Assembly (NCBI RefSeq): GCF_013377905.1
Contig: NZ_JABKAV010000008.1
Span: 1 to 64,000, forward strand
Direction of reading: 5' to 3'
Length of the DNA: 64,000 nucleotides
Source: Hymenobacter terrestris
Lineage (GTDB): Bacteria > Bacteroidota > Bacteroidia > Cytophagales > Hymenobacteraceae
The first letter of the stretch is position 1, and each line of letters starts with the position of its first letter. Below are positions 1 to 64,000 of this stretch, piece after piece. A program made the position numbers and the translations under genes. The notes below the pieces were generated by a model. The model was not told the origin of the DNA, searched no databases, and was given only the letters and a program-made list of their open reading frames with translations.

Positions 1-28
1 GTGTAAAAGAGAAAGACAATGACGCCCT

Positions 29-60
29 AATGGCGGGCGGGGGCAAGCCCCGCCCCTACC
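29..60. repeat. half copy of the GGGGCGGGGC interspersed repeat
   Basis: A GGCGGGCGGGGGCAAGCCCC-type stretch ending in CGCCCCTACC lies just before the first gene. It closely matches the arms of the inverted repeat at 62141-62228 (between murC and murG). Only one arm pair with a CAA centre is visible here, and the element may continue outside the window. Confidence 0.6.
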
Positions 61-67
61 TCTGCTT

Positions 68-463
68 ATGAAATACCTGCACCTGTTCGCCACCGTTCTG
101 CTGTTCACCGGCTGCGCGAAATCAACCGATAAAAAAGCCGAGCTGGCCGTGCAGGATTTCCTGCGCAACCGGGTTTCCACGGCCCGCAACTACGCGCCGG
201 GCAAGTTTCGGCTGGAGCCCTACACCCGCCGCGACTCGCTGCTGTACCTAGCCCAGATGGCCCAGATTAACAATCTGCCCGCGCCGCCCGCGCCTACGCC
301 CGCCGACACGGCCCGCATCGGCATTCTGGTTTATCACGACTACCGCGACCAGACGCCCGACGGCATCCTCATCCGCGACAGTGGCGAGTATGTGGTGCGC
401 CTTAACGGTGAAGTACGCCTGCTGATTGCCGAGAGCGTCCGTAAGCGGCGGCTGGCACAGTAG
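68..463 (+). CDS. small lipoprotein of unknown function
   Basis: This 131-residue protein begins with a short hydrophobic signal and a lipobox ending LFTGC, so Cys16 is the likely lipidated residue and the protein should sit in the cell envelope. The mature part is hydrophilic with a Pro/Ala-rich stretch near residues 71-80 and a C-terminal portion rich in charged residues. I recognise no domain. The ATG directly precedes the signal peptide, so the start is secure. A promoter-like TACCTTTG just after the stop suggests the next gene is transcribed separately. The function is unknown. Confidence 0.75.
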   Translation: MKYLHLFATVLLFTGCAKSTDKKAELAVQDFLRNRVSTARNYAPGKFRLEPYTRRDSLLYLAQMAQINNLPAPPAPTPADTARIGILVYHDYRDQTPDGILIRDSGEYVVRLNGEVRLLIAESVRKRRLAQ

Positions 464-466
464 CCC

Positions 467-474
467 TACCTTTG
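467..474 (+). promoter_or_regulatory. Bacteroidetes-type -7 element upstream of rluE
   Basis: TACCTTTG matches the TAnnTTTG consensus and lies about 60 bases before the rluE start. No clear TTTG -33 box is seen at the usual spacing, so support is partial. Confidence 0.4.
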
Positions 475-480
475 CACAAG

Positions 481-506
481 GTCATCCTTCGCAAGCGCAG
501 GATGAC
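481..506. repeat. short palindromic repeat (GTCATCCT / AGGATGAC)
   Basis: Eight-base perfect arms GTCATCCT and AGGATGAC enclose a ten-base GC-rich loop in the leader of rluE. The arm sequence resembles the GTCATTC arms of the longer repeats at 9077 and 26206, so it may be a reduced relative. Confidence 0.5.
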
Positions 507-532
507 AGAAAAGCTCCTAATTAACCTCCCCC

Positions 533-1489
533 ATGCGCTACATCCTGCTCAACAAGCCTTACGAAGTTCTGACCCAGTTTACCGACGAAACCGGCCGGCA
601 GACGCTTAAGGATTTTGTGGAGATACCCGAAATCTACCCCGTTGGGCGGCTCGATTATGACTCGGAGGGACTCGTGCTGCTCACCGACGACAAGCAGCTG
701 CAGCACCGGCTGTCAGAGCCGCGCTTCAAGGTGCCCAAAACATATTGGGTGCAGGTAGAAGGTGAGCCCACGCCCGAGGCCCTGGAGAACCTGCGCCGGG
801 GCGTAGACCTGAAAACCGGCTATACCTCGGCCGCCGAAGTGGAGCTTCTGCCCCAGGCCCCCGAGCTCTGGGAGCGGAGCAAGCCGGTCCGCTTCCGGGC
901 CGCCATTCCCACCAGCTGGCTTCAAATCCGCATTTCGCAGGGTATGAACCGGCAGGTGCGCAAAATGACGGCCGCCGTGGGCTACCCCACCCTACGCCTG
1001 GTGCGCGCCGCCATTGCCGACATGGACCTGGGCGACCTACAGCCCGGCCAGTGGCGCGAGCTGACCAACACGGAAGTGCGCATCCTCACCGAAGAAATGG
1101 CCGCCCAGACGGCCGCGGCCGGCACCTTCAAAACGCCCAAGCCTTCCGAGTACTGGCCCGGGGGCATTCCGCCTGGCGGCAAAAAAACCGGCGGTAAGCG
1201 CGGTGGCTTCACGGCTCCCGGTGGCTCCAAAACCACCAGCAGCAAGCCCAATCGGCCCGCCGGCGGGCCTAAATCAATCAGCCCAAAACCAGCCGGCAGC
1301 CGCGCCGACGCACCTGCCCGGCCCGCGGGCAGCAAATCCACCGGGGGAAAATCGACTGGTAGCCGGCCGGCCGGCGCCAGACCTGGCGGCGGGGGCGGCA
1401 ATGGAAAAACCTTCGGCACGAAACCAACCGGTGGCAAACCCGGCAGCAAGCCCGGCACGGCGGGCGGCGGGCCCAAGCGGCGCGGCTAA
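533..1489 (+). CDS. rluE: 23S rRNA pseudouridine synthase, RluE type, with a low-complexity basic tail
   Basis: The first ~185 residues match the RsuA/RluE family: an N-terminal LLNKPY motif, no S4 domain, the catalytic-loop motif GRLDYDSEGL (Asp41 the expected nucleophile-like aspartate), an IPTSWL segment and the GMNRQVRKM motif before the C-terminal strand. RluE modifies U2457 of 23S rRNA in E. coli; that specificity is inferred from strong resemblance to the E. coli protein (NKPY, QFTDE, PTSWL). After about residue 190 comes an unusual ~120-residue tail made almost only of Gly, Lys, Pro, Ser, Thr and Arg, likely disordered and RNA-binding. The stop overlaps the next start (TAATG), so the two genes are probably co-translated. 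Confidence 0.88.
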   Translation: MRYILLNKPYEVLTQFTDETGRQTLKDFVEIPEIYPVGRLDYDSEGLVLLTDDKQLQHRLSEPRFKVPKTYWVQVEGEPTPEALENLRRGVDLKTGYTSAAEVELLPQAPELWERSKPVRFRAAIPTSWLQIRISQGMNRQVRKMTAAVGYPTLRLVRAAIADMDLGDLQPGQWRELTNTEVRILTEEMAAQTAAAGTFKTPKPSEYWPGGIPPGGKKTGGKRGGFTAPGGSKTTSSKPNRPAGGPKSISPKPAGSRADAPARPAGSKSTGGKSTGSRPAGARPGGGGGNGKTFGTKPTGGKPGSKPGTAGGGPKRRG

Positions 1490-2433
1490 TGCCCCGGCGG
1501 CGCCTAGTGCGGCGTGGGCTATTGGTAGTAGCGCTGGGCTTCGTGCTGCTGAACGCGGTGGCCTTTTTCCACGCCTGGCGCTTCACTCATTTTACGACTG
1601 ATACTGGCCGTACCACTGGCAGCCCCGAGCAACTGACGCTGGCCGACAAGCTGTGGGTGCTGGCCACCGGCGTACGCACGCCCAAGCCGCGCAACCACAC
1701 CTTACCCACTTTCCCGTACGCCACCGTGCGCTTGGCTGGCCCCAACGGGCGGCTGGAAAGCTGGTATGGCGCGGTGCCGCGGGCGCGGGGTACGGTGGCC
1801 CTGTTTCATGGCTACACCAGCTCCAAAAGCCAGCTGCTGCACGAGGCCAGCTACTTCCGCCAACTCGGCTACAACGTACTGCTCACCGATTTTGCGGGCA
1901 GCGGTGGCTCGGCAGGTTCCCGTTGCACCGTGGGCTACCAGGAAGCTGCTGATGTGGCGGCCGTGGTGCGCTGGCTGCAAAAGCGGCCGGGACCGGTTTT
2001 CATCTACGCCAACTCCATGGGCGCGGTAGCTACGTTGCGGGCCGAAGCGGAACTGGGCGTCCGGCCCACCGCCAACCTACTCGAATGCCCCTACGGCTCG
2101 ATGCTGGCCACCGCTCAGAGCCGCTTCCGCTCGATGGGGGTACCCGCATTTCCGATGGCCAACCTACTGGTGTTCTGGGGTGGCGCGGCCAACGATTTCA
2201 ATACCTTCGACCTCGACGCCACCACCTATGCGGCCCGCACCCCCACACCCACCCTACTTATGTGGGGTGCCACCGACCCACGCGTGACCCGCGCCGAAAC
2301 CGACGCCATCTTCGCTGCCCTGGCCGGCCCCAAGCAACGCCAGGATTTCCCCGGCTCGGGTCACGAGCCCTATTGGTGGAAGCACGAGGCGCTGTGGCAG
2401 CGCACAGTGACGGGGTTTATGACCGGGCAGTAG
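1489..2433 (+). CDS. membrane-anchored alpha/beta hydrolase
   Basis: A 314-residue alpha/beta-hydrolase fold protein. Residues about 10-28 form one hydrophobic segment, so it is anchored in or exported across the inner membrane. HGYTSS (about 107-112) supplies the oxyanion region. The nucleophile elbow reads NSMGA with Ser176, instead of the usual GxSxG. WGATDPR gives the acid and GSGHEP the histidine. It resembles the BAAT/DUF1749-type serine hydrolases related to S9 peptidases, but substrate cannot be told. The start codon overlaps the rluE stop by one base, so translation is likely coupled. The stop codon lies within a perfect hairpin. Confidence 0.8.
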   Translation: MPRRRLVRRGLLVVALGFVLLNAVAFFHAWRFTHFTTDTGRTTGSPEQLTLADKLWVLATGVRTPKPRNHTLPTFPYATVRLAGPNGRLESWYGAVPRARGTVALFHGYTSSKSQLLHEASYFRQLGYNVLLTDFAGSGGSAGSRCTVGYQEAADVAAVVRWLQKRPGPVFIYANSMGAVATLRAEAELGVRPTANLLECPYGSMLATAQSRFRSMGVPAFPMANLLVFWGGAANDFNTFDLDATTYAARTPTPTLLMWGATDPRVTRAETDAIFAALAGPKQRQDFPGSGHEPYWWKHEALWQRTVTGFMTGQ

Positions 2434-2464
2434 CGCGAAGCTTCCGCTTCGCGCTACTGCCCGG
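2423..2464 (+). terminator. hairpin spanning the hydrolase stop codon
   Basis: Perfect 19-base arms (CCGGGCAGTAGCGCGAAGC and its complement) around a TTCC loop. The TAG stop lies inside the left arm and no T-tract follows, so this is either a terminator-like 3' end structure or a palindromic repeat. Confidence 0.5.
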
Positions 2465-2538
2465 CTGGCAGAAGTTCTGCCCCGCTTGATTACACGGAAA
2501 GCCAGACCGTCGCGAAAAGCCGCTGCACAACCTCTAAA

Positions 2539-2555
2539 AATGACAATCTGTCATT
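2539..2555. promoter_or_regulatory. palindromic operator-like site upstream of dnaK
   Basis: AATGACA-ATC-TGTCATT is a perfect 7+7 inverted repeat, about 30 bases upstream of a sigma54-like -24/-12 element. Placement suggests an activator or enhancer-binding-protein site for the chaperone gene. It is not the CIRCE sequence. Confidence 0.55.
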
Positions 2556-2576
2556 AGAAACGGGCATTTTCGGGGC

Positions 2577-2592
2577 TGGTACGCCTCTTGTA
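2577..2592 (+). promoter_or_regulatory. candidate sigma54 (-24/-12) promoter of dnaK
   Basis: TGGTACGCCTCTTGTA fits TGGCAC-N5-TTGCA with the correct 10-base gap between GG and GT; the -12 GC is GT here. The predicted transcript start is near 2603, leaving a leader of about 60 bases before the dnaK ATG. Confidence 0.5.
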
Positions 2593-2661
2593 ATTACCGG
2601 TGCACAAGGGTTTCGGCCCTTTTCAACTGACAACCTACTTTCTACTCATACAACTAGCATC

Positions 2662-4614
2662 ATGGGCAAAATAATCGGTATTGACCTCGGCACCACCAAC
2701 TCGTGCGTGTCCGTAATGGAAGGCAACGAGCCGGTGGTAATTCCAAACAGCGAAGGCCGCCGGACCACGCCGTCGATTGTCGCGTTTCTCGATAACGGGA
2801 AGGGCGAACGGAAGGTGGGCGACCCGGCCAAGCGCCAGGCCATTACCAACCCTAATAATACTATCCAGAGCATCAAGCGCTTCATGGGCCGTAACTTCTC
2901 GGAAGTAACCGAGGAGACCAAAAACGTGCCCTACGAAGTGGTGGGTGGCACTAATGGCACGGTGGCCGTGAAAATAGGCGACCGTAACTATACGCCCCAG
3001 GAAATTTCGGCCATGGTGCTTCAGAAGATGAAGCAGACCGCCGAGGAGTACTTAGGCACCACGGTGACCGAGGCCGTTATTACTGTTCCGGCTTACTTCA
3101 ACGATGCCCAGCGCCAGGCTACCAAAGAAGCCGGCGCTATTGCCGGCCTCGAAGTGAAACGCATCATTAACGAGCCCACCGCTGCCGCTTTGGCTTACGG
3201 CCTCGACAAGGACCACTCCAACCACAAGGTGGCTGTTTACGACCTCGGTGGTGGTACGTTCGACATCTCGATTCTGGAGCTCGACAACGGTGTGTTTGAG
3301 GTGCTGAGCACCAACGGCGACACCCACCTCGGCGGCGACGATTTCGACCAGGTCATCATTAACTTCTTAGCCGACCAGTTCGCCACGGAGAACGAAGGCC
3401 TCGACCTGCGCAAGGACGCCATGGCTCTGCAGCGCCTCAAGGAAGCTGCTGAAAAAGCCAAGGTAGAGCTGTCGTCGTCGTCGGAAACCGAAATCAACCT
3501 GCCCTACATCACTGCTACGGCCTCGGGCCCCAAGCACTTGGTGGTAAAGCTGAGCCGCGCCAAGTTCGAGCAACTGGCCGACTCGTTGTTCAAGCGCAGC
3601 ATGGAGCCCGTGAAAAAGGCCCTCCAGGACGCCGGCCTGAGCACTTCGGACATTGACGACGTGATTCTGGTAGGCGGCTCGACCCGCATGCCCCGCATCC
3701 AGGAAGACGTAGAGAAGTTCTTCGGCAAGAAGCCCAGCAAGGGCGTTAACCCCGACGAAGTAGTGGCCATCGGCGCCGCTATCCAGGGCGGCGTGCTCAC
3801 TGGCGAGGTGAAGGACGTTCTCCTGCTCGACGTAACCCCGCTGAGCCTCGGCATCGAGACCATGGGCGGCGTGATGACTAAACTCATCGAGTCAAACACT
3901 ACGATTCCTACCAAGAAATCGGAAACGTTCTCGACGGCTTCCGACAACCAGCCGAGCGTGGAAATCCACGTACTGCAGGGTGAGCGGCCGCTGGCTTCGC
4001 AGAACCGCACCATCGGCAAGTTCCACCTCGATTCCATTCCGCCCGCACCCCGCGGCGTACCGCAGGTCGAAGTCATCTTCGACATTGATGCCAACGGCAT
4101 CCTGCACGTAACGGCCAAGGACAAAGGCACGGGCAAAGAGCAGAAGATCCGCATCGAAGCCTCGTCGGGCCTTTCCGACGCCGACATCGAGCGGATGCGT
4201 CAGGAAGCCCAGTCGAACGCCGAAGCCGACAAGGCCGAGCGTGAGAAAATCGAGAAGGTCAACCAGGCCGACTCCATGATTTTCCAGACGGAGAAGCAGA
4301 TGACCGAGTACGGCGACAAGCTGAGCGCCGGCAACAAAACGGCCGTCGAAGATGCGTTGGCCGACCTCAAGAAGGCCCACGAAAGCAAGGACCTCGGTGC
4401 CATTGATACGGCCATGGCGGCCATAAACACGGCCTGGCAGGCTGCCTCGCAGGAGATGTACGCCCAGGGCGGTGCCGAAGGCGGCCAGCCCGGTGCCGAC
4501 GGTGGCAACCCCTTCGGCGGCTCCGACAGCGGCCAGCCTGGCGGCAACGGCCAGCAGGGTGCCAATGCTGACGTAACCGATGTGGATTACGAGGAAGTAG
4601 ATGGTAAGAAGTAA
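2662..4614 (+). CDS. dnaK: molecular chaperone DnaK (Hsp70)
   Basis: A 650-residue, full-length Hsp70. The N-terminal ATPase domain starts [15 protein letters not shown], with the [10 protein letters not shown] phosphate-binding motif near residue 195, VGGSTRMPR near 335 and GAAIQGG near 370. The substrate-binding domain follows ([10 protein letters not shown], then the beta-sandwich), then the helical lid and a Gly/Gln/Asn-rich tail ending in a VTDVDYEEV-type acidic motif, the usual co-chaperone contact. No dnaJ or grpE is adjacent, so the gene stands alone. A palindrome and sigma54-like promoter lie upstream and a strong intrinsic terminator downstream, which suggests independent, stress-responsive control. 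The ATG is fixed by the conserved N-terminus. Confidence 0.98.
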
Positions 4615-4663
4615 GTGTTGATTCGCGCTTTCTGAATTGACCGCGCTGATTTCTGATAAGTTT

Positions 4664-4699
4664 AAAAGGCCCGAAGCACCATGCTTCGGGCCTTTTTTT
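4664..4699 (+). terminator. intrinsic terminator of dnaK
   Basis: AAAAGGCCCGAAGCA pairs with TGCTTCGGGCCTTTT around a three-base loop and is followed by a T-run. Confidence 0.9.
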
Positions 4700-4777
4700 G
4701 CGTGGCTTGCGGGCTGAACGGCCACGGCTGGCAGTGGCGCGGAGTTGGCTTATACTGTCCTATCTTGGCCCCGATTT

Positions 4778-5950
4778 ATGGCGGAGTGCATCGTTATCGG
4801 AGCGGGAATTGGGGGACTGGCGACGGCGCACGTGCTGCTGCAGCGGGGCCACGCGGTGCGGGTGTACGAGGCCGCGCCCGCACTGCACGCCACCGGCGCG
4901 GGGCTGGTGCTGGGGGCCAACACGTTGCAGGCGCTCGGCACCATTGGGCTGGCCGGGGCCGTGGCAGCGCTGGGCGAACCAGTAGCGGGCCTGACGCTGC
5001 TTGATGAACGGGGCCGGGTGCTACTCGATGTGGATGCCAGCCGGTTGGCGGCCCGGCGGTTCGGGCCGCACCGCAGCGTGGCGCTCAGCCACGCCGATTT
5101 GCAGCTGCTACTGCTCCGGCAGCTGCCGCCGGGCGTGGTGCGGCCGGGCCGGGCCTTAACCCACTTCACTACCACCACCACCGGCCCCGACTGCCGGGTA
5201 ACGGCCCATTTCCAGACTGGCGAACCTGACACGGCCGCGGTGCTGGTGGGGGCCGACGGGCTTCATTCGCGGGTACGGCGGCAGCTGTTTCCGCATCTGA
5301 GCGCGCCGCGCTACGCGGGCTACACCTGCTGGCGGGCGGTGGTCGAGGCCAGTGACCTACGGCTGCCCGCTGCTACGGGTCGGTTCCGGGAAACCTGGGG
5401 CCGGGCCGGGCGCTTCGGCTACGTACCGCTGGGCGACGGGCGCGTGTACTGGTTTGCCACCCGCAACGCCCCGCCCGCCGATGCTCGCCTGGCCCGCTAC
5501 ACCCCACCCGACCTGCTGGCGCTGTTCGGCCACTACCACGCGCCCGTACCCGACCTGTTGCGCCGCACCCGTCCCGACCAGCTTATCTGGCACGACACGG
5601 TCGATTTGCCGCCCCTGCCCCGCTTCGCCCAGGGCCTGGTGCTACTGCTCGGTGACGCGGCCCACGCCACCACGCCCAACCTGGGCCAGGGCGCGGGCCA
5701 AGCCATCGAGGACGCCGTAGTGCTGGGTCAGTGCCTGGGTCCCGAAACCCGGCCGGAGGCAGCTTTCCGAGAATTCGAGCGGCGGCGCGGTTCCCGCACC
5801 CGGCGCATTGTGCGGGCCTCGCGGTGGGTGGGCGCCGTGGCCCAGTGGCAACACCCGCTGCTAGCCGCCACCCGCGACGTGGCCCTGCGCCACCTGCCCG
5901 CTTTCGTCACCAACTGGCAAACCCACTTTATATACCAAACGCGCTACTAA
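4778..5950 (+). CDS. FAD-dependent monooxygenase (PHBH/UbiH-like)
   Basis: A 390-residue group A flavoprotein monooxygenase. The N-terminus carries the Rossmann GAGIGGLATA motif for the FAD ADP part, a DG-type motif occurs in VLVGADGLHSRVRR (about residues 165-177), and GDAAHATTPNLGQGAGQA near residue 295 is the second FAD-binding motif. The family hydroxylates aromatic or polyketide-like substrates using NAD(P)H and oxygen; the substrate here is unknown. An upstream in-frame TTG at 4745 exists, but the ATG at 4778 places the Rossmann motif at the usual distance from the N-terminus and is preferred. It appears monocistronic, ending at a hairpin shared with the convergent gene. Confidence 0.87.
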   Translation: MAECIVIGAGIGGLATAHVLLQRGHAVRVYEAAPALHATGAGLVLGANTLQALGTIGLAGAVAALGEPVAGLTLLDERGRVLLDVDASRLAARRFGPHRSVALSHADLQLLLLRQLPPGVVRPGRALTHFTTTTTGPDCRVTAHFQTGEPDTAAVLVGADGLHSRVRRQLFPHLSAPRYAGYTCWRAVVEASDLRLPAATGRFRETWGRAGRFGYVPLGDGRVYWFATRNAPPADARLARYTPPDLLALFGHYHAPVPDLLRRTRPDQLIWHDTVDLPPLPRFAQGLVLLLGDAAHATTPNLGQGAGQAIEDAVVLGQCLGPETRPEAAFREFERRRGSRTRRIVRASRWVGAVAQWQHPLLAATRDVALRHLPAFVTNWQTHFIYQTRY

Positions 5951-5990
5951 AGGCGACGGGTGGTATCAAAACTGGCCGCCAATCGGACCC

Positions 5991-6027
5991 AAAAAAGCCC
6001 GGCTCCTTTGCAGGAACCGGGCTTTTT
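5991..6027. terminator. bidirectional terminator between convergent genes
   Basis: AAAAAAGCCCGGCTCCT pairs with AGGAACCGGGCTTTTT with one mismatch. The A-run and T-run on either side allow it to serve both the monooxygenase and the opposite gene. Confidence 0.9.
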
Positions 6028-6043
6028 AACTTCAAACTGAAAC

Positions 6044-6841
6044 TTAAGCGGCGGCGGCCGTCTGGCCGTTCTCGCGGTCATCAATGGCCTTCTTCAGCTT
6101 GGCAATGGCCTGAGTGGCGCGCTCCTCATCGAGGCGGTTGATGTTGAGCAACATCTTGGTCTTTTCGGCGCGGGTAACTACCGGATGGTTGAGCAGGCGG
6201 ATAATTTCCTCCTTCTGCGAGGCCGAAGCATAGGCCGGAGCCGCTGACTCAGCGGCGACAACCGGCTCGGCGGGCACGGCCTTCATGGCAACGGGCGCAG
6301 TTGAGGCAGCCTGCGGGGCCGTAACCGGCGCGGGCGTTTCAGCCACGGTGGGCACGTTGCCAGCATAGTCCATCTCCTCGGCCGGGGTGGGCTCGTAACC
6401 AGCGGCACGAATTATCCAGGCCAAAATATTGCGGTAAGCCTTGCCAATAGCGCGGGTCTGGGCCATGCTCATGATGGCAAATTCCTGATAGAATTTCTTA
6501 CCCTGCTCCTTGCTGGAGCACACGGCAAAGCCGGCACCCACGGTCTGGCCACTCTTCAAATCGAAGAGAATCACCTTGGCCTGATACTTAATCTCTTGCT
6601 CGTTGCTGACGTTAATGACGTGCTCGACCACGGGCACGATGCCCAGGCGCGAGCCGGCGTACTGCCAGCCTTCCACGTTCACAAACTCCTTGCCCTGCAC
6701 GTTGGTCGTGAGTTTGTTTTCCTTGATGAACTTGGCCAGATCCGTAGCCAGATGCAGCGTTTCGTCGGAGTGCGACAGGTCGTAGCTCTCAACTTTAGGC
6801 TTGCGAACGGGCTCTTTTGGGGCTTTGACTGCTTGGCTCAT
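6044..6841 (-). CDS. phage-like single-strand annealing (RecT/ERF/Rad52-type?) protein
   Basis: A 265-residue protein. Residues about 25-160 contain segments I associate with a phage-encoded family sometimes annotated as ERF/RecT-like annealing proteins: FVNVEGWQYAG, FAIMSMAQTRAIGKA and AAGYEPTPAEEMD. After residue 165 comes an Ala/Pro/Val-rich linker, then a ~60-residue basic helical tail with RAEKTKMLLNINRLDEERA. No other phage gene is nearby, so a resident, perhaps domesticated, DNA-repair or recombination role is possible. The family assignment is from motif memory and is tentative. The start ATG is followed by a Lys/Pro-rich stretch. It has its own terminator, shared with the convergent monooxygenase gene. 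Confidence 0.6.
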   Translation of the reverse strand: MSQAVKAPKEPVRKPKVESYDLSHSDETLHLATDLAKFIKENKLTTNVQGKEFVNVEGWQYAGSRLGIVPVVEHVINVSNEQEIKYQAKVILFDLKSGQTVGAGFAVCSSKEQGKKFYQEFAIMSMAQTRAIGKAYRNILAWIIRAAGYEPTPAEEMDYAGNVPTVAETPAPVTAPQAASTAPVAMKAVPAEPVVAAESAAPAYASASQKEEIIRLLNHPVVTRAEKTKMLLNINRLDEERATQAIAKLKKAIDDRENGQTAAAA

Positions 6842-7076
6842 GGTGCTTTTCCGTTAGGTTCCTGTAATGACATAAATGCGTTCGGGTATATAACCCCAGC
6901 CCAGCCTTAATGGTGCAAAAATCCACGCCTTTTTATGCAATTTTTTACGTTGATTAACAGCAACTTACATTATCAATTGCCAAATTTACTAGTCCTTCAC
7001 ATCGAGCTAACCTATTTAGCCTATCCAACATTGCAAACCCTCTACGGTAGCAGAAGGCTACCAGCATTTACCCCAT

Positions 7077-7102
7077 AAAAAAACGCCGGCGAATTGCCGG
7101 CG
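7077..7102 (-). terminator. intrinsic terminator of the lolD-like gene
   Basis: Read on the minus strand, CGCCGGC-AATTC-GCCGGCG is followed by seven T residues. Confidence 0.88.
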
Positions 7103-7134
7103 CTGGATACTACTGAGCTTATTGGCGGGGCTCT

Positions 7135-7797
7135 TTAGTTGGGGCCCTCCCAGATGTAGCCGTCCTTCATGGTGATGGTACGGTCGGCCATTTCGGCCAG
7201 TTGGTCGTTGTGGGTCACAATGACGAAAGTCTGGCCCAATTCTTTGCGGAGCAGAAAGAAAATCTGGTGCAGCTCCTGGGCGTTCTGCGAGTCGAGATTG
7301 CCCGATGGTTCGTCGGCGAAGATGATTTCGGGCGAGTTAATGAGGGCGCGGGCTACGGCCGTGCGCTGCTGCTCGCCGCCGCTCATTTCGGAGGGCTTGT
7401 GGTCGGCGCGGCGCTCCAGGTTCAGCATGCCGAGCAATTCGCGGGCCCGCACCCGGGTTTCCTTTTCCGAGCGGCCGGCCAGATACGCCGGCAGGCACAC
7501 GTTTTCCAGGGCCGTAAATTCGGGCAGCAGGTTGTGAAACTGGAAGATGAAGCCAATGTGGCGGTTGCGAAACCGCGCCAGATCGGAGCGGCCCAGCGAG
7601 CTAACCGACTCGCCATCAAACAGCACCTCGCCCGAATCGGGGTTGTCGAGCGTGCCCAGAATGTGCAGCAGCGTGCTTTTACCGGCTCCCGATGAGCCTA
7701 CGATAGACACGATTTCCGATTTCTCGATGGTCAGGTCAATGCCCTTGAGCACTTCCAGCGTATTATAGCTTTTGCGGACGTTGATGGCTTGCAGCAA
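7135..7797 (-). CDS. lolD: ABC transporter ATP-binding protein, LolD family
   Basis: A 220-residue ATPase of the LolD/MacB-type family. Walker A is GSSGAGKST, the Q-loop lies in [10 protein letters not shown], the signature is MSGGEQQR, Walker B is [12 protein letters not shown] and the switch His is in VIVTHND. LolD powers release of lipoproteins from the inner membrane with LolC/E; no permease gene is adjacent, so the partner must be elsewhere and the exact role is inferred. The reading frame is open to an ATG at 7869, but a TAGATTTG promoter element at 7836-7843 would start the transcript downstream of that ATG, and homologues begin close to [11 protein letters not shown]; the TTG at 7797 is therefore preferred. 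Confidence 0.85.
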
Positions 7798-7835
7798 AAC
7801 GGGGCGGGGAACGGGGACAAAGAGAAGTACGGAAA

Positions 7836-7843
7836 CAAATCTA
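7836..7843 (-). promoter_or_regulatory. -7 promoter element of the lolD-like gene
   Basis: TAGATTTG on the minus strand is an exact TAnnTTTG match. Transcription would begin about 7829-7832, inside the longest reading frame, which supports a start at 7797 instead of 7869. Confidence 0.5.
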
Positions 7844-7902
7844 CGCAATGTCGGGCGTTGCGGTGGCATTGGGGGCGGAGCGGGCGTATCTTCCCGGTTC
7901 CT

Positions 7903-9048
7903 ATGCTGCTTATGCCCCTCCCCGCTTTCCGTTTTCCGCGCTGGCTGGGCGCGCTGTCACTGGTGGCCGCCGGATTGCTGGTGCTGGCGTCCGGCTGGTG
8001 GAGCTGGCCCCGCACTGTGCCAGCCCCGCTCGTGCCCGCGGCCTCGGCAACTGCCAGTCCCGCCGGCCCACCGCCGCCCGATGGCCGGATGCGGGGCGTG
8101 AGTTGGGTGGGCACTGATTCGGTTTCCATGCTCGACCTGGAGCCGCTGAACAAGGCCGGCGTGACCTGGATTGCCCAGATGCCTTTTGGCTGGATGGCGG
8201 GCGCGACCGAGCCCTCCGTGCAGTTGCGTACCGGCGTGGCCAGCCGCCGCTACTGGGGCGAAAGCGACGCGGGCATCCTGCTTATGGCCCAGCGGGCCCG
8301 GCAGCGCGGCATCCGTACGCTGCTCAAGCCCCACTTGTGGCTGCGCGGCCCCGGCGGCAGCTGGGTGGGCGACATTAACATGACTTCCGAAGCTGACTGG
8401 CAGGCCTGGTTCAACAGCTACTCGGCTTTTATCCTGCACTACGCCCGGCTGGCCGAAGCCGGCCAGCTCGACGCGCTGTGCATTGGCACCGAGCTAGAGC
8501 GCACTGTGAGCCACGAGGCCGAGTGGCGGGTGCTCATCGGGCAAATCCGGCAGGTGTACCGCGGCCCACTTACCTACGCCGCCAATTGGAGCGGCGAGTT
8601 CGAGCAGGTGAAGTTCTGGGACGCGCTGGACTTTATCGGTGTGCAGGCGTACTTCCCTCTCAGCACCGAACCCAGCCCCAAAAAAACCCGCTTACTGGCC
8701 GGCTGGCGGGAGCCGCTACGCCGCATAGCCGCCGTACAGAAGCAGTACAACAAGCCCGTTGTGTTCACTGAAGCCGGCTACAAAACCACCGCCGATGCAG
8801 CCGCAAAGCCCTGGGAATGGCCCCAGAAGCTGGATGTGCTTATGCCCACCGACGAGGCCACTCAGGCGGCCTGCTACGCTGCCCTGTTCGAAACGTTCTG
8901 GCACAAGCCCTGGTTTAAGGGCATTTTTATCTGGAAGTGGTACCCCGGCCTGCAACCCGACGGCCCCGCCCGCCGCCACGCCGATTTTACGCCCCAGCAC
9001 AAGCCCGCTGAGCGCGTAATGAGTCAGTGGTTTTTAAAGGGCGGGTGA
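7903..9048 (+). CDS. glycoside hydrolase, GH113-like TIM barrel
   Basis: A 381-residue protein with an N-terminal hydrophobic segment (about residues 12-32), suggesting export or membrane anchoring, followed by a Pro/Ala linker. The rest resembles GH113 (beta-mannanase-type) barrels: [15 protein letters not shown], a CIGTELE motif near residue 195 carrying the likely acid/base Glu, and VFTEAGY near 290 carrying the likely nucleophile Glu, then FIWKWYPG. The substrate is probably a mannan-like glucan, but that is inference. Longer in-frame extension to 7789 overlaps the divergent promoter and lacks a signal; the ATG at 7903 is preferred. A TATCTTCC element at 7887 would give a very short leader. 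Confidence 0.75.
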
Positions 9049-9076
9049 CGTAGTTCGAGGACGTAGAAACTGGGGT

Positions 9077-9191
9077 AAAAAGAACGTCATTCAGAGCGCA
9101 GCGAAGAATCTCGTTCGCAACGTAGTTGAACGACACATATAGTACATCAACATGCGAGATTCTTCGCTGCGCTCTGAATGACGTTCTTTTT
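9077..9191. repeat. GTCATTC-family inverted repeat, perfect copy
   Basis: Two perfect 37-base arms (9077-9113 and 9155-9191, core GTCATTCAGAGCGCAGCGAA) flank a 41-base centre. A second, diverged copy lies at 26206-26307. The structure resembles REP/MITE-type interspersed elements. It lies between the GH113-like gene and sucC. Confidence 0.85.
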
Positions 9192-9332
9192 GCCTCGTTA
9201 CTTCATCACTTCTTAACCCTGTAACCTGCTCACGCCAGCAATTTATTACCTAACAATTCCTTATCCCCCACCAACTCCCAACTCAATTCTGCATACTTTC
9301 GCGGTTAGAAACCACCCCCATAACTGACCTCT

Positions 9333-10526
9333 ATGAACATTCACGAGTATCAGGGCAAAGACATTTTGAAGCGCTACGGCGTGCGCATACAGGAAGGCAT
9401 CGTGGCCAATACGGCTGAGGAGGCCGTTGCCGCTGCCGAAAAGCTCACCGCCGACACCGGCACCAGCTGGTACGTTATCAAGGCCCAGATTCATGCCGGC
9501 GGCCGCGGCAAAGGCGGTGGGGTGAAACTCGCCAAAAACCTGGAGCAGGTAAAAGAAATTGCCGGCCAGATCATCGGCATGCAGCTCGTTACCAAGCAAA
9601 CCGGTGCTGAAGGCCGCAAGGTGCATAAGGTACTCGTGGCCCAGGACGTGTACTACCCCGGCGAGTCGGAAACCAAGGAGTACTACATGAGCGTGCTGCT
9701 CGACCGGGCTACCGGCCAGAACGTTATCATCTACACCACCGAAGGCGGCGTCGACATCGAGGAAGTGGCTGAGGCGCATCCCGAGAAAATCCACCGCGAG
9801 CATATCGACCCGCGCGTAGGTCTGCAGGGCTTCCAGGCCCGCAAAATTGCCTTCAACCTCGGCCTGTCGGGCGAGGCGTTCAAGGAGATGGTGAAGTTCG
9901 TGACGGCCCTGTACAAGGCCTACGACGAAACCGACTCGGCCATGTTCGAAATCAACCCCGTGTTGAAAACATCGGACAACAAAATCCTGGCAGTTGACGC
10001 CAAGGTTGACCTCGACGAAAACGCCCTCTACCGCCACAAGGAGTTCGCCGCCCTGCGCGACACCAACGAGGAGGATCCGCTGGAAGTAGAAGCTTCGGCC
10101 TCGAACCTGAACTATGTGAAGCTCGACGGCAACGTGGGCTGCATGGTGAACGGTGCTGGTCTGGCCATGGCTACTATGGACATCATCAAGCTGAGCGGCG
10201 GCGAGCCGGCCAACTTCCTCGACGTAGGGGGTGGGGCCTCGGCCGAAACCGTAGAAGCCGGCTTCCGCATCATCCTGAAGGACCCGAACGTGCAGGCCAT
10301 CCTGATCAACATCTTCGGTGGTATTGTACGTTGCGACCGGGTAGCCAACGGTGTGGTGGAAGCCTACAAAAACATCGGCGACATTCGCGTGCCTATCATC
10401 GTGCGTCTGCAGGGTACCAACGCCGAAGAAGGCGCCCGCATCATCGACGAAAGCGGCCTGAAGGTGTACTCGGCTGTATTGTTGAAAGATGCCGCCGAGC
10501 GCGTGAAGGAAGTACTGGCCAAGTAG
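9333..10526 (+). CDS. sucC: succinyl-CoA synthetase, beta subunit
   Basis: A 397-residue full-length ADP/GDP-forming succinate-CoA ligase beta subunit. The N-terminus [12 protein letters not shown] is canonical. The ATP-grasp domain contains [16 protein letters not shown] and a FEINPVL metal-binding segment; the C-terminal CoA-ligase domain has [10 protein letters not shown] and [10 protein letters not shown]. The enzyme converts succinyl-CoA to succinate with nucleotide phosphorylation in the TCA cycle, as an alpha/beta complex. The alpha subunit gene sucD is not adjacent, which is common in Bacteroidota. A TACTTTCG -7-like element lies at 9294-9301 and a strong terminator follows, so the gene appears monocistronic. 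Confidence 0.97.
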
Positions 10527-10557
10527 AACTGCCTGACTTTCATCTTTTTTGCCTACT

Positions 10558-10592
10558 AAAGAGCCCACCTGGTTTTATCGGGTGGGCTCTTT
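10558..10592 (+). terminator. terminator of sucC
   Basis: AAAGAGCCCACC and GGTGGGCTCTTT form a 12-base stem around an 11-base loop, with a T-rich 3' side. Confidence 0.85.
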
Positions 10593-10661
10593 GTTTGCGC
10601 TCGGGTCAACCTTGCTGCTCGTTTCGCGTTAAGGCCACTTCCCTCTTATTGGCTTTAGCGT

Positions 10662-11555
10662 ATGAAAAGTAAGATTTTACTCATTTCATTGTTTGCCACC
10701 AGTCTGGCTCTGCCAACTGTCGGTCAATTCCGGTTAGCAAGCCATTCCTTAGACCAGCCGATAATTGCCTACCAGACTGCCCCCGACTCGGTAGCCTATC
10801 CCCCGCTTTTTAGCTCGCCCGACTCAGCTTACTTAACCCGGTTTCGGGAAATGTTTGGCTTGGCCAATGTGGTTGCTTCAGAAAACACCGATTTGGGTAG
10901 GGCCCGGGCAATGTGCCGATGGGTGTACTTCCGGCTGGAGCACGACGGTCGCCAGACATTCAAATCGACCGATGCCTTTGACATTCTGCACGCAGCTCAG
11001 GCCGGAGAGTCGGTGCAATGCGTGGAATACGGGCTGGTGCTGGCCACGGCTTTGAATGCAGTGGGCATTCGAGCCCGGCCGCTGTACCTGAAGGCGGCCA
11101 ACGTGCAGACCAAAGCCTCGGCCGCCGGCCACGCCCTGGCCGAAGCCTGGCTGCCCGACCAAGGCAAATGGGTAATGGTAGACGCCCAAGCCGATATCAT
11201 TCCAATGCTCGGCCCCACTCCGCTCAATGCCTTGGAGCTACAACAGGCCCTGCAGGCCGGCCGCCCCGAACTGACAGTGCTCAGCTCTACCCGGGCTGGG
11301 GCCCGCTCCTACTTTCGGTGGGTAAAGCAGTATCTGTACTACTTCGACACTGTGCTCGACAACCGTTACGGCATCAGTAAATCATCGACCGGGCTGATGC
11401 TTGTGCCATCCGGGGCGCATAAGCCTACCATATTTCAGCGCACTACCCGTATCCGCAATATGCGATACACCAGTTCGGCAGCTACTTTCTACGCTTCGCC
11501 GGTTGCCAACGAGCGAATAGCACAGTCGGGCTTCGGGGAGTCGCAGGTTCATTAG
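10662..11555 (+). CDS. secreted transglutaminase-like protein
   Basis: A 297-residue protein with a signal peptide (about residues 1-22). The central domain shows a papain-like transglutaminase triad: Cys120 in SVQCVEYG, His157 in AAGHALAEAW and Asp174 in VMVDAQAD, in the order and spacing of the transglutaminase-like superfamily. Such proteins often act as periplasmic peptidases or cross-linking/deamidating enzymes; which applies cannot be told. The C-terminal ~90 residues are a basic, aromatic-rich region of no recognised domain. It is flanked by terminators on both sides, so it is likely a single-gene unit. Confidence 0.72.
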   Translation: MKSKILLISLFATSLALPTVGQFRLASHSLDQPIIAYQTAPDSVAYPPLFSSPDSAYLTRFREMFGLANVVASENTDLGRARAMCRWVYFRLEHDGRQTFKSTDAFDILHAAQAGESVQCVEYGLVLATALNAVGIRARPLYLKAANVQTKASAAGHALAEAWLPDQGKWVMVDAQADIIPMLGPTPLNALELQQALQAGRPELTVLSSTRAGARSYFRWVKQYLYYFDTVLDNRYGISKSSTGLMLVPSGAHKPTIFQRTTRIRNMRYTSSAATFYASPVANERIAQSGFGESQVH

Positions 11556-11583
11556 TCTCCAGTTCGCAGTTTTATTACCTGAC

Positions 11584-11644
11584 GCGTTTAACGCCGAACG
11601 GCCCGGAATCCAGTGAGGATTCCGGGCCGTTCGGCGTTAAACGC
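11584..11644. terminator. long perfect hairpin between convergent genes
   Basis: Perfect 28-base arms (11584-11611 and 11617-11644) with an AGTGA loop. There is no T-tract. It separates the transglutaminase-like gene from the convergent ohr gene. Confidence 0.7.
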
Positions 11645-11652
11645 AGCCAGAG

Positions 11653-12135
11653 CTACTTCTGGCTAGCTACGCCGGCATTGTCTTCGGCTTTGAGAGAAAT
11701 AGCTTTGCCATTTACGCGCAGTTCCACCTCCATATTGCCACGGGTACCTACCGAGTAAGGGCAGATGGTGTGGGCCTGACGCACCATGTCGATGCTCTTC
11801 TGCTCATCAAAGGCTTTCAGGTCTACATCGAGAATGGCTGACAGACCGTAGGCTTCGCCCTCCTGGAAAAGCGAAACGGAGCATTTTACCTCGGTGCTAG
11901 GGTCGAGCTTATCGCCGGCGCGCTGGGCAATAACAAGTAGCGCCTGCTGGAAACACGAAGAGTAGCCGGCAGCGAACAGTTCTTCGGGATTGGTGGCGTT
12001 CTTTTTGCCGCCCAGGCCCTCGGGAACCGACATTTCGAGGTCGATGATGCCGGTGGCGGAGCGGACATGGCCGCTACGGCCGCCTACGGCGGTGGCATCG
12101 GCAGTATAGAGTGTCTTTTTTTCGGTGCTTGCCAT
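11653..12135 (-). CDS. ohr: organic hydroperoxide resistance protein (Ohr/OsmC family)
   Basis: A 160-residue thiol peroxidase. Ohr features present: Arg20 in GGRSGHV, a PEELFAAGYSSCF motif with reactive Cys61, and the resolving Cys125 in HTICPYS. Glu51/52 belongs to the catalytic Arg/Glu network. The enzyme reduces organic hydroperoxides with lipoylated or small thiol partners. It is slightly longer than typical Ohr (~140) because of a C-terminal extension. No MarR-type OhrR regulator is adjacent. It ends at a long shared hairpin; transcription proceeds away from the tRNA gene. Confidence 0.9.
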   Translation of the reverse strand: MASTEKKTLYTADATAVGGRSGHVRSATGIIDLEMSVPEGLGGKKNATNPEELFAAGYSSCFQQALLVIAQRAGDKLDPSTEVKCSVSLFQEGEAYGLSAILDVDLKAFDEQKSIDMVRQAHTICPYSVGTRGNMEVELRVNGKAISLKAEDNAGVASQK

Positions 12136-12240
12136 AAGAAGGAATAGCTGGTGAGAAAGAGGTTTGGCTAATTAACTGCCTAGCCCGCCGGAAGGTTACT
12201 TGACGGGGGTACAGGATTTCGCATAAAAAGCGGAAACGGG

Positions 12241-12272
12241 TTTGGCAAACGCGCTTTTTCTCTATAGTTTTG
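12241..12272 (+). promoter_or_regulatory. consensus promoter of tRNA-Arg
   Basis: TTTGG at 12241-12245 and TAGTTTTG at 12265-12272 are separated by 19 bases, an exact Bacteroidetes housekeeping promoter layout. The predicted start lies only a few bases before the mature tRNA 5' end. Confidence 0.75.
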
Positions 12273-12286
12273 CGGCTCCCAAACCG

Positions 12287-12358
12287 GGTTGCGTAGTACA
12301 ACGGATAGTATGGGAGCCTCCGAAGCTCTAGATCTAGGTTCGATTCCTAGCGCGACCA
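12287..12358 (+). tRNA. tRNA-Arg (anticodon CCG)
   Basis: A full cloverleaf folds by hand. The acceptor stem is GGTTGCG with CGCGACC (one G-T pair) and discriminator A. The D stem is GTAC/GTAT, the anticodon stem GGAGC/GCTCT has loop CTCCGAA giving anticodon CCG, and the T stem is CTAGG/CCTAG with loop TTCGATT. The length is 72 and CCA is not encoded. It decodes CGG, a codon expected to be frequent in this GC-rich genome. It is followed immediately by a terminator and preceded by a consensus promoter, so it is transcribed alone. Confidence 0.93.
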
Positions 12359-12361
12359 CAT

Positions 12362-12395
12362 AAAGCCCTCTGCCTGAACGCAGAGGGCTTTTTTT
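12362..12395 (+). terminator. terminator of tRNA-Arg
   Basis: AAAGCCCTCTGC pairs with GCAGAGGGCTTT, loop CTGAAC, followed by a T-run. Confidence 0.92.
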
Positions 12396-12501
12396 GTACT
12401 CATCCGAAGTGTAGCACATCCTTTACGCAAGATGCGCCGTACAAGGCGGGCGTTTACCTCAACAGTACGCCTAACTTCATCCTCTACTAAATTACCTACC
12501 C

Positions 12502-13227
12502 ATGAACAAATACATGCTTTCCGCACTGGCCCTCTCCTTTACCCTCAGCGCCGGCTCGGCCTTGGCCCAGGGTAAGATGACCAAGAAATCGGACGACGAG
12601 AAAACCAAGGTCACGACCGAAGACGGGATGATGACCAAAACCAAAGTAGCCGACGACGGCAAGACCAAGGTTAAGGGCAAATCGGCCAATGGAGCCAAAA
12701 TGAAGGCCACCACTAAACCCCGCGAGGGCGCCGATATGGCCAATATGAGCATGACTAACTCGGCCGGAGTGATGGTGGGTGGAGCTATGATGACGCCTGA
12801 CAAGGACATCGTGGATAACGCCGTTAACTCTTCCGACCATACCACGCTGGTAGCGGCCGTGAAGGCCGCTGATTTGGTAAACACGTTGAAGAGCAACGGG
12901 CCGTTTACCGTATTTGCTCCTACCAACGCCGCTTTCGAAAAGCTGCCGGCCGGCACTGTAAATACGCTGGTGATGCCCGAAAACAAGGCCAAGCTCACGA
13001 CCATTCTTACCTACCATGTAGTGCCCGGTCGCCTGCTGGCCGCCGACCTGAAGGATGGCCAGACGCTGACCACGGTAGAAGGCGAAACCCTGACGGTGCA
13101 CCGCAGCGGCAACTCGGTGATGCTGCATGATGCCAAGGGTGGTATGGCCACGGTAACGGTAGCCAATGCCGTATCGAAAAACGGCGTTACCCACGTCATC
13201 GATACCGTGCTGATGCCGACCAAGTAA
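12502..13227 (+). CDS. secreted fasciclin-domain protein
   Basis: A 241-residue protein with an N-terminal signal peptide ending near ALAQ (residue 23). Residues about 24-85 are a Lys/Thr/Asp/Met-rich, low-complexity linker. The remaining ~140 residues form one FAS1 domain: DIVDNAV, HTTLVAAVKAADL, the H1 motif GPFTVFAPTNAAFEKLP, the YHVVPGRLL segment near the YH motif, and the H2-like NGVTHVIDTVLMP ending. FAS1 proteins are extracellular adhesion proteins; the partner is unknown. It has its own downstream terminator and probably its own promoter (a TAACTTCA-type element near 12467). Confidence 0.88.
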   Translation: MNKYMLSALALSFTLSAGSALAQGKMTKKSDDEKTKVTTEDGMMTKTKVADDGKTKVKGKSANGAKMKATTKPREGADMANMSMTNSAGVMVGGAMMTPDKDIVDNAVNSSDHTTLVAAVKAADLVNTLKSNGPFTVFAPTNAAFEKLPAGTVNTLVMPENKAKLTTILTYHVVPGRLLAADLKDGQTLTTVEGETLTVHRSGNSVMLHDAKGGMATVTVANAVSKNGVTHVIDTVLMPTK

Positions 13228-13251
13228 GGTTTCGGAAGCCCTGAAAGATGC

Positions 13252-13290
13252 AAAAGTGCCCGACCCTGCAGAGGGTCGGGCACTTTTTTT
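13252..13290 (+). terminator. terminator of the fasciclin gene
   Basis: AAAAGTGCCCGACCCT and AGGGTCGGGCACTTTT form a 16-base stem with loop GCAG, then a T-run. Confidence 0.93.
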
Positions 13291-13408
13291 GGTTCATCCG
13301 AAAAGCACGATACTGCTTTCTAAAAGCATCAGTAACTGGCCGTTTGCGGGCGGCGAATCTTTGCCGATCTTTACAGAAAGTTTAGCGTTCCACCCTTTGT
13401 ACTGCTTG

Positions 13409-15739
13409 ATGAAACACTTTTTCGCCCGGATGTTGACCGCCGTGCTGTGCGTGGGCCTGGGAACGGCCTCGGCCCAGACCCTGCCCGCGGCCCCACCGAC
13501 CAGCCTGCAAGGCCAGAGCCTAAAGGATTGGCTGCGCCAGAACTGGTATGATGGCAAGCGTGTGGAGCTGGACTATAGCACCGCCCGCGGCAAAATGTAC
13601 AACTACGTAGACAACCAGAACGGGCAGCTCGTGTGCGTGTACTCGGGCTACACCGAAACCGTCCGGCTCGACTCAACCGCTACCAGCCCCAGCGTGGTTA
13701 GCCGCATCAATACCGAGCACACGGTGCCGCAGTCGTGGTTCGATGAACGTGTACGCATGCGCACCGACATTCACCACCTATTCCCGACGTTCATCACCTG
13801 GAATTCGAACCGTGGCTCTGACCCGTTTGCGGAAATTCCGGATAGCCAGACGCAGCTTTGGATGCGCGGCGCCAGCAGCCAGACGACAGTTCCGACTACC
13901 AACATCGACGAGTTCAGCGAGGACACCAACTCGCAGTTTGAGCCCCGCGAAGACCACAAAGGCAACCTGGCCCGGGCTATCTTCTACTTCTATACCATGC
14001 ACCAGGGCCAGCCGTTCGACCCGGGGAAAGACGTAATTACGGCCGCGGCCGATCTGAATACGCTTTACCAATGGCACCAGGCCGACCCAGTGGATGCCCG
14101 CGAGCGGGAGCGTAACCGCCGCGCCGCCAAAAGCCAGGGCAACTTCAACCCCTACATTGCCTACCCCGACTTGGTAGCGCGCGCCTGGGGCTTCCAGGTA
14201 CTGCCAACTTTCGCGTTTGCTACCGCTACCGGCAGCATTGCCGAGGGCAGCAGCGGCACCAGCACCTACACCACCAGCGTTACTATCACCCCCGCTCCTA
14301 CTGCTCCGCTTACGGTGCAGCTGAGCCTAGTTGCTACGACCTCCACGGCCACCAGTGGCCAGGATTTCGTGTTAACTTCGCCCCAGACGCTAACCTTTAC
14401 CGCTGGCCAGACCACCCAGCCGGTGACAGTGACCATCAACGGCGACCTGACGCCTGAGGCCGATGAAACCGTCGTTCTAGCCCTAAGCAACCCCTCTGCC
14501 GGCGCGGCCGTGGGCGGCCCGGCCCAGCATGAGTTAACTATCACCAACGACGACGGCGCGGCTCCAACCATAGCGTTTGCTACCGCCAAGGCCAGCACAC
14601 CCGAAGGCAACACTGGCCTCAGCACCTATACCGTGAGCGTTACCCTGACCGGCGCGGCACCCACGGCCGCCGTTACGATTCCGGTAACGGTGCAGGCTGC
14701 CGGCACCACCGCTACTACGCCCGCCGACTACACCCTGACGACGACCAGCCTCACCTTCGCGGCCGGCCAGGTAAACCAGACCCAGACCGTAAGCCTCACC
14801 GTAGTGGGCGACCTGCTGGCAGAATCCAACGAAACGGTACTGCTGGCCCTGGGTACGCCCACCACGGGCGGCGCGGTGCTTGGGGCCATCCGCACCCACG
14901 AGCTCACCATCCTCAACGATGACGTAGCTCCGCCCACTGCTCCTTGCAGTACCTTGTTCTTCTCGGAGTACATCGAGGGAAATGCCAGCAACAGCAAAGC
15001 CGTTGAAATCTACAACCCTTCGAATGCGCTCATCGACATGGAGGGCATTACGGTGCGCCTGTTTGCCAATGGCTCTACAAACGCCACGGCCACGGTTACG
15101 CTCACCGGCACCATCGCGCCCGGCGACGTGTACGTGATTGCCAACACCGGCGTAGTCTCGCCCATCGTAAAAGCCCAGACCGATCTGGAGTCGAATCTGG
15201 GATTCTTCAATGGCGATGATGCACTGTTGCTGATGGACGGCACCGACACGCTCGACGTTATCGGCGTTATCGGGCAGCAGCCTTCCGGTGGCTGGCAGCT
15301 ACCCAGCGGTGGTTCCACCACCAACGCCACACTTGTGCGCAACGCTACCGTAAACCGGGGCCAGAAGCGCTGGGCCGATGCCCGGGCCGAATGGACGTTC
15401 GTGGGCACCGACGTGTACGATAACATCGGGCGCCACACCAGTAACTGCGTGACCATTACAAGCACCACCAACGCAGCCCGTTTGGGCGAGGGAATGGATG
15501 TATTTCCGAACCCGGCCGCCGGCCGCCTACAGGTACGCCTGCCGCAGTTGAAAGGCCGGCAGGCGGCGGCTATCAGCGTCTACAACATGCTGGGCCAGCA
15601 GGTGCTCAGCCACAGCCAACTGCTATCGGCTGCTGAGGTGGCCACGCTCGATGTGCAACCGCTGGCCGAGGGACTTTACCTGCTGCGCGTAACGGCCAAC
15701 GGCGTAACCTACACCAGCCGCGTGGAAGTACGCCGGTAA
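13409..15739 (+). CDS. T9SS-exported endonuclease I with Calx-beta and lamin-tail domains
   Basis: A 776-residue multidomain protein. Residues 1-22 are a signal peptide. Residues about 30-260 are an endonuclease I (EndA/Bsn-like, beta-beta-alpha metal) nuclease: TEHTVPQSWF near 101 carries the catalytic His, and DIHHLFPTF with NSNRGSDPF follows. Two Calx-beta-type repeats span about 271-385 and 390-505 (AEGSSG and PEGNTG starts, DETVVLAL/NETVLLAL, ITNDD/ILNDD ends). A lamin-tail domain spans about 512-650 (FFSEYIEGNASNSKAVEIYN). The last ~80 residues are a type A T9SS sorting domain (VFPNPAAG to EVRR). The protein is thus a surface or secreted DNase for extracellular DNA. The ATG at 13409 is chosen because it starts the signal peptide. 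Confidence 0.9.
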   Translation: MKHFFARMLTAVLCVGLGTASAQTLPAAPPTSLQGQSLKDWLRQNWYDGKRVELDYSTARGKMYNYVDNQNGQLVCVYSGYTETVRLDSTATSPSVVSRINTEHTVPQSWFDERVRMRTDIHHLFPTFITWNSNRGSDPFAEIPDSQTQLWMRGASSQTTVPTTNIDEFSEDTNSQFEPREDHKGNLARAIFYFYTMHQGQPFDPGKDVITAAADLNTLYQWHQADPVDARERERNRRAAKSQGNFNPYIAYPDLVARAWGFQVLPTFAFATATGSIAEGSSGTSTYTTSVTITPAPTAPLTVQLSLVATTSTATSGQDFVLTSPQTLTFTAGQTTQPVTVTINGDLTPEADETVVLALSNPSAGAAVGGPAQHELTITNDDGAAPTIAFATAKASTPEGNTGLSTYTVSVTLTGAAPTAAVTIPVTVQAAGTTATTPADYTLTTTSLTFAAGQVNQTQTVSLTVVGDLLAESNETVLLALGTPTTGGAVLGAIRTHELTILNDDVAPPTAPCSTLFFSEYIEGNASNSKAVEIYNPSNALIDMEGITVRLFANGSTNATATVTLTGTIAPGDVYVIANTGVVSPIVKAQTDLESNLGFFNGDDALLLMDGTDTLDVIGVIGQQPSGGWQLPSGGSTTNATLVRNATVNRGQKRWADARAEWTFVGTDVYDNIGRHTSNCVTITSTTNAARLGEGMDVFPNPAAGRLQVRLPQLKGRQAAAISVYNMLGQQVLSHSQLLSAAEVATLDVQPLAEGLYLLRVTANGVTYTSRVEVRR

Positions 15740-15747
15740 AAGTGCCT

Positions 15748-15817
15748 GCACATCCGGCCAGCAAAAAGCCCCTGACATCGGTACCGATATCAGGGGCTTT
15801 TTGCTGGCCGGATGTGC
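15748..15817. terminator. 70-base near-perfect palindrome between convergent genes
   Basis: Arms of 35 bases (GCACATCC outward to ATCGGT at the centre) are complementary apart from one C/A mismatch. Internal AAAAAGCCCCTGA and TCAGGGGCTTTTT act as a bidirectional terminator, extended outwards by a further 14 paired bases. Confidence 0.8.
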
Positions 15818-15832
15818 TGAAGAGGCCCGTTT

Positions 15833-16117
15833 TTAACATGCCTCCACCAAATCCTGGTAGTCGGGATGCTGGGCAACGTAGCTGGCCATGAAGGAGCAGG
15901 TGGTGCGCACTTTCAGTTTTTTTTCGCGGGCGTAGGCCAGGCCGGCCTTGGCCAGCTCGTCGCCGATACCCTGGCCGCGCAGGCCTTCTTCAACGAAAGT
16001 GTGCGTGAAATCTATAACGCCTTCGGTGGGGAGGCTGTAGGACAGTTCGGCCGAGTAGCCATCCTGAGATACGGTAAACTCTTGATTTTCGGGGGTGTGC
16101 TTAATTGGAAGAGACAT
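15833..16117 (-). CDS. small GNAT acetyltransferase (YidJ/YjdJ type)
   Basis: A 94-residue single-domain protein of the Gcn5-related family with the short YidJ/YjdJ layout. It shows SAELSYSLPTEGVIDFTHTFV strands (given here in part), the acetyl-CoA-binding GLRGQGIGDELA loop (residues about 46-57) and a C-terminal CSFMASYVAQHPDY segment typical of this subfamily. The acceptor is unknown. The frame is open to an earlier Met at 16210, but the ATG at 16117 gives the family's usual length and is preferred. Confidence 0.82.
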   Translation of the reverse strand: MSLPIKHTPENQEFTVSQDGYSAELSYSLPTEGVIDFTHTFVEEGLRGQGIGDELAKAGLAYAREKKLKVRTTCSFMASYVAQHPDYQDLVEAC

Positions 16118-16268
16118 AGAGCGAACGAAAGGAGGAAAGAATAAGGGGCGGTACGGGCGCAAGCACAACCGGACACCGCCATTTCCTGAAAGTTTACGTA
16201 TGAACAGCAACGGCGGCCATCTGCGCGCCCAATTGTTGCTTATTCTCCCTTACTACTTTTCGCTTCTT

Positions 16269-16730
16269 ATGTCGACCACTCCACTCAATCCCACCGACCC
16301 TTCCCGCGACCCTGCAAAAGCTGATCATGATACGCCTAAATACGGCGAATTCGGTCACCCCGATACCCCCGATGGCGAAAGCGTAACCAATGGCGGCGAG
16401 TCGGCCCCTTCGGTGGCCTTTGCCGAGCAGCGCGGCAGTGCCCCGCAGAATCTCGACTCTTCGGCCGTGCGCAAGGCGGAAGATGCTGAGTATGACGAGC
16501 AGCGCGAGGGATGGGCCAAAGACGACCCGCGCTATGGTGGCGGCACCCGCAACTGGCCCACTGCCGAGCCCGCCAACCGCACCAATGCCCCGGCCTCTGA
16601 TGCCAAAGAGGAAAGCAACACCAATGTGGGCACCAACGATAACCCCGACGAGTTCAGCGCCCTGCGCGCCGACAACGGCCGTGGTATTCCCGGCTCGGGC
16701 AAGGAAAACGAAATGCCCAACAACGACTAG
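16269..16730 (+). CDS. acidic disordered protein of unknown function
   Basis: A 153-residue hydrophilic protein without signal peptide, membrane segment or Cys. It is rich in Asp, Glu, Asn, Pro and Ala and looks intrinsically disordered throughout, with WAKDDPRYGGGTRNWP near the middle as its only aromatic cluster. I recognise no domain. The ATG at 16269 is preferred because the earlier in-frame starts overlap the divergent GNAT leader. The following gene, 40 bases downstream, has a similar composition, and the pair may be co-transcribed. A stress- or hydration-related role is possible but speculative. Confidence 0.65.
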   Translation: MSTTPLNPTDPSRDPAKADHDTPKYGEFGHPDTPDGESVTNGGESAPSVAFAEQRGSAPQNLDSSAVRKAEDAEYDEQREGWAKDDPRYGGGTRNWPTAEPANRTNAPASDAKEESNTNVGTNDNPDEFSALRADNGRGIPGSGKENEMPNND

Positions 16731-16770
16731 GCACGCCGCGCCCTTTTCTTCACTTCTGACCGACCTTCTG

Positions 16771-17064
16771 ATGAGCACTGAAAAAAAGAACGAATCTACT
16801 GATAAGCAGCAAAACCAGGACCCCGCCGCTGCCCTCGACGCGAAAAACCCCAGCCTGACCGAGGAGCAGCTCAAGCACCGCGAGGAGCTCTACAGCTACA
16901 AGCGCGATGAGGAAGGCACACTCGATACGAGCAGCCAGCTTGAAGACGCCATGTCGGGCACGCCCAGCGGCGCCACCACCGGCCCCGATCCTGACATCGA
17001 ATCGACCATGGATGAGCTTCGCATTAATGGCTTCAACAACCCCATAAACGACAATAACCGCTAA
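16771..17064 (+). CDS. small hydrophilic protein of unknown function
   Basis: A 97-residue protein starting MSTEKKNEST, charged and Gln/Asp-rich, with one likely helix (LTEEQLKHREELYSYKRDEE) and a disordered Gly/Ser/Thr/Pro stretch. It has no signal or membrane segment and I recognise no family. It follows the disordered protein at 16269 by 40 bases in the same orientation and shares its terminator, suggesting one transcript. The start is the ATG immediately before the charged N-terminus. Confidence 0.65.
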   Translation: MSTEKKNESTDKQQNQDPAAALDAKNPSLTEEQLKHREELYSYKRDEEGTLDTSSQLEDAMSGTPSGATTGPDPDIESTMDELRINGFNNPINDNNR

Positions 17065-17087
17065 GCCTGCAAAGCGGTGCTTGTTCC

Positions 17088-17121
17088 GGCCCCTTTGCCT
17101 GCGTGGCGAAGGGGCCTTTTT
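17088..17121 (+). terminator. terminator after the disordered-protein pair
   Basis: GGCCCCTTTGCC pairs with GGCGAAGGGGCC (one G-T) and is followed by TTTTT. Confidence 0.87.
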
Positions 17122-17364
17122 GGTGAGTTGAGCCACCTGCATGTGCTGCTGGATCTATCTGCAACACAAGGGTTTCATGCTCGTTGAGTTGAATTTATTT
17201 GCTACCTTCTAGCAGAAGCATAGCAAACCTGCCTGTAGCGGTATAGCGTATAGCTACACTGAATTTTAGGTATATAGAGGCGGGGCTGTTGGTGACTGGC
17301 TCAGTGCAGTTCTACCACCCGCTTATGGCAGGTGGCTTTTTTCATTCCCTTTCCCCTTAGCACT

Positions 17365-18180
17365 ATGACTGCTCCGCTACTTGTTCTGACCGATTTCAGC
17401 CCGGACTCAGACCTGGCCCTGCGCCATGCAGCCGCTCTGGCCGCTCTCCTGAAAGCACCGTTACTGCTGCTATATGTGCGCCGCGAGAGTCTGCTCGATC
17501 CGGAAGCTTTCACTGGCAGTATCCACCACCTAAGCGAGAAACAGATTGCCGATGCCTTCGCCAAGCGCACGGCCGGTCTGTCGGTGCCCGTCGTCACCGA
17601 ATCGGTGAATGACCGTCTGCCAGAGGCCTTGGCGGCAGCCGTACAGAAGTATGCGCCAGCCCTGGTAGTGCTGGGCAAGCCCGACACCCAGCAAACGCCC
17701 GACCAGCTGGTGAGCACCACGGCCCTTAATCTGCTACGCTCTACCCATACCCCGTTACTGGTGATACCTCGGCCAGCCAACGACCCGGTTCTGCCCCAGC
17801 ACTTGCTGCTGGCTATAGATGGGGAGCCGTTTAGTTTCGCCACGCCCCTAACCGGAGTACAGGAGCTATTACGCGAGTTGCAGCCCCGCCTCACGCTTTG
17901 CCATGTGGCCTCCACAGCAGAAGCCGAATCTGTAGCCGCACACGACATTTTGGCCGGAAGCCGGCTGCTGGCAGGCCTCGAACTACCGATTGAAACGCAC
18001 CCTGTGGTTGACTCCGAAGTGCCCGAAGCCATTCTGCGGGCCGCCGCCGACGTGCAGGCCGACTGGTTGGTGCTACCGGCACGCCGGCGTAGTTTCTGGG
18101 GGCAATTGTTCAACCAAAGCGTAACGGCGCAGGCAGTATTGCACAGCTCCCTGCCCGTACTATTACTTCCGACTTCTTGA
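17365..18180 (+). CDS. tandem universal stress protein
   Basis: A 271-residue protein of two Usp folds. The first (about 1-140) opens PLLVLTDFSPDSDLALRHA and has VVLGKPDTQQTPDQLVSTTALNLLRSTHTPLLVIP; the second (about 150-271) opens HLLLAIDGEP and ends LPARRRSFWGQLFNQSVTAQAVLHSSLPVLLLP. The G-2x-G-9x-G(S/T) ATP motif is degenerate in both halves. Usp proteins respond to nutrient or redox stress. The frame also opens from GTG at 17332, but the ATG at 17365 sits directly before the Usp strand. A second tandem Usp occurs at 41765. Confidence 0.85.
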   Translation: MTAPLLVLTDFSPDSDLALRHAAALAALLKAPLLLLYVRRESLLDPEAFTGSIHHLSEKQIADAFAKRTAGLSVPVVTESVNDRLPEALAAAVQKYAPALVVLGKPDTQQTPDQLVSTTALNLLRSTHTPLLVIPRPANDPVLPQHLLLAIDGEPFSFATPLTGVQELLRELQPRLTLCHVASTAEAESVAAHDILAGSRLLAGLELPIETHPVVDSEVPEAILRAAADVQADWLVLPARRRSFWGQLFNQSVTAQAVLHSSLPVLLLPTS

Positions 18181-18230
18181 TTCTTTGAGGTATCAGCTGT
18201 TCAGGAGGTTCTTGCTACTGTGAAAACGTC

Positions 18231-18425
18231 ATGGTTATTGGCGACAAAGACAGCCACCGTAAGACCCGGCTCAAGGAAGGAAACCAGTTTGCCACCGAGC
18301 TCGACCACATGACCGAGTGCGTACTCGAAAACAAAACGCCCCACCCCCGGCGAAGAGGGCCTGCGCGAAATCCGCCTCGTACACGCCATCTACGAGGCCG
18401 CCCCGACAAAACGGTACAAGTGTAG
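18231..18425 (+). pseudogene. decayed C-terminal fragment of a Gfo/Idh/MocA oxidoreductase
   Basis: Translation gives EGNQFATELDHMTECVLENKTPHP, then a one-base frameshift gives GEEGLREIRLVHAIYEAA, and a second frameshift returns KTVQV and a stop. In order these match the NQFAAEMDHFAECILENKEP-GEEGL-IYESA-GKTVKL end of glucose-fructose-oxidoreductase-type enzymes. The N-terminal NAD-binding domain is absent: upstream sequence is only 50 bases from the usp stop. It is therefore a remnant, truncated 5' and frameshifted twice, not a working gene. A sequencing error could explain the frameshifts but not the lost N-terminus. Confidence 0.72.
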
Positions 18426-18458
18426 TTATAGCGGAGCAGCACAAGCCTACACTGCTGA

Positions 18459-19151
18459 TTAGTAGGTTACGGTGTAGTTAGCAGTGGTACCAGCGGGGAT
18501 GAACAACGAGTCGATAGTGCGTTCGGTGATGCCGTTTTTGTCTTTAAAACTCCTCACTATTATGGGCAGGTCGCCAGCTATTGGCAGAGGGTTTTCGAGC
18601 GGCAGCCCAGCCCAGGATATTAAGGAACCGCCACCTAGAGACTGCGGGTTGAACGCAATGGAAGTACCGTAGCTGTTGTTGAAGCTAGATGCAAAGTAAT
18701 TGGTGGAAACGGCCGCCGGGTTGGTAATGGAGAGCCGAACAAACGCCTTGCGAGGAATTAAATAGTCAGAAAGCCTATAAGTAGTATCCCTTTTGATTTT
18801 GTGAATAGCCTGGCTGGGTTCACCAATTACATAGAAATCCTGTTTATTGGCCAGGTAATTTATCACGAAGAAGCCCTCCGCCAGCTCTTCGTCCTTGACG
18901 AAAAAGGTCAGTCTATAATTACCATTGGCATCGGAGGTAGTACGAGCTTTGGTTTTTCCTTGGGGAAAGGGAGCACCATAATGCCACTCTGCTTCTACAG
19001 TAGTATTCGGCAGAGCTTGTTGCCCATCCGAGGTAACCAAACGTCCCGTTACCGTGGTGCAGGAGCCCAGGCAGTCCTCAATCTCGTCCTTTCGGGCGCA
19101 ACCAGTAACTAGTAAGGTAAGCGCTGCTAATGTCAAGTAAGTCGCTTTCAT
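18459..19151 (-). CDS. lipoprotein with a carboxypeptidase-regulatory-like domain
   Basis: A 230-residue protein with a lipobox LLVTGC (Cys18) for outer-membrane lipidation. Residues about 30-110 resemble a beta-sandwich of the carboxypeptidase-regulatory or transthyretin-like type (VTGRLVTSDGQQALPNTTVEA, SDANGNYRLTF), often seen in surface lipoproteins of Bacteroidota. The C-terminal half is Ser/Asn-rich beta-like sequence without recognised family. It stands alone between a pseudogene and the convergent-side intergenic region. The function is unknown. Confidence 0.72.
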   Translation of the reverse strand: MKATYLTLAALTLLVTGCARKDEIEDCLGSCTTVTGRLVTSDGQQALPNTTVEAEWHYGAPFPQGKTKARTTSDANGNYRLTFFVKDEELAEGFFVINYLANKQDFYVIGEPSQAIHKIKRDTTYRLSDYLIPRKAFVRLSITNPAAVSTNYFASSFNNSYGTSIAFNPQSLGGGSLISWAGLPLENPLPIAGDLPIIVRSFKDKNGITERTIDSLFIPAGTTANYTVTY

Positions 19152-19402
19152 AGCGTTTCCGGAATGTTAGAGAGAAGCAGATAGAAATAACGCGCTACGT
19201 TAACCGAGTTATCTAGTAAGACAAGAATAGCATCCACATAAGATAATGCAAAACGACAACAGCAGCGAAACTGACTTTACATTATACCTATTCACTTACC
19301 AAAACTGCTCGAAACTATGTCCTGAACCGTTCGAAAAGGGCTTTCTACAGCTAAGAGAATAGACTTCTCAACCTTTGTTCCTCTCTGAATCAGTCATCTA
19401 AT

Positions 19403-21535
19403 TTACCACTTCACTGCTAGTCCTGCGTACCAGTTGCGGGCGGCGGCGGGCTGAAAGTAGCGGTTGCCGAAGCCATTCAGGTCGTTGCCCAGTGAGTAGC
19501 GGCGGTTGCTTAGGTTCTCACCGCCCCCGAATACATCGAGGCGCACCGGGCCAAGGCTACCGCGCCAGCCTCCCCGCGCCCCAAAAGTCCAGTAGCCGGC
19601 GGCGTAGGCGGTGTTGGCATCGTTGAGCGGCAGCCGGGCCTGATGATTGGCGGTAGGACTGAGGTAGAAGCCGTGGCGCTGGCTGAAATCGAGGCCAGCC
19701 GTGAGCGTGTGGGGCGCGGTACCCGTTAGGCGGTTGCCGCTGAAATCCTGGTCGCCGCGCTGGTAGCTGCCGAAACGGTAGTGGTTGTAGGCATAACTCA
19801 CAAAGGCCCGCAGGCCGGTCGGCAGCGCAGCTTCCTTATCATCCGCACTTCCCGAAAGGTTTGCAGCTTGCGACCTGGAGCCTGAAGGTCCGAATTGCCA
19901 CAGCCAGCCACTAACCGCCGCCTCGGCCCCGCGCTGGCGGGTGGTGCCGGCATTCAGGAACAGTTGGGTGCCCAGGTCGGTGGTGCGGGTGGTGATGGTC
20001 TGGCGCTGACGCTGGTCGTAAAGGGCCACATCGTAGCGCAGCCGCTGGTTCCAGAGCTGGCCCCGTGCGCCCAGCTCGAAGCTGGTGGCCCGCTCAGCCT
20101 GCAAGTCCCGGTTAATGGAGCCGTCGGAAGGCCGGATTTCCTCTTCGGTGGGCGGCGAGAAGCCAGTACTTACGCTGCCGTACACCGACAGGCCGGGCCC
20201 AAACTCGCGCAGCAGCGCCACACGCGGTGACACCTGCGGCCGGAAGTCGCGGCTTAGCGCGTAGCCGGTGGGGTTGGTAGCGGCCTCGGAAAGGCGGCTG
20301 ATGCGGTAGCGCAGGCGGTTGTAGCTGGCTCCTACCGTCAGCAGCAGCTCGGCGGGCAGCTCGTAATCTGCCTGGGCAAACACGAAACCAGTGAGCGTAC
20401 GGATTTCGTCGTCGTAGCGCAGCGGGCCGGGCTGGCCAGCGCGGTTCTGGTAGTTACGGGCGCTCTTGAAACCCGTTTGAGCCTCGGTGCCAGCCTGCAG
20501 GCGCAGGGTGCGGCCAGCCAGGGCAGTGCGGTAGCTGAGCACCGTACGTGCGCCTCCGCCCAGTAGCGTGTTGCGCTCGAAATCAATCAGAAAAGGCGTA
20601 TTGATGCGGCTGCCGCTTAGGTACAGCGTCGAGCGCAATTGCAGTCGCTCGGTAAACCGCACCTCATGGTTGGCTCCCAGCAGACCAGTTTGCGAGGCGT
20701 AGGAGGCACGCTGGGCCACGGTGCCGGGCGCGGTGGCTGTACTGGGCCGGGCCTGGCGCGGGTCGGCCTCGAACTGGGCCCGCGTGAGGCCGCCGGGTAG
20801 CTGGTAGTCGATGTCGGTGTAGAGCGCGTGTAGGCTCAGGGTCTGGCGGTCGGTGGGCTGCCACTCGCCGTCCAGGCTGAGTACGTCGCGGCGCAGGGCG
20901 CTTTGCTGGCGGTAGCCGTCGAGGGTCTGGCGGGCATAGGCGGCCCGCAGGTAGCCGGTGGCCGTAGCCGTTTCGACGGCCGCCGTGGTGCGCCGCAGCC
21001 CGTAGCTGCCCGCCGTGAAGCCCGCTGAAACATGGGTACCGGACGTGGCGGGCCGACGCCCGGTCAGGAGGATAGCTCCGCCGGTGCCGGCCCCATACAC
21101 GCTGGCGGCCGGGCCCTTGATTACTTCCAGCCCGCCTACCAAACCAGGATCGAGTAGGTTGAGGGGGGTGCTGCCGCTAGCCTCCGTAAAGGGCAGCCCT
21201 TGGTAGTACACCTTGGTATTGCGCACCCCGGAGGGCGAGCGGAGCGTGCTGCCGCGCACGCTGAGGCGGTAGCTGGCGGTAGCCCTCTCCTCCAGCCGCA
21301 CGCCCGGCAGCGTGTTCACGGCCTGGGTCAGGGCGTTGTCGGGAAACCGCTCAAAGTCGGTGCGGTCGAGCACCCCCACGGCGGCGGCGGTGCGGCGTAG
21401 TGGCAGCCGCTGACCGTAGCCGGCCACCGTAGCTTCGGGCAGCGTCACGGCGCGGGCAGTATCGGGCAGGGTAGCGGTTTGGGCGAAAGCAGTAGCGGGC
21501 AGCAGCCACAGCGGCGCGGCGAAGCGATAGAACAT
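19403..21535 (-). CDS. TonB-dependent outer-membrane receptor
   Basis: A 710-residue receptor with a signal peptide ending near AFAQ (19). The plug domain begins LPEATVAGYGQRLP and shows RTDFERFPDNALTQAVNTLPGVRLEE, VRGSTLRSPSGVRNTKVYYQGLPFTEASG and GGLEVIKGPAASVYGAGTGG. The beta-barrel follows, with a C-terminal RNWYAGLAVKW ending in an aromatic residue as usual. It has no N-terminal CarboxypepD_reg or SusC features, so it looks like a siderophore, vitamin or metal receptor; the ligand cannot be told. No SusD partner is adjacent. The next gene upstream is divergent. Confidence 0.92.
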   Translation of the reverse strand: MFYRFAAPLWLLPATAFAQTATLPDTARAVTLPEATVAGYGQRLPLRRTAAAVGVLDRTDFERFPDNALTQAVNTLPGVRLEERATASYRLSVRGSTLRSPSGVRNTKVYYQGLPFTEASGSTPLNLLDPGLVGGLEVIKGPAASVYGAGTGGAILLTGRRPATSGTHVSAGFTAGSYGLRRTTAAVETATATGYLRAAYARQTLDGYRQQSALRRDVLSLDGEWQPTDRQTLSLHALYTDIDYQLPGGLTRAQFEADPRQARPSTATAPGTVAQRASYASQTGLLGANHEVRFTERLQLRSTLYLSGSRINTPFLIDFERNTLLGGGARTVLSYRTALAGRTLRLQAGTEAQTGFKSARNYQNRAGQPGPLRYDDEIRTLTGFVFAQADYELPAELLLTVGASYNRLRYRISRLSEAATNPTGYALSRDFRPQVSPRVALLREFGPGLSVYGSVSTGFSPPTEEEIRPSDGSINRDLQAERATSFELGARGQLWNQRLRYDVALYDQRQRQTITTRTTDLGTQLFLNAGTTRQRGAEAAVSGWLWQFGPSGSRSQAANLSGSADDKEAALPTGLRAFVSYAYNHYRFGSYQRGDQDFSGNRLTGTAPHTLTAGLDFSQRHGFYLSPTANHQARLPLNDANTAYAAGYWTFGARGGWRGSLGPVRLDVFGGGENLSNRRYSLGNDLNGFGNRYFQPAAARNWYAGLAVKW

Positions 21536-21666
21536 GAGTGCGGAGGAATAAACGACGATTGCCCCTGCTAACCGTAAAACCAGCTACCGGGTTGAGTTCA
21601 GGCGAAATCTATAGTGCCGACTGTTTATCTTCCGCTCGTTATTCCCGCATTTTATCCGCGCGTTTT

Positions 21667-22371
21667 ATGCTTCCTCTCACCCTGCCCCGCCGCCACCGCC
21701 GCCGCCTGCTGCTGCCCCCGGGCCTGCTGGCGCTGGCGTGGCTGCTGTGGCTGGGCTGCGTGGCTCTGCCGCAGGTGCGGGGGGTGGTACCGCAACATGT
21801 AATGGAAGTTGGTTTTCCGCCACTTCATAAAAATCTTTGGGGCTATCCCGTCGATGCTTCCTTACAGGAAATTGCAGCCTTCCGTCCTTGGCAAACATTG
21901 GCGGTAACAGGCAACCTGTTTGAAGACTACTTTTCCTTGCGTAACGCCCAAGCCTTTTTTCGTCACTTGGAAGCCGACCCCAATCACAACCGGGGCCTAC
22001 AAGTACGAATTGGTCAGGAAGCTAGCTATTCCAGTCTGATTCAGTTATTGGACTGGTGCAATGTGTATGACATGAAAAGGTACTGGGTTGACATTCGACA
22101 TGAGCCGACGACTCTATACACTTTCACTAGCAAGCCCGACCCGAATTACAAGGGAATACCCGATTGGGTTTGTGGGGTATCTGGCGGTTATCTACCTCCT
22201 GTGCTTCACAAACCATTTTGGGTGCAGTTCGACGATTTCGTCACGGCCTTCTGGGAGTTCGGTTGGTTCGCTTCACTCCTCTCCCCCGACTGGCGCAACT
22301 CCACGCTGCTGTTGCTGCTACTCGGTGCCGTGTCCGCCTACCGGCTCAGCCGGGGCTGGTGGGTTCGTTGA
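21667..22371 (+). CDS. membrane protein of unknown function
   Basis: A 234-residue protein. It starts with an Arg-rich segment then a strong hydrophobic segment (about 15-35), has a soluble region with many aromatic residues (FEDYFSLRNAQAFFRHLEADPNHNRGLQ) and ends with a second hydrophobic segment and RLSRGWWVR. Two membrane spans with a ~150-residue extracytoplasmic loop is the likely topology. I recognise no family. The frame opens at 21538, but the ATG at 21667 is adjacent to the signal-like segment and avoids the divergent receptor promoter. Confidence 0.6.
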   Translation: MLPLTLPRRHRRRLLLPPGLLALAWLLWLGCVALPQVRGVVPQHVMEVGFPPLHKNLWGYPVDASLQEIAAFRPWQTLAVTGNLFEDYFSLRNAQAFFRHLEADPNHNRGLQVRIGQEASYSSLIQLLDWCNVYDMKRYWVDIRHEPTTLYTFTSKPDPNYKGIPDWVCGVSGGYLPPVLHKPFWVQFDDFVTAFWEFGWFASLLSPDWRNSTLLLLLLGAVSAYRLSRGWWVR

Positions 22372-22419
22372 GTTTGCCGACGTACTATCGAGAACAAAAA
22401 GCTAACAGCTCAAACCAAC

Positions 22420-22971
22420 ATGCTTTCCCCCGACCTGCGCAAAGCGCTGCTAGCTCTGCCGACCAAAGAAAAAGACCAGTTGCTCACGAAGCTGGTGGCC
22501 AAAGATGCGGTGCTGCTGGAACAGTTGGCGTTTCGGCTGCTGGAGGGCGAGGAGGCGCTGGAAAACCGCCGCGAGGCACTGCAACGGCAGGTAGGTGACC
22601 CGGTGCGTGGCTTCCACCAGACGCCTAACGACTTGCTGCATATCGTGCGGCAGCTCCAGCAGCGGCTGGCCTACCACGCCAAAATAACGGGCGATACGCA
22701 CGGTGAAATTGAGCTGACGCTGCGGCTGCTGACCAACGTGTTGCGCGAGCAGCCTGAAGCCACGTCCCGCCTGCACGGCCCTACTCAGCCGCTGCTCCAG
22801 CACTTAGTACGCCGCACTCACGAGGTGCTCAAATCTATCGGCAAGCTCCACGAGGACTACCGCATCGAGTACGCGCCGGCCGTAAACGAACTGCTGACGC
22901 TACTTTACACGTCGGCCGCCGCTCCGCTGGCCCGCGAACTGGGGGTGCCGCTGGTGTGGGGTGATGGATGA
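22420..22971 (+). CDS. hypothetical helical protein
   Basis: A 183-residue soluble protein, predicted mainly helical, with charged heptad-like stretches (LRKALLALPTKEKDQLLTKLVAKDAVLLEQL) and a conserved-looking GEIELTLRLLTNVLREQP segment. No Cys, signal or membrane segment. I do not recognise the family; a small cytoplasmic structural or regulatory role is possible. It lies 48 bases after the membrane protein in the same orientation; an AGCTAACAGCT repeat fragment lies in that gap. The start is the ATG after the CAAACCAAC leader. Confidence 0.6.
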   Translation: MLSPDLRKALLALPTKEKDQLLTKLVAKDAVLLEQLAFRLLEGEEALENRREALQRQVGDPVRGFHQTPNDLLHIVRQLQQRLAYHAKITGDTHGEIELTLRLLTNVLREQPEATSRLHGPTQPLLQHLVRRTHEVLKSIGKLHEDYRIEYAPAVNELLTLLYTSAAAPLARELGVPLVWGDG

Positions 22972-23058
22972 AAGTAACTCCGGCGAAAAAACGTCGTTTC
23001 TTTAGTAATGGCCGGCCCTTCTGGGCGCGGTCCGCTTTCACCTCCTTTTTCCCTGGCC

Positions 23059-23388
23059 ATGGCTACCGTTCCCGACCCCGATCATATCCGCGTGCCGGCC
23101 CATCTGAGCGCCGCCGACCTGCAGCGGGCCCTCGATGAGCTCGACACAAAAATCCAGACCCTGCACCGGCGTGCTCACGCCACCGTGGCCGGCTCTACTG
23201 CCACCTATCAGCAGCACGCCGAGGCCCTGGAGGCCAAGCGCGCCCGCCTGCTCGAAAAGCTCGATCAGGCTACGGCTGCCTCGCCCACCGATGCGGCGGC
23301 GGCTCCGGCTGGTTCCGAAACGGGCGTGTGGGAGGAAATCCGGCGCGGCGTGGAGAACCTGCGGCAGGATTTGCGCGAGTTGCTGTAG
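23059..23388 (+). CDS. small coiled-coil protein
   Basis: A 109-residue protein, ATG at 23059, with a long alpha-helical coiled-coil region (LQRALDELDTKIQTLHRRAHATVAGSTATYQ, then EAKRARLLEKLDQA), an Ala/Pro linker and a C-terminal amphipathic helix (VWEEIRRGVENLRQDLRELL). This resembles small stress-associated coiled-coil proteins found near stress genes in Bacteroidota, but the family is not certain. An earlier in-frame ATG at 23008 would add a Gly/Pro-rich, unlikely extension. Confidence 0.58.
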   Translation: MATVPDPDHIRVPAHLSAADLQRALDELDTKIQTLHRRAHATVAGSTATYQQHAEALEAKRARLLEKLDQATAASPTDAAAAPAGSETGVWEEIRRGVENLRQDLRELL

Positions 23389-23458
23389 AAGCGCCGTTGC
23401 CATTCGGGCGGCCCGGCTGGCCGTTCGGCCGGCCGGATTACCGTTCGCGGAAAAGTAG

Positions 23459-23489
23459 TTTCATAGGCACCGGGAGTGCGGTAGGTTTG
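23459..23489 (+). promoter_or_regulatory. promoter of the hydrolase at 23524
   Basis: TTTC at 23459-23462, then 19 bases, then TAGGTTTG at 23482-23489: one mismatch from TTTG-N19-TAnnTTTG. The predicted start is about 30 bases before the ATG. Confidence 0.5.
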
Positions 23490-23523
23490 AATCATCTACT
23501 CCAACCTCCTACCCCTTCGCCTT

Positions 23524-24465
23524 ATGAAACTGACCATCTTCCTCCGCCCCTTCGCTGCCGCCGCCCTATTGCTGGCCGCCACCTTCCTACCTGCCGCCGC
23601 CGCTCCGGCTTCCAGCCCCACTACTACCACTGTAGCCGATAACCCGGCTGCGCATCCTAACTTTTCGGTGCGGGTGGTGGGCATGGGCGCTCCTATGCTA
23701 CTGATTCCGGGCCTGACCTGCCCCGGCGCGGTCTGGGACGAAACGGTGGCCCGCTATCAGAAGCAGTACCAGTGCCACATCGTCAGCCTGGCCGGTTTCG
23801 GGGGCGCGGCGGCCCCGGCCAGCACCGATTCGCTGCTGCGCAACGTGCGCGACCAGCTGCTGACTTACATCCAGGCGCAAAAGCTGAACAAGCCCGTGGT
23901 GGTGGGCCACAGCCTGGGTGGTTTTATGGCCCTGTGGCTGAGTACTACCCGACCCGAGGCCCTGGGGCCGTTGGTGATTGTGGATTCGCTGCCGTTTCTG
24001 GCCGCCATGCAGAACCCCGACATGACCGTGGCCATGGCCCGGCCGATGGCCACCAGCATGCGCCAGCAGATGACCGGCAAAATGCCCGTCGCCATGGCCC
24101 GCCAGATGTCGGCCACGATGATGACTGATACTGCCCGCATCAGCCAGGCCACCCGCTGGAGTACGGCCTCCGACCCTGCTACCGTGGGCCAGGCTATGTA
24201 CGACCTCTACACCACCGATTTACGCGCCGAGCTGGGCCGCATCAAGCAGCCAGTGCTGGTGCTCGGAGCCTGGGCCGCCTACAAAGACTACGGCTCGACG
24301 AAGGAAAGCACCAAGGCCATTTTCGAGCGCCAGTACGCCGCCTTACCCCAGCACCGGGTGGAGATGTCGGAGGCCGGCCGCCACTTTTTGATGTGGGACG
24401 ATACGGCCTGGTTTCTTCAGCAGACCGACGCCTTCCTGAAACAGTCGGCCACGGCCCGGCGGTAG
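23524..24465 (+). CDS. secreted alpha/beta hydrolase
   Basis: A 313-residue protein with a signal peptide (about 1-28, ending in an Ala-rich stretch). The alpha/beta-hydrolase core has LLIPGLTCPGAVWD for the oxyanion hole, nucleophile Ser in VVGHSLGGFMAL, the acid probably in the VLGAWAAYKDYG segment, and His in EAGRHFLMWDD. A Met-rich stretch (residues about 165-205: TVAMARPMATSMRQQMTGKM) forms the cap. Substrate unknown; a lactonase, esterase or haloperoxidase-like activity are alternatives. A consensus-like promoter precedes it. Confidence 0.82.
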   Translation: MKLTIFLRPFAAAALLLAATFLPAAAAPASSPTTTTVADNPAAHPNFSVRVVGMGAPMLLIPGLTCPGAVWDETVARYQKQYQCHIVSLAGFGGAAAPASTDSLLRNVRDQLLTYIQAQKLNKPVVVGHSLGGFMALWLSTTRPEALGPLVIVDSLPFLAAMQNPDMTVAMARPMATSMRQQMTGKMPVAMARQMSATMMTDTARISQATRWSTASDPATVGQAMYDLYTTDLRAELGRIKQPVLVLGAWAAYKDYGSTKESTKAIFERQYAALPQHRVEMSEAGRHFLMWDDTAWFLQQTDAFLKQSATARR

Positions 24466-24514
24466 TTGGTATCTTGCCCTGGCACTTTCCACTCCTCCCT
24501 ATAAAACGCTGCTG

Positions 24515-25117
24515 ATGGTTACTGCACAGGACTTTTCGGCCTTGAAGCTGGAGCTTTCGGTCCGGGCGAAAAACGGGCTCGACTTCATCGGGGCCGCCTG
24601 TATCGTCTGGGCCGGTATTGCCTTCGTCTGGACACTGCCTTACGCGCCGGCCCGGCTGGGTTTCATCACGTTTTTTGTGGGGGCGCTGGTGCTGCCGCTG
24701 GCCGGACTGCTGTCGAAGGTGTTAGGCACCACTTGGGTGCTGCCGCACAACCCGCTGCAGCCGCTGGGGCTGTGGCTGAACTTCGCGCAGCTGTTTTACT
24801 TACCCATTCTGCTGTTCGTGTTCAGCCGCTATCCGCAGCACTTTATCATGGTGTACGGCGTCATCACCGGGGCCCATTTCTTTCCCTACGCCTGGTTCTA
24901 CGACACCAAAGCCTATGCTTTTATGGCCGGGGTAATTGCGGTGGGCTGCACCGCACTGGGTCTCTGGATAAAGAACCCGGCCGAGCTGTACCTGATTCCG
25001 CTGTTTCTGACGGGCGCGCTGCTGCTGCTGGCTGGCCTGCTCTTCATTTCGTACCGCCGCCACCGGCAGGTATACGCGGCCACGGCCGGTCCCAACGCCG
25101 TTCCGGCCCTCGCCTGA
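24515..25117 (+). CDS. polytopic membrane protein, possibly DUF7010-type
   Basis: A 200-residue protein with about six hydrophobic segments and short loops (VWTLPYAPARLGFITFFVGAL, FYLPILLFVFSRYPQHFIMVYG and AYAFMAGVIAVGCTALGLWI among them). It resembles a small membrane family of unknown function that I associate with DUF7010, without certainty. Its stop codon overlaps the histidine-kinase start (TGATG), so translation is coupled, implying a functional link such as sensing or membrane partnership with the kinase. A TATCTTG promoter-like element is at 24470. Confidence 0.68.
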   Translation: MVTAQDFSALKLELSVRAKNGLDFIGAACIVWAGIAFVWTLPYAPARLGFITFFVGALVLPLAGLLSKVLGTTWVLPHNPLQPLGLWLNFAQLFYLPILLFVFSRYPQHFIMVYGVITGAHFFPYAWFYDTKAYAFMAGVIAVGCTALGLWIKNPAELYLIPLFLTGALLLLAGLLFISYRRHRQVYAATAGPNAVPALA

Positions 25118-26196
25118 TGCTCCGATCTGTGCTGTCTGCCTACGCCGCCGTGCCGGCCCCCACCCGCGCCTACTGGTACTGCCAGGCGGTGGGCTGGACG
25201 CTTTACGCGCTGTTCAATGTGGTGGTCTTCTCCATATTGAGCCGGTTTTCGGCCGATATACTCCTGATCAGCCTGACTATTACGCTGACACTGCTGGGCC
25301 TGACCCATGCGCTGCGCTACCACATCAGGGCCCAGAACTGGACGCAGCTAGCCCCGCTGCCGCTGCTGAGGCGGCTGCTGGTGGGCAATCTGCTGCTGTC
25401 GGTACTGAGCCAAGTTATCATCTGGGCCCTGATTTATTGGGTAGTACGCCCGGCTCCTAACGGGCAGCCCTATGGCTGGGGACAGTTTATTGGCTACGCG
25501 CTCAATGTCAATATCCTGCTTTGGCTCTGGGAAGGATTTTATTTCGGTTGGCACTATCTGAGCCGCTCGCGGCAGGCCGAGGTAGACAAGTGGCGGCTGA
25601 CGGCGGCCGTGCGCGAGGCGGAAATGCGGACCCTCAAGGCCCAGATAAACCCCCACTTCATGTTCAACGGCCTCAACAACATCCGGGCCCTGGTGATGGA
25701 GGACCCGGCCCGTGCCCGCGCCATGATTACGCACCTCTCCGACTTGCTGCGCTACTCCATCCAGCTCAACAGCACCGAGCAGGTTCCACTGGCCCGCGAG
25801 CTGGAAATCGTGGAGCACTATCTGCAGCTCGAAGCCATTCAGCTCGAAGAACGCCTGAGCTACTCGCTCGACGTAGACCCGGCCGCACTAGCAGTCCTCA
25901 TCCCGCCCATGACGGTGCAGCTGCTAATCGAAAACGCTATCAAGCACGGCCTCGCGCCCCGCCCCGAAGGTGGCACCATTCAACTCACGGCCCAACTCAA
26001 CGACTCCAACACGCTGCACCTGCGCGTGCGCAACACCGGCCGCTTCGCCCCCACCCCCGGCCACGAGGGCGTAGGCCTGCGCAACGCCCGCGAGCGGCTG
26101 GCGCTGCTCTTCGGCCCCGCTGCCCACCTGCACCTCGCCAACGACCCGCACTGCCCCAACACCGTAGTGGCCCATCTGCAGCTGCCGGTCGGTTAG
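25117..26196 (+). CDS. LytS-family sensor histidine kinase
   Basis: A 359-residue kinase. Residues about 20-150 contain four hydrophobic segments, forming a membrane sensor. The HisKA-like LytS/YehU (His_kinase domain) region has LKAQINPHFMFNGLNNIR with phosphorylated His180, and the HATPase has NAIKHGL (N-box) and GVGLRNARERL (G-box). It shares a start with the stop of the upstream membrane protein (coupled) and is followed, after a diverged GTCATTC repeat, by its response regulator. These 4-TM kinases with LytTR partners are widespread in Bacteroidota; the stimulus is unknown. Confidence 0.93.
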   Translation: MLRSVLSAYAAVPAPTRAYWYCQAVGWTLYALFNVVVFSILSRFSADILLISLTITLTLLGLTHALRYHIRAQNWTQLAPLPLLRRLLVGNLLLSVLSQVIIWALIYWVVRPAPNGQPYGWGQFIGYALNVNILLWLWEGFYFGWHYLSRSRQAEVDKWRLTAAVREAEMRTLKAQINPHFMFNGLNNIRALVMEDPARARAMITHLSDLLRYSIQLNSTEQVPLARELEIVEHYLQLEAIQLEERLSYSLDVDPAALAVLIPPMTVQLLIENAIKHGLAPRPEGGTIQLTAQLNDSNTLHLRVRNTGRFAPTPGHEGVGLRNARERLALLFGPAAHLHLANDPHCPNTVVAHLQLPVG

Positions 26197-26205
26197 TGGT
26201 CAGAG

Positions 26206-26307
26206 AAGAACGTCATTCAGAGCGGAGCGAAGAATCTCGCCTAAAAACCTAAACGCTAATGCAGAACGTCAGCGAGCGAAATTCTTCGTTCCACTCTGAA
26301 TGACGGT
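26206..26307. repeat. GTCATTC-family inverted repeat, diverged copy
   Basis: The left arm (26206-26240, GTCATTCAGAGCGGAGCGAA core) and right arm (26276-26307) are imperfect complements around a ~35-base centre. It matches the perfect copy at 9077-9191. It lies between the kinase and the regulator, and a transcript across it could fold into a long hairpin. Confidence 0.8.
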
Positions 26308-26327
26308 TACTGTCAACCAATGAAAAT

Positions 26328-27077
26328 ATGACAACTCTTATCGTCGATGATTCGCGGCTGGCCCGCACCGAGCTGCGGCATTTGCTGGGCGCTTTCCCCG
26401 ATATAGCGGTGGTGGGCGAGGCGCGCCACGCCGCCGAGGCCCGCGAACTGCTGGCCACCTTTCGGCCCGATTTGCTGTTGCTCGACATTCATATGCCCGG
26501 CGAAACCGGCTTCGAGCTGCTGGCCTCGCTGGAGGCTGCGCCCCAGGTTATCTTCACCACGGCCTACGACGAGTACGCGCTGCAGGCATTCGAGGTAAAC
26601 GCACTCGACTACCTGCTCAAGCCCGTGCAAACTGAGCGGCTGGCTGCAGCCCTGGCCAAGGCGCGGGCCCGCGCCGCCGCGCTGCCCGAGCCGACCGCTA
26701 CTTCGGCCCCCGAAGCCCCGGCCGAGGCAGCTACTACCCCGCTCACCGAAAACGACCAGGTATTTGTGCGCGACGGCGAGCAGTGCTGGTTTGTGCGCCT
26801 GAGCGAGGTGCGGCTGTTCGAAATCAGCGGCGGCTACACCCAAATTTACTTTGATACGCACCGGCCGCTTATTCCGCGCACGTTGCAGCATCTGGAGCAG
26901 CGGCTGGATGCGCGCACGTTTTTCCGGGCTAACCGCCAGCAGATTATCAACCTAAAATGGGTGGAAAGCATCGAACCCTGGTTCAGCAACACACTCAAAA
27001 TCAGGCTGCGGGGCGGGCCCGAAGTGGAGGTATCGCGCCAGCAGTCGGCGCGGTTCCGAGAATTGTTGAGCCTTTAA
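26328..27077 (+). CDS. LytTR-family response regulator
   Basis: A 249-residue two-component regulator. The receiver domain (1-120) has Asp8/Asp9, phospho-acceptor Asp53 in LLLLDIHMPG, TTAYDEYA and LLKPVQ. After an Ala/Glu/Pro linker, the C-terminal LytTR DNA-binding domain shows VFVRDGEQCWFVRLSEVRLFEISGGYTQIYF and the RTLQHLEQRLDARTFFRANRQQIINLKWVESIEPW motif. It is the partner of the kinase upstream. LytTR proteins bind direct repeats upstream of target promoters; targets are unknown. Confidence 0.94.
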   Translation: MTTLIVDDSRLARTELRHLLGAFPDIAVVGEARHAAEARELLATFRPDLLLLDIHMPGETGFELLASLEAAPQVIFTTAYDEYALQAFEVNALDYLLKPVQTERLAAALAKARARAAALPEPTATSAPEAPAEAATTPLTENDQVFVRDGEQCWFVRLSEVRLFEISGGYTQIYFDTHRPLIPRTLQHLEQRLDARTFFRANRQQIINLKWVESIEPWFSNTLKIRLRGGPEVEVSRQQSARFRELLSL

Positions 27078-27225
27078 TCCTTATAAAAGAACTTCTGGCA
27101 TTATTCGGCGACAACTGTATCCTTTTGAGGCGGGTTAAGGTACAAAGACTAAATAAGTAACTGAGCAACTGCAACAAACTGTTGTCGATGCACCGGTTAC
27201 CATTTGTCAATTTGCCCCACACATC

Positions 27226-27480
27226 ATGAAACTTCTACTACTAAACTCCGCCTTGGGCTTGCTGCTGGTAGGTTCCGCCTCCTGTTCCAGCGGAGATAAA
27301 GCCATGGAGCGTCCGACCCGTTTCAGCAACACCTCCGTCAAACGCTCCAACGACAAGTCGCGCTCCTACAAAAACCGCGGCCCTATCGGCCTGGGCGTCG
27401 ACTTAAACGCCAACGACCCTCAAAAATTCCGGATGGTGGACGCGCCCAAGAAGTACAAGTACAAAAAGCCCCGGCAGTAG
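27226..27480 (+). CDS. small lipoprotein
   Basis: An 84-residue protein with lipobox SASC (Cys21). The mature part is basic, with a lysine-rich tail (KKYKYKKPRQ) and a central RGPIGLGVDLNANDPQKF segment. I recognise no family. Downstream is a terminator shared with the convergent paaN. The AGCTGTTAGCC-type repeat fragment lies immediately after its stop. Upstream, an AT-richer 148-base region includes a TATCCTTTTG-like element. Confidence 0.68.
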   Translation: MKLLLLNSALGLLLVGSASCSSGDKAMERPTRFSNTSVKRSNDKSRSYKNRGPIGLGVDLNANDPQKFRMVDAPKKYKYKKPRQ

Positions 27481-27506
27481 CTTTGTTAGCTGTTAGCCGA
27501 AAAACG

Positions 27507-27545
27507 AACAAGGCCCCGCACTCAAATGAGTACGGGGCCTTGTTT
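27507..27545. terminator. bidirectional terminator between convergent genes
   Basis: AACAAGGCCCCG pairs with CGGGGCCTTGTT around a loop with a partly paired CACTCA/TGAGTA centre; T/A-rich on both sides. Confidence 0.85.
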
Positions 27546-27592
27546 TGTGCAAGGGGTTCAGTTTTGTTGAATGGAAGCCCGCAGCTAAAAGC

Positions 27593-29269
27593 TTAGGCAA
27601 TCGGCTCGCGGAAACCTACCCAGGTGAAGCGCTTAATAACGAATTCGGGATTGGTGAATGAGGCGTTGCCGGCCGGATTGCCGCCGGTTACGTGGAAGTC
27701 GGAGAAGCCCGCGTTCTGATTCACGTAGATGCCGCCGGTCAGGTTGAAGCTGACGGGCGTGCCGGCCAAGCTCATCTCGTCCATAATTTGCTCCTTAACG
27801 GCCGAATCGGTGGTGTAGGCACCGCACGAAATGGCACCATGCTCGCGGGCCAGGTCGGCCGCCAGCCGGATGCTTTCCTGGGTGTCGCGGGTTTTGATGA
27901 CGAGCATAATCGGGCCGAACAACTCTTGGCTGAACTGCTCGACGCGGCTGGCATCGACCTCCTGAATGCTCGTGGAGCAAGTCCGGGCGTTCTGGAACAC
28001 GGGGTTCTCAATGGTGCCGTGGGCCAGTACCGAGCGGCTGCCTTCGAGGGCCAGGTCGCGCACCCTCTCTTGGGTGGCGGCGCTCTGGATGGCGCCCAGC
28101 ACGTGCGGGCCGGCCTTGGGGTTCTGGGCCAGGCTGGTTACGGCGGCGGCCAGCTTCTGCACCACGTCTTCATAAGGCACCAGCTCGCCAGCCACTTTCA
28201 CGCCGCTTTCGGGAATGAAGAAGTTCTGGGGCGCAGTACACATCTGACCCGAATACAGGCTTACCGAGAAGGCCAGGTTCTGGGCCACCTTATCGAGGTC
28301 GTCGCACGAGTCGAGGATGATGGAGTTGACCCCGGTTTTCTCGGTGAATACCGTTTTGCCCTTCAGTCCCTCAATGTACTCGCCGAAGGCCGAGCCGCCG
28401 GTGTAGTCGATGAGCTTCACGGCCGGATTTTCGGCCAGCTCCTTGGCAATCAGGTGGTCGTTGGCATCCACGGCCAACTGGCAGATGCGCGGGTCGAGGC
28501 CGTGGGCCACCAGCACTTTCTGCACTTCGGCCACCACAATGGCGATGGGCAGTACGGCTTTGGGGTGAGGCTTGATGATGACCGGGTTGCCAGTGACCAG
28601 CGAGGCGTACATGCCGGGCACCGTGTTCCAGGTCGGGAACGTGGAGCAGCCAATTACCAGGGCCACACCTTTGGGCACGGCGCGCCAGGTTTTATGCAGC
28701 GTGATACTGTACTTGCCCATGGGCTTCTCCCAGCGGGTTTCCTCCGGGAAGCGGGTCTGCTCCTCGTAGCCGGCGGCAATGGCCTCCAGGGCGCGGTCGG
28801 CGGCGTGGGGGCCGCTGGCCTGAAACGACATCATGTAGGCCTGGCCGGTGGTGTGCATGGTGGCGTAGGCAATTTCGAAGAACCGCTCCTTCATGCCCTC
28901 CAGCGTTTCAGTGAGCAGCGCGGCGCGGTCGGCCGTCTTCAGCTTGCGCCACTGCCCGAACACTTCTTGAGCGTTGGCTACCAGCGTTTCGGGATTGTAG
29001 TACGGGTACTCGATGCCCAGCGAAGCCTGCTCGTAGGGCGACTCCTCCTGGCCGGCCCAGCCAGCGGGTTCGCCCTGCTGCAGCTCAGTAAAGCGCTGGT
29101 CGCGGTGGGCTTTGAAGCTGGCGCGGCCTTCTTTGTCGGCATCGGCACCGTAGATTTCGGGCGAGGGGTTTTCGGGGAAGGCGGCAAAGAACGTACGGCC
29201 GTGCAGAGCCTCCACGGCCGCGTCGAGGGTGGCTTGGTGCTTCTGGGTAGTGTCGGTGGTGGTGTTCAT
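27593..29269 (-). CDS. paaN: aldehyde dehydrogenase, PaaN type (phenylacetate degradation)
   Basis: A 558-residue ALDH-superfamily protein. Residues about 1-60 are an N-terminal extension; the core has PMGKYSITLHKTWRAVPKGVALVIGCSTFPTWNT, VIIKPHPKAVLPIA, EKTGVNSIIL (Glu in FTEKTG), and the catalytic Cys in GQMCTAPQNFF, then TVTGG-like ends. It matches the stand-alone PaaN family, which lacks the MaoC-like hydratase domain of PaaZ. PaaN/PaaZ act in the ring-opening and oxidation of oxepin-CoA; whether this enzyme works in that pathway cannot be told since no other paa genes are in the window. The ATG at 29269 is chosen instead of an earlier Met because homologues start near MNTTTD-type sequence. 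Confidence 0.82.
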   Translation of the reverse strand: MNTTTDTTQKHQATLDAAVEALHGRTFFAAFPENPSPEIYGADADKEGRASFKAHRDQRFTELQQGEPAGWAGQEESPYEQASLGIEYPYYNPETLVANAQEVFGQWRKLKTADRAALLTETLEGMKERFFEIAYATMHTTGQAYMMSFQASGPHAADRALEAIAAGYEEQTRFPEETRWEKPMGKYSITLHKTWRAVPKGVALVIGCSTFPTWNTVPGMYASLVTGNPVIIKPHPKAVLPIAIVVAEVQKVLVAHGLDPRICQLAVDANDHLIAKELAENPAVKLIDYTGGSAFGEYIEGLKGKTVFTEKTGVNSIILDSCDDLDKVAQNLAFSVSLYSGQMCTAPQNFFIPESGVKVAGELVPYEDVVQKLAAAVTSLAQNPKAGPHVLGAIQSAATQERVRDLALEGSRSVLAHGTIENPVFQNARTCSTSIQEVDASRVEQFSQELFGPIMLVIKTRDTQESIRLAADLAREHGAISCGAYTTDSAVKEQIMDEMSLAGTPVSFNLTGGIYVNQNAGFSDFHVTGGNPAGNASFTNPEFVIKRFTWVGFREPIA

Positions 29270-29561
29270 GAAGAAAAATAAGGGTGGGAAAGTAGAATAC
29301 TGCGCCGCGCTGGTAGCCATAACGTAAACCGCAGGCCGCGGTAGATGGCTTTCTGCCAGCGGCGGGACCCCGCTGGACCGCCAAGCCCCGCCACTGGCCG
29401 GCTGGGGCCAGTACTTCGGCTAAAAGTAGGGTCCGGCTGCTTCGGGGTGGCTAAATTTACGAAATAGGCCCCGAACCCGCCCGAACCAATCCGTTGGGGC
29501 TGTAGTTTCGTTAGCCTGACTACCGGGCCACCGCGCGCTTCTACCCTATTCATCTGGTACC

Positions 29562-32408
29562 ATGCTACTACCTCTACGTTGGTTTTGCTGCGCCGCGCTG
29601 CTGCTGGTCAGTACTGTTGCGGCTGTGGCCCAATCGGCAGCATCTAGCCGCACGGTGCGGCCGGGCGTGCTGGTTTTCCGGCTGAAAGCTGCCCCCACCG
29701 ACGCCACCCAGTCGCGCCGGCCGGGCCCGGCGGTGCTACCGGCGGCCCTCACAACTACTTTCCAGGCCCTTGGCGCCACGGCCCGGCCCAAATTCCCCCG
29801 GGCCGCCATGCCTACTGCGGCCCGCGCCCAGGCCGGAGCCGTGGATTTGGGCCTGCTTTATGAGCTGACGCTGCCCACCGGTACCTCGCCGGCGCAGATG
29901 CAGCAGCGGCTGCTTAAAACCGGCCTAGTGGAGTACGCCGAGCCACTCTACGACTACCAGCCCCTGCATCAACCCAACGACCCGCAAGCCGACTCGGTGG
30001 GCCCCGGGGGCCAGTATTACCTCCGAAATATCCGCGCCCATCAGGCCTGGAACCTCACGCAGGGCGATACGAGCATCGTCATCGGCATTGCGGATGGCGG
30101 CACCCGCTTCACCCACGAAGACCTGGCGGGTAAGAATCAGCTCAACCGCCTCGACCCCATCGATGGCATTGATAACGATGGCGACGGCTACATCGACAAC
30201 TATTACGGCTGGGATTTCGCTGACCACGACAACGACCCTGAACGCGCCCGCAACCCCACCGACATGGCCCACGGCGTGATGGTAACCGGCGTAGCCGCTG
30301 GGGCTACCAACAACGGCCGCGGTATTGCCAGCGTGGGCTACAAGTCGCGGTTCATGCCCCTGAAAATCTATCCTTCCACCCTTGAAGGCTCATTTGGCGG
30401 CTACGAGGCCATTGTATATGCCGCCGACCACGGCTGCCAGGTCATCAACCTGTCGTGGGGGGGCGCGGGGGCGCCCTCGCGCTTCGAGCAGGATGTTATC
30501 AGCTACGCTGCCCTCAACCACGATGTGGTAGTGGTGGCCGCCGCCGGCAACACGCCCCAGGACCTTGATTTCTACCCCGCCAGCTACCAGCACGTGGTGT
30601 CGGTGGCCTTGACTACCATCACCGACGAGCGAAGCCTGATTAGCACTTTCAGCTACCGGATTGATTTATCGGCCCCCGGCGAAGGCATTATCACAACGCT
30701 TGGCTTTACTGATACCGACTATGTCAAAACGGGCGGCTCGTCGTTTGCTTCGCCCCAGGTGGCGGGGGCAGCCGCGCTGGTACGCAGCCGGTTCCCACAA
30801 CTCAACGCCGCTCAGGTAGCCGCCCAAATTCGGCGCACCACCGATTTCATCGACGACCTGCCCGGCAATATACCTTACGCCGGCCGGCTGGGTTCGGGCC
30901 GGCTGAACGTGTTTCGGGCCGTGTCGGAGCAGCCTTATTCGGCCCGGGTGGTGGCCCGCACGGCCGCTCCTGCCCGCACGTTCTACCAGCCCGCCGACAC
31001 GTTGCGCCTTACAGTGCGGGTGCAGAACTTGCTACGGGAACTGCCGGGCCTTACCGTAACGCTCACCTCGCTTTCCCCTTACCTAATAGTGCGCCAGGGC
31101 GAATTCAGCACCGGCCCTTTGGCTAGCTTGGCAGAGGCCAACAACGCCGCCACGCCTTTCCGGCTGGCCGTGGCGGACGCAGGTGTGCCGCTTAATACCA
31201 AGGCCGTATTGCGCTACCGCCTCCACCACGAAGCCAGCGGCTACACCGAGTACCAGTATGAAACCCTGCTATTGAACGCAGACTATGTGGTGCTCGGTGC
31301 CAACAACCTCCGCTTCACGCTCACCAGCCGGGGCAACCTGGGCTACGACGGCACCAACCCTAGCCTCGGCGAGGGCATCAGCTACCGCCAGGGCCCACCA
31401 CTGCTGGCCGAAGGCGGGCTGCTATTGGCTACTTCGGCTACGCGCTTAGCCAGCAACGTGCGCAACGATAAGCGCGGCAACGACGCCGATTTTATAGCCG
31501 TTGCCCAGGTATACCGCCTACCCGCCGCCAGCGGGTCCATCAACCAACGGGCCGAAGGCCAGCTACGTGAGGTACAGCTACCGGCCACCAACCCACAGGC
31601 CGTAGGTGTAACCCTGCGCCAGCGGGCCACTGCCCGGGCCGCAGTTCCACACCAGAATTACGTGCTGCTCGAATACCAGCTCACCAACATTACCACCGAT
31701 ACGCTCCGGCCATTGCATCTGGGCCTGTTTATGGATTGGGACCTGCCCGACAACCCCGCTCGCAACGTCGCCAGCTGGGACGCTGCCCGCCACCTGGGCT
31801 ATGTGTACGATACGCCCGGCCAGACCATCTATGCCGGCGTGCAACACCTGGCCGGCGGCCAGCCCAGCATATTTAGCCTCAATAACAGTTCAAACATTCC
31901 CGCCGGGCCGGTGCGTCTGAATGACGGCTTCAGCCGGGCTGAGAAGTGGCTGACGCTGAGCAGCGGTACTGACAACCCCACTACCGGCTTGCCCGCCGGC
32001 GTCGATGCGGCCCAGGTAGTGGGCGCGGCTCTGCCCTACCTGGCCCCTTCCGACTCTATAACGGTATCCTTTGCGGTGCTTGCGGCAAATTCGCTGGCCG
32101 AGCTACAGGCCGCAGCCGATGCAGCCACAGCCAGTTACCAGCAGATTCCTACCACCTCGAGTCCACGTATGCTGGCCGGCGTGCGGCTCTACCCCAACCC
32201 TACCTCGGGCACTGTGCGCCTGGAACTACCCGCTGGCGACCCGGCCACAGTACGGGTACTGTCGGTGCTGGGACAGCAGCTGGCAGTTTACAGTTTTCGG
32301 GAGGGCACCGCTGCTCTCGACCTTTCGGCCTACCCGGCCGGCGTGTACCTGCTGCGGATAGAAACGGCGGCCGGAGTGGGCACCTACCGGGTGCTCAAGC
32401 GTCCGTAG
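29562..32408 (+). CDS. subtilisin-like serine protease with T9SS sorting domain
   Basis: A 948-residue secreted protease. The signal peptide ends near VAQS (25). A propeptide-like region precedes the S8 domain (about 160-440): Asp178 in GIADGGTR, His237 in DMAHGVMV, oxyanion Asn330 in AAAGNT and Ser394 in GGSSFASPQVAG. The Asp motif reads DGG instead of the usual DSG/DTG, and GSS replaces GTS; both are mild departures. A metal-rich DGIDNDGDGYIDN insert near 201-213 looks calcium-binding. A long beta-rich region is followed by a type A T9SS sorting domain (LYPNPTSGTV to YRVLKRP) at the C-terminus. It is probably displayed on or released from the surface. Confidence 0.92.
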   Translation: MLLPLRWFCCAALLLVSTVAAVAQSAASSRTVRPGVLVFRLKAAPTDATQSRRPGPAVLPAALTTTFQALGATARPKFPRAAMPTAARAQAGAVDLGLLYELTLPTGTSPAQMQQRLLKTGLVEYAEPLYDYQPLHQPNDPQADSVGPGGQYYLRNIRAHQAWNLTQGDTSIVIGIADGGTRFTHEDLAGKNQLNRLDPIDGIDNDGDGYIDNYYGWDFADHDNDPERARNPTDMAHGVMVTGVAAGATNNGRGIASVGYKSRFMPLKIYPSTLEGSFGGYEAIVYAADHGCQVINLSWGGAGAPSRFEQDVISYAALNHDVVVVAAAGNTPQDLDFYPASYQHVVSVALTTITDERSLISTFSYRIDLSAPGEGIITTLGFTDTDYVKTGGSSFASPQVAGAAALVRSRFPQLNAAQVAAQIRRTTDFIDDLPGNIPYAGRLGSGRLNVFRAVSEQPYSARVVARTAAPARTFYQPADTLRLTVRVQNLLRELPGLTVTLTSLSPYLIVRQGEFSTGPLASLAEANNAATPFRLAVADAGVPLNTKAVLRYRLHHEASGYTEYQYETLLLNADYVVLGANNLRFTLTSRGNLGYDGTNPSLGEGISYRQGPPLLAEGGLLLATSATRLASNVRNDKRGNDADFIAVAQVYRLPAASGSINQRAEGQLREVQLPATNPQAVGVTLRQRATARAAVPHQNYVLLEYQLTNITTDTLRPLHLGLFMDWDLPDNPARNVASWDAARHLGYVYDTPGQTIYAGVQHLAGGQPSIFSLNNSSNIPAGPVRLNDGFSRAEKWLTLSSGTDNPTTGLPAGVDAAQVVGAALPYLAPSDSITVSFAVLAANSLAELQAAADAATASYQQIPTTSSPRMLAGVRLYPNPTSGTVRLELPAGDPATVRVLSVLGQQLAVYSFREGTAALDLSAYPAGVYLLRIETAAGVGTYRVLKRP

Positions 32409-32544
32409 CAAACCACAATTGCTGTGTAGGAGTGCCGGTACGCTGTAATGGCGAGACTTCAGCCACTCGGCCCAACTTGGGTGAAATGACAGCGCGCACG
32501 GAATCTATCTGGCAGGCCAAGCTACCCCAAATCAGTTAGCAGCT

Positions 32545-32712
32545 TGCTTATAATATATATATTAATAAATATTTAGAACAAATATCCAACCCACCTAATT
32601 AATATCATTTTATCAATACAGAATACATTTTTGGCAATAATAATAGTTGGAAATATGTGAAATTTCTGGCTAATATATTTAGTTTTGCCAACCAATATAC
32701 TTATATTTGCAT
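32545..32712. promoter_or_regulatory. AT-rich control region upstream of a small gene
   Basis: Between 32545 and 32712 the DNA switches to almost pure A/T, unlike the GC-rich surroundings. It holds an inverted TTGGCAA (32631-32637) / TTGCCAA (32685-32691) pair and a TATATTTG -7 element at 32702-32709. It may be an atypical promoter or a nucleoid-protein-bound segment. No reading frame is visible in it. Confidence 0.55.
32702..32709 (+). promoter_or_regulatory. -7 element immediately before the small gene
   Basis: TATATTTG is an exact TAnnTTTG match. It ends three bases before the ATG at 32713, so the transcript would be leaderless or start inside the frame. A TTTTG at 32683-32687 is the only -33 candidate, at a short 14-base spacing. 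Confidence 0.4.
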
Positions 32713-32961
32713 ATGTCAAAAACGAAGCTTCCCGTCCCCCTTCCGGTGCAGCAATATGCGCGGTGCGTGAACGCCCAGAACCGTCCGGTCGACTACATAG
32801 GCGACTGGCCTGCGTGCGGGCAGGTGTACCCTGTGCAACTACGGCGCAACGCCCACAGTAGCGAATGGCAGGTGCAGGTGCTGGGCTTCTATGCCGAGCG
32901 CCCCTACGGCACTTTTGCCCGCCACCGCTTCGAGTTCGTGGCCCAGGTCTGGCTTAATTAA
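32713..32961 (+). CDS. small protein of unknown function
   Basis: An 82-residue protein, start ATG at 32713, Tyr/Trp/Val-rich with several Arg and two Cys (RCVNAQ and PACGQV). No signal or membrane segment. The composition suggests a small beta-sheet fold. I recognise no family. It sits alone between the subtilase and a terminator, behind an AT-rich segment. Apart from the first Met there is no other plausible start. Confidence 0.6.
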   Translation: MSKTKLPVPLPVQQYARCVNAQNRPVDYIGDWPACGQVYPVQLRRNAHSSEWQVQVLGFYAERPYGTFARHRFEFVAQVWLN

Positions 32962-33024
32962 GCCGCTGGCTTTGGGGCTTGCATATGGTGTTGCTGTCAG
33001 CCCATTTATCTCCTAACCTCCAAC

Positions 33025-33065
33025 CCGGCGGTTTCCGGTTCGCTACCCGGAAACCGCCGGTTTTT
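33025..33065. terminator. terminator between convergent genes
   Basis: CCGGCGGTTTCCGG pairs with CCGGAAACCGCCGG around TTCGCTA, followed by TTTTT on the plus strand. Confidence 0.9.
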
Positions 33066-33246
33066 CATGCGTCAACGGCTGGTTACCAGACGTTTTTTTG
33101 CTATAAATTTTTCAGCTAGCACTTTATGACTTCCGCACCCGGGCTTCCAGTGCGCCTCAATAGACCACCATAAATATGCTACTCCGCCGGGGCTCACTCC
33201 TAACCTGAGTGCGGAAAGTTTAGCTACTACCTATCAGCCAATAACC

Positions 33247-33942
33247 TTAATAGTGCCAGAACATGCCGAAGTCAAACGGCGTCCAGAGGGCGGCGCGCTG
33301 GCCGGCGGCTTTCAGGCCCCGGTTGGTCCAGCTGTTGCAGGTATCGAAGAGGTTGTAAGTGCCATTTGCGACGTAGAAAGCATCGTTCTGGCCGTAACTG
33401 TGGCCTTTAATCTGCTGGGGGCGGCCGCTGGCATCCAAATCGAACTTGGTTTCGATGAAGCGGACGAGCCGGGCGTATTCGGCCGGCGTGAGCGTGAGTA
33501 GCACACACTTGGGGCCCACTTCGGGTTGGTGGTGGAACGTGGTGTGCATGGCCGTGGTACCGAGCCAGAACATAGCCTTCAGGCCGGTGCTGAGCTCAAG
33601 TTCGGCCCAGGTGGGCGTATCGAGGTAGAAGCCCCGGTCGCCCCAGCCGAATCCCACAAAATACTGGCTGGTGTCGTTGGCGGGCGTATCGGCGTAGGAA
33701 ATGAACCGCGTCCAGTCCTGCTGGGCATTGCGCACGGGTAGCACTAGGTCGGTGTGCACGCCGTTGGAGAGCAGGTATACCTCCACGGCTTCGCTGGGAG
33801 CGGGCGTAGCCTTTTCGCCGGCCACCGGAACGGCCGACAGCACCACCGAAGCTGCTACATACAAAGCCACCAGCCCGATAATGCCGGCCCCGGTGTAGGC
33901 AACGGCGGCGGCTACTGGGTAAAGTGGGTTGGATTTTCTCAT
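33247..33942 (-). CDS. TIGR02117/DUF2459 family membrane-anchored protein
   Basis: A 231-residue protein with an N-terminal membrane segment (about 10-38). The rest matches the DUF2459 family: NGVHTDLVLP, a GWGDRGFYLDTP motif, AMFWLGTTAMHTTFHHQPEVG and a C-terminal CNSWTNRGLKAAG motif. These proteins are of unknown function; the conserved His, Asp and Cys residues look enzymatic. It lies 53 bases downstream of the MSEP-CTERM gene in the same orientation, so it may belong to the exosortase transcript, which would make it a candidate accessory factor. The operon link is inference. Confidence 0.82.
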   Translation of the reverse strand: MRKSNPLYPVAAAVAYTGAGIIGLVALYVAASVVLSAVPVAGEKATPAPSEAVEVYLLSNGVHTDLVLPVRNAQQDWTRFISYADTPANDTSQYFVGFGWGDRGFYLDTPTWAELELSTGLKAMFWLGTTAMHTTFHHQPEVGPKCVLLTLTPAEYARLVRFIETKFDLDASGRPQQIKGHSYGQNDAFYVANGTYNLFDTCNSWTNRGLKAAGQRAALWTPFDFGMFWHY

Positions 33943-33995
33943 AGAAAAGGGAAAAAGGGAGTCTGCCTATACGCGGCCGGCGGCAAAAAGTCAGC

Positions 33996-36881
33996 TTAGG
34001 CCGCCGCTGGTCCCAGTCGGCGGTGGCGCCACCAGCCCCGCCCGGCCAGCGCCGCCCCCAACAGGGCCAGCAACAGCCAGTTGCTGGGCTCCGACATTCG
34101 CTGGTCCTCCGCGGCTTCCAAAGCCGCGTGGCCGTTCAGCAACTCGGCTTGTTTGCGTCGCAGAGCAGCTTTTTGGGCATCGTTTTCGAGGGCCAGGTAG
34201 GCCGTGAGAGGGGTAAGCAGCCCGGTGCGGAAACTGGCTTCGACCAGTTGGTGACCGGCCGCTGCGCCCGTTTCGGGGTGGTGCAGCTGGTGGCGCCACT
34301 GGGCTTGCAACGCTACTCCCGAGCGCCAGTTGCGAGTAGCCAGAGTTGTTGGTTGCTTGGTGGAAACCGGCATATTACTCAGCACTAAATCGGGCTGGCC
34401 GTTGGCGGGTAGGTAGGTGGTGGCGTTTTTGGCGTAGGGCCAGGCTACTACGGGGCTGGCCGCAGCCGGGGCCGCCAAGGTGTCGAGCGGGGCAGCAGGG
34501 TCGCGCAGCAGCGAGTGGGCTACAAACCGGCCGTCGGGCCGCAGCTCGTAGAAAAGTGCCGATTCGGGGAAGGCATGGCGCAGGTCGGCGAAGTCAGTGG
34601 GGAGAATGGCCCGTTCAAAATCAGCCGACACCACTACCAGCACCGGGTAGCGCGGCACAGGCGTTTCGGCGGCCCGCACCAGCGTTTGCCGGATGGCCCG
34701 GTCGAGGTAGAAGCCGCCCTCGACGGGCATCCTGGTTTCACCGGGACTTACTTCTGGCCACCTAAGGGAGGTAGTGCGGCTGCCTACCAGGCTATACTTG
34801 GTGGTTTTTTCATCCAGCCCTGGTGACCGGACAGCCGTAGCCATCATGTCCCGATAGGTGCTCCAGGCCCCCTGCTGGCCGACCGAGTTATCTACCAGAA
34901 AATGATAGTATGGCTGCCGGCGCACCACTGGCAGCGCGGCTTTTTGAGCGGCACTCAGGTAAGTTGCGCCTGCGCTGAGCAAATTCACTTCGGCGGGCAG
35001 TGTGGCTCCGCGCCGGGCTTCTCCCAGCTGCACCAGCTGGCCATCGAGCTGTAGTGTGAGTGGCTCGGGATGCAGAAGCTCCAGGCCGGTACGGCGCACT
35101 TCGCCGGCTGCAAACGGAAACACGCGCAGCTCCAGTTCGTTGCCATACTTATAAGTCAGCAGGCCCGGGTCGCGGTTTTCGTTGCGAATCTGCCGATATA
35201 TCCAGGTAGCGGCCCGCTTCTCGGCCAAGATGCCGAACTCACGGCGGCCTTCCATATCGAGGTAGTAATTGCTCACAAAGCAGCCGGCCGGCAGCGTCAG
35301 TTGGGTGGTGTATTCGGCTATATCGGCGGAGTCGGGGTTGAGAATAGTAAGGTCGACCCAGCTGACCCAGGCCTGCTGCCGGGCGTCGTAGCGGCTGCGG
35401 GCCGCCAGCTTTGTGAGGCGCGGCAGGGACGGGGCGGTGGGCCCTGGCTGGCCATCTGCCTGCGTCAGATCGGCGGGAATCTCCGTTTCCGGCCGGGGTT
35501 GGTTGGCCGGTGTTGCCGCGAGAAACACCTCTTCCAGCAGTTCCAGCTTGCTTTCCGGCAGCGTCAGGTTGTCGAGCACCAGCCAGTTGTAGAACGACGA
35601 CAGGTAGGGCAGCCGGGCCCCAGTGATAGAAGTTCCCCGGTTGGTTTTGTGGTGGCGCACAGTGCCCAGCACGACACTTAGCGCGGCCGTATCAACAGTC
35701 GCCATTGGCTGAAAATACTCGGGCAGGTACACGTAATCGAGGGCCCGGTGCAGCGTGGCGCGGTGCCAGACGTACTGCCCGGCTACGGCCAGCGGCAGCA
35801 CGGCCCCGGCCGCCAGCAGCCCCATCAACAAACTGCGCCGCCCAAAGCGGGGCCGCAACCTAGCGTAGTCCTGGCTCAGCACCCGCACATGCACGATGAA
35901 CAGCACCAACGGCGCCAACAGCAAAAAGCCAGCTCCCAGCGCCGCCACGGCCACCACCGACAGCGGTAGAAAGGGCAAAAATACCAGGAAGAAATACAGC
36001 GTGTAACCAAACAACGCCGCTCGCCCCAGAAAAAGCACCAGCCGCGCATGGGAGCCCGCCGGATTGGGGCAAAGCAGCAGGGCGGCATTGAGCACCGCCA
36101 ACCCGTACCACCAAGGGCCGGAGAAGTCGCCGAATATGCCGCTTTCACTCCAGCCAGAGCCTCCCATACGCAAGTCGCCGTTGTTGATGGCCAGCCCCAG
36201 CAGCGGCAGCACTCCGGCTACCAGCAGCAGCCCAACCCAGCGGAAGGTCTTGGTAGCCGTCCGCTGCCGGGCCAGAATGTACACGCCCCGGCTCAGCGCC
36301 AGCAGAAACAGCAGCGTACCGGTAATCAGTAGCACCACCAGCACGTGCTGGGCCACCGGCCCCGAGCCGTAGTGCCACATGGGCATCACCAGTTGGGCAA
36401 ACAGGTACCAGACCGCCGGCACGGCCAGCGCGGCCCCGAAGTTGGGCAGGACTTTGAATTCGCGGTTTTCGGGTGTCAGGCACAACACCAGCACGGCCGC
36501 AGCGTGCGCCAGCGTGGGCATTAGGAAAGTGCCGGCGTAGAGTGGCAGGTCGGCGGGCACCATCCAGCGGGGCACGGCGGAAGGAAAAAGCTGCTGGAGT
36601 TGCGTTCCGTACACGTAGAGCCCCACGATGTAAATGCCCAACGCCCCTAGCGCGTAGCCGGTTGACAACTGCCGCCGCCGCGCCGCCAGCCACCTCGCAT
36701 AGGCCGCATGGACTACGGACAGCCCCAATAGCACTGCGCCCAGCCAATGCCAAGCCAGCCGGCTCGCCGGCTCCAGCAGGCTCTGGATTACGTTGTACTC
36801 GGCCCAAAAAAAGAGTAGCAGCAGCGCCACCGGCAGCGTGTTGAGCAGCCAGAGCCACCGCGGATTTAACAAGGTGCGCAT
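33996..36881 (-). CDS. MSEP-CTERM VIT-domain protein, substrate of the adjacent exosortase
   Basis: A 961-residue protein. The first ~380 residues are a membrane domain with about ten hydrophobic segments. Residues about 490-620 resemble a VIT domain: TLPAGCFVSNYYLDMEGRRE, GILAEKRAATWIYRQIRNENRDPGLL and LRVFPFAAGEVRRT. Residues about 650-830 look like a degenerate VWA region (FLVDNSVG near its start). The extreme C-terminus is MSEPSNW (Met929) followed by a hydrophobic segment and a basic cluster (WWRHRR), a textbook exosortase tripartite sorting signal. Its gene follows the exosortase gene by 84 bases. The protein is inferred to be cleaved and anchored by that exosortase. The fold assignments are by pattern only. 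Confidence 0.88.
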   Translation of the reverse strand: MRTLLNPRWLWLLNTLPVALLLLFFWAEYNVIQSLLEPASRLAWHWLGAVLLGLSVVHAAYARWLAARRRQLSTGYALGALGIYIVGLYVYGTQLQQLFPSAVPRWMVPADLPLYAGTFLMPTLAHAAAVLVLCLTPENREFKVLPNFGAALAVPAVWYLFAQLVMPMWHYGSGPVAQHVLVVLLITGTLLFLLALSRGVYILARQRTATKTFRWVGLLLVAGVLPLLGLAINNGDLRMGGSGWSESGIFGDFSGPWWYGLAVLNAALLLCPNPAGSHARLVLFLGRAALFGYTLYFFLVFLPFLPLSVVAVAALGAGFLLLAPLVLFIVHVRVLSQDYARLRPRFGRRSLLMGLLAAGAVLPLAVAGQYVWHRATLHRALDYVYLPEYFQPMATVDTAALSVVLGTVRHHKTNRGTSITGARLPYLSSFYNWLVLDNLTLPESKLELLEEVFLAATPANQPRPETEIPADLTQADGQPGPTAPSLPRLTKLAARSRYDARQQAWVSWVDLTILNPDSADIAEYTTQLTLPAGCFVSNYYLDMEGRREFGILAEKRAATWIYRQIRNENRDPGLLTYKYGNELELRVFPFAAGEVRRTGLELLHPEPLTLQLDGQLVQLGEARRGATLPAEVNLLSAGATYLSAAQKAALPVVRRQPYYHFLVDNSVGQQGAWSTYRDMMATAVRSPGLDEKTTKYSLVGSRTTSLRWPEVSPGETRMPVEGGFYLDRAIRQTLVRAAETPVPRYPVLVVVSADFERAILPTDFADLRHAFPESALFYELRPDGRFVAHSLLRDPAAPLDTLAAPAAASPVVAWPYAKNATTYLPANGQPDLVLSNMPVSTKQPTTLATRNWRSGVALQAQWRHQLHHPETGAAAGHQLVEASFRTGLLTPLTAYLALENDAQKAALRRKQAELLNGHAALEAAEDQRMSEPSNWLLLALLGAALAGRGWWRHRRLGPAAA

Positions 36882-36965
36882 AGAAGTAAGGTTTGGGTAC
36901 TTAGGATTTCGGGGACTTGGATGAGTTCGTGCAGCACGCTAAACCAACGCCGTGCTGGTTGGGCG

Positions 36966-37475
36966 CTAATAGCTAGCCTTTTTGAGCAGGAGGTGCCGCA
37001 GTGCGGCGTAGGCTGCTACCAGGAAAAACAGGTATACCAGTGCCCCCTGCGCCTCGTGCAGCCAGGCGGGGGCCAATGCTGGGGGCAGCAGCTGGCCCAG
37101 CCGCACGGCCCCGGCAATACGGGCCGCATTCACGAACAGCGTTAGGGGGTAGCTCAGCAGCAACAGGACCAACAGCGCCAGGCCCGGGCGCGGGCCACGC
37201 TGCCATAGGTATGTGGTCGTCAGCACCAGCCCGGTCAACAGTCCGAAGTTGCCGCCCGCGCACGATTTGTCGATGACGATGCTCAGGCCCGAATGCACGT
37301 AGCCCCGCCCCGCCACGAACTCAGAGGTCGAGCTAAGTAGCAGATTTACCAGCGCGTTGGTGGGGGCCAGCAGCCAGCGCACATCAGCGGTATCGGCCGC
37401 CGCGTAGCACAGCTTGGCAACCACGTAGGCTACCAGTAGCAGCAGATAAGGCAGAAAGCAGATGATGCGGCGCAT
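36966..37475 (-). CDS. xrtK: exosortase K-like (XrtK) transpeptidase
   Basis: A 169-residue polytopic membrane protein with about five hydrophobic segments. The exosortase triad is in order: Cys72 in KSCAGGNF, Arg119 in NAARIAG and His140 in LHEAQG. This small single-domain type matches exosortase K, which acts on MSEP-CTERM proteins; the adjacent gene ends in exactly MSEP. Exosortases cleave C-terminal sorting signals and hand the protein on to the envelope. It is the first gene of a minus-strand unit xrtK-MSEP-DUF2459 with a well-matched promoter upstream. The K subtype call depends on memory of the family. Confidence 0.85.
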   Translation of the reverse strand: MRRIICFLPYLLLLVAYVVAKLCYAAADTADVRWLLAPTNALVNLLLSSTSEFVAGRGYVHSGLSIVIDKSCAGGNFGLLTGLVLTTTYLWQRGPRPGLALLVLLLLSYPLTLFVNAARIAGAVRLGQLLPPALAPAWLHEAQGALVYLFFLVAAYAALRHLLLKKASY

Positions 37476-37500
37476 AGCGAGTGGATGAGTTCAGGCTACG

Positions 37501-37532
37501 CAAACATAAAACAAAGAACTTTGTAATTCAAA
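37501..37532 (-). promoter_or_regulatory. promoter of the exosortase operon
   Basis: On the minus strand TTTG (37529-37532), 20 bases, then TATGTTTG (37501-37508) match the Bacteroidetes consensus. Transcription would start near 37495, about 20 bases before the ATG. Confidence 0.65.
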
Positions 37533-37766
37533 GTTTATTAACAAAAGAGTCTGTTTATAGTGCATCAGTCCCACTGCTGTATGCTCTCCAGCGCTTAGGA
37601 GCGCATTCTTTCATTGCTATCATCTTCACTCCTGATTGTCGTCAATACACTCATTGTTGCTATGTCTGCTGTCGTTGGCGTTCTGGCTCTTGGGCCCTTT
37701 ACTGTGCCTTGACATTAAGCTTATTACACTAAATGTGCGCACTATAGCACCAGACCTTGCAAACGC
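37533..37766. other. gene-free stretch upstream of the exosortase operon
   Basis: About 230 bases of moderately AT-rich sequence between the operon promoter and the aconitase terminator. I see no reading frame with signs of coding, no tRNA fold and no clear repeat in it. Confidence 0.5.
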
Positions 37767-37805
37767 AAAACGGCCGCCTCCCCTATGCGGGAAGGCGGCC
37801 GTTTT
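37767..37805 (-). terminator. terminator of aconitase
   Basis: AAAACGGCCGCCT and AGGCGGCCGTTTT form a 13-base stem around a 13-base loop; the T-run lies on the minus-strand side. Confidence 0.87.
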
Positions 37806-37822
37806 CACTTTGCTGTAACAAG

Positions 37823-40120
37823 CTAGATGCGCTCCGAAAGCTGCGCGTCGCCGCTCTGCATCTGCCGGATAAGGTTCAGGGCCGAGCCGGCCTTAAACCA
37901 GGCAATCTGGCCCTCGTTGTAGGTGTGGTTCACCGTGATGAGGTCCGTGTCGCCGTCGGCGTGGTGCAGGCGCACCTGCAGGGGCTTGCCGGGAGCAAAC
38001 TCGGTCAGGCCGAGGATGTCGATGGTATCGTCCTCCTCAATCAGGTCGTAGTCGGCCTTGTTGTCGAAGGTAAGGCCCAACATGCCCTGCTTTTTGAGGT
38101 TGGTTTCGTGAATCCGGGCGAAGGATTTCACCAGCACGGCGCGCACGCCGAGGTGGCGGGGCTCCATGGCGGCGTGCTCACGCGAGCTGCCTTCACCGTA
38201 ATTCTCATCGCCAATAACCACCGAGCCGATGCCCTGGGCTTTGTAGTTACGGGCTACCGTAGGCACGGGCGAGTAGGGAGTACCCTGCGTGAGGGCATCC
38301 TTTACCGAGTTGGTTTGCTCATTGAAGGCGTTGGTAGCCCCGATGAGCATGTTGTTGGAGATGTTATCGAGGTGGCCGCGGTACTTCAACCACGGACCGG
38401 CCATCGAAATATGGTCGGTAGTGCACTTGCCTTTGGCCTTGATGAGCAGGCGCAGACCCAGCAGGTCGGTGCCATTCCAGGGCTTAAAGGGCTCCAACAG
38501 CTGCAGGCGGTCCGATTCAGACGACACCATTACGTTCACGCCCGAGCCATCGGCGGCGGGCTGCTGATAGCCGGCATCCTCCACGGCGAAGCCACGGGGC
38601 GGCATCTCGATACCTACAGGCTCGTCAAACTTCACCTGCTCGCCGGCGCTGGTAGTCAGCGTATCGGTGAGCGGGTTGAAGGTCAGGTCGCCGGCAATGG
38701 CAAAGGCCGTCACGATTTCGGGCGAGGCCACAAACGCGTGGGTGTTGGGATTGCCGTCGTTGCGCTTGGCGAAGTTGCGGTTGAAGCTTGTGATAATCGA
38801 GTTACGGCGCTTGGGGTCGTCGGTGTGGCGGGCCCACTGGCCGATGCACGGACCGCAGGCGTTGGCCAGCACCACGCCGCCCATTTGGGCAAACGTATCG
38901 AGCAGACCGTCGCGCTCCACGGTGTAGCGCACCAGCTCCGAACCAGGCGTTACCGTGTACTCGGCCTGCACGGTCAGGCCCTTATCAGCAGCCTGCTTGG
39001 CAATGGAGGCGGCGCGTGTAATGTCTTCGTAGCTCGAGTTGGTGCACGAACCAATCAGGCCTACTTCCAGCTTTGCGGGCCAGCCATGCTCGCGTACGGC
39101 CGAGGCAAACTCCGAAATCGGCCACGCGGCGTCCGGCGTAAACGGACCGTTCACGTAGGGCTCCAGCGTATTCAGGTCGATTTCGATGAGCTGGTCGTAG
39201 AAATTCTCTGGATTGGCGTACACCTCGTCGTCGGCGCGCAGGTGCGCGGCCACGCCGGCGGCCAGCTCGGCCACTTCGGCCCGGCCGGTGCCGCGCAGGT
39301 AAACGGCCATCTTCTCATCGAAGCTGAATACCGAGGTAGTAGCCCCAATTTCGGCGCCCATATTGCAAATGGTGCCTTTACCGGTTGCCGACAGGTTCTC
39401 GGCGCCTTCGCCGAAGTACTCTACAATAGCACCAGTGCCGCCTTTCACGGTCAGGATGCCGGCTACTTTCAGAATCACGTCTTTGGCCGACGTCCAGCCC
39501 GAGAGCTTACCGGTCAGCTTCACGCCGATTACTTTGGGGAACTTCAGCTCCCAGGCCATGCCAGCCATTACGTCCACGGCATCGGCGCCGCCTACGCCAA
39601 TGGCAATCATGCCCAGGCCACCCGCGTTGGGGGTGTGCGAGTCGGTGCCGATCATCATGCCGCCGGGGAAGGCGTAGTTTTCGAGCACTACCTGGTGAAT
39701 AATGCCAGCGCCGGGCTTCCAGAAGCCAAGGCCGTACTTGTTCGAAACTGAAGCTAGGAAGTCGTACACCTCCTTGTTCTCGGAGTTGGCAGTGGCCAAA
39801 TCGGCATCAGCGCCTACTTTAGCCTGAATCAGGTGGTCGCAATGCACAGTGCTGGGCACGGCGGCCGTAGCCTTGCCGGCCTGCATGAACTGCAACAGCG
39901 CCATCTGGGCGGTGGCATCCTGCATGGCTACGCGGTCGGGCGCAAAATCGACGTAGGAAACGCCCCGCTCATACGCCTGCGAAACGGTACCGCCGTGTAG
40001 GTGGGCGTACAGAATTTTTTCCGTCAGGGTGAGCGGACGGCCGACCGCTGACCGGGCCGCCTCGATGCGGGTGCCCATGCCAGCGTACACGGCCTTAATC
40101 ATCTCTAAATCGAATGCCAT
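37823..40120 (-). CDS. acn: aconitate hydratase
   Basis: A 765-residue aconitase of the mitochondrial type. The Fe-S ligands are visible as SCTNSS near residue 357 and ACGPCIGQW near residue 420, with HCDHLI near residue 95, [11 protein letters not shown] near 165 and [15 protein letters not shown] near 645 (the swivelling C-terminal domain). It interconverts citrate and isocitrate in the TCA cycle. The family's usual length is ~750-780. The promoter (TTG-N19-TATATTTG) and terminator flank it, so it is monocistronic. Confidence 0.97.
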
Positions 40121-40167
40121 AATCAGGTTGAAAAAGTGGAGAGAACGAGCCTGCCGGGGCAGACATG

Positions 40168-40197
40168 CAAATATAGTTAAGCGCCGGGGTCCGGCAA
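40168..40197 (-). promoter_or_regulatory. promoter of aconitase
   Basis: On the minus strand TTG (40195-40197), 19 bases, TATATTTG (40168-40175). The transcript would start near 40162, about 40 bases before the ATG. Confidence 0.65.
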
Positions 40198-40353
40198 GTC
40201 AAATAAGTGCCACCGGGTTTGGCTAAGGGCCTATTTAGAAGCTCTCAAAAGAACCCGGCTAACGGCTCTGGCCATCCGCCAGCGTGGGCCCGCCCAAACT
40301 ATGCGGGCAGTACCGTAGTTTAGCCCCTGTTTCACTTTTACTCTTTTTCAACC

Positions 40354-41652
40354 ATGCCCGTTGCCTTCTCTTTGCGCAAGGCCATAGCTGGGGCCACCCT
40401 CGCGCTGGCCGCTACTGCCTGCCAGTCTGATTCTAAAACTACCGAAACCACCGCGGCCGACGGAGCTGTTTCGCCGCTTACAGCTGGCACCTGGCGGGGC
40501 GTACTATCGGCCCAGGGCCAGGAAATACCGTTTCTGTTCGATGTAGCCACTACCGGCGGCCAGCCTACCGTAACGCTGCGCAACGGCGAGGAACGCCTCA
40601 AGCTCGACGAAATAACGACGGCCGGCGACTCGACTACCATCAGGCTGGGCGTGTTTGATGCCGCGCTGGTGGTGCGGGCTGCCGGCGAAGGCAAGCTGAC
40701 GGGTGCCTGGGTGAAGTACGACGCCAACAAGCCCTACCGCGTACCATTTACGGCCGAGATGGGCGCGCAGCCGCTGTTTCCGGTAATGGCCGATCAGAAG
40801 GTAACCTCCTTCGATGGCACCTGGAAAGTCAGTTTCAAGGATGATACCGGCAAGACTTACCCGGCCGTAGGCGTATTTACGCAAACACCGGCGGGCGTTA
40901 CGGGCACGTTTCTTACCAGCACCGGCGACTACCGCTACCTTTCGGGGCAGGCAGATGGCAATACGCTTATGCTAAGCACTTTCGACGGCAGCCACGGCTT
41001 CCTGTTCACCGGCAAGCAGCCCGGAAGCACCACCCCCGATAGCGCCACGCGCATTGAGGGCGACTTTTACTCGGGCCTGACGGGCCACGAAACCTGGACC
41101 GCAGTGAAGGACCCAACCGCCAAGCTGCCCGACGCCAACGCTCTAACTGGCATGAAGCCCGGCCAGAAAAAGCTGGAGTTCACGTTCCCTAGCATCTACG
41201 AAGGGGGCAGCATCTCGCCCTCCGACCCCAAATACCGTGGCAAGGTGCTGGTAGTGCAGCTGCTGGGTTCGTGGTGCCCCAACTGCATGGACGAAACCAA
41301 CTTCCTGGCCCCTTGGTACGAGAAGAACAAGCAGCGCGGCGTCGAAATTATTGGCCTGGGCTACGAGCGTACGCCTGACCAGGAGGTGGCCGCCCGCAAA
41401 CTGCTTAAGATGAAGGAGCGCATGAATGTGGGCTATGACCTGGCCGTGGCCGGCGTGGCCGACAAAGATTTGGCCAGCAAGTCGCTGCCCCAAATTCAGA
41501 AAGTGCTGGCCTTCCCGACCACCATTTTCATTGATAAAAAGGGCGAAGTCCGGAAGATTCATACCGGCTTTTCGGGCCCCGGCACTGGCCAGTACTACGC
41601 GCAGCAGAACGCCGAATTCAACAAAACGATTGACCAGCTGCTAGCCGAATAG
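40354..41652 (+). CDS. TlpA-like thioredoxin-fold lipoprotein
   Basis: A 432-residue protein with a signal and lipobox-like ATAC (Cys23). Residues about 45-270 form beta-rich domains with repeated GTWRGVLS/GTWKVSF starts, unknown in function. Residues about 275-430 form a TlpA/AhpC-type thioredoxin fold: KVLVVQLLGSWCPNCMDETNFL (WCPNC redox motif), then FPTTIFIDKKGEVRKIHTGF with the cis-Pro. It is likely an outer-face reductase or disulfide chaperone anchored to the membrane. It is a single-gene unit with its own terminator. Confidence 0.88.
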   Translation: MPVAFSLRKAIAGATLALAATACQSDSKTTETTAADGAVSPLTAGTWRGVLSAQGQEIPFLFDVATTGGQPTVTLRNGEERLKLDEITTAGDSTTIRLGVFDAALVVRAAGEGKLTGAWVKYDANKPYRVPFTAEMGAQPLFPVMADQKVTSFDGTWKVSFKDDTGKTYPAVGVFTQTPAGVTGTFLTSTGDYRYLSGQADGNTLMLSTFDGSHGFLFTGKQPGSTTPDSATRIEGDFYSGLTGHETWTAVKDPTAKLPDANALTGMKPGQKKLEFTFPSIYEGGSISPSDPKYRGKVLVVQLLGSWCPNCMDETNFLAPWYEKNKQRGVEIIGLGYERTPDQEVAARKLLKMKERMNVGYDLAVAGVADKDLASKSLPQIQKVLAFPTTIFIDKKGEVRKIHTGFSGPGTGQYYAQQNAEFNKTIDQLLAE

Positions 41653-41684
41653 CTGCGCTTTTATGGTTGGGCTACGTATAGCAT

Positions 41685-41739
41685 AACGTCGCCCGGGTGA
41701 TGCCCTGCTCCGGCTTGGCATTGCCCGGGCGACGTTTTT
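41685..41739 (+). terminator. terminator of the TlpA-like gene
   Basis: AACGTCGCCCGGG pairs with CCCGGGCGACGTT and is followed by T residues; the loop is ~27 bases with further pairing. Confidence 0.85.
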
Positions 41740-41764
41740 GTTCCACCTTTTTTACTTCCGGCTC

Positions 41765-42631
41765 ATGAAAAACATTCTGGTTCCCACCGATTTTTCGGCC
41801 GAGGCGCACCACGCTTTACGGGCCGCAATGCAGCTGGCCCAGCGCGTGGGCGGCAACGTAACGCTGCTGCACGTGCTGCCCATTCCCGACGCCCAGGGGT
41901 CGGCCAATTTCAGCGCCTTTGGCGGGCCCACCAACGGAGCCGAGCTGCCCAACGCCTACGGCATCGACCGGATTTTCGTCGTCAGGCTGATGGAGGTAAC
42001 CCGCCAGCGGATGCAGCTGCTGCTGGCCGAAGCAGCCCAAATGGCTCCCGATGTTCCCGTACACGAGGTACTGGACCAAGTCGAAGTCGATGAGGCTATT
42101 CTGAAGGTGATTGAGCAGCGCCACATTGACCTAGTAGTGCTTGGCACCCAGCAGCACGAACCACTGGAGCGCTTCTTCGCCTCTTCGAATACCGAGCAGC
42201 TGGTGCGCCTGGCGCCCTGTCCGGTGCTGGCCATTAAGCACGCCACCAACCTCGATGCCGTGCGCGACATCGTATTTGCCTCCGATTTTTCGACCGAAGC
42301 CGACCAAGCCGTGCCCGGGCTGCAGCAGGTACGCCAGCTGTTTCCGGATGCCCGCCTGCACCTGCTGCGCGTAACCGACGAGGCCGCAGGTCCGGCCCGC
42401 CAGGAGATAGACGACTTCATTAGCCGCCATCAGCTGGCACCCGCCGAAGCCGTGCTCATGGAGGCTGGCAGCATTGAGGGTGGTATTGAGGATGCAGCCC
42501 GGAAACTGGGTGCCGGCCTTATTGTAGTGCCCACCCACGCCCGCTCGGCGTTCAGCCGCTTTTTCCAAGGCAGTATTGCCGAAAAGGTTGCCTTCCAGTC
42601 AACTCAGCCGGTGCTTACATTTCATCTGTAA
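41765..42631 (+). CDS. tandem universal stress protein
   Basis: A 288-residue protein of two Usp domains. The first starts NILVPTDFSAEAHHALRAAMQLA with the DFS motif; the second starts DIVFASDFSTEADQAV. The C-terminal half ends with GAGLIVVPTHARSAFSRFFQGSIAEKVAFQSTQPVLTF, containing the G-9x-G-like ATP segment. It is similar in layout to the Usp at 17365, suggesting paralogues. Longer in-frame start at 41738 is less likely because the strand starts at Met41765. It lies just downstream of the TlpA-like gene's terminator. Confidence 0.9.
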   Translation: MKNILVPTDFSAEAHHALRAAMQLAQRVGGNVTLLHVLPIPDAQGSANFSAFGGPTNGAELPNAYGIDRIFVVRLMEVTRQRMQLLLAEAAQMAPDVPVHEVLDQVEVDEAILKVIEQRHIDLVVLGTQQHEPLERFFASSNTEQLVRLAPCPVLAIKHATNLDAVRDIVFASDFSTEADQAVPGLQQVRQLFPDARLHLLRVTDEAAGPARQEIDDFISRHQLAPAEAVLMEAGSIEGGIEDAARKLGAGLIVVPTHARSAFSRFFQGSIAEKVAFQSTQPVLTFHL

Positions 42632-42819
42632 CCGGGTGCTGCGTTAGCTGGTGATAAGAAGTATAGTGGGCCGGGCCGCAGGGCCGGATTTGCAACGCGG
42701 GGTTCGACTGGTACTGTACTGGCCCAACCCCGCATTGGCATTTCTGCGTACACCAAGCCAGGCCTGCGGGCCACATTGCCCTTTTCTAACCTCTATAACA
42801 CCTAAACCAGCCCTTTCTT

Positions 42820-43116
42820 ATGTGGATTCAGCAGAAAAATACCCCCGCCCCCGTCGATGAATTACAGGGCCATACTGTGGGCCTGAAGTTCGAATGCAAC
42901 AAGTGCCATGAAGATGTTTTCACGGCTTCCATCGGGGTTCCCGCCGCCGAGCACTTCGCCACTATGCCTGATGATGGCCAGTATGAAACCGAGCAGCTAA
43001 AGTGCCCCACCTGCGAAATGACCCACGAAATCACCGTCACCAGTAACCCTAAGGGCGTACGCTTCGAAGTATCGGAAGTGAAGGCCGACCAAGTGTACTA
43101 CCAGGTGCAGCACTAA
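42820..43116 (+). CDS. small zinc-ribbon-like protein
   Basis: A 98-residue protein with four Cys in two CxxC pairs, CNKCHE and CPTCEM, spaced about 28 residues apart, which suggests a structural zinc site. The sequence between is acidic and aromatic, and the C-terminus has KADQVYYQVQH. It has no signal. I recognise no named family. A leader of ~190 bases upstream has no clear element. It ends at a 14-base hairpin. Confidence 0.62.
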   Translation: MWIQQKNTPAPVDELQGHTVGLKFECNKCHEDVFTASIGVPAAEHFATMPDDGQYETEQLKCPTCEMTHEITVTSNPKGVRFEVSEVKADQVYYQVQH

Positions 43117-43123
43117 ACTGTAG

Positions 43124-43166
43124 ATGTTGCTGATAACGCAGATGCGTTTTGTGTTATCAGCAACAT
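43124..43166. terminator. hairpin between convergent genes
   Basis: ATGTTGCTGATAAC and GTTATCAGCAACAT form a 14-base stem around a 15-base loop. No T-tract. It separates the zinc-ribbon gene from the convergent membrane protein gene. Confidence 0.6.
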
Positions 43167-43182
43167 CAACAGCACCTACGGT

Positions 43183-44622
43183 TTACTCTGTGGTCGGCTG
43201 CTTGAACTGGCGCTTGCCCGGGGTGATGTTCCAATAGTCGAGTAGCTGGGCTGAGATATCGGATTCAGCGTACGTCGAGGCAGGACTCCAGGTCATTATC
43301 GGGCAGCTCTGCGGCAGCTCTACGGTAAGTTTAGAGGAGCCATCCAGTGTTTCAAGGGCCTCGCGCTGGCAAGCATTGGTTGGGTAGTGCCAGCTATTAT
43401 CGGAAACGGTATAGAAGATGCCTAGCGCAGCCGCCCAACCCAAATAGCTCAGGCGACGGCGCCCCGTGAGGTGGTGACCTAGGTAGTAAGTGGTGGCACC
43501 GTAGAGAGCCATCAGGCCCAGTAGCACGGGCATAATGGAGTCACGTCGGATGATGTGGGGGCGGTACTCGCGGTAGCCGCCGAGTGGCAATAGTAGCATA
43601 TAGACCACGGAAAACACTGCCAGCCAGCCCAGCAACTGCCGTAGCCGCCGGCTTTCAGTAGTAGCAGGCAGCAGCCGGCCAATCATCAATGTGTTCAGCA
43701 GCACTACTCCGAGCAGAATGGCTAGCGCAGGCCGCCGAAAGAAGGTTTCGTTCAAGCCTGTGGGGAGCCGGCGGTAGCGCTCGGCCAGCGGGATGCTGAT
43801 GTCACGGCTTTCCAGTTCGAATTGCCCGATGTAGAGCGAATACAGGCACAGCGCGCCCAGTAGCGCCAGCAAACTGAACGCCCGCCAAGGCACCCGTTGC
43901 ACGATGGCGCCCCAGTTCCTGCCCGTAGCCCGCCACTGCCGCACCAGCCAAACCAGACAGATGCCGGTGCTGAGTACGGCTACCCCCCCCGGAATAATCG
44001 GACCGTTAAAGCTTAGTACCACGGCGAGGCCCGACAGCAGCCCAAACTGCCACCAGCGCGGCCGAAATGTTCGCCGGGTTTGTGCTGCCCGGTAAAAAGG
44101 CCAGTAAAACAGCCCCAGCAGCGCCAACGGAAAGGCGTAGAAGAAGGTGTAGGTAATGGCATTGTCGATTATACCCATCTGGTTGTGGTAGCCCGCCGAC
44201 TGAAACAGCGGCACCAACACGGCCACAATCAACCAAAAACGGCGACCGGCGTGCGCACGGCCGCTGGCGTACAAGGCCAGCACATAGAGCAACAATGCCT
44301 GCACTGCGGCGCTGAACAGCCCACAAGCCACGTACACGCTTGCGATGGGCGGCATAAAACGTTGTAGCGCAAACGGCACCGTTTTAAAGTAAGCCACCAT
44401 GGCCATATGCGCAAAGAAGCGGTTGGGTGCCGTGTACAGCTCACCTCGGGTAAGCGCAGCCCAGCCGAACGGGTCCGAGAGCACCGGCCGGCAGTCGGGA
44501 GAGGGCAGCACGATGTAGGCCAGGTCGCCATCGAGCGGCAGGCGGTAGTTCTGCCAGTAGGTGTAGCCCAAATCGAGGGCCACAAACAGCACCAGCAGCG
44601 GCAGCAGGTAACGGGTTCTCAT
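43183..44622 (-). CDS. polytopic membrane protein of unknown function
   Basis: A 479-residue protein with an N-terminal hydrophobic segment and about ten more, e.g. around 100-120, 130-150, 160-185, 210-235, 255-275, 300-315, 335-355, 370-390 and 400-415. A DGDLAYIVLPSP motif follows the first segment, like the DxD-type acidic loop of GT-C glycosyltransferases, so a lipid-linked sugar transferase is possible; that is inference. It is downstream of the polyprenyl synthase gene, with a ~30-base gap, on the same strand, so the two may be co-transcribed. Confidence 0.6.
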   Translation of the reverse strand: MRTRYLLPLLVLFVALDLGYTYWQNYRLPLDGDLAYIVLPSPDCRPVLSDPFGWAALTRGELYTAPNRFFAHMAMVAYFKTVPFALQRFMPPIASVYVACGLFSAAVQALLLYVLALYASGRAHAGRRFWLIVAVLVPLFQSAGYHNQMGIIDNAITYTFFYAFPLALLGLFYWPFYRAAQTRRTFRPRWWQFGLLSGLAVVLSFNGPIIPGGVAVLSTGICLVWLVRQWRATGRNWGAIVQRVPWRAFSLLALLGALCLYSLYIGQFELESRDISIPLAERYRRLPTGLNETFFRRPALAILLGVVLLNTLMIGRLLPATTESRRLRQLLGWLAVFSVVYMLLLPLGGYREYRPHIIRRDSIMPVLLGLMALYGATTYYLGHHLTGRRRLSYLGWAAALGIFYTVSDNSWHYPTNACQREALETLDGSSKLTVELPQSCPIMTWSPASTYAESDISAQLLDYWNITPGKRQFKQPTTE

Positions 44623-44653
44623 GCGGGCGGGCAGGCTTCAGAACGCGAGGCGG

Positions 44654-45634
44654 CTACTTTTCGCGCTCGATGGTGTAGTTGATGAGCTGTTCGAGCGAGG
44701 TGCGTGAAGCCGACTCGGGGAAGGTACGCAACACAGCCAGCGCCTCGTCGCGGTAGCGCTCCATCACACCAATAGCATAGTCAAGCCCGCCCGACTGCTT
44801 CACGAACTCAATTACCTGCTGCACCCGGTCGCGGCGGCCGTCGTTGTTTTTCACGTTGAAAATGACGCGGCGCTTGGTGAGCCAGTCAGCTTTTTGCAGG
44901 GCGTAAATCAACGGTAGGGTCATCTTTTTCTCCTTGATATCGATGCCCAGCGGTTTGCCGATTTCGGCCGTGCCGTAGTCGAACAGGTCGTCCTTTATCT
45001 GGAAAGCCATACCCACCTTCTCGCCAAACAGCCGGGCGCGCTCCACCGTTTCGAGGTCGGCACCGGCCGAAGAGGCCCCCACGGCGCAGCAGGAGGCAAT
45101 AAGCGAGGCCGTTTTCTGGCGGATGATGTCGAAGTACACGTCCTCGGTGATGTCGAGGCGGCGGGCTTTTTCAATCTGTAGCAGTTCGCCTTCACTAAGC
45201 TCCTTCACCGCGTTGCTCACAATCTTGAGCAGGGCGTAATCGTCGTTTTCCAGGCTCAGCAGCAGGCCTTTGCTCAGCAGGTAGTCGCCTACCAGCACGG
45301 CTATCTTGTTCTTCCAGAGCGCATTGATGGAAAAAAAGCCGCGGCGGTAGTTGCTCTCGTCCACCACATCGTCGTGCACGAGTGTGGCCGTATGCAGCAA
45401 CTCAATCAGGGCCGCGCCGCGGAAAGTGGCTTCGGGCAGCGGGTCGCCGCCGCAGATTTTGGCCGTGAAAAACACGAACATCGGCCGAATCTGCTTGCCC
45501 TTGCGCTTCACTATGTAGCCCATGATTTTGTCGAGCAGCAGCTGTTTGGTCTGCATCGACTGGCGGAATTTCTTTTCGAATTCCACCATCTCCAAGGCAA
45601 TCGGAGCCTGTATCTGGTCCAGCGAAATGGTCAT
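44654..45634 (-). CDS. polyprenyl diphosphate synthase
   Basis: A 326-residue all-helical trans-prenyltransferase. The first Asp-rich motif is HDDVVDESNYRRG (about 92-104) and the second is KDDLFDY (about 216-222), with KRKGKQIRP in the IPP-binding region. It makes long-chain (octaprenyl/heptaprenyl-type) diphosphate for quinone side chains. Product length cannot be told from sequence alone. It is followed by the membrane protein at 43183 with a 31-base gap, suggesting a shared transcript. Confidence 0.9.
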   Translation of the reverse strand: MTISLDQIQAPIALEMVEFEKKFRQSMQTKQLLLDKIMGYIVKRKGKQIRPMFVFFTAKICGGDPLPEATFRGAALIELLHTATLVHDDVVDESNYRRGFFSINALWKNKIAVLVGDYLLSKGLLLSLENDDYALLKIVSNAVKELSEGELLQIEKARRLDITEDVYFDIIRQKTASLIASCCAVGASSAGADLETVERARLFGEKVGMAFQIKDDLFDYGTAEIGKPLGIDIKEKKMTLPLIYALQKADWLTKRRVIFNVKNNDGRRDRVQQVIEFVKQSGGLDYAIGVMERYRDEALAVLRTFPESASRTSLEQLINYTIEREK

Positions 45635-45789
45635 GCGGCGTAATTGGGCAATGCAATGATACGGGAAAAGGCGCAGGGGCCACCTGTTATGCTGCCCAAG
45701 GGGAAATCTGATTTGAAATAGCGCATATAAACCCCGGAGTTCTGCCCCGGTTCTTGGTGTGCAGGCATAACAGTTTAGTCCTGTCTTAT

Positions 45790-45797
45790 TACCTTCG
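45790..45797 (+). promoter_or_regulatory. -7 element upstream of the hydrolase-folK operon
   Basis: TACCTTCG differs from TAnnTTTG by one base and lies five bases before the ATG at 45802, implying a very short leader. No -33 box was found. Confidence 0.35.
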
Positions 45798-45801
45798 TTT
45801 T

Positions 45802-46674
45802 ATGCCCAATCAGCCTGTTTCCGTCAATTTTCTGCTGTCCGGCCCCGGCCACAACCGCCCGTTTGCGGCCGATGCCCGCTTCGTGCCCGACGGCCGGGCC
45901 AAGCCGGTAGTGGTATTTGTACATGGCTTCAAGGGGTTCAAAGACTGGGGTCACTTCAATGTGCTGGCCGACTGGTTTGCCCGCCGGGGCTTCGTGTTTG
46001 TGAAGCTTAACCTCTCGCACAACGGCGTGGTGGTGGGCGGCACCGGCGACCTGGAGGACTTGGAGGCCTTTGGCCGTAATAATTTCAGCATTGAGCTTGA
46101 TGATTTGGGTGCCCTGCTCGATGCCCTGCACCAGCCGGGCGCCACGGAAATACCGGCCGCCGAAATGGACCTGGCGCACCTCGCTCTCATCGGCCACAGT
46201 CGCGGTGGCGGGCTGGTACTGCTGAAAGCGGCCGAAGACGCCCGCGTACGGGCCGTGGCTAGCTGGGCCGCCATCAGCAACGTAAACCCGGGCTGGACGG
46301 AGCAGCAGATGGCCGACTGGCAGCAGCAGGGCGTGGTATACGTGGAGAACTCGCGCACCAAGCAGCAGCTGCCGCTCGGCTACCAACTAGTCGAGAACTA
46401 CTACCAACACCAAGCCCGCCTCGACATTGAGCAGAACCTGCGCCAGCGCCTCCACAACCGCCCCGTGCTTGTCCTGCACGGCGACCAGGACGAAACCGTG
46501 CCGCTGGCCCGCGCCCAACAGCTACACGCGTGGCAACCCACTACCGAGCTACTGGTGCTGCCCGGCACCACCCACAACTTCGGTGGCACCCACCCCTGGC
46601 CCTCGGCCGAGCTGCCCGAACAGGCCCGGCAGGCCGCCGAGGCTACGGCTGAGTTTTTTGAGCGCCGCTTTTAG
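45802..46674 (+). CDS. alpha/beta hydrolase
   Basis: A 290-residue cytoplasmic alpha/beta hydrolase. VFVHGFKGFKDWGHFNVLAD carries the oxyanion region, the nucleophile Ser is in IGHSRGGGLV, Asp in HGDQDETVPL and His in GTTHNFGG. Its substrate is unknown. It is the first gene of a plus-strand unit with a membrane protein (11-base gap) and folK (4-base gap). The longer frame from 45754 is less likely since a -7-like element overlaps it. Confidence 0.84.
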   Translation: MPNQPVSVNFLLSGPGHNRPFAADARFVPDGRAKPVVVFVHGFKGFKDWGHFNVLADWFARRGFVFVKLNLSHNGVVVGGTGDLEDLEAFGRNNFSIELDDLGALLDALHQPGATEIPAAEMDLAHLALIGHSRGGGLVLLKAAEDARVRAVASWAAISNVNPGWTEQQMADWQQQGVVYVENSRTKQQLPLGYQLVENYYQHQARLDIEQNLRQRLHNRPVLVLHGDQDETVPLARAQQLHAWQPTTELLVLPGTTHNFGGTHPWPSAELPEQARQAAEATAEFFERRF

Positions 46675-46685
46675 GCTCGAACCGC

Positions 46686-47279
46686 ATGAGAAAGCTCCTT
46701 ACCAGCCTCTTTGTGCTGGCCGTTAATTTTTACTTTGGCGCGGCCGTTGGGGGCGTGGCCGCAACGCTCTACACCTTCTGGCAGGGCCCTGTTTCGGCCG
46801 AAATCGGGGTGGGGTTAGTGGTAGCCGTACTACTTGCGTGCACTGCCTATCAGGTTTTTCGGGCCCGCTTTGCCTGGCAGAGTCCCGGTGAAATGGCCGT
46901 GGGCAACACCAGCAAAACCGACCTGCTAATTCAGTCCAAACCCTTTTCCATCTCCCGCATTCCCCTGTTTCTGCTGCTGCTCCTGACGCTGGCGCTGCCC
47001 GGAAACTTCCTGGACGGCGTGGGCGATGGGCGCATATACGACCTCCCACAAATCTTCACCATCGCCCTGCTTTACCTGGGCTTCTACCGCGGGCTCGACT
47101 TTTTTGAGCAGCCGGGCTTTGCTGCCACGGCTATGTTCTTCGGCGGGCTTTTACTGTCGGCAACGGTAGCGCGCACATCGGAGGGCGCAGTTCCCATCCT
47201 GTTCCTCATTCTGGCAGGCCTCTGGCTGATAGCGTGGCTGGTATACCGGCGCTTCTACCTTCCTGCTGTTTACTCCTAA
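46686..47279 (+). CDS. small membrane protein, unknown function
   Basis: A 197-residue protein with a signal-like N-terminal segment and about five hydrophobic segments (VGLVVAVLLACTAYQ, FLLLLLTLALPGNFL, IFTIALLYLGFYRG, TAMFFGGLLLSATVA and LILAGLWLIAWLVY). I recognise no family. It starts 11 bases after the hydrolase stop and ends 4 bases before folK, so it is translated in an operon. Its contribution to folate synthesis is unlikely; the grouping may be incidental. Confidence 0.65.
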   Translation: MRKLLTSLFVLAVNFYFGAAVGGVAATLYTFWQGPVSAEIGVGLVVAVLLACTAYQVFRARFAWQSPGEMAVGNTSKTDLLIQSKPFSISRIPLFLLLLLTLALPGNFLDGVGDGRIYDLPQIFTIALLYLGFYRGLDFFEQPGFAATAMFFGGLLLSATVARTSEGAVPILFLILAGLWLIAWLVYRRFYLPAVYS

Positions 47280-47283
47280 GCCT

Positions 47284-47778
47284 ATGCCAACTGCTTACCT
47301 GCTGCTAGGCTCCAACCTCGGCGACCGAACCGCCACGTTGCAGGCCGCCGTGGCCGAGCTGGGCCGCACGGCCGGCCCGGTAAGGGCCACCTCGGGCGTC
47401 TACGAAACGGCCGCCTGGGGCCTGACTGAGCAGCCAGCCTTCCTCAACCAAGCGCTGGAAATACAGACCAACCTCTCTCCTGCCCAATTGCTGGCCGTCT
47501 GCCTGGCCGCCGAGCAGCATGCGGGCCGGCAGCGGCTGGTGCGCTGGGGTTCCCGCACCCTCGACGTGGATATATTGCTCTACGACGACCTGGTACTCGA
47601 TACGCCCACGCTCCAGCTGCCCCACCCGCGCCTACCGGAGCGCCGCTTTGCCCTGCTGCCCCTGGCCGAAATTGCGGCTACCTTGGTGCATCCGGGCCTG
47701 GGTTGCACCGTAGCCGAGTTGTTGGCTGAGTGTTCAGACGAGCTTGCGGTTACGCGGGTTAATGGCGAGCCTCGTTGA
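47284..47778 (+). CDS. folK: 2-amino-4-hydroxy-6-hydroxymethyldihydropteridine diphosphokinase
   Basis: A 164-residue HPPK. It begins TAYLLLGSNLGDR, with the conserved SGVYETAAWG segment, a central RWGSRTLDVDILLYDD motif for ATP/Mg binding and LPHPRLPERRFALLPL. It pyrophosphorylates 6-hydroxymethyl-7,8-dihydropterin in folate synthesis. It is the third gene of the unit from 45802; the start is fixed by the conserved N-terminus. It ends at a bidirectional terminator facing fabD. Confidence 0.95.
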   Translation: MPTAYLLLGSNLGDRTATLQAAVAELGRTAGPVRATSGVYETAAWGLTEQPAFLNQALEIQTNLSPAQLLAVCLAAEQHAGRQRLVRWGSRTLDVDILLYDDLVLDTPTLQLPHPRLPERRFALLPLAEIAATLVHPGLGCTVAELLAECSDELAVTRVNGEPR

Positions 47779-47810
47779 TTCTGGTGCGTGAGACGGAAAA
47801 TTCAACTCAC

Positions 47811-47847
47811 AAAAAAGGTCCTGCCGTGAATGGGCAGGACCTTTTTT
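47811..47847. terminator. bidirectional terminator between folK and fabD
   Basis: AAAAAAGGTCCTGCC and GGCAGGACCTTTTTT form a 15-base stem with loop GTGAATG. Confidence 0.94.
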
Positions 47848-47864
47848 GTGAGCACTAAAGCGAA

Positions 47865-48752
47865 TTACAAAGCTGCTGAGCCGGCCGAAACCTCCGGCGC
47901 AATCTTCTTGACGAGGCCCTGCAGGACCTTGCCGGGGCCGCACTCCACGAACTCAATTGCACCGTCCTGCACCATGCGCTGCACGCTCTGGGTCCAGCGG
48001 ACGGGGGCGGTGAGCTGGCGCACGAGGTTTTCGCGGATTTCGTCGGGGTCGGTGTGCGGGGCAGCGTCCACGTTCTGGTACACCGGGCAGATACCGGCCG
48101 CAAAGCTCGTTTTGGCAATGGCTTCGGCCAGCGCCGCTTCGGCCGACTGCATCAGTGGCGAGTGGAAGGCGCCACCCACCGGCAGCGGCAGGGCGCGCTT
48201 GGCCCCAGCAGCCTTCAGCTGCTCGCAGGCCAGCTCGATGCCGCGTTGCGAGCCTGACACTACCAGCTGGCCGGGACAGTTGTAGTTGGCAGCTACCACA
48301 ATGTCACCGCCCGCTGTAATTTCCTGGCAGATGCGGGCCGTCGTGTCGTCGTCGAGGGCTAGGATGGCGGCCATGGTGCCGGGCTGCTCCTGGCAGGCGG
48401 CCTGCATGGCGCGGGCCCGTTGGGCTACCAATTGCAGGGCGTCTTCAAAACGCAGCACTTTGGCGGCTACCAGCGCCGAAAACTCGCCCAGCGAATGGCC
48501 GGCCACCATATCGGGCCGGAAGTCGGGCAGCACGGTGGCCAGCGCCACCGAGTGCAGGAAAATGGCCGGCTGGGTTACGTCGGTGCGGCGCAACTCCTCA
48601 TCAGAGCCCGCAAACATGGCCTCTGTAAGCGAAAAGCCCAGGATTTCGTTGGCTTGGTCCATCAGGCGCTTGGCTTCGGGGTGCTGCTCGTACAGCTCGC
48701 GGCCCATGCCGCTGAACTGGCTGCCCTGGCCGGGGAAGATAACTGCTTTCAT
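47865..48752 (-). CDS. fabD: malonyl-CoA:ACP transacylase
   Basis: A 295-residue FabD. Canonical elements: IFPGQGSQFSGMGREL at the start, GHSLGEFSALVAA with the nucleophile Ser, the VAGGAFHSPLM-like GGAFHSPLM motif with the active His, and the QLTAPVRWTQSVQRM substrate region. It transfers malonyl groups to ACP in fatty-acid synthesis. A longer frame from 48833 lacks conservation; the ATG at 48752 begins KAVIFPGQGSQ as in homologues. It is transcribed toward folK and ends at the shared terminator; the next gene upstream on this strand is the gliding protein. Confidence 0.95.
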   Translation of the reverse strand: MKAVIFPGQGSQFSGMGRELYEQHPEAKRLMDQANEILGFSLTEAMFAGSDEELRRTDVTQPAIFLHSVALATVLPDFRPDMVAGHSLGEFSALVAAKVLRFEDALQLVAQRARAMQAACQEQPGTMAAILALDDDTTARICQEITAGGDIVVAANYNCPGQLVVSGSQRGIELACEQLKAAGAKRALPLPVGGAFHSPLMQSAEAALAEAIAKTSFAAGICPVYQNVDAAPHTDPDEIRENLVRQLTAPVRWTQSVQRMVQDGAIEFVECGPGKVLQGLVKKIAPEVSAGSAAL

Positions 48753-48897
48753 GTGGTCAGAATAAGCCCCACGACAGCTTCTGGCTGGAAGCGCCGCCGG
48801 GGCAGGCGGAAAAATTACGGTCGCAAGCTGCATAAAAATGTTGGACTGCCCGATGCAAATACCCTACAGGCAACCCAGACACCCGTTTTTTGCGCAC

Positions 48898-48935
48898 AGA
48901 AAAGCCGGATTCTCAACAGAGAACCCGGCTTTTCT
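48898..48935 (-). terminator. terminator of the gliding-associated gene
   Basis: AAAAGCCGG and CCGGCTTTT pair, extended by TTCTC/GAGAA with one mismatch and loop AACA; the minus-strand side ends in T residues. Confidence 0.82.
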
Positions 48936-48950
48936 GGCTTTGATCAGTGG

Positions 48951-51797
48951 CTAGCGGTTGATTTGCACCCAGCCTTTGAAAGTACGGGTAGTGCGATTAG
49001 CATCCTTAAACGTTACCTCGGCCTGGTAGAAGTACATACCATCCGACACCTTGCCGTTGGAGTTGCCTTCGCCCGTGCCGCCCCCGTTCCAGTTGATGAG
49101 CGGGTCCTGGCTGCCTTCGTACACCTTAGTGCCCCAGCGGTTGTAAATCCGGATAGACGTGCGCTCAATCGGGCTAAACACCTTGGGCCGGAACGTGTCG
49201 TTTTTCGAGTCGCCGTTGGGTGTGAAGATGTTAGGCATCAGGAATAGCAGGCAGTTATCCTTGCACTCTTTGTTGCTCAGTGCACTCACAGCCCCATTCG
49301 CATCGACAGCCTGAATGGCGTAGCAGCCCTGCGCCGAAGCCAGGTTGGTGTGCTCATAGGTTGTTTGGGTACCGGGCACGCGGGACAGCTCAGTTAGCTC
49401 ATCGGCCTCTGTAGGTGCAAAGTAGATGATGTACTGCACGATGTCGCGGCTGCAGTCCTGCGTGGGTAGGTTGCTCAGCGTCCAGCTCAGCGAGTTGGTA
49501 AAGCGCATGCCCGAGGTAGGCGTAGTCGGCAAATCGAACAGGCGGCTGGCCAGGCTGTCACAGTTGGTGGGCTTGAGCGTGAGGATGGGCGTACAGGGCA
49601 CAGACTGCAACGGCGCGCACTGTTCCTGGCTCAGGTTGATGAGCGAATCGGCCAAGGTGATGTCGTAGGTGCCGTTGGTCTTCACGTAGTAGCAGTACGT
49701 GCGGTTTTTCACCAGCGGCAGCACCCTGCCATCATCCACGAAAGTGCCGCCGGTAGTGGTACTAGTGGCTTTACCCACGGGCCGGAACGTACCGCCTGGC
49801 TCGCGCCGGTACACAGTACTGGGCCGCTGACTGTTGTCCCAGGGCACATTGTACACCCAACTAACGCCTATTGTACTGGCCAGCGGGTTGGGCGTAGCCG
49901 TCAGCCGTACGCTCGACGCCGGCTGGGTGCGCTCCACCGAGTCGGCCGCCAAGGCCGAGTTGCTGAAGAAATCGAGCCGGTACGTGTAGGCGTTGGCTTC
50001 CGTGTTGAGGCCAGTATTGATAAAGGTGGTATCGCGCAGGTTGGTGGTAGTGTACACCTTGCGGAAATCGGCTGCGGCTGGGTTGAGGCCAGTGGCGCGG
50101 TAGAGGCGGTAGCCACGGGGCTCAGCGAAGTTGGCCAGCGGAGCCGGCTGGTTCCAGCGAACGGTAATCTGGCCCGTCGCTACGTCGGTGCGGTCTACGG
50201 TTACGTTGGTAAGGCGGGGCGAGCGACCCTCTACCTTCACGCAGGCCTCGTTGGAAGCCAGGCTTTCGCCCCCGCTAGGCTGGGCAAACCGCACATAAAT
50301 GCGGTACGAATAGGTCTTACCCCGGGTCAGGCCGGCCCCACCATTGTCGTCGAGGAAGGTGCGTGAGCCCACGCCTACGCTGCCAATCTGCACGTAACCC
50401 GAGCCGGCAGGCAGCCCCGTCTGGCAGGTAGTAGGCGTGAAGGCAAAGCAGTTTTCGCGGCGGAAAATCAGAATCTGCGCCCCCGGATTCTGGCAGCTGT
50501 AGCTGTTCCAGTCGAGGCGCATGTTGTTGCCCTGCGGCGTGGCCTGCAGGTTTTGCGGCGCCGGTCCTACCACCGTAATATTCCAGATGCGCTGGTCAAT
50601 TAAAGACGAAATGGTACCCCCAGGCTCGTCGGTGGCCTTAAACAGCACCTGGTAAGGCTGGCGGCGGATGAAGGAGCAGGCCGGTGTCCATTGGAACAGG
50701 GCACGGGCCACAGGCGGCCCTTTAGTGCTCTGCTGGAACGAGGCCGGCATAGGTAGCAGGCCGGTAAAAGCTTCGAGTAGCACCGGGTTGCCATCGGGGT
50801 CGGTGGCGGTTATAATGCCGCCGGGCACCGGTGTGTTGGCCACCACGCACACATCTGGCGGTACATTAATGAGGGGGCGCAGGTTATTGGGCGGCCGCAC
50901 GATAATCTGCATGTCGCGGATTGTCTCGCTCAGCAGTGTGGGTTGGGTGGGTCGGCCGGGTGTGCGGCGGTATTCCTTCACCACAAAAGCCACATTATAG
51001 GTACCCACCTGGGCCGGCGCATTCCACACTACCTGGCCAGTAAAGGCGTCGATAATGAAGATGGCGCTGTTGTTGGGCACCCCGACAGGCGGCCCACTAT
51101 AGGCTACCTGGCGGGCATCAACGCCCGGCAGGTTGTTGGGGAAAGTGAAGCTGGTGGTAGGTACGGGATTGAGCCGGTTGCCGGTAGCAAGCGCGACACG
51201 CGGGTCGCCGGCCCTTTGGCTCGGCCGCAACTCGTACGCCAGCGAGTCGCCCTCAGCATCGAAAGCGGCAGGGTTGTGCAGAAATACCTGGCCTACGCTA
51301 CCCTTGTCGATGGCTGGTGCCAGCAGTTGGGGCGAAGTATTCTGAATGAATGCATTTATAAGAACGGTGGTCGAGATATAAAAGCTTTCATTGGCCGAAT
51401 TAGCCATATTAAGCACCCCTACCGGCCTATTTACGCTGGCGTAGCCCACTGTATATGCCCCGGTAGAATTATAAGTATGCTCGAACCTATAAACGTTGAG
51501 CAAATACTCCGGTGCTACGCGGGTCTGCGATACGAATGGAATATCCTGCTGGGAGGTACCGTCGCCAAAAAAGATGATAACCGTAGGCTCTTCGGCTATA
51601 TTGGGGCCCGGAACACCCACGTAAAGTGAAAGGGTAAAAAAGATGCGCCGGGGGTTGTTGGGGTCGGTGCGCGCCTGAATGTCGCCGGCAGCCAGGTGGG
51701 TAGCTTGGGCAGCTGGCGCGGCTGTCAGGAAGGCCAGCAGCAGAAACAGCGCCGCCAGCCAGCGCTGCAATGGGCGGATAGGTAGAACGATACGCAT
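48951..51797 (-). CDS. gliding motility-associated surface protein with T9SS type B domain
   Basis: A 948-residue secreted protein with a signal peptide (to about 35, QATHLAAG). The central region contains several beta-sandwich repeats of fibronectin/PKD-like type and multiple PNP-type motifs (DTTFINTGLNTE, VYRREPGGTF). The last ~85 residues are a C-terminal gliding-type (type B) sorting domain: NIFTPNGDSKNDTFRP, IRIYNRWGTKVYEG and MYFYQAEVTFKDANR ending QINR. Such proteins are exported by T9SS and anchored at the surface, with possible adhesin roles. The frame opens at a TTG (51809), but the ATG at 51797 begins the signal peptide. Confidence 0.93.
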   Translation of the reverse strand: MRIVLPIRPLQRWLAALFLLLAFLTAAPAAQATHLAAGDIQARTDPNNPRRIFFTLSLYVGVPGPNIAEEPTVIIFFGDGTSQQDIPFVSQTRVAPEYLLNVYRFEHTYNSTGAYTVGYASVNRPVGVLNMANSANESFYISTTVLINAFIQNTSPQLLAPAIDKGSVGQVFLHNPAAFDAEGDSLAYELRPSQRAGDPRVALATGNRLNPVPTTSFTFPNNLPGVDARQVAYSGPPVGVPNNSAIFIIDAFTGQVVWNAPAQVGTYNVAFVVKEYRRTPGRPTQPTLLSETIRDMQIIVRPPNNLRPLINVPPDVCVVANTPVPGGIITATDPDGNPVLLEAFTGLLPMPASFQQSTKGPPVARALFQWTPACSFIRRQPYQVLFKATDEPGGTISSLIDQRIWNITVVGPAPQNLQATPQGNNMRLDWNSYSCQNPGAQILIFRRENCFAFTPTTCQTGLPAGSGYVQIGSVGVGSRTFLDDNGGAGLTRGKTYSYRIYVRFAQPSGGESLASNEACVKVEGRSPRLTNVTVDRTDVATGQITVRWNQPAPLANFAEPRGYRLYRATGLNPAAADFRKVYTTTNLRDTTFINTGLNTEANAYTYRLDFFSNSALAADSVERTQPASSVRLTATPNPLASTIGVSWVYNVPWDNSQRPSTVYRREPGGTFRPVGKATSTTTGGTFVDDGRVLPLVKNRTYCYYVKTNGTYDITLADSLINLSQEQCAPLQSVPCTPILTLKPTNCDSLASRLFDLPTTPTSGMRFTNSLSWTLSNLPTQDCSRDIVQYIIYFAPTEADELTELSRVPGTQTTYEHTNLASAQGCYAIQAVDANGAVSALSNKECKDNCLLFLMPNIFTPNGDSKNDTFRPKVFSPIERTSIRIYNRWGTKVYEGSQDPLINWNGGGTGEGNSNGKVSDGMYFYQAEVTFKDANRTTRTFKGWVQINR

Positions 51798-51961
51798 AGA
51801 ATCAGGCAACTAAGCGGGCAGAGAAACCGCAGGAAGTAAGGTCCGGAAAAACCCGGCGGAAACCTAACAAAAGTCGGGCGAGGGAGGTTGTTAGACCGAG
51901 GCAAGATACTAACGGAGTTGGCTTTGGTTTGATTCCAGTCAGACCGCCTCGTCTATTCAGA

Positions 51962-51992
51962 TTGTTTCCTACTAACCGGGCACCTAACTTTG
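51962..51992 (+). promoter_or_regulatory. promoter of sdhCAB
   Basis: TTG at 51962-51964, then 20 bases, then TAACTTTG at 51985-51992, an exact -7 match. The ATG is about 40 bases downstream. Confidence 0.65.
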
Positions 51993-52033
51993 ACCGTCAC
52001 AATCGACTTCCCCACCCTACTTAGTAGCTCTCT

Positions 52034-52804
52034 ATGAGTTGGATTACAAACACCCTCACCAGCAGCATCGGCCGTAAAATTGTTATGGCTACCACGGGCC
52101 TGTTCCTGTGTTCGTTTCTGTTGGTTCACCTGCTGATTAACCTGCAATTGTTGCGCTACGACGGAGGGGCCAGCTTCAACTTCTGGGCCGAGTTTATGGG
52201 TACCAATCCCATCATCCGGTTCATGGAAATTGTGCTGATGTTGGGCTTTGCGGTGCATATTTACCAAGGATTGGCACTGGCTGTAAAGAATAAAAACGCT
52301 CGTGGTGCTCAAGGCTACGTGGTAAATCATTCGGAGCAGAACTCGCAGTGGTCGTCACGCAATATGGCCCTGCTGGGCACGCTGCTGCTGGTTTTCCTGA
52401 TTGTACACTTGATGAACTTCTGGATTCGCTCCCGTTTCGACGCCTTTGGCGGCCTGGCCATGGTGAAAGTGCCCAACCTCGACCACCCGGTTGGCGACCT
52501 GTATTCGGTAGCCGCCGCTTCTTTCAAAATTCCGTGGTACGTAATTCTGTACGCGCTGGCGCAAATTGCGCTGGGTTACCACCTCTGGCACGGCTTCCGT
52601 AGCGGTTTCCAGACACTGGGCCTCAAGCACCCCAAATACACGCCCGCCGTTTACTACACGGGCTATGCTTTCTCGGTTGTGGTGTCGGTCCTGTTCGCCA
52701 TCATCCCGATTATCATGTTCTTCGATGACCAGCATCAGCCCCGCCCAGCGACCAACCAGAAGGTTGAACAGTCGCTGACTGAGGAGCCGGACATCCTGCG
52801 CTAA
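52034..52804 (+). CDS. sdhC: succinate dehydrogenase cytochrome b subunit
   Basis: A 256-residue single fused membrane subunit with five hydrophobic segments ([56 protein letters not shown], the region near 175-190, and [18 protein letters not shown]). Conserved His residues (LVHLL, VHIYQG, VHLMNF and YHLWHG) would bind two haems as in the type B FrdC/SdhC of other Bacteroidota and epsilonproteobacteria. It anchors SdhAB and passes electrons to menaquinone. It is first in sdhCAB, 26 bases before sdhA. Confidence 0.94.
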
Positions 52805-52830
52805 TTTCCCACTCTCTAACTCTACCCTTT

Positions 52831-54765
52831 ATGGTACTTGATTCCAAACTTCCCGAAGGCCCGATAGCCGAGAAGTGGGAGAAGCATAAGTTCAACGTTA
52901 AGCTCGTCAACCCGTCTAATAAGCGGAAGTACGACATCATTGTGGTGGGCACCGGCCTGGCCGGCGCTTCGGCAGCTGCTTCGCTCGCTGAGCTGGGCTA
53001 CAATGTGAAAGCTTTCACTTTCCACGACTCCCCGCGTCGGGCGCACTCCATTGCCGCTCAGGGTGGTATCAATGCCGCCAAAAACTACCAGAACGACGGT
53101 GACTCGGTATACCGCCTTTTCTACGACACCGTAAAGGGTGGTGACTACCGTTCCCGCGAGGCCAACGTGTACCGTCTGGCTCAGGTATCGGTCAACATCA
53201 TCGACCAGTGCGTGGCCCAAGGCGTACCCTTCGCCCGCGAATACGGCGGCCTGCTGGCCAACCGCTCGTTCGGTGGCGCGCAGGTGAGCCGCACATTTTA
53301 TGCTCGCGGCCAAACCGGCCAGCAGTTGCTGTTAGGCGCCTACTCAGCCCTCTCGCGGCAGGTGGCCTACGGTAAAGTAAAGCTCTACACCCGCTCCGAA
53401 ATGCTGGATCTGGTGACGGTGGACGGCCAGGCTCGTGGTATTATCACCCGCAATTTGCTGACCGGTGAGATTGAGCAGCACGCGGCCCATGCCGTGGTAC
53501 TGGCTACCGGCGGCTACGGTAACGTGTTCTTCTTGAGCACCAACGCCATGTACTGCAACGCTACCGCCGCTTGGCGGGCCCACAAAAAGGGTGCGTATTT
53601 CGCCAACCCCTGCTTCACCCAGATTCACCCTACCTGTATCCCCGTATCGGGCGATTACCAGTCGAAGCTGACGTTGATGTCGGAGTCGTTGCGTAACGAT
53701 GGCCGTGTGTGGGTACCGGCCACCAAGGAAACAGCCGAGCGCCTGCGCAAGGGCGAAATCAACGTTAACGATATTGCCGAGGCAGACCGCGACTACTTCT
53801 TGGAGCGCAAGTACCCGGCTTTCGGTAACCTAGTGCCTCGCGACGTAGCTTCGCGCAACGCAAAGCTCATGTGCGATGAGGGCAAAGGTGTAGGCTCAAC
53901 CGGTCTGGCTGTATACCTCGACTTCGCCGACGTTATCAAGCGTACCTCGGCTGAGGCAGTGAGCCAGAAGTATGGCAACCTGTTCGATATGTACGCCAAA
54001 ATTACCGGCGAAAACCCCTACGAGCGGCCCATGCGTATTTACCCAGCGGTTCACTATACCATGGGTGGCCTCTGGGTTGACTACAATCTGCAAACCACGG
54101 TGAAGGGCCTTTACGCCACCGGCGAGTGCAACTTCTCTGACCACGGCGCCAATCGACTCGGCGCTTCGGCCCTCATGCAGGGCTTGGCCGACGGTTACTT
54201 CGTAATTCCTTACACCATTGGCGATTACCTGGCATCTACACCGCCTAAGCCTGTAACGACTGAAGACCCCGCCTTTGCCGAGGCCACGGCCGCCGTGCAG
54301 GCCCGCGTGCAACAGATGATGTCCATCAACGGTACCCGCACTCCCGACGATTTCCACAAGAAGCTCGGCAATCTGATGTGGGAGTACTGCGGCATGTCGC
54401 GCAACGCTGAAGGCCTGCGCTACGCCAAAAAGGAGATCCAACAGCTGAAGAAGGAATTCTGGAGCGACTTGAAACTGGCCGGTACCGAACTGGAAATGAA
54501 CCAGGCGCTGGAGAAAGCCGGCCGTGTGGCTGACTTCATCGAGTTGGGCGAACTGATGGTAGACGACGCCTTGGACCGCAACGAAAGCTGCGGTGGTCAC
54601 TTCCGCGAGGAGTACCAGACGCCCGAGGGTGAGGCCCTGCGCAACGATGACGACTACGCTTATGTGGCCGCCTGGGAATACGTGGGCGAAAACCAACCCG
54701 AAAAGCTGAACAAGGAAGAGCTCACGTTCGAGAACGTAAAGCTTACCCAGCGCAGCTACAAGTAA
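52831..54765 (+). CDS. sdhA: succinate dehydrogenase / fumarate reductase flavoprotein subunit
   Basis: A 644-residue flavoprotein. The FAD-binding [10 protein letters not shown] motif is near the N-terminus. [15 protein letters not shown] carries the histidine that covalently binds FAD, and [35 protein letters not shown] and [17 protein letters not shown] mark the substrate and FAD regions. It oxidises succinate to fumarate with SdhB and SdhC. The order C-A-B and the fused SdhC mark it as the Bacteroidota type. The start is the ATG 26 bases downstream of sdhC. Confidence 0.97.
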
Positions 54766-54771
54766 TTTTTT

Positions 54772-54860
54772 CAGCTGTTAGCCTTTAGCTGCTAGCTGTT
54801 CGCTTCGTGCCAACAGCCCCAGCCCGACAAGCTAACAGCTATCAGCTAACAGCTAATAGC
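54772..54860. repeat. AGCTGTTAGC-family inverted repeat between sdhA and sdhB
   Basis: Left arm (54772-54805) is AGCTGTTAGCCTTTAGCTGC-like; right arm (54829-54860) is made of AGCTAACAGCTATCAGCTAA-like units, complementary to the left. It fills nearly the whole gap between sdhA and sdhB. Related units occur at 22399, 27484, 61190 and 63398. Confidence 0.75.
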
Positions 54861-54867
54861 CAAAAAC

Positions 54868-55653
54868 ATGGCCGGAAGTAACCCCAACGCCAAACCAATG
54901 AACCTCACCCTGAAGGTGTGGCGGCAGAAAAACCGCATCAGTGAGGGAGGTATCGTCGATTATAAGGTCAAGGACATCTCGCCCGATATGTCGTTCTTGG
55001 AGATGCTCGACGTACTCAACGAGGACCTGTTGCGCCAGGGCCAAGAGCCGGTAGCCTTCGACCACGACTGCCGCGAAGGCATCTGCGGCTCGTGCAACCT
55101 GTTCATCAACGGCCGGGCCCACGGCCCAGAGCAGGGCACCACGACCTGCCAGTTGCACATGCGCAAGTTCTCCGATGGCGATACCATTACCATCGAACCT
55201 TGGCGCGCATCTGCTTTCCCGCTCAACAAAGACCTGAGCGTGGACCGTTCGGCCTTTGACCGCATCATCCAGGCGGGCGGCTACGTGAGCATTAACACCG
55301 GTGGTACCCCCGATGCTAATGAAATTCCGATTCCCAAGAACATTGCCGATCGGGCTTTTGAAGCGGCTACCTGCATTGGTTGTGGTGCCTGCGTAGCGGC
55401 CTGCAAAAACGCTTCGGCTATGCTGTTCGTATCGGCCAAAGTAAGTCAGCTGGCATTGCTGCCCCAAGGCCACGTGGAGCGCAAAACCCGCGTTGAGAAC
55501 ATGGTAGCCCAGATGGATAAGGAAGGTTTTGGTGCCTGCACCAATATTGGCTCCTGTGCCGCCGAGTGTCCGGTGGGCATCTCACTCGAAAATATTGCTA
55601 CCCTTAACCAAGAATTTTTGTCGGCCAAAGCCACATCCAATAACCTGGCGTAA
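54868..55653 (+). CDS. sdhB: succinate dehydrogenase iron-sulfur subunit
   Basis: A 261-residue subunit with all three Fe-S clusters: CREGICGSC (2Fe-2S, near residues 69-77), [11 protein letters not shown] (4Fe-4S) and [17 protein letters not shown] (3Fe-4S/4Fe-4S). It transfers electrons from SdhA to the membrane subunit. It is separated from sdhA by a 102-base gap filled by an AGCTGTTAGC-type repeat, yet shares the transcript. The terminator follows. Confidence 0.97.
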
Positions 55654-55684
55654 GCTTTGGTGGTTATCCTGTCAGGATTCCTTG

Positions 55685-55718
55685 AAAAGGCGAAACGGGC
55701 TTCCGTTTCGCCTTTTTT
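55685..55718 (+). terminator. terminator of sdhCAB
   Basis: AAAAGGCGAAACGG pairs with CCGTTTCGCCTTTT around GCTT; a T-run follows. Confidence 0.92.
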
Positions 55719-55772
55719 GCTACCTGCCTATAATAGGCACTTTTTCCCTTGACTCTCTTTCCAACTACCCGA

Positions 55773-56300
55773 ATGCTCACAATTGTTGTTGGCACTAACC
55801 GCCCTAATTCCCGCGCCCGTCGCCTAGCCGATTTATACGCCCGCCTGCTGGCTGAACACGGAGTTGATTCTTCTGTTCTGGACTTGCTGGAGTTACCAGC
55901 CGATTTTACATTTTCAGCACTGTACGACAATGCCGGCAGACATGATGGCTTCAACCGCCTAGCTGAGCAGGCCAGTGCCGCCGACAAGCTGGTATTTATC
56001 GTTCCCGAGTATAATTGCTCGTTTCCAGGTGTACTGAAGGCTTTTATTGATGGCCTGCCCTACCCTTCGGCGCTAAGCAACAAAAAGGCGGCGCTGGTGG
56101 GGTTGAGTAGCGGCGGGCAGGGCGGCTTGCTGGCCCTTAATCATCTCACCGACATTCTTATGTATCTGGGCACCGCTGTGCTTCCCCAGCGCGTGCGTCT
56201 GCCCTTTATTGACAAGCACCTGAACGATGACGGTGAACTGACGGAACCCTTTTACCAGACGTTGCTCCGCGAGCAGATACCCCACTTGCTACGGTTTTAG
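55773..56300 (+). CDS. NADPH-dependent FMN reductase-like protein
   Basis: A 175-residue flavodoxin-fold reductase of the NADPH-dependent FMN reductase family. It begins LTIVVGTNRPNSRARRLAD with the phosphate-binding SRA-type loop, and the VPEYNCSFPGVLKAFIDGLPYPSALSNKKAALVGLSSGGQGG segment is the conserved family core (FMN and dimer contacts). It probably reduces FMN or quinones; the physiological electron acceptor is unknown. The frame opens at 55749, but the ATG at 55773 gives the canonical beginning of the first strand. Confidence 0.88.
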   Translation: MLTIVVGTNRPNSRARRLADLYARLLAEHGVDSSVLDLLELPADFTFSALYDNAGRHDGFNRLAEQASAADKLVFIVPEYNCSFPGVLKAFIDGLPYPSALSNKKAALVGLSSGGQGGLLALNHLTDILMYLGTAVLPQRVRLPFIDKHLNDDGELTEPFYQTLLREQIPHLLRF

Positions 56301-56431
56301 GCAATCCTGCAGTAACTATTGGCGGCCAGAGGCAGGAATAATATAGCAGAAACATTTTCGTTAGCGGGCCAGCAGATGACCAAAAGCCGGCCATCTGCGT
56401 AAGGGCTGTTTCGCTTAACTGTTTTCTGCTA

Positions 56432-56596
56432 ATGAAATATGTATTGCTGCTTTCTAGTTTAGCTTTCCTGAGTGCCTGCACGCTCACGCCCCGGCGGGGC
56501 AAGAGCAGCCAGCTTGCCCCCGAGCGCGAGATGATGCATCCGGATAAGTTTCCGACCGATTCGGTCAGCCCTACGCCGCCCGATTCCTTACGCTAA
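56432..56596 (+). CDS. 54-residue lipoprotein
   Basis: A small frame, ATG at 56432, encoding a lipoprotein signal with lipobox LSAC (Cys16). The mature part is ~38 residues, Pro/Ser-rich with several charged residues and two Met (PEREMMHPDKFP), and ends SPTPPDSLR. No family is recognised. A long hairpin directly after the stop supports that this is a real, expressed gene; it is easily missed because of its length. Confidence 0.6.
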   Translation: MKYVLLLSSLAFLSACTLTPRRGKSSQLAPEREMMHPDKFPTDSVSPTPPDSLR

Positions 56597-56599
56597 GAG

Positions 56600-56662
56600 C
56601 CAACCCATAAAGCAACAGGCCGCCCCGACGAATTCGGGGCGGCCTGTTGCTTTATAGGTTGG
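56600..56662. terminator. long hairpin between convergent genes
   Basis: 29-base arms (CCAACC outward to CCCCGA) with one mismatch and loop CGAAT. The internal AAAGCAACAGGCCGCC pairing gives a bidirectional terminator after the small lipoprotein and ftsZ. Confidence 0.83.
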
Positions 56663-56678
56663 CGGATAAAACTGCCCG

Positions 56679-58163
56679 CTAATCCACGTTGTCGTGTAGG
56701 AAGCGGTTGTCGCCCAGCAACTCGTTGTCGTCGGAGAGATTAAAGCGGCTCACGTTCTGCTCCGAAGAGGGCACCACGTTTTCCAGCTTTACCTGACGAC
56801 GCAGATAGGCGGGAGTTTCCAACTGATCTTTCAGCGCATCGTTGGTCAGGCCGTTGCTCAGCGCCTGCAAGCGCTGGCGTCGCTCCTCAGCCCGGGCCTC
56901 CAGTGAAGGTCGGGGCAGGCTATGCGGCAGGGTAGCCACGGGCGTTTGCGGCGGATACTGGTACTGCAACTGCGGCTCGGGGGCCGGCATAGAAGGGGCC
57001 GACACCGGCGCGGTGCTGTGTTGCGGAGGAGAAGTATCAAGGTCGCGGATTACAACCGGCGGCTCGACGGGCGCAGGGCTGCCAAACGTAGGCACAAGCG
57101 GCGCGGCTGCAGCGGGCTCCTCATCCTCACGGTCTGGACCGGTCGTAGGGTCAGCCCGAGCATCGTCGCGGGGCACTACGGCCGTAATGTTGTGGGCGTC
57201 GCGAGCGAAGCCGGTGGCAATTACAGTTACGCGGATGCTCTGGCCCAGCGAGGGGTCGATGCCGTGGCCAAAAATAACCTCAGCATTCTGGCCGGCCTTA
57301 TCTTGGATGTACTCCGTGATTTCGGTCAATTCGTCCATCTCCAGTTCGGCCTGGTCACCCGACATGATGCTGAGCAGAATACGCTGGGCACCGTGGATAT
57401 CGGTGTTGTTGAGTAGCGGCGAGGCCAGAGCCTCCTCAGCGGCCCGGGCGGCGCGGTTCTCGCCCTCCGTTACGCTACTGCCCATTACGGCCGCGCCCGA
57501 GTCCTTCATCACCGTTTTCACGTCTTCAAAGTCCACGTTCACGTCCGAGGTTACCGTGATAATCTCGGCAATGGACTTGGCCGCCGTCGTCAGCACAGTA
57601 TCGGCTTTGGCAAAGGCCGCGCTCAGGGGAAGGTTGCCGTACATCTCGCGGATCTTGTCGTTGAGAATCACCAGTACCGTGTCGCAGTCCTCACTCAGCT
57701 CCTTGATGCCCTGCTCAGCTTGCTGGCGCTTTTTGCGGCCCTCAAACATAAACGGGGCCGTTACGATACCAACCGTCAGAATGCCCAGCTCCTTGGCAAC
57801 CTTGGCAATTACGGGCGCGGCCCCGGTACCGGTGCCGCCGCCCATGCCTGCCGTAATGAACACCATGCGGGTACCATTGCTCAGCAGCTCGCGAATCTGC
57901 TCGCGGCTCTCAATGGCCGCCTGCTTGCCCCGCTCGGGGTTGGCCCCCGCGCCCAGCCCTTCGGTTAGGTCGATGCCAATTTGCATGCGGTTAGGTACGG
58001 GCGACGATGCCAGGGCCTGCTTATCGGTATTGCAGATTACAAACTCCACGTCTTTTATGCCTTGGGCATACATGTGTTTGACCGCATTGGAGCCACCACC
58101 ACCCACACCAATCACTTTGATGATGGAGGTCGATTGCGGCTGTATGTCGAAGGTATAATTCAT
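56679..58163 (-). CDS. ftsZ: cell division protein FtsZ
   Basis: A 494-residue tubulin homologue. It begins with the Rossmann GTPase IIKVIGVGGGGSNAVKHM, the signature GGGTGTGAAP near residue 105 and the NLDFSD-like FEDVKTVMKDSGAAVMGSS segment; the C-terminal GTPase domain ends near residue 320 (VTVIATGFA). A long Pro/Ala/Pro/Gln-rich linker of ~100 residues (about 325-430) leads to a C-terminal peptide region. It forms the division ring. The frame opens at TTG 58175 but the ATG at 58163 gives MNYTFD, and is preferred. It is last in the dcw cluster. Confidence 0.97.
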   Translation of the reverse strand: MNYTFDIQPQSTSIIKVIGVGGGGSNAVKHMYAQGIKDVEFVICNTDKQALASSPVPNRMQIGIDLTEGLGAGANPERGKQAAIESREQIRELLSNGTRMVFITAGMGGGTGTGAAPVIAKVAKELGILTVGIVTAPFMFEGRKKRQQAEQGIKELSEDCDTVLVILNDKIREMYGNLPLSAAFAKADTVLTTAAKSIAEIITVTSDVNVDFEDVKTVMKDSGAAVMGSSVTEGENRAARAAEEALASPLLNNTDIHGAQRILLSIMSGDQAELEMDELTEITEYIQDKAGQNAEVIFGHGIDPSLGQSIRVTVIATGFARDAHNITAVVPRDDARADPTTGPDREDEEPAAAAPLVPTFGSPAPVEPPVVIRDLDTSPPQHSTAPVSAPSMPAPEPQLQYQYPPQTPVATLPHSLPRPSLEARAEERRQRLQALSNGLTNDALKDQLETPAYLRRQVKLENVVPSSEQNVSRFNLSDDNELLGDNRFLHDNVD

Positions 58164-58171
58164 GTTTAGGG

Positions 58172-58263
58172 TCAATTATGAATTAAAAGCCAAAAATTAA
58201 AAATCAAGAATTGGCAGTCTTGGCAGAGCAGCAACTCCTAATTTCTAACTTCTAATTTTCAAT
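58172..58263. repeat. AATTTTTAATTG-like repeat in the ftsZ-ftsA gap
   Basis: The gap holds AATTATGAATTAAAAGCCAA-, AAATTAAAAATCAAGAATTG- and CTAATTTCTAACTTCTAATT-like units, an AT-rich inverted arrangement unlike the surrounding genes. A similar AATTTTTAATTG unit occurs in an insertion within murC. Confidence 0.55.
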
Positions 58264-58268
58264 TGACA

Positions 58269-59651
58269 TTAATACTGTTTGTCGTCGAAATCATTAATCA
58301 GCAGATCTTTTGTGCGATTAAGAATTCGTTGGAAAAAATCCCCGGCACCCGGCTTTTTAGCAGCCTTTTCGGCTGCTGGAGTGGCCGAGGCTGCTGGAGT
58401 TTGCGGAGCAGTAGTAGCCGGCCGCGCTTCGGGCGTGGGCACGTAGTAGTTCTGCTCCTGCTCGGGCTCCTCGTAGCCGCGCTGAGCCAAACGGTCGTCG
58501 AGCGAGCGGTAACCAGCTAGCACCAGGCCCACCGTGGTGGCGTACATGGGCGATTTTACCGCTTCAATCTTGCTCTTACCCAAGTGCTCGTTGGGGTAGC
58601 CGATGCGCGTGTCGAGGCCTGTTACGTACTCAGCCAGTTGCACCAGATTCTGGAGTTGCGAGCCGCCACCGGTCATCACGATGCCAGCCGCCAACTTGTC
58701 CTGGAAGCCCAGACGCTGGATTTCGGCATATACCAGCTCCACAATTTCCTCCATCCGGGCCTCAATGATGTAGGCCAGGTTTTTCAGGCTGATTTCCTTG
58801 GGTGCTCGGTCGCGCAGGCCAGGGATGCTCACGATTTCGTACTCCGAGGCTTCTTCGGCAATAGCCTTGCCGAACTTCACCTTGAGCTGCTCGGCCTGGT
58901 TCTGCATCACCTGGCAGCCCTGCTTGATATCGGTAGTGATGATGTTGCCGCCGAAGGGCAGCACCGCCGCGTGGCGGATGATGCCATCCTTGAAAATGGC
59001 CAGATCGGTCGTGCCGCCGCCAATGTCAACCAGCGCCACGCCAGCTTCCTTCTCCTCATCGCTCAGCACCGACATGCTCGATGCCAGCGGCTCCAAAATC
59101 AGGTTATCAATTTCCAGCCCGGCCTTCGTAACGCACTTATACACGTTATTGATGGCCGTGCTCTGCGCCGTGATGATGTGGAAATTGCCCTCCAGCCGTA
59201 CGCCCGACATGCCTACCGGGTCCAGAATACCTTCCTCGTAATCCACCTTGTAGTCCTGGGGCATTACGTGGATGATCTGCGAACCAGGCGGCGTCACGAG
59301 GCGGTACATGTCGCTGGTAAGGCGCTCCACGTCGGCCTGGGTTATTTCGGTTTCGGCCGAGGTGCGGGTGATGCTGCCGTTGTGCTGCAGGCTCTTGATG
59401 TGCTGGCCCGCAATGCCCACGTTCACCACGCCAATGTTGATGCCCGACTGCTCCTCTGCCTGCTTAATGGCCTTCTTGATGGCGTCCACTGTTTTGTCGA
59501 TATTCGACACAATTCCCCGTACCACGCCTTCCGACACGGCCTTGCCCAAACCCAGAATTTCGAGCTTGCCGAATTCATTTTTACGGCCAACCAAAGCACA
59601 TATTTTGGTGGTACCGATGTCGAGGCCGACTACAATTTTATCGTGTTGCAT
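58269..59651 (-). CDS. ftsA: cell division protein FtsA
   Basis: A 460-residue actin-like protein. Phosphate 1 is VGLDIGTTKICALVG, the 1C/SHS2-type region lies around residues 85-165, phosphate 2 is ALVDIGGGTTDLAIF near 206-220, and adenosine binding is near MTGGGSQLQNL (335-345). The C-terminal part has a Pro/Ala-rich stretch and ends with an amphipathic FFQRILNRTKDLL helix, which is the membrane-targeting sequence, followed by a short tail. It tethers FtsZ to the membrane. It lies directly upstream of ftsZ, separated by a repeat-filled gap. Confidence 0.96.
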   Translation of the reverse strand: MQHDKIVVGLDIGTTKICALVGRKNEFGKLEILGLGKAVSEGVVRGIVSNIDKTVDAIKKAIKQAEEQSGINIGVVNVGIAGQHIKSLQHNGSITRTSAETEITQADVERLTSDMYRLVTPPGSQIIHVMPQDYKVDYEEGILDPVGMSGVRLEGNFHIITAQSTAINNVYKCVTKAGLEIDNLILEPLASSMSVLSDEEKEAGVALVDIGGGTTDLAIFKDGIIRHAAVLPFGGNIITTDIKQGCQVMQNQAEQLKVKFGKAIAEEASEYEIVSIPGLRDRAPKEISLKNLAYIIEARMEEIVELVYAEIQRLGFQDKLAAGIVMTGGGSQLQNLVQLAEYVTGLDTRIGYPNEHLGKSKIEAVKSPMYATTVGLVLAGYRSLDDRLAQRGYEEPEQEQNYYVPTPEARPATTAPQTPAASATPAAEKAAKKPGAGDFFQRILNRTKDLLINDFDDKQY

Positions 59652-59735
59652 GGGAAGGATGGGCGAGGAGTTGGCAGGTGCAGGCAGGAAAAGGGCGTTT
59701 AATCCGCTTTAAGGTAGCGTTTTAGACGGATAATT

Positions 59736-60494
59736 TTATTCACAGATGATTTGATCCTTGAATTCGACGTTGACGCGATGGTACGTGTCCCAGCCAAGCA
59801 CCGGCGGAATTTGACGGTAAAATACCATCAGTTTCGCGAATTTTTCCGAAATATTATCAGGAAAGCCAAATTCGACCCGCTGGTCACCCACCTGTTGGGT
59901 GAACGAAATCTTTCCATTAGGCGCCACGAATATTTCGGCGACCTGTGCGCGCCAGAAGGGTTTTCCGTCGATGTAACGCAGGAATTCGAGGTAACGTATG
60001 CCGCTGCTGTCCTGAAAGAAGGAGGCGACCAGCGGAACGCCGCCAGCCCGCGAGATGGGCACGACCCGGGCCGTGAACAGCGAAGAAAGCGGCAGCTTAC
60101 GCCCATCGGCATCGAGGTAGCTGTCCTGTCGCGAATCGGCGTGTACGAGGCGGGCAATGGGCCGGCTCTGGCGCACATCGGCGTGCAGGTTGCCGGCCAG
60201 GTCGCGGTAGACTTGGGCCTCCTTCACGAAACTATGGGCCTTGAGGCGCGCTTCGAGGGCCTTCAGGTCGATGTCGGAGGGCGCAGAGCCCTCCAGCCGG
60301 TCGCGGCCCTGGCGGGTCAGCAGGCCGGTTACTTCGCGCTGGCCGATGAAGAAGTTATTGAATTCGTTGCTGACCGACACAATGACGCCCCCCACCTTGC
60401 GATTGGCCTGCCGCACGGCCGCAAATGCCCCCAGGCCCAGCAGCAGCAGCAGACATACAGTGGCAATCAGCAGGTTTTTGGCGTCGCGCTTCAT
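59736..60494 (-). CDS. ftsQ: cell division protein FtsQ
   Basis: A 252-residue bitopic membrane protein. Residues 5-25 (NLLIATVCLLLLLGLGAFA) are the single membrane segment; a POTRA-like domain follows (KALEARLKAHSFVKEAQVYRDLAGNLHADVRQSRPIARL) and a beta domain after it. FtsQ links early and late division proteins. The reading frame opens earlier (60578), but the ATG at 60494 puts the membrane segment at the usual N-terminal position and is preferred. It sits between murC and ftsA. Confidence 0.9.
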   Translation of the reverse strand: MKRDAKNLLIATVCLLLLLGLGAFAAVRQANRKVGGVIVSVSNEFNNFFIGQREVTGLLTRQGRDRLEGSAPSDIDLKALEARLKAHSFVKEAQVYRDLAGNLHADVRQSRPIARLVHADSRQDSYLDADGRKLPLSSLFTARVVPISRAGGVPLVASFFQDSSGIRYLEFLRYIDGKPFWRAQVAEIFVAPNGKISFTQQVGDQRVEFGFPDNISEKFAKLMVFYRQIPPVLGWDTYHRVNVEFKDQIICE

Positions 60495-60595
60495 TCGGGG
60501 TTTGGTACTGGGGTCAGGAGAAAAATGAATGACGTGGCGGCGGGGCTTGCTGCAGGAGCCGCTTCCGGTTACCGGCAAGCGGCCGGCCGGGCAAC

Positions 60596-62110
60596 TCAGC
60601 TATTCAGCCAGCGAATATTCAAAATATTCTTTAATTGAGGCACTAACTGGTCGATGTCGCCGGCGCCTACGGTGGCTAATACGTCAAAATTCGGATTGGT
60701 TTCGGCGTTTTGCAAAATTTCGTCCTTAGTTTGGAGAGATTTTATCGGCGCCGTGATTTGGGATAAAATCAACTCCGACGTGACGCCCGGCAGTGGCTGC
60801 TCGCGGGCCGGGTAGATGTCGAGCAGTACCACTTCGTCGGCAAGGCTCAGACTCTCAGCGAATCCGGCGGCAAAATCGCGGGTGCGGCTGTAAAGGTGGG
60901 GTTGGAAAATCACCCGCAGCCGCCGCCCCGGGTACAGGGCCCGCAGAGACTGCAAAAAGGCCTCGATTTCGCGCGGATGGTGGGCGTAATCATCCACATA
61001 TACCTTAGGCTGCTCGGACGTACCGGCCGTCACGATGAACTCGAAACGGCGCTTTACGCCCCGATAAGCGGCCACAGCAGCACGCAGTTGCTCATCGCTG
61101 AGGCCGTAGAGGCGGGCCACGCAAGCGGCGGCCAGCATGTTTTCCACGTTATGAAATCCTGGCACGGCCAGCTCCAGATTTTTTATCTGAGCTGTTGGCT
61201 GAGAGTTGTTAGCTGATAGCGCCGTTTGCTCCGCTACCGGTCCGTGCATATCGAAACGGAACAAGTGGCCCTCGGCGGTAATGTTGGTAGAATATAGCTC
61301 CGGGCCCTGCTCGGACGAGAGACCGTAGCGCAGCACCCGCACGCCGGCCGGTGCGGCGGCAGCCACGCTGGCATCAGCCGTGTGGTTGATGATGAGCGTG
61401 CCACCCGGCTGAATCTGCCCTACAAACTGCCGGAACGACTCCAGTAGCGTCTCGGCATCCCCGTAAATATCGAGGTGGTCGGCGTCGGTACTTGTCACGA
61501 TGGCCACCGTCGGAAACAGCGTCAGAAAGCTCCGGTCATATTCATCAGCCTCTACTACGACGGGAACATTTTCAGTTGTTGTTTCGGTGTTCGTTTCTGC
61601 CGCCTGATTATCACTTTCTACACTCAAATTTTTAATTGAATCCGGCAGCAGCAGGTTCGAGCCCAGGTTCACGCTGATGCCACCCAGAAACGCGGCGCAG
61701 GGTACGCCGGCATGATGCAGCAAGTGGGCCACCATGCTGCTGGTGGTAGTTTTGCCGTGGGTGCCGGCCACCGCAATGGTGGGCCGGCCGGCGGTGAGCA
61801 CGCCCAGCACCTGGCTGCGCTTGCGGATGTCGTAGCCCCGCTCCCGCAGCCAAGCCCACTCGCGGTGGTCCTTCGGAATAGCGGGCGTAAGCACGACCAA
61901 TGTATCGGCCGGATTCGCGCGCACGGCCGCCGGAATGCTTTCTATCGAATCGTCGTAGTGAATCGTGATACCTTCGGCCGTCAGAGCGTCGGTCAGAGGC
62001 GTACGGGTTTTGTCGTAGCCGCTCACCACATGCCCGTTGGCCCGGAACCAGCGCGCCAGTGCCGACATACCGATGCCACCGATACCCAGGAAGAAGACGT
62101 TGGTTTTCAT
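60596..62110 (-). CDS. murC: UDP-N-acetylmuramate--L-alanine ligase
   Basis: A 504-residue Mur ligase. The N-terminal UDP-binding domain has FLGIGGIGMSALARWF; the ATP-binding P-loop is GTHGKTTTSSMVAH near residue 115; EADEYDRSFLTLFP near 190 and the HxxD-like TSTDADHLDIYGD near 205 follow; C-terminal DDYAHHPREIEAFL and IFQPHLYSRT near 375-400. Two non-family insertions appear: Asn/Ser/Thr/Glu-rich residues ~157-185 and a SANNSQPTAQI segment ~ residue 300. The second coincides with an AGCTGTTAGC-type repeat in the DNA, so the protein seems to tolerate repeat-derived loops. Confidence 0.95.
   Translation of the reverse strand: MKTNVFFLGIGGIGMSALARWFRANGHVVSGYDKTRTPLTDALTAEGITIHYDDSIESIPAAVRANPADTLVVLTPAIPKDHREWAWLRERGYDIRKRSQVLGVLTAGRPTIAVAGTHGKTTTSSMVAHLLHHAGVPCAAFLGGISVNLGSNLLLPDSIKNLSVESDNQAAETNTETTTENVPVVVEADEYDRSFLTLFPTVAIVTSTDADHLDIYGDAETLLESFRQFVGQIQPGGTLIINHTADASVAAAAPAGVRVLRYGLSSEQGPELYSTNITAEGHLFRFDMHGPVAEQTALSANNSQPTAQIKNLELAVPGFHNVENMLAAACVARLYGLSDEQLRAAVAAYRGVKRRFEFIVTAGTSEQPKVYVDDYAHHPREIEAFLQSLRALYPGRRLRVIFQPHLYSRTRDFAAGFAESLSLADEVVLLDIYPAREQPLPGVTSELILSQITAPIKSLQTKDEILQNAETNPNFDVLATVGAGDIDQLVPQLKNILNIRWLNS
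61190..61220. repeat. AGCTGTTAGC-type repeat within the murC coding region
   Basis: Plus-strand AGCTGTTGGCT followed by GAGAGTTGTTAGCTGATAGC matches the repeats in the sdhA-sdhB gap and encodes, on the minus strand, the SANNSQPTAQ residues that are not part of the MurC family. Confidence 0.6.
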
Positions 62111-62140
62111 TTTTAGGGGTGCAGAGCTTGGATGGTAGTC

Positions 62141-62228
62141 GTAGGGGCGGGGCTTGTCCCCGCCCGCCGTGCGCGCAATTGCAACGACAATCGTTCAGTG
62201 ACGGGCGGGGACAAGCCCCGCCCCTACG
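62141..62228. repeat. GGGGCGGGGC inverted repeat between murC and murG
   Basis: Left arm CGTAGGGGCGGGGCTTGTCC with CGCCCG (62141-62166) and right arm (62202-62228) are inverted copies differing by one C. The centre is 35 bases. The last bases of the right arm overlap the end of murG. A half copy is at 29-60. Confidence 0.85.
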
Positions 62229-63315
62229 CGTTCGGAATCAGTTTCAGTAGCTCGTCCACAATCGTGGCCGTGGCTTGAGGGCGGGCAAGCTGCAGAATGT
62301 TGGTGCTTAGCTGCTGCTGGCGCGCCGGGTTTTGGAGTAACGCCAAGGTTTCGTCGTAGAGCGTGGCGGCGGCCTCGGCGTCGCGCACGAGCAGGGCGGC
62401 GTCCTGAGTGCTGAGGGCCAGGGCATTCTTGGTCTGGTGGTCTTCGGCTACATTGGGCGAGGGCACCAGGATGCTCGGCTTGCCCGTCAGGCACAGCTCC
62501 GACACCGACAGTGCCCCAGCCCGGCTCACCACCACGTCGGCAGCGGCGTAGGCCAGATCCATGCGGCGGATGAACTCTAGGGCCTGCAAACCGGCGGCGG
62601 CAAATGGGGCGGCCTGCTTGCCGGCTTCTGGAAAATAGAGCTTGCCGGTTTGCCAGAGCAACTGCACGCCGGCCTCCTGCAGGCGGGGCAGCGCGGTGGC
62701 AGTGGCCTGGTTGAGCGTACGCGCCCCTAGGCTGCCCCCAATCACAAGCAGCACCGGCCGGGCTGCATCGAGCCCGAAAAAGGCCAGGGCCTCGGCACGC
62801 TGGCCGCTGGCAATTTCGGTGCGCACGGGGTTACCGGTTAGCGTCAGCCGGTTGCTGGGGAAGAACTTTTCCATGCCCTCGTAGGCTACACAGATGCGTT
62901 GGACCCGTTTGGCCAGTAATTTATTTACGAGGCCGGCGTAGGAGTTCTGCTCCTGAATAAGGGCCGGAATGCCTCGCGAAGTGGCCGCCAGCAGCACCGG
63001 GGCCGAGGCATAGCCGCCCACGCCCACTACGGCATCGGGCCGGAACTTCTCAATGATTTTACCGGCTTTGCGCACGGCCCGCATCACTTTAATCGGGAAC
63101 AGCAGGTTTTTAGGCGTCAGGCTGCGCTGCAGGCCGGCAATATCGAGGCCGATAATCTCGTAGCCTGCTTCGGGTATCCGGGTCATCTCCATGCGGCCGT
63201 TAGCGCCCACAAACAGAATTTCGGCGTCGGGAAAGCGCCGCCGCACTTCGTTGGCAATGGCCACGGCCGGAAAAATGTGCCCCCCGGTGCCGCCGCCGCT
63301 GATGATGAGTTTCAT
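62224..63315 (-). CDS. murG: UDP-N-acetylglucosamine--N-acetylmuramyl transferase
   Basis: A 363-residue GT-B glycosyltransferase. The N-terminal G-loop ISGGGTGGHIFPAVAIANEV (partial), the DAVVGVGGYASAPVL segment and a second G-loop VIGGSLGARTLNQA are canonical; the C-terminal RAGALSVSELCLTGKPSILVPSP region binds UDP-GlcNAc. It converts lipid I to lipid II at the inner membrane. It lies between murC and ftsW with repeat-filled gaps of ~110 bases on both sides. The GGGGCGGGGC repeat overlaps its 3' end. Confidence 0.96.
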   Translation of the reverse strand: MKLIISGGGTGGHIFPAVAIANEVRRRFPDAEILFVGANGRMEMTRIPEAGYEIIGLDIAGLQRSLTPKNLLFPIKVMRAVRKAGKIIEKFRPDAVVGVGGYASAPVLLAATSRGIPALIQEQNSYAGLVNKLLAKRVQRICVAYEGMEKFFPSNRLTLTGNPVRTEIASGQRAEALAFFGLDAARPVLLVIGGSLGARTLNQATATALPRLQEAGVQLLWQTGKLYFPEAGKQAAPFAAAGLQALEFIRRMDLAYAAADVVVSRAGALSVSELCLTGKPSILVPSPNVAEDHQTKNALALSTQDAALLVRDAEAAATLYDETLALLQNPARQQQLSTNILQLARPQATATIVDELLKLIPNA

Positions 63316-63339
63316 GCTTTGAGCTTAGTATTTTACGCC

Positions 63340-63412
63340 TAGTGCTTAGGCTGTTAGACGCTGCCGGAATAATAGAAAGGCCCAATCACCAGGCACGAAC
63401 AGCTAAGCACTA
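63340..63412. repeat. AGCTAAGCAC-type inverted repeat between murG and ftsW
   Basis: TAGTGCTTAGGCTGTT (63340-63355) and AACAGCTAAGCACTA (63398-63412) are inverted complements with one extra base. The unit AACAGCTAA relates it to the AGCTGTTAGC family found elsewhere in the window. Confidence 0.65.
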
Positions 63413-63422
63413 CCAGCAACCG

Positions 63423-64000
63423 CTAATAGCTGACCGATACTTTCGGGATGCGGGCGGTATCGGCGGGCTGGTCAGTCATGGGGCGGATTTCCCGCTCGCC
63501 ACGGCTTACAGCCAGAATAATGCCGATGCTGATGCCGGTGAAGATGAGCGAGGTACCGCCCATGCTGAGCAGCGGCAGCGGCAGACCGGTAATTGGGCCC
63601 AGGCCCACGGCCACGCCCATATTCACCATAGCCTGCAGCACTAAGCTAAAGGTAAGCCCCGCTGAGAGCAGCCCTCCGAAGGCCCCGTAACTATTCATCA
63701 CCGTTTTCAATCCTCGATAGAGGAAGGCCAGATAAAGGAACAGCACTATCACGCCCCCAAACAGGCCGTATTCTTCAATAATGATGGCGTAGATGAAGTC
63801 GGAATACGGGTGGGGCATGATGTTGCGCTCGGTGCTTTTGCCGGGCCCCTTGCCGAACACGCCGCCCGTAGCCTCGGCAATGTAGGCGTGCTCCAGCTGA
63901 AACGGCACCGGCTTGCTCTTGTCGGTGAAGCTCTCAATGCGCGACTGCACCGTTTTCCAGCGCTGCCCCGCCACTAGGCCCACGCCGCCAATCACAACGC
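63423..64000 (-). CDS. ftsW: lipid II flippase/polymerase FtsW (C-terminal part; runs off the window)
   Basis: The last ~190 residues of a SEDS-family protein. Visible features: QLEHAYIAEATGGVFGKGPGKSTERN with the conserved Gly-rich loop, IMPHPYSDFIYAIIIEEYGLFGG, and LPLPLLSMGGTSLIFTGISIGIILAVSRG, plus several membrane segments, which are characteristic of FtsW/RodA. FtsW is the septal peptidoglycan polymerase. The N-terminal half lies beyond the right end, so the true start is outside the window; the Met visible near 63995 is internal. It heads the dcw run ftsW-murG-murC-ftsQ-ftsA-ftsZ in this window. Confidence 0.93.
   Translation of the reverse strand, partial: VVIGGVGLVAGQRWKTVQSRIESFTDKSKPVPFQLEHAYIAEATGGVFGKGPGKSTERNIMPHPYSDFIYAIIIEEYGLFGGVIVLFLYLAFLYRGLKTVMNSYGAFGGLLSAGLTFSLVLQAMVNMGVAVGLGPITGLPLPLLSMGGTSLIFTGISIGIILAVSRGEREIRPMTDQPADTARIPKVSVSY

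What the first reader, a model, noticed from the sequence alone, without database searches (positions are those of the whole stretch)
33247..37532. Single-substrate exosortase unit: XrtK-like enzyme, MSEP-CTERM VIT protein and DUF2459 protein
The 169-residue exosortase has the Cys72/Arg119/His140 triad; 84 bases later a 961-residue polytopic VIT-domain protein ends MSEPSNW + hydrophobic segment + basic cluster, the sorting signal; 53 bases further on is a DUF2459 protein. A TTTG-N20-TATGTTTG promoter precedes the unit. A dedicated exosortase for one VIT-domain substrate is a described but poorly understood arrangement; a linked DUF2459 partner would extend it. T9SS cargo genes nearby mean two envelope sorting routes coexist.
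Basis: partly seen in the sequence, partly recalled or inferred. Interest (0 to 1): 0.8.

Follow-up and report, generated by a model that had tools for sequence, protein, structure and literature searches.

The report
Exosortase and its swappable-tail membrane substrate
A small membrane enzyme sits beside the one large envelope protein it probably trims; relatives that lost the enzyme changed that protein's tail to the type used by a different enzyme, and the neighbouring third gene turns out to be a bystander.

Summary
The genes and promoter are as described. xrtK (TIGR04287, 110 bits, cut-off 55) and the MSEP-CTERM VIT protein (TIGR04286, 808 bits, cut-off 150) are an already-named NCBIfam pair; Cys72/Arg119/His140 are invariant in 78 of 78 XrtK rows. 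The DUF2459 link fails: DUF2459 is in 119 of 120 genomes of the genus, stands at the same site without xrtK/VIT, and is beside none of 57 unit loci outside Hymenobacter.

Two results go beyond the finding. (1) The substrate's sorting signal changes with the exosortase. In the genus, 15 of 15 VIT proteins beside xrtK end in M[ST]EP; 25 of 25 readable tails in xrtK-less genomes end in P[ILV]D (PID_CTERM model matches 21 of 25, against 0 of 15), and 24 of those 25 genomes carry exosortase XrtX. The tree shows one switch. (2) The promoter contains a palindrome, CTTTG-N5-CAAAG-NN-CTTT, found (up to one mismatch) at 40 of 40 genus units, 17 of 57 loci elsewhere, and before HTH_34, DUF4153 and small membrane-protein genes: a candidate regulon. 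The VIT ectodomain resembles inter-alpha-inhibitor heavy chain (Z 10.2). Cleavage, acceptor and regulator are untested.

The parts
36966..37475 (-). xrtK: exosortase K, 169 aa; Cys72, Arg119, His140
   Evidence: TIGR04287 110.4 bits, cut-off 55; PF09721 33.2 bits, cut-off 25.7; catalytic residues invariant in 78 of 78 rows
33996..36881 (-). VIT protein (MSEP-CTERM family), 961 aa: polytopic N-terminal half, VIT plus vWA-like ectodomain about 481-904, C-terminal sorting signal
   Evidence: TIGR04286 808 bits, cut-off 150; AlphaFold2 model mean pLDDT 84.1; best PDB match inter-alpha-inhibitor heavy chain 1, VIA Z 10.2 over 310 residues, rmsd 10.4
34086..34097 (-). MSEP motif, residues 929-932: start of the tripartite sorting signal (helix and basic cluster follow in 33999-34085)
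   Evidence: sequence; residue position; MSEP in 56 and a close variant in 7 of 63 non-PID tails; pLDDT under 50 at 926-932, so a flexible linker in the model
37501..37533 (-). promoter plus palindromic operator: CTTTG-AATTA-CAAAG-TT-CTTT (37513-37533) overlapping the -33 element, then TATGTTTG
   Evidence: operator, up to one mismatch, in 15 of 15 xrtK loci and 25 of 25 PID-tailed VIT loci of the genus
33247..33942 (-). DUF2459 / TIGR02117 protein: neighbour, judged not part of the unit
   Evidence: PF09601 203.7 bits; core gene 119 of 120; same site without xrtK/VIT
37823..40120 (-). long ORF (765 aa, aconitase-like by reading; not model-tested): flanking core gene that marks the site
   Evidence: homologue at 86-98% identity near DUF2459 in genomes with and without the unit
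29562..32408 (+). subtilase with T9SS tail: flanking gene
   Evidence: PF00082 and TIGR04183 over cut-offs; homologue on the other side of DUF2459 in many genus loci

Best explanation
xrtK and the VIT protein form a two-gene processing unit. The VIT protein is inserted in the inner membrane with its VIT/vWA-like domain in the periplasm (inferred). XrtK, a Cys-Arg-His membrane cysteine protease or transpeptidase, cuts at or next to the MSEP motif, discards the C-terminal helix and probably passes the new C-terminus to a lipid or glycan acceptor (inferred from archaeosortase A; acceptor unknown). The signal is a modular part matched to the enzyme present: in a Hymenobacter clade that lost xrtK the same protein carries a PID-CTERM signal, presumably handed to XrtX (sequence swap shown; processing by XrtX inferred). 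The unit is transcribed from a Bacteroidota-type promoter whose -33 region lies in a palindromic operator shared with HTH_34, DUF4153/CreD and small membrane-protein genes, so it is probably one output of an envelope-related regulon controlled by the HTH_34 regulator (shared operator shown; binding inferred). DUF2459 is a bystander.
For: Models and catalytic residues. VIT gene next to xrtK in 17 of 17 fetched loci besides the window and in 60 of 63 non-PID-tailed loci of a named scan; of the other 3, one is cut by a contig end and two have xrtK elsewhere in the genome. In a further check, 7 of 8 Cytophagales genomes with MSEP/SSEP/ASEP tails and no adjacent xrtK have it elsewhere. Tails: 15 of 15 M[ST]EP with xrtK against 25 of 25 P[ILV]D without; PID_CTERM model 21 of 25 against 0 of 15. 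XrtX in 25 of 26 xrtK-less genomes with a VIT gene (one of these a fragment), 4 of 15 xrtK genomes, 54 of 79 without VIT. PID_CTERM over cut-off in 9 of 9 XrtX genomes and 0 of 5 XrtK-only genomes, among 14 chosen. Operator. Fold.
Against: The signal switch is a single event on the tree (1 change, SH-aLRT 90, quick method with long-branch warnings), so the 25 genomes are not independent, and XrtX is already common in the genus (54 of 79 genomes without VIT). Four of 25 P[ILV]D tails do not match the PID_CTERM model at E 0.01, and the three scanned singly score under its cut-off (21.0, 25.1, 25.9 against 26). Thermoflexibacter ruber has xrtK but a degenerate MSEW tail. One 84%-complete genome with an SSEP tail shows no xrtK. 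Outside Hymenobacter the operator is in only 17 of 57 unit loci; 40 show none. 13 of 57 operator regions of the genus hold none of the regulon families (4 of the 13 share one further family). Nothing here shows cleavage, acceptor or DNA binding.
Confidence: 0.75

Rival explanations
1. DUF2459, a papain-like Cys-His protein, is a third component that acts on the processed VIT protein or its acceptor.
For: Next gene, 53 bases on, same strand, in a four-species clade; also directly after VIT in some xrtK-less genomes (L161, L181); conserved His63 and Cys202 fit the published papain-like assignment (PMC10318531, passages).
Against: In 119 of 120 genus genomes while xrtK is in 15 and VIT in 41; 17 of 20 fetched DUF2459 loci of xrtK-less genomes have no VIT gene in the stretch; 0 of 57 unit loci outside Hymenobacter; no exact operator core in those 17 loci, 280 kb.
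Confidence: 0.07
2. The C-terminal helix is only a membrane anchor; neither XrtK nor XrtX cuts the VIT protein, and tail differences are drift after xrtK loss.
For: The protein is polytopic and needs no further anchor or sorting; no processing data exist; only one switch on the tree.
Against: MSEP in 56 of 63 non-PID tails and close variants in the other 7, with xrtK in the genome in every one checked except cut or incomplete records; xrtK-less tails did not decay but share one defined signal with small PID-CTERM proteins of XrtX genomes.
Confidence: 0.15
3. The tail swap is real but the PID-tailed VIT protein is handled by another protease, not XrtX.
For: One PID-tailed genome (G389, 90% complete, about 600 contigs) has no XrtX hit; XrtX is not adjacent to VIT.
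Against: 24 of 25 genomes with a readable PID tail have XrtX; PID-CTERM proteins sit beside xrtX in several genomes and none is over cut-off in 5 of 5 scanned XrtX-less genomes.
Confidence: 0.2
4. The palindrome is bound by some other regulator, or is a structural promoter element, so the shared motif is not an HTH_34 regulon.
For: No binding data; HTH_34 linkage is by gene order and position only; absent from 40 of 57 unit loci outside Hymenobacter; 13 of 57 operator regions hold none of the regulon families.
Against: Sites flank the membrane protein/HTH_34 gene pair in Hymenobacter and in other families of the phylum; all 14 non-Hymenobacter loci with that cluster have the site; the palindrome is symmetric, as a dimeric winged-helix protein would need.
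Confidence: 0.3

Closest known systems
NCBIfam exosortase K (TIGR04287) with MSEP-CTERM protein (TIGR04286)
   Same: Both proteins far over cut-off; adjacent genes; catalytic residues kept
   Different: The TIGR04286 model also takes in 25 of 25 PID-tailed homologues, which lack the motif it is named after; DUF2459 is not part of it
VIT/vault-type proteins with interchangeable GlyGly-CTERM, LPXTG or PEP-CTERM tails (Haft and Varghese 2011, PMC3237569; passages, section 12 read)
   Same: One VIT/vWA protein family carrying different sorting signals matched to different sorting enzymes; the term 'dedicated system'
   Different: There the exchange is among homologues of different bacteria and between unrelated enzyme families; here it is within one genus between two exosortases, with the xrtK-less state, promoter and phylogeny resolved
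XrtN with its VIT-domain protein (TIGR04476/TIGR04477)
   Same: Polytopic VIT protein next to an exosortase; about 417 residues match TIGR04286 below cut-off (92 and 94 bits against 150)
   Different: XrtN is 428-432 aa, tail is IPEPHEW/VPEPHEW
XrtX with PID-CTERM proteins (NF046081, NF046080)
   Same: PID-tailed VIT proteins match the signal model; XrtX present in the genome
   Different: The 14 other PID-CTERM proteins read here are tiny secreted-looking proteins, not polytopic
Inter-alpha-inhibitor heavy chains (vertebrate plasma)
   Same: VIT plus vWA ectodomain, Foldseek E 1e-8, VIA Z 10.2; recalled, from no call: heavy chains are also cut near the C-terminus and covalently joined to a glycan
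   Different: No membrane part; no exosortase; rmsd 10.4 over 310 residues, so domain arrangement differs; Z only about 1 above single vWA domains (9.1)

Membership tests
Exosortase K (XrtK) | Score over curated TIGR04287 cut-off | tested here: met
   110.4 bits against 55
Exosortase K (XrtK) | Cys, Arg, His catalytic residues of exosortases | tested here: met
   C72, R119, H140 in 78 of 78 rows, 70 distinct
Exosortase K (XrtK) | Encoded with an MSEP-CTERM protein | tested here: met
   Adjacent in the window, in 17 of 17 fetched loci and in 60 of 63 loci of the named scan
Exosortase K (XrtK) | Protease/transpeptidase activity on the MSEP signal | not testable with these tools
   No biochemical data
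MSEP-CTERM VIT protein | Score over TIGR04286 cut-off and motif, helix, basic cluster at the C-terminus | tested here: met
   808 bits against 150; MSEP at 929-932 then helix 934-960
Dedicated (single-target) exosortase system | Only one protein in the genome with the signal | tested here: inconclusive
   One TIGR04286 protein in G000 but no genome-wide search for other MSEP tails
DUF2459 as component of the XrtK system | DUF2459 recurs beside xrtK in other lineages | tested here: not met
   0 of 57 loci outside Hymenobacter; 10 of 15 within about 8 kb in the genus, where it is a core gene
PID-CTERM signal (for xrtK-less homologues) | Match to NF046080 | tested here: met
   21 of 25 at E 0.01 against 0 of 15 controls; over cut-off in 5 of 6 in whole-genome scans, but under it in 3 of 3 single-protein scans
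HTH_34 regulon | Regulator binds the operator | not testable with these tools
   Only shared sites and gene order

The most novel reading that the evidence does not exclude
The sorting signal of one and the same VIT membrane protein is an exchangeable cartridge: when a lineage lost its dedicated exosortase XrtK, the protein took over the signal of a second exosortase, XrtX, and kept its promoter. The processed VIT protein is the output of an undescribed envelope regulon in Bacteroidota, run by an HTH_34 repressor on a CTTTG-N5-CAAAG operator with DUF4153, CreD and small membrane proteins as fellow members, and its C-terminus is covalently joined to an envelope lipid or glycan in the manner of inter-alpha-inhibitor heavy chains.
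Probability: 0.4. Interest if true: 0.8.

Novelty: new variant of a known kind. Interest (0 to 1): 0.6.

Why it matters
Exosortase-signal pairs in Bacteroidota rest, as far as I could read, on co-occurrence. A natural swap of the signal on one orthologous protein, in cultured species of one genus, makes enzyme-signal pairing directly testable by exchanging tails and enzymes. The shared operator gives the unit a regulatory context and links it with CreD and DUF4153, which points to an envelope role for a protein family of unknown function. It also shows that NCBIfam TIGR04286 names proteins after a motif that a whole clade does not have.

Tried and rejected
DUF2459 as partner: rejected as above. 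I did not fold DUF2459; its papain-like assignment is taken from passages of PMC10318531, and alignment A3 only shows conserved His63 and Cys202.

xrtK loss with simple decay of the tail: rejected, since the xrtK-less tails share a defined signal.

Independent repeated switches: looked for among 390 genomes of the order (38 with TIGR04286; the non-genus tails that I read are MSEP-like or of the XrtN type) and in the named scan (15 of 78 PID-tailed, all Hymenobacter). None found outside Hymenobacter, so one switch only. The tail of G584, split over two matches, was not read.

Promoter-like string as chance: rejected. A second operator-like class, CCTTGCGTTGCATAGTACCTT, was set aside: it precedes PadR and PspC genes in the two regions read.

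Rows dropped or qualified before counts: L135 and L141 had no full VIT ORF and were left out of the 78; L182 counts among the 78 although its ORF is only 641 aa. L077 (G341) is a VIT fragment and was left out of the 25 tails; L070 (G308) is counted among the 25 for its tail, but its reading frame is broken near the N-terminus. L077, L182 and rows identical to others were left out of the tree. Some Hymenobacter loci occur twice (genus set and named scan), so the 56 hits, the 80 strict hits and the 78 XrtK rows are not all independent. The 57 operator regions hold every exact-core site in the visible rows (G296-G338) that is not before xrtK or VIT, plus one with a mismatch (L310); the list was cut there, the rows of the window's own genome were not shown, and L270 and L271 (PadR class) were read apart. 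For these 57 the tally says that the region holds the family; direct position was read for L253-L269.

Literature: searches. No held paper has MSEP-CTERM, PID-CTERM or 'exosortase K', and the XrtX hits are unrelated papers. None of the 13 papers listed has XrtK, and none of the 20 listed of 2,312 has DUF4153, which is no exhaustive search for it. Haft, Payne and Selengut 2012 is not held. One search was a script that found no input. Searches gave nothing of use.
Full report
What is there. On the minus strand of the window lie xrtK (36966-37475), the VIT protein gene (33996-36881) and a DUF2459 gene (33247-33942), with gaps of 84 and 53 bases. The first two are an enzyme-substrate pair already named by NCBIfam: exosort_XrtK 110.4 bits (cut-off 55) and MSEP-CTERM 808 bits (cut-off 150). 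Cys72, Arg119 and His140 are invariant in 78 of 78 aligned XrtK rows, 70 of them distinct.

How common it is. XrtK over cut-off: 4 of 296 genomes drawn from the phylum and 15 of 120 of the genus, the window's own included in both. The VIT family: 41 of 120 of the genus and 38 of 390 genomes drawn from the order. The VIT gene is beside xrtK in 17 of 17 fetched loci besides the window. A scan of named genomes with patterns outside the tail gave 80 loci, the best 80 of 115, 78 with a VIT ORF that reaches the C-terminus; 63 have MSEP-like tails (56 MSEP, 4 MTEP, 1 MAEP, 1 MPEP, 1 MSEW) and 60 of these 63 have xrtK beside them. Of the 3 others, L127 is cut by a contig end, and L184 and L185 have xrtK elsewhere. 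The commonest spacing is a 17-base overlap of the two genes (34 of 60). In the order, 7 of 8 genomes with MSEP, SSEP or ASEP tails and no adjacent xrtK carry it elsewhere; the miss, G546, is 84% complete.

DUF2459 is a bystander. PF09601 is in 119 of 120 genomes of the genus, often with a second, weaker paralogue. It is the next gene, under 100 bases away, in 4 of 15 xrtK loci (window, L026, L029, L034), which form one clade in the VIT tree, and within about 8 kb in 10 of 15. I fetched 20 loci around the stronger paralogue in xrtK-less genomes: 17 have no VIT gene in the stretch, and in 9 of those 17, all genomes without any VIT gene, DUF2459 still lies within 8 kb of the aconitase-like gene that flanks the unit in the window. 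Of the 57 unit loci outside Hymenobacter, none has DUF2459 in the stretch held; 18 of the 57 hold under 3 kb on one side. So xrtK-VIT is a variable pair at a conserved site.

The sorting signal changes with the enzyme. All 15 VIT proteins of xrtK-bearing genus genomes end in M[ST]EP, helix, basic cluster. Of the 26 xrtK-less genus genomes with a VIT gene, 25 have a readable tail, and all 25 end instead in P[ILV]D, helix, basic cluster; the 26th, G341, is a fragment, and one of the 25, G308, has a frame broken near its N-terminus. The proteins stay alignable up to a conserved ALD-x-x-E, and only the tail differs. NCBIfam's PID_CTERM model matches 21 of the 25 and 0 of the 15 at E 0.01. In whole-genome scans of 14 chosen genomes it is over cut-off in 9 of 9 with XrtX and 0 of 5 with XrtK alone, and it finds the VIT tails themselves over cut-off in 5 of 6 PID-tailed genomes (44.7 to 26.4 bits; the sixth 25.0 against 26); three of these proteins scanned singly stay just under it. 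The other exosortase is XrtX in 8 of 8 scanned. XrtX is in 25 of the 26 xrtK-less VIT genomes, 4 of 15 xrtK genomes and 54 of 79 without VIT (Fisher p 4.6e-6 for the first two, 0.003 for each against the third, none corrected for kinship). Of the four genomes with both enzymes three were scanned (G313, G335, G343): in each the one PID-CTERM protein over cut-off lies beside xrtX, while VIT keeps M[ST]EP. A tree of the VIT body without the tail (100 rows, quick method, with long-branch warnings) needs one change: the PID clade lies inside Hymenobacter MSEP lineages (SH-aLRT 90). I read MSEP with XrtK as ancestral, and one switch as kept in all descendants sampled. That VIT families exchange sorting signals is an existing theme: Haft and Varghese 2011 (PMC3237569, section 12) show vault-type homologues with GlyGly-CTERM, LPXTG or PEP-CTERM. 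XrtN-type VIT proteins, with IPEPHEW or VPEPHEW tails, are a further relative.

A shared operator. A pattern of operator (up to 2 substitutions) plus TANNTTTG has 56 hits in 1.79 Mb of loci (some genomes twice), 55 with xrtK or a PID-tailed VIT ORF next and one, L070, at the broken start of its VIT gene; one mononucleotide shuffle of the loci gave 0. The operator core alone is in 15 of 15 xrtK loci (14 exact, L024 with one mismatch) and 25 of 25 PID-tailed loci (20 exact, 5 with one mismatch), and is absent from 17 DUF2459 loci without VIT (280 kb, exact core). Outside Hymenobacter the same palindrome is in 17 of 57 unit loci (16 exact); 40 show none. The 17 are the 14 loci that hold a cluster of a 200-236 aa membrane protein, an HTH_34 gene (PF13601) and, in 13 of the 14, CreD or DUF4153, plus L147, L149 and L150, where the site is directly before xrtK. 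In the cluster the sites lie before the membrane protein gene, after the HTH_34 gene, and in some before xrtK. At up to two substitutions there were 50 hits in these 57 loci, 40 intergenic and 10 poor ones inside ORFs. In Hymenobacter genomes these genes are dispersed but keep the site: one search gave hits in 106 of 120 genomes (reversed-pattern control 0 or 1 per genome). Of 57 fetched regions with the operator that are not before xrtK or VIT, 28 hold a small membrane protein of about 186 aa, 16 the HTH_34/membrane protein/DUF4153 group, and 13 neither, 4 of these sharing one further family. I infer that the HTH_34 protein binds the palindrome and represses by covering the -33 element.

Structure and mechanism. 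The AlphaFold2 model of the VIT protein (mean pLDDT 84.1, pTM 0.83) has a polytopic N-terminal half, a VIT plus vWA-like domain and a C-terminal helix after a flexible linker that holds MSEP. The best solved match is inter-alpha-inhibitor heavy chain 1 (Foldseek E 1e-8; VIA Z 10.2, 310 residues, rmsd 10.4). It spans both domains (481-904), whereas the following rows, Z 9.1 and below, cover the vWA part alone; the lead in Z is small. The sequence profile itself finds only one weak match, inter-alpha-trypsin inhibitor heavy chain H4, E 0.27. For archaeosortase A a model that its authors call speculative has a thioester with the substrate passed to an amino lipid (figure legend in PMC7157517, passage). 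By analogy XrtK cuts at MSEP and transfers the C-terminus to an acceptor. Cut site, acceptor and role are not shown by anything here. Flavobacterium xrtF was found needed for surface colonisation (PMC10936215, passages), the only exosortase phenotype in the phylum that I read.

Verdict. The observed pair is known to annotation pipelines; the proposed DUF2459 extension is not supported. The enzyme-matched tail swap and the shared operator are new as far as the searches named under Tried and rejected can tell.

Noticed in passing
L195-L208 (XrtX-bearing genomes): Small PID-CTERM proteins: signal-peptide-like start, a short stretch, often Gly/Pro-rich (GPGSGGPEP...), then a P[ILV]DGG..LLLA.G helix and a basic end; in six of the nine scanned XrtX genomes one lies right beside xrtX (G313, G316, G331, G335, G343, G380).
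   Followed up: partly
L270:215, L271:293: A related palindrome CCTTGCGTTGCATAGTACCTT-N4-TANNTTTG recurs in many genomes of the genus; in the two regions read it precedes a PadR-type regulator gene and a large PspC/DUF2807 protein (Pfam run on L270 only).
   Followed up: partly
L274, L284, L288, L309: Operator sites before one further gene family (proteins beginning ...FVAP.S.VR..W..ADT..FIFAGA), not identified by a model here.
   Followed up: no
L275, L276, L277, L272 (G301): One genome without VIT has several exact operator sites before genes of none of the regulon families.
   Followed up: no
L122, L133, L136, L145: xrtK-VIT in MAGs labelled Elusimicrobia, Fibrimonadales, Spirochaetia and Leptospiraceae that branch among Bacteroidota: transfer or binning error.
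   Followed up: no
L102:1731-2804: A 357-aa protein that joins XrtX with an XrtX-associated membrane protein domain (65.9 bits, under the cut-off of 75).
   Followed up: no
L235-L240: A Cytophagales group has SSEP or ASEP instead of MSEP, with xrtK unlinked where found.
   Followed up: partly
L185 (Thermoflexibacter ruber): VIT tail reads MSEW and has a weak basic end although xrtK is elsewhere in the genome.
   Followed up: no
L077 (G341), L070 (G308): VIT genes with broken frames in genomes with XrtX but no xrtK.
   Followed up: no
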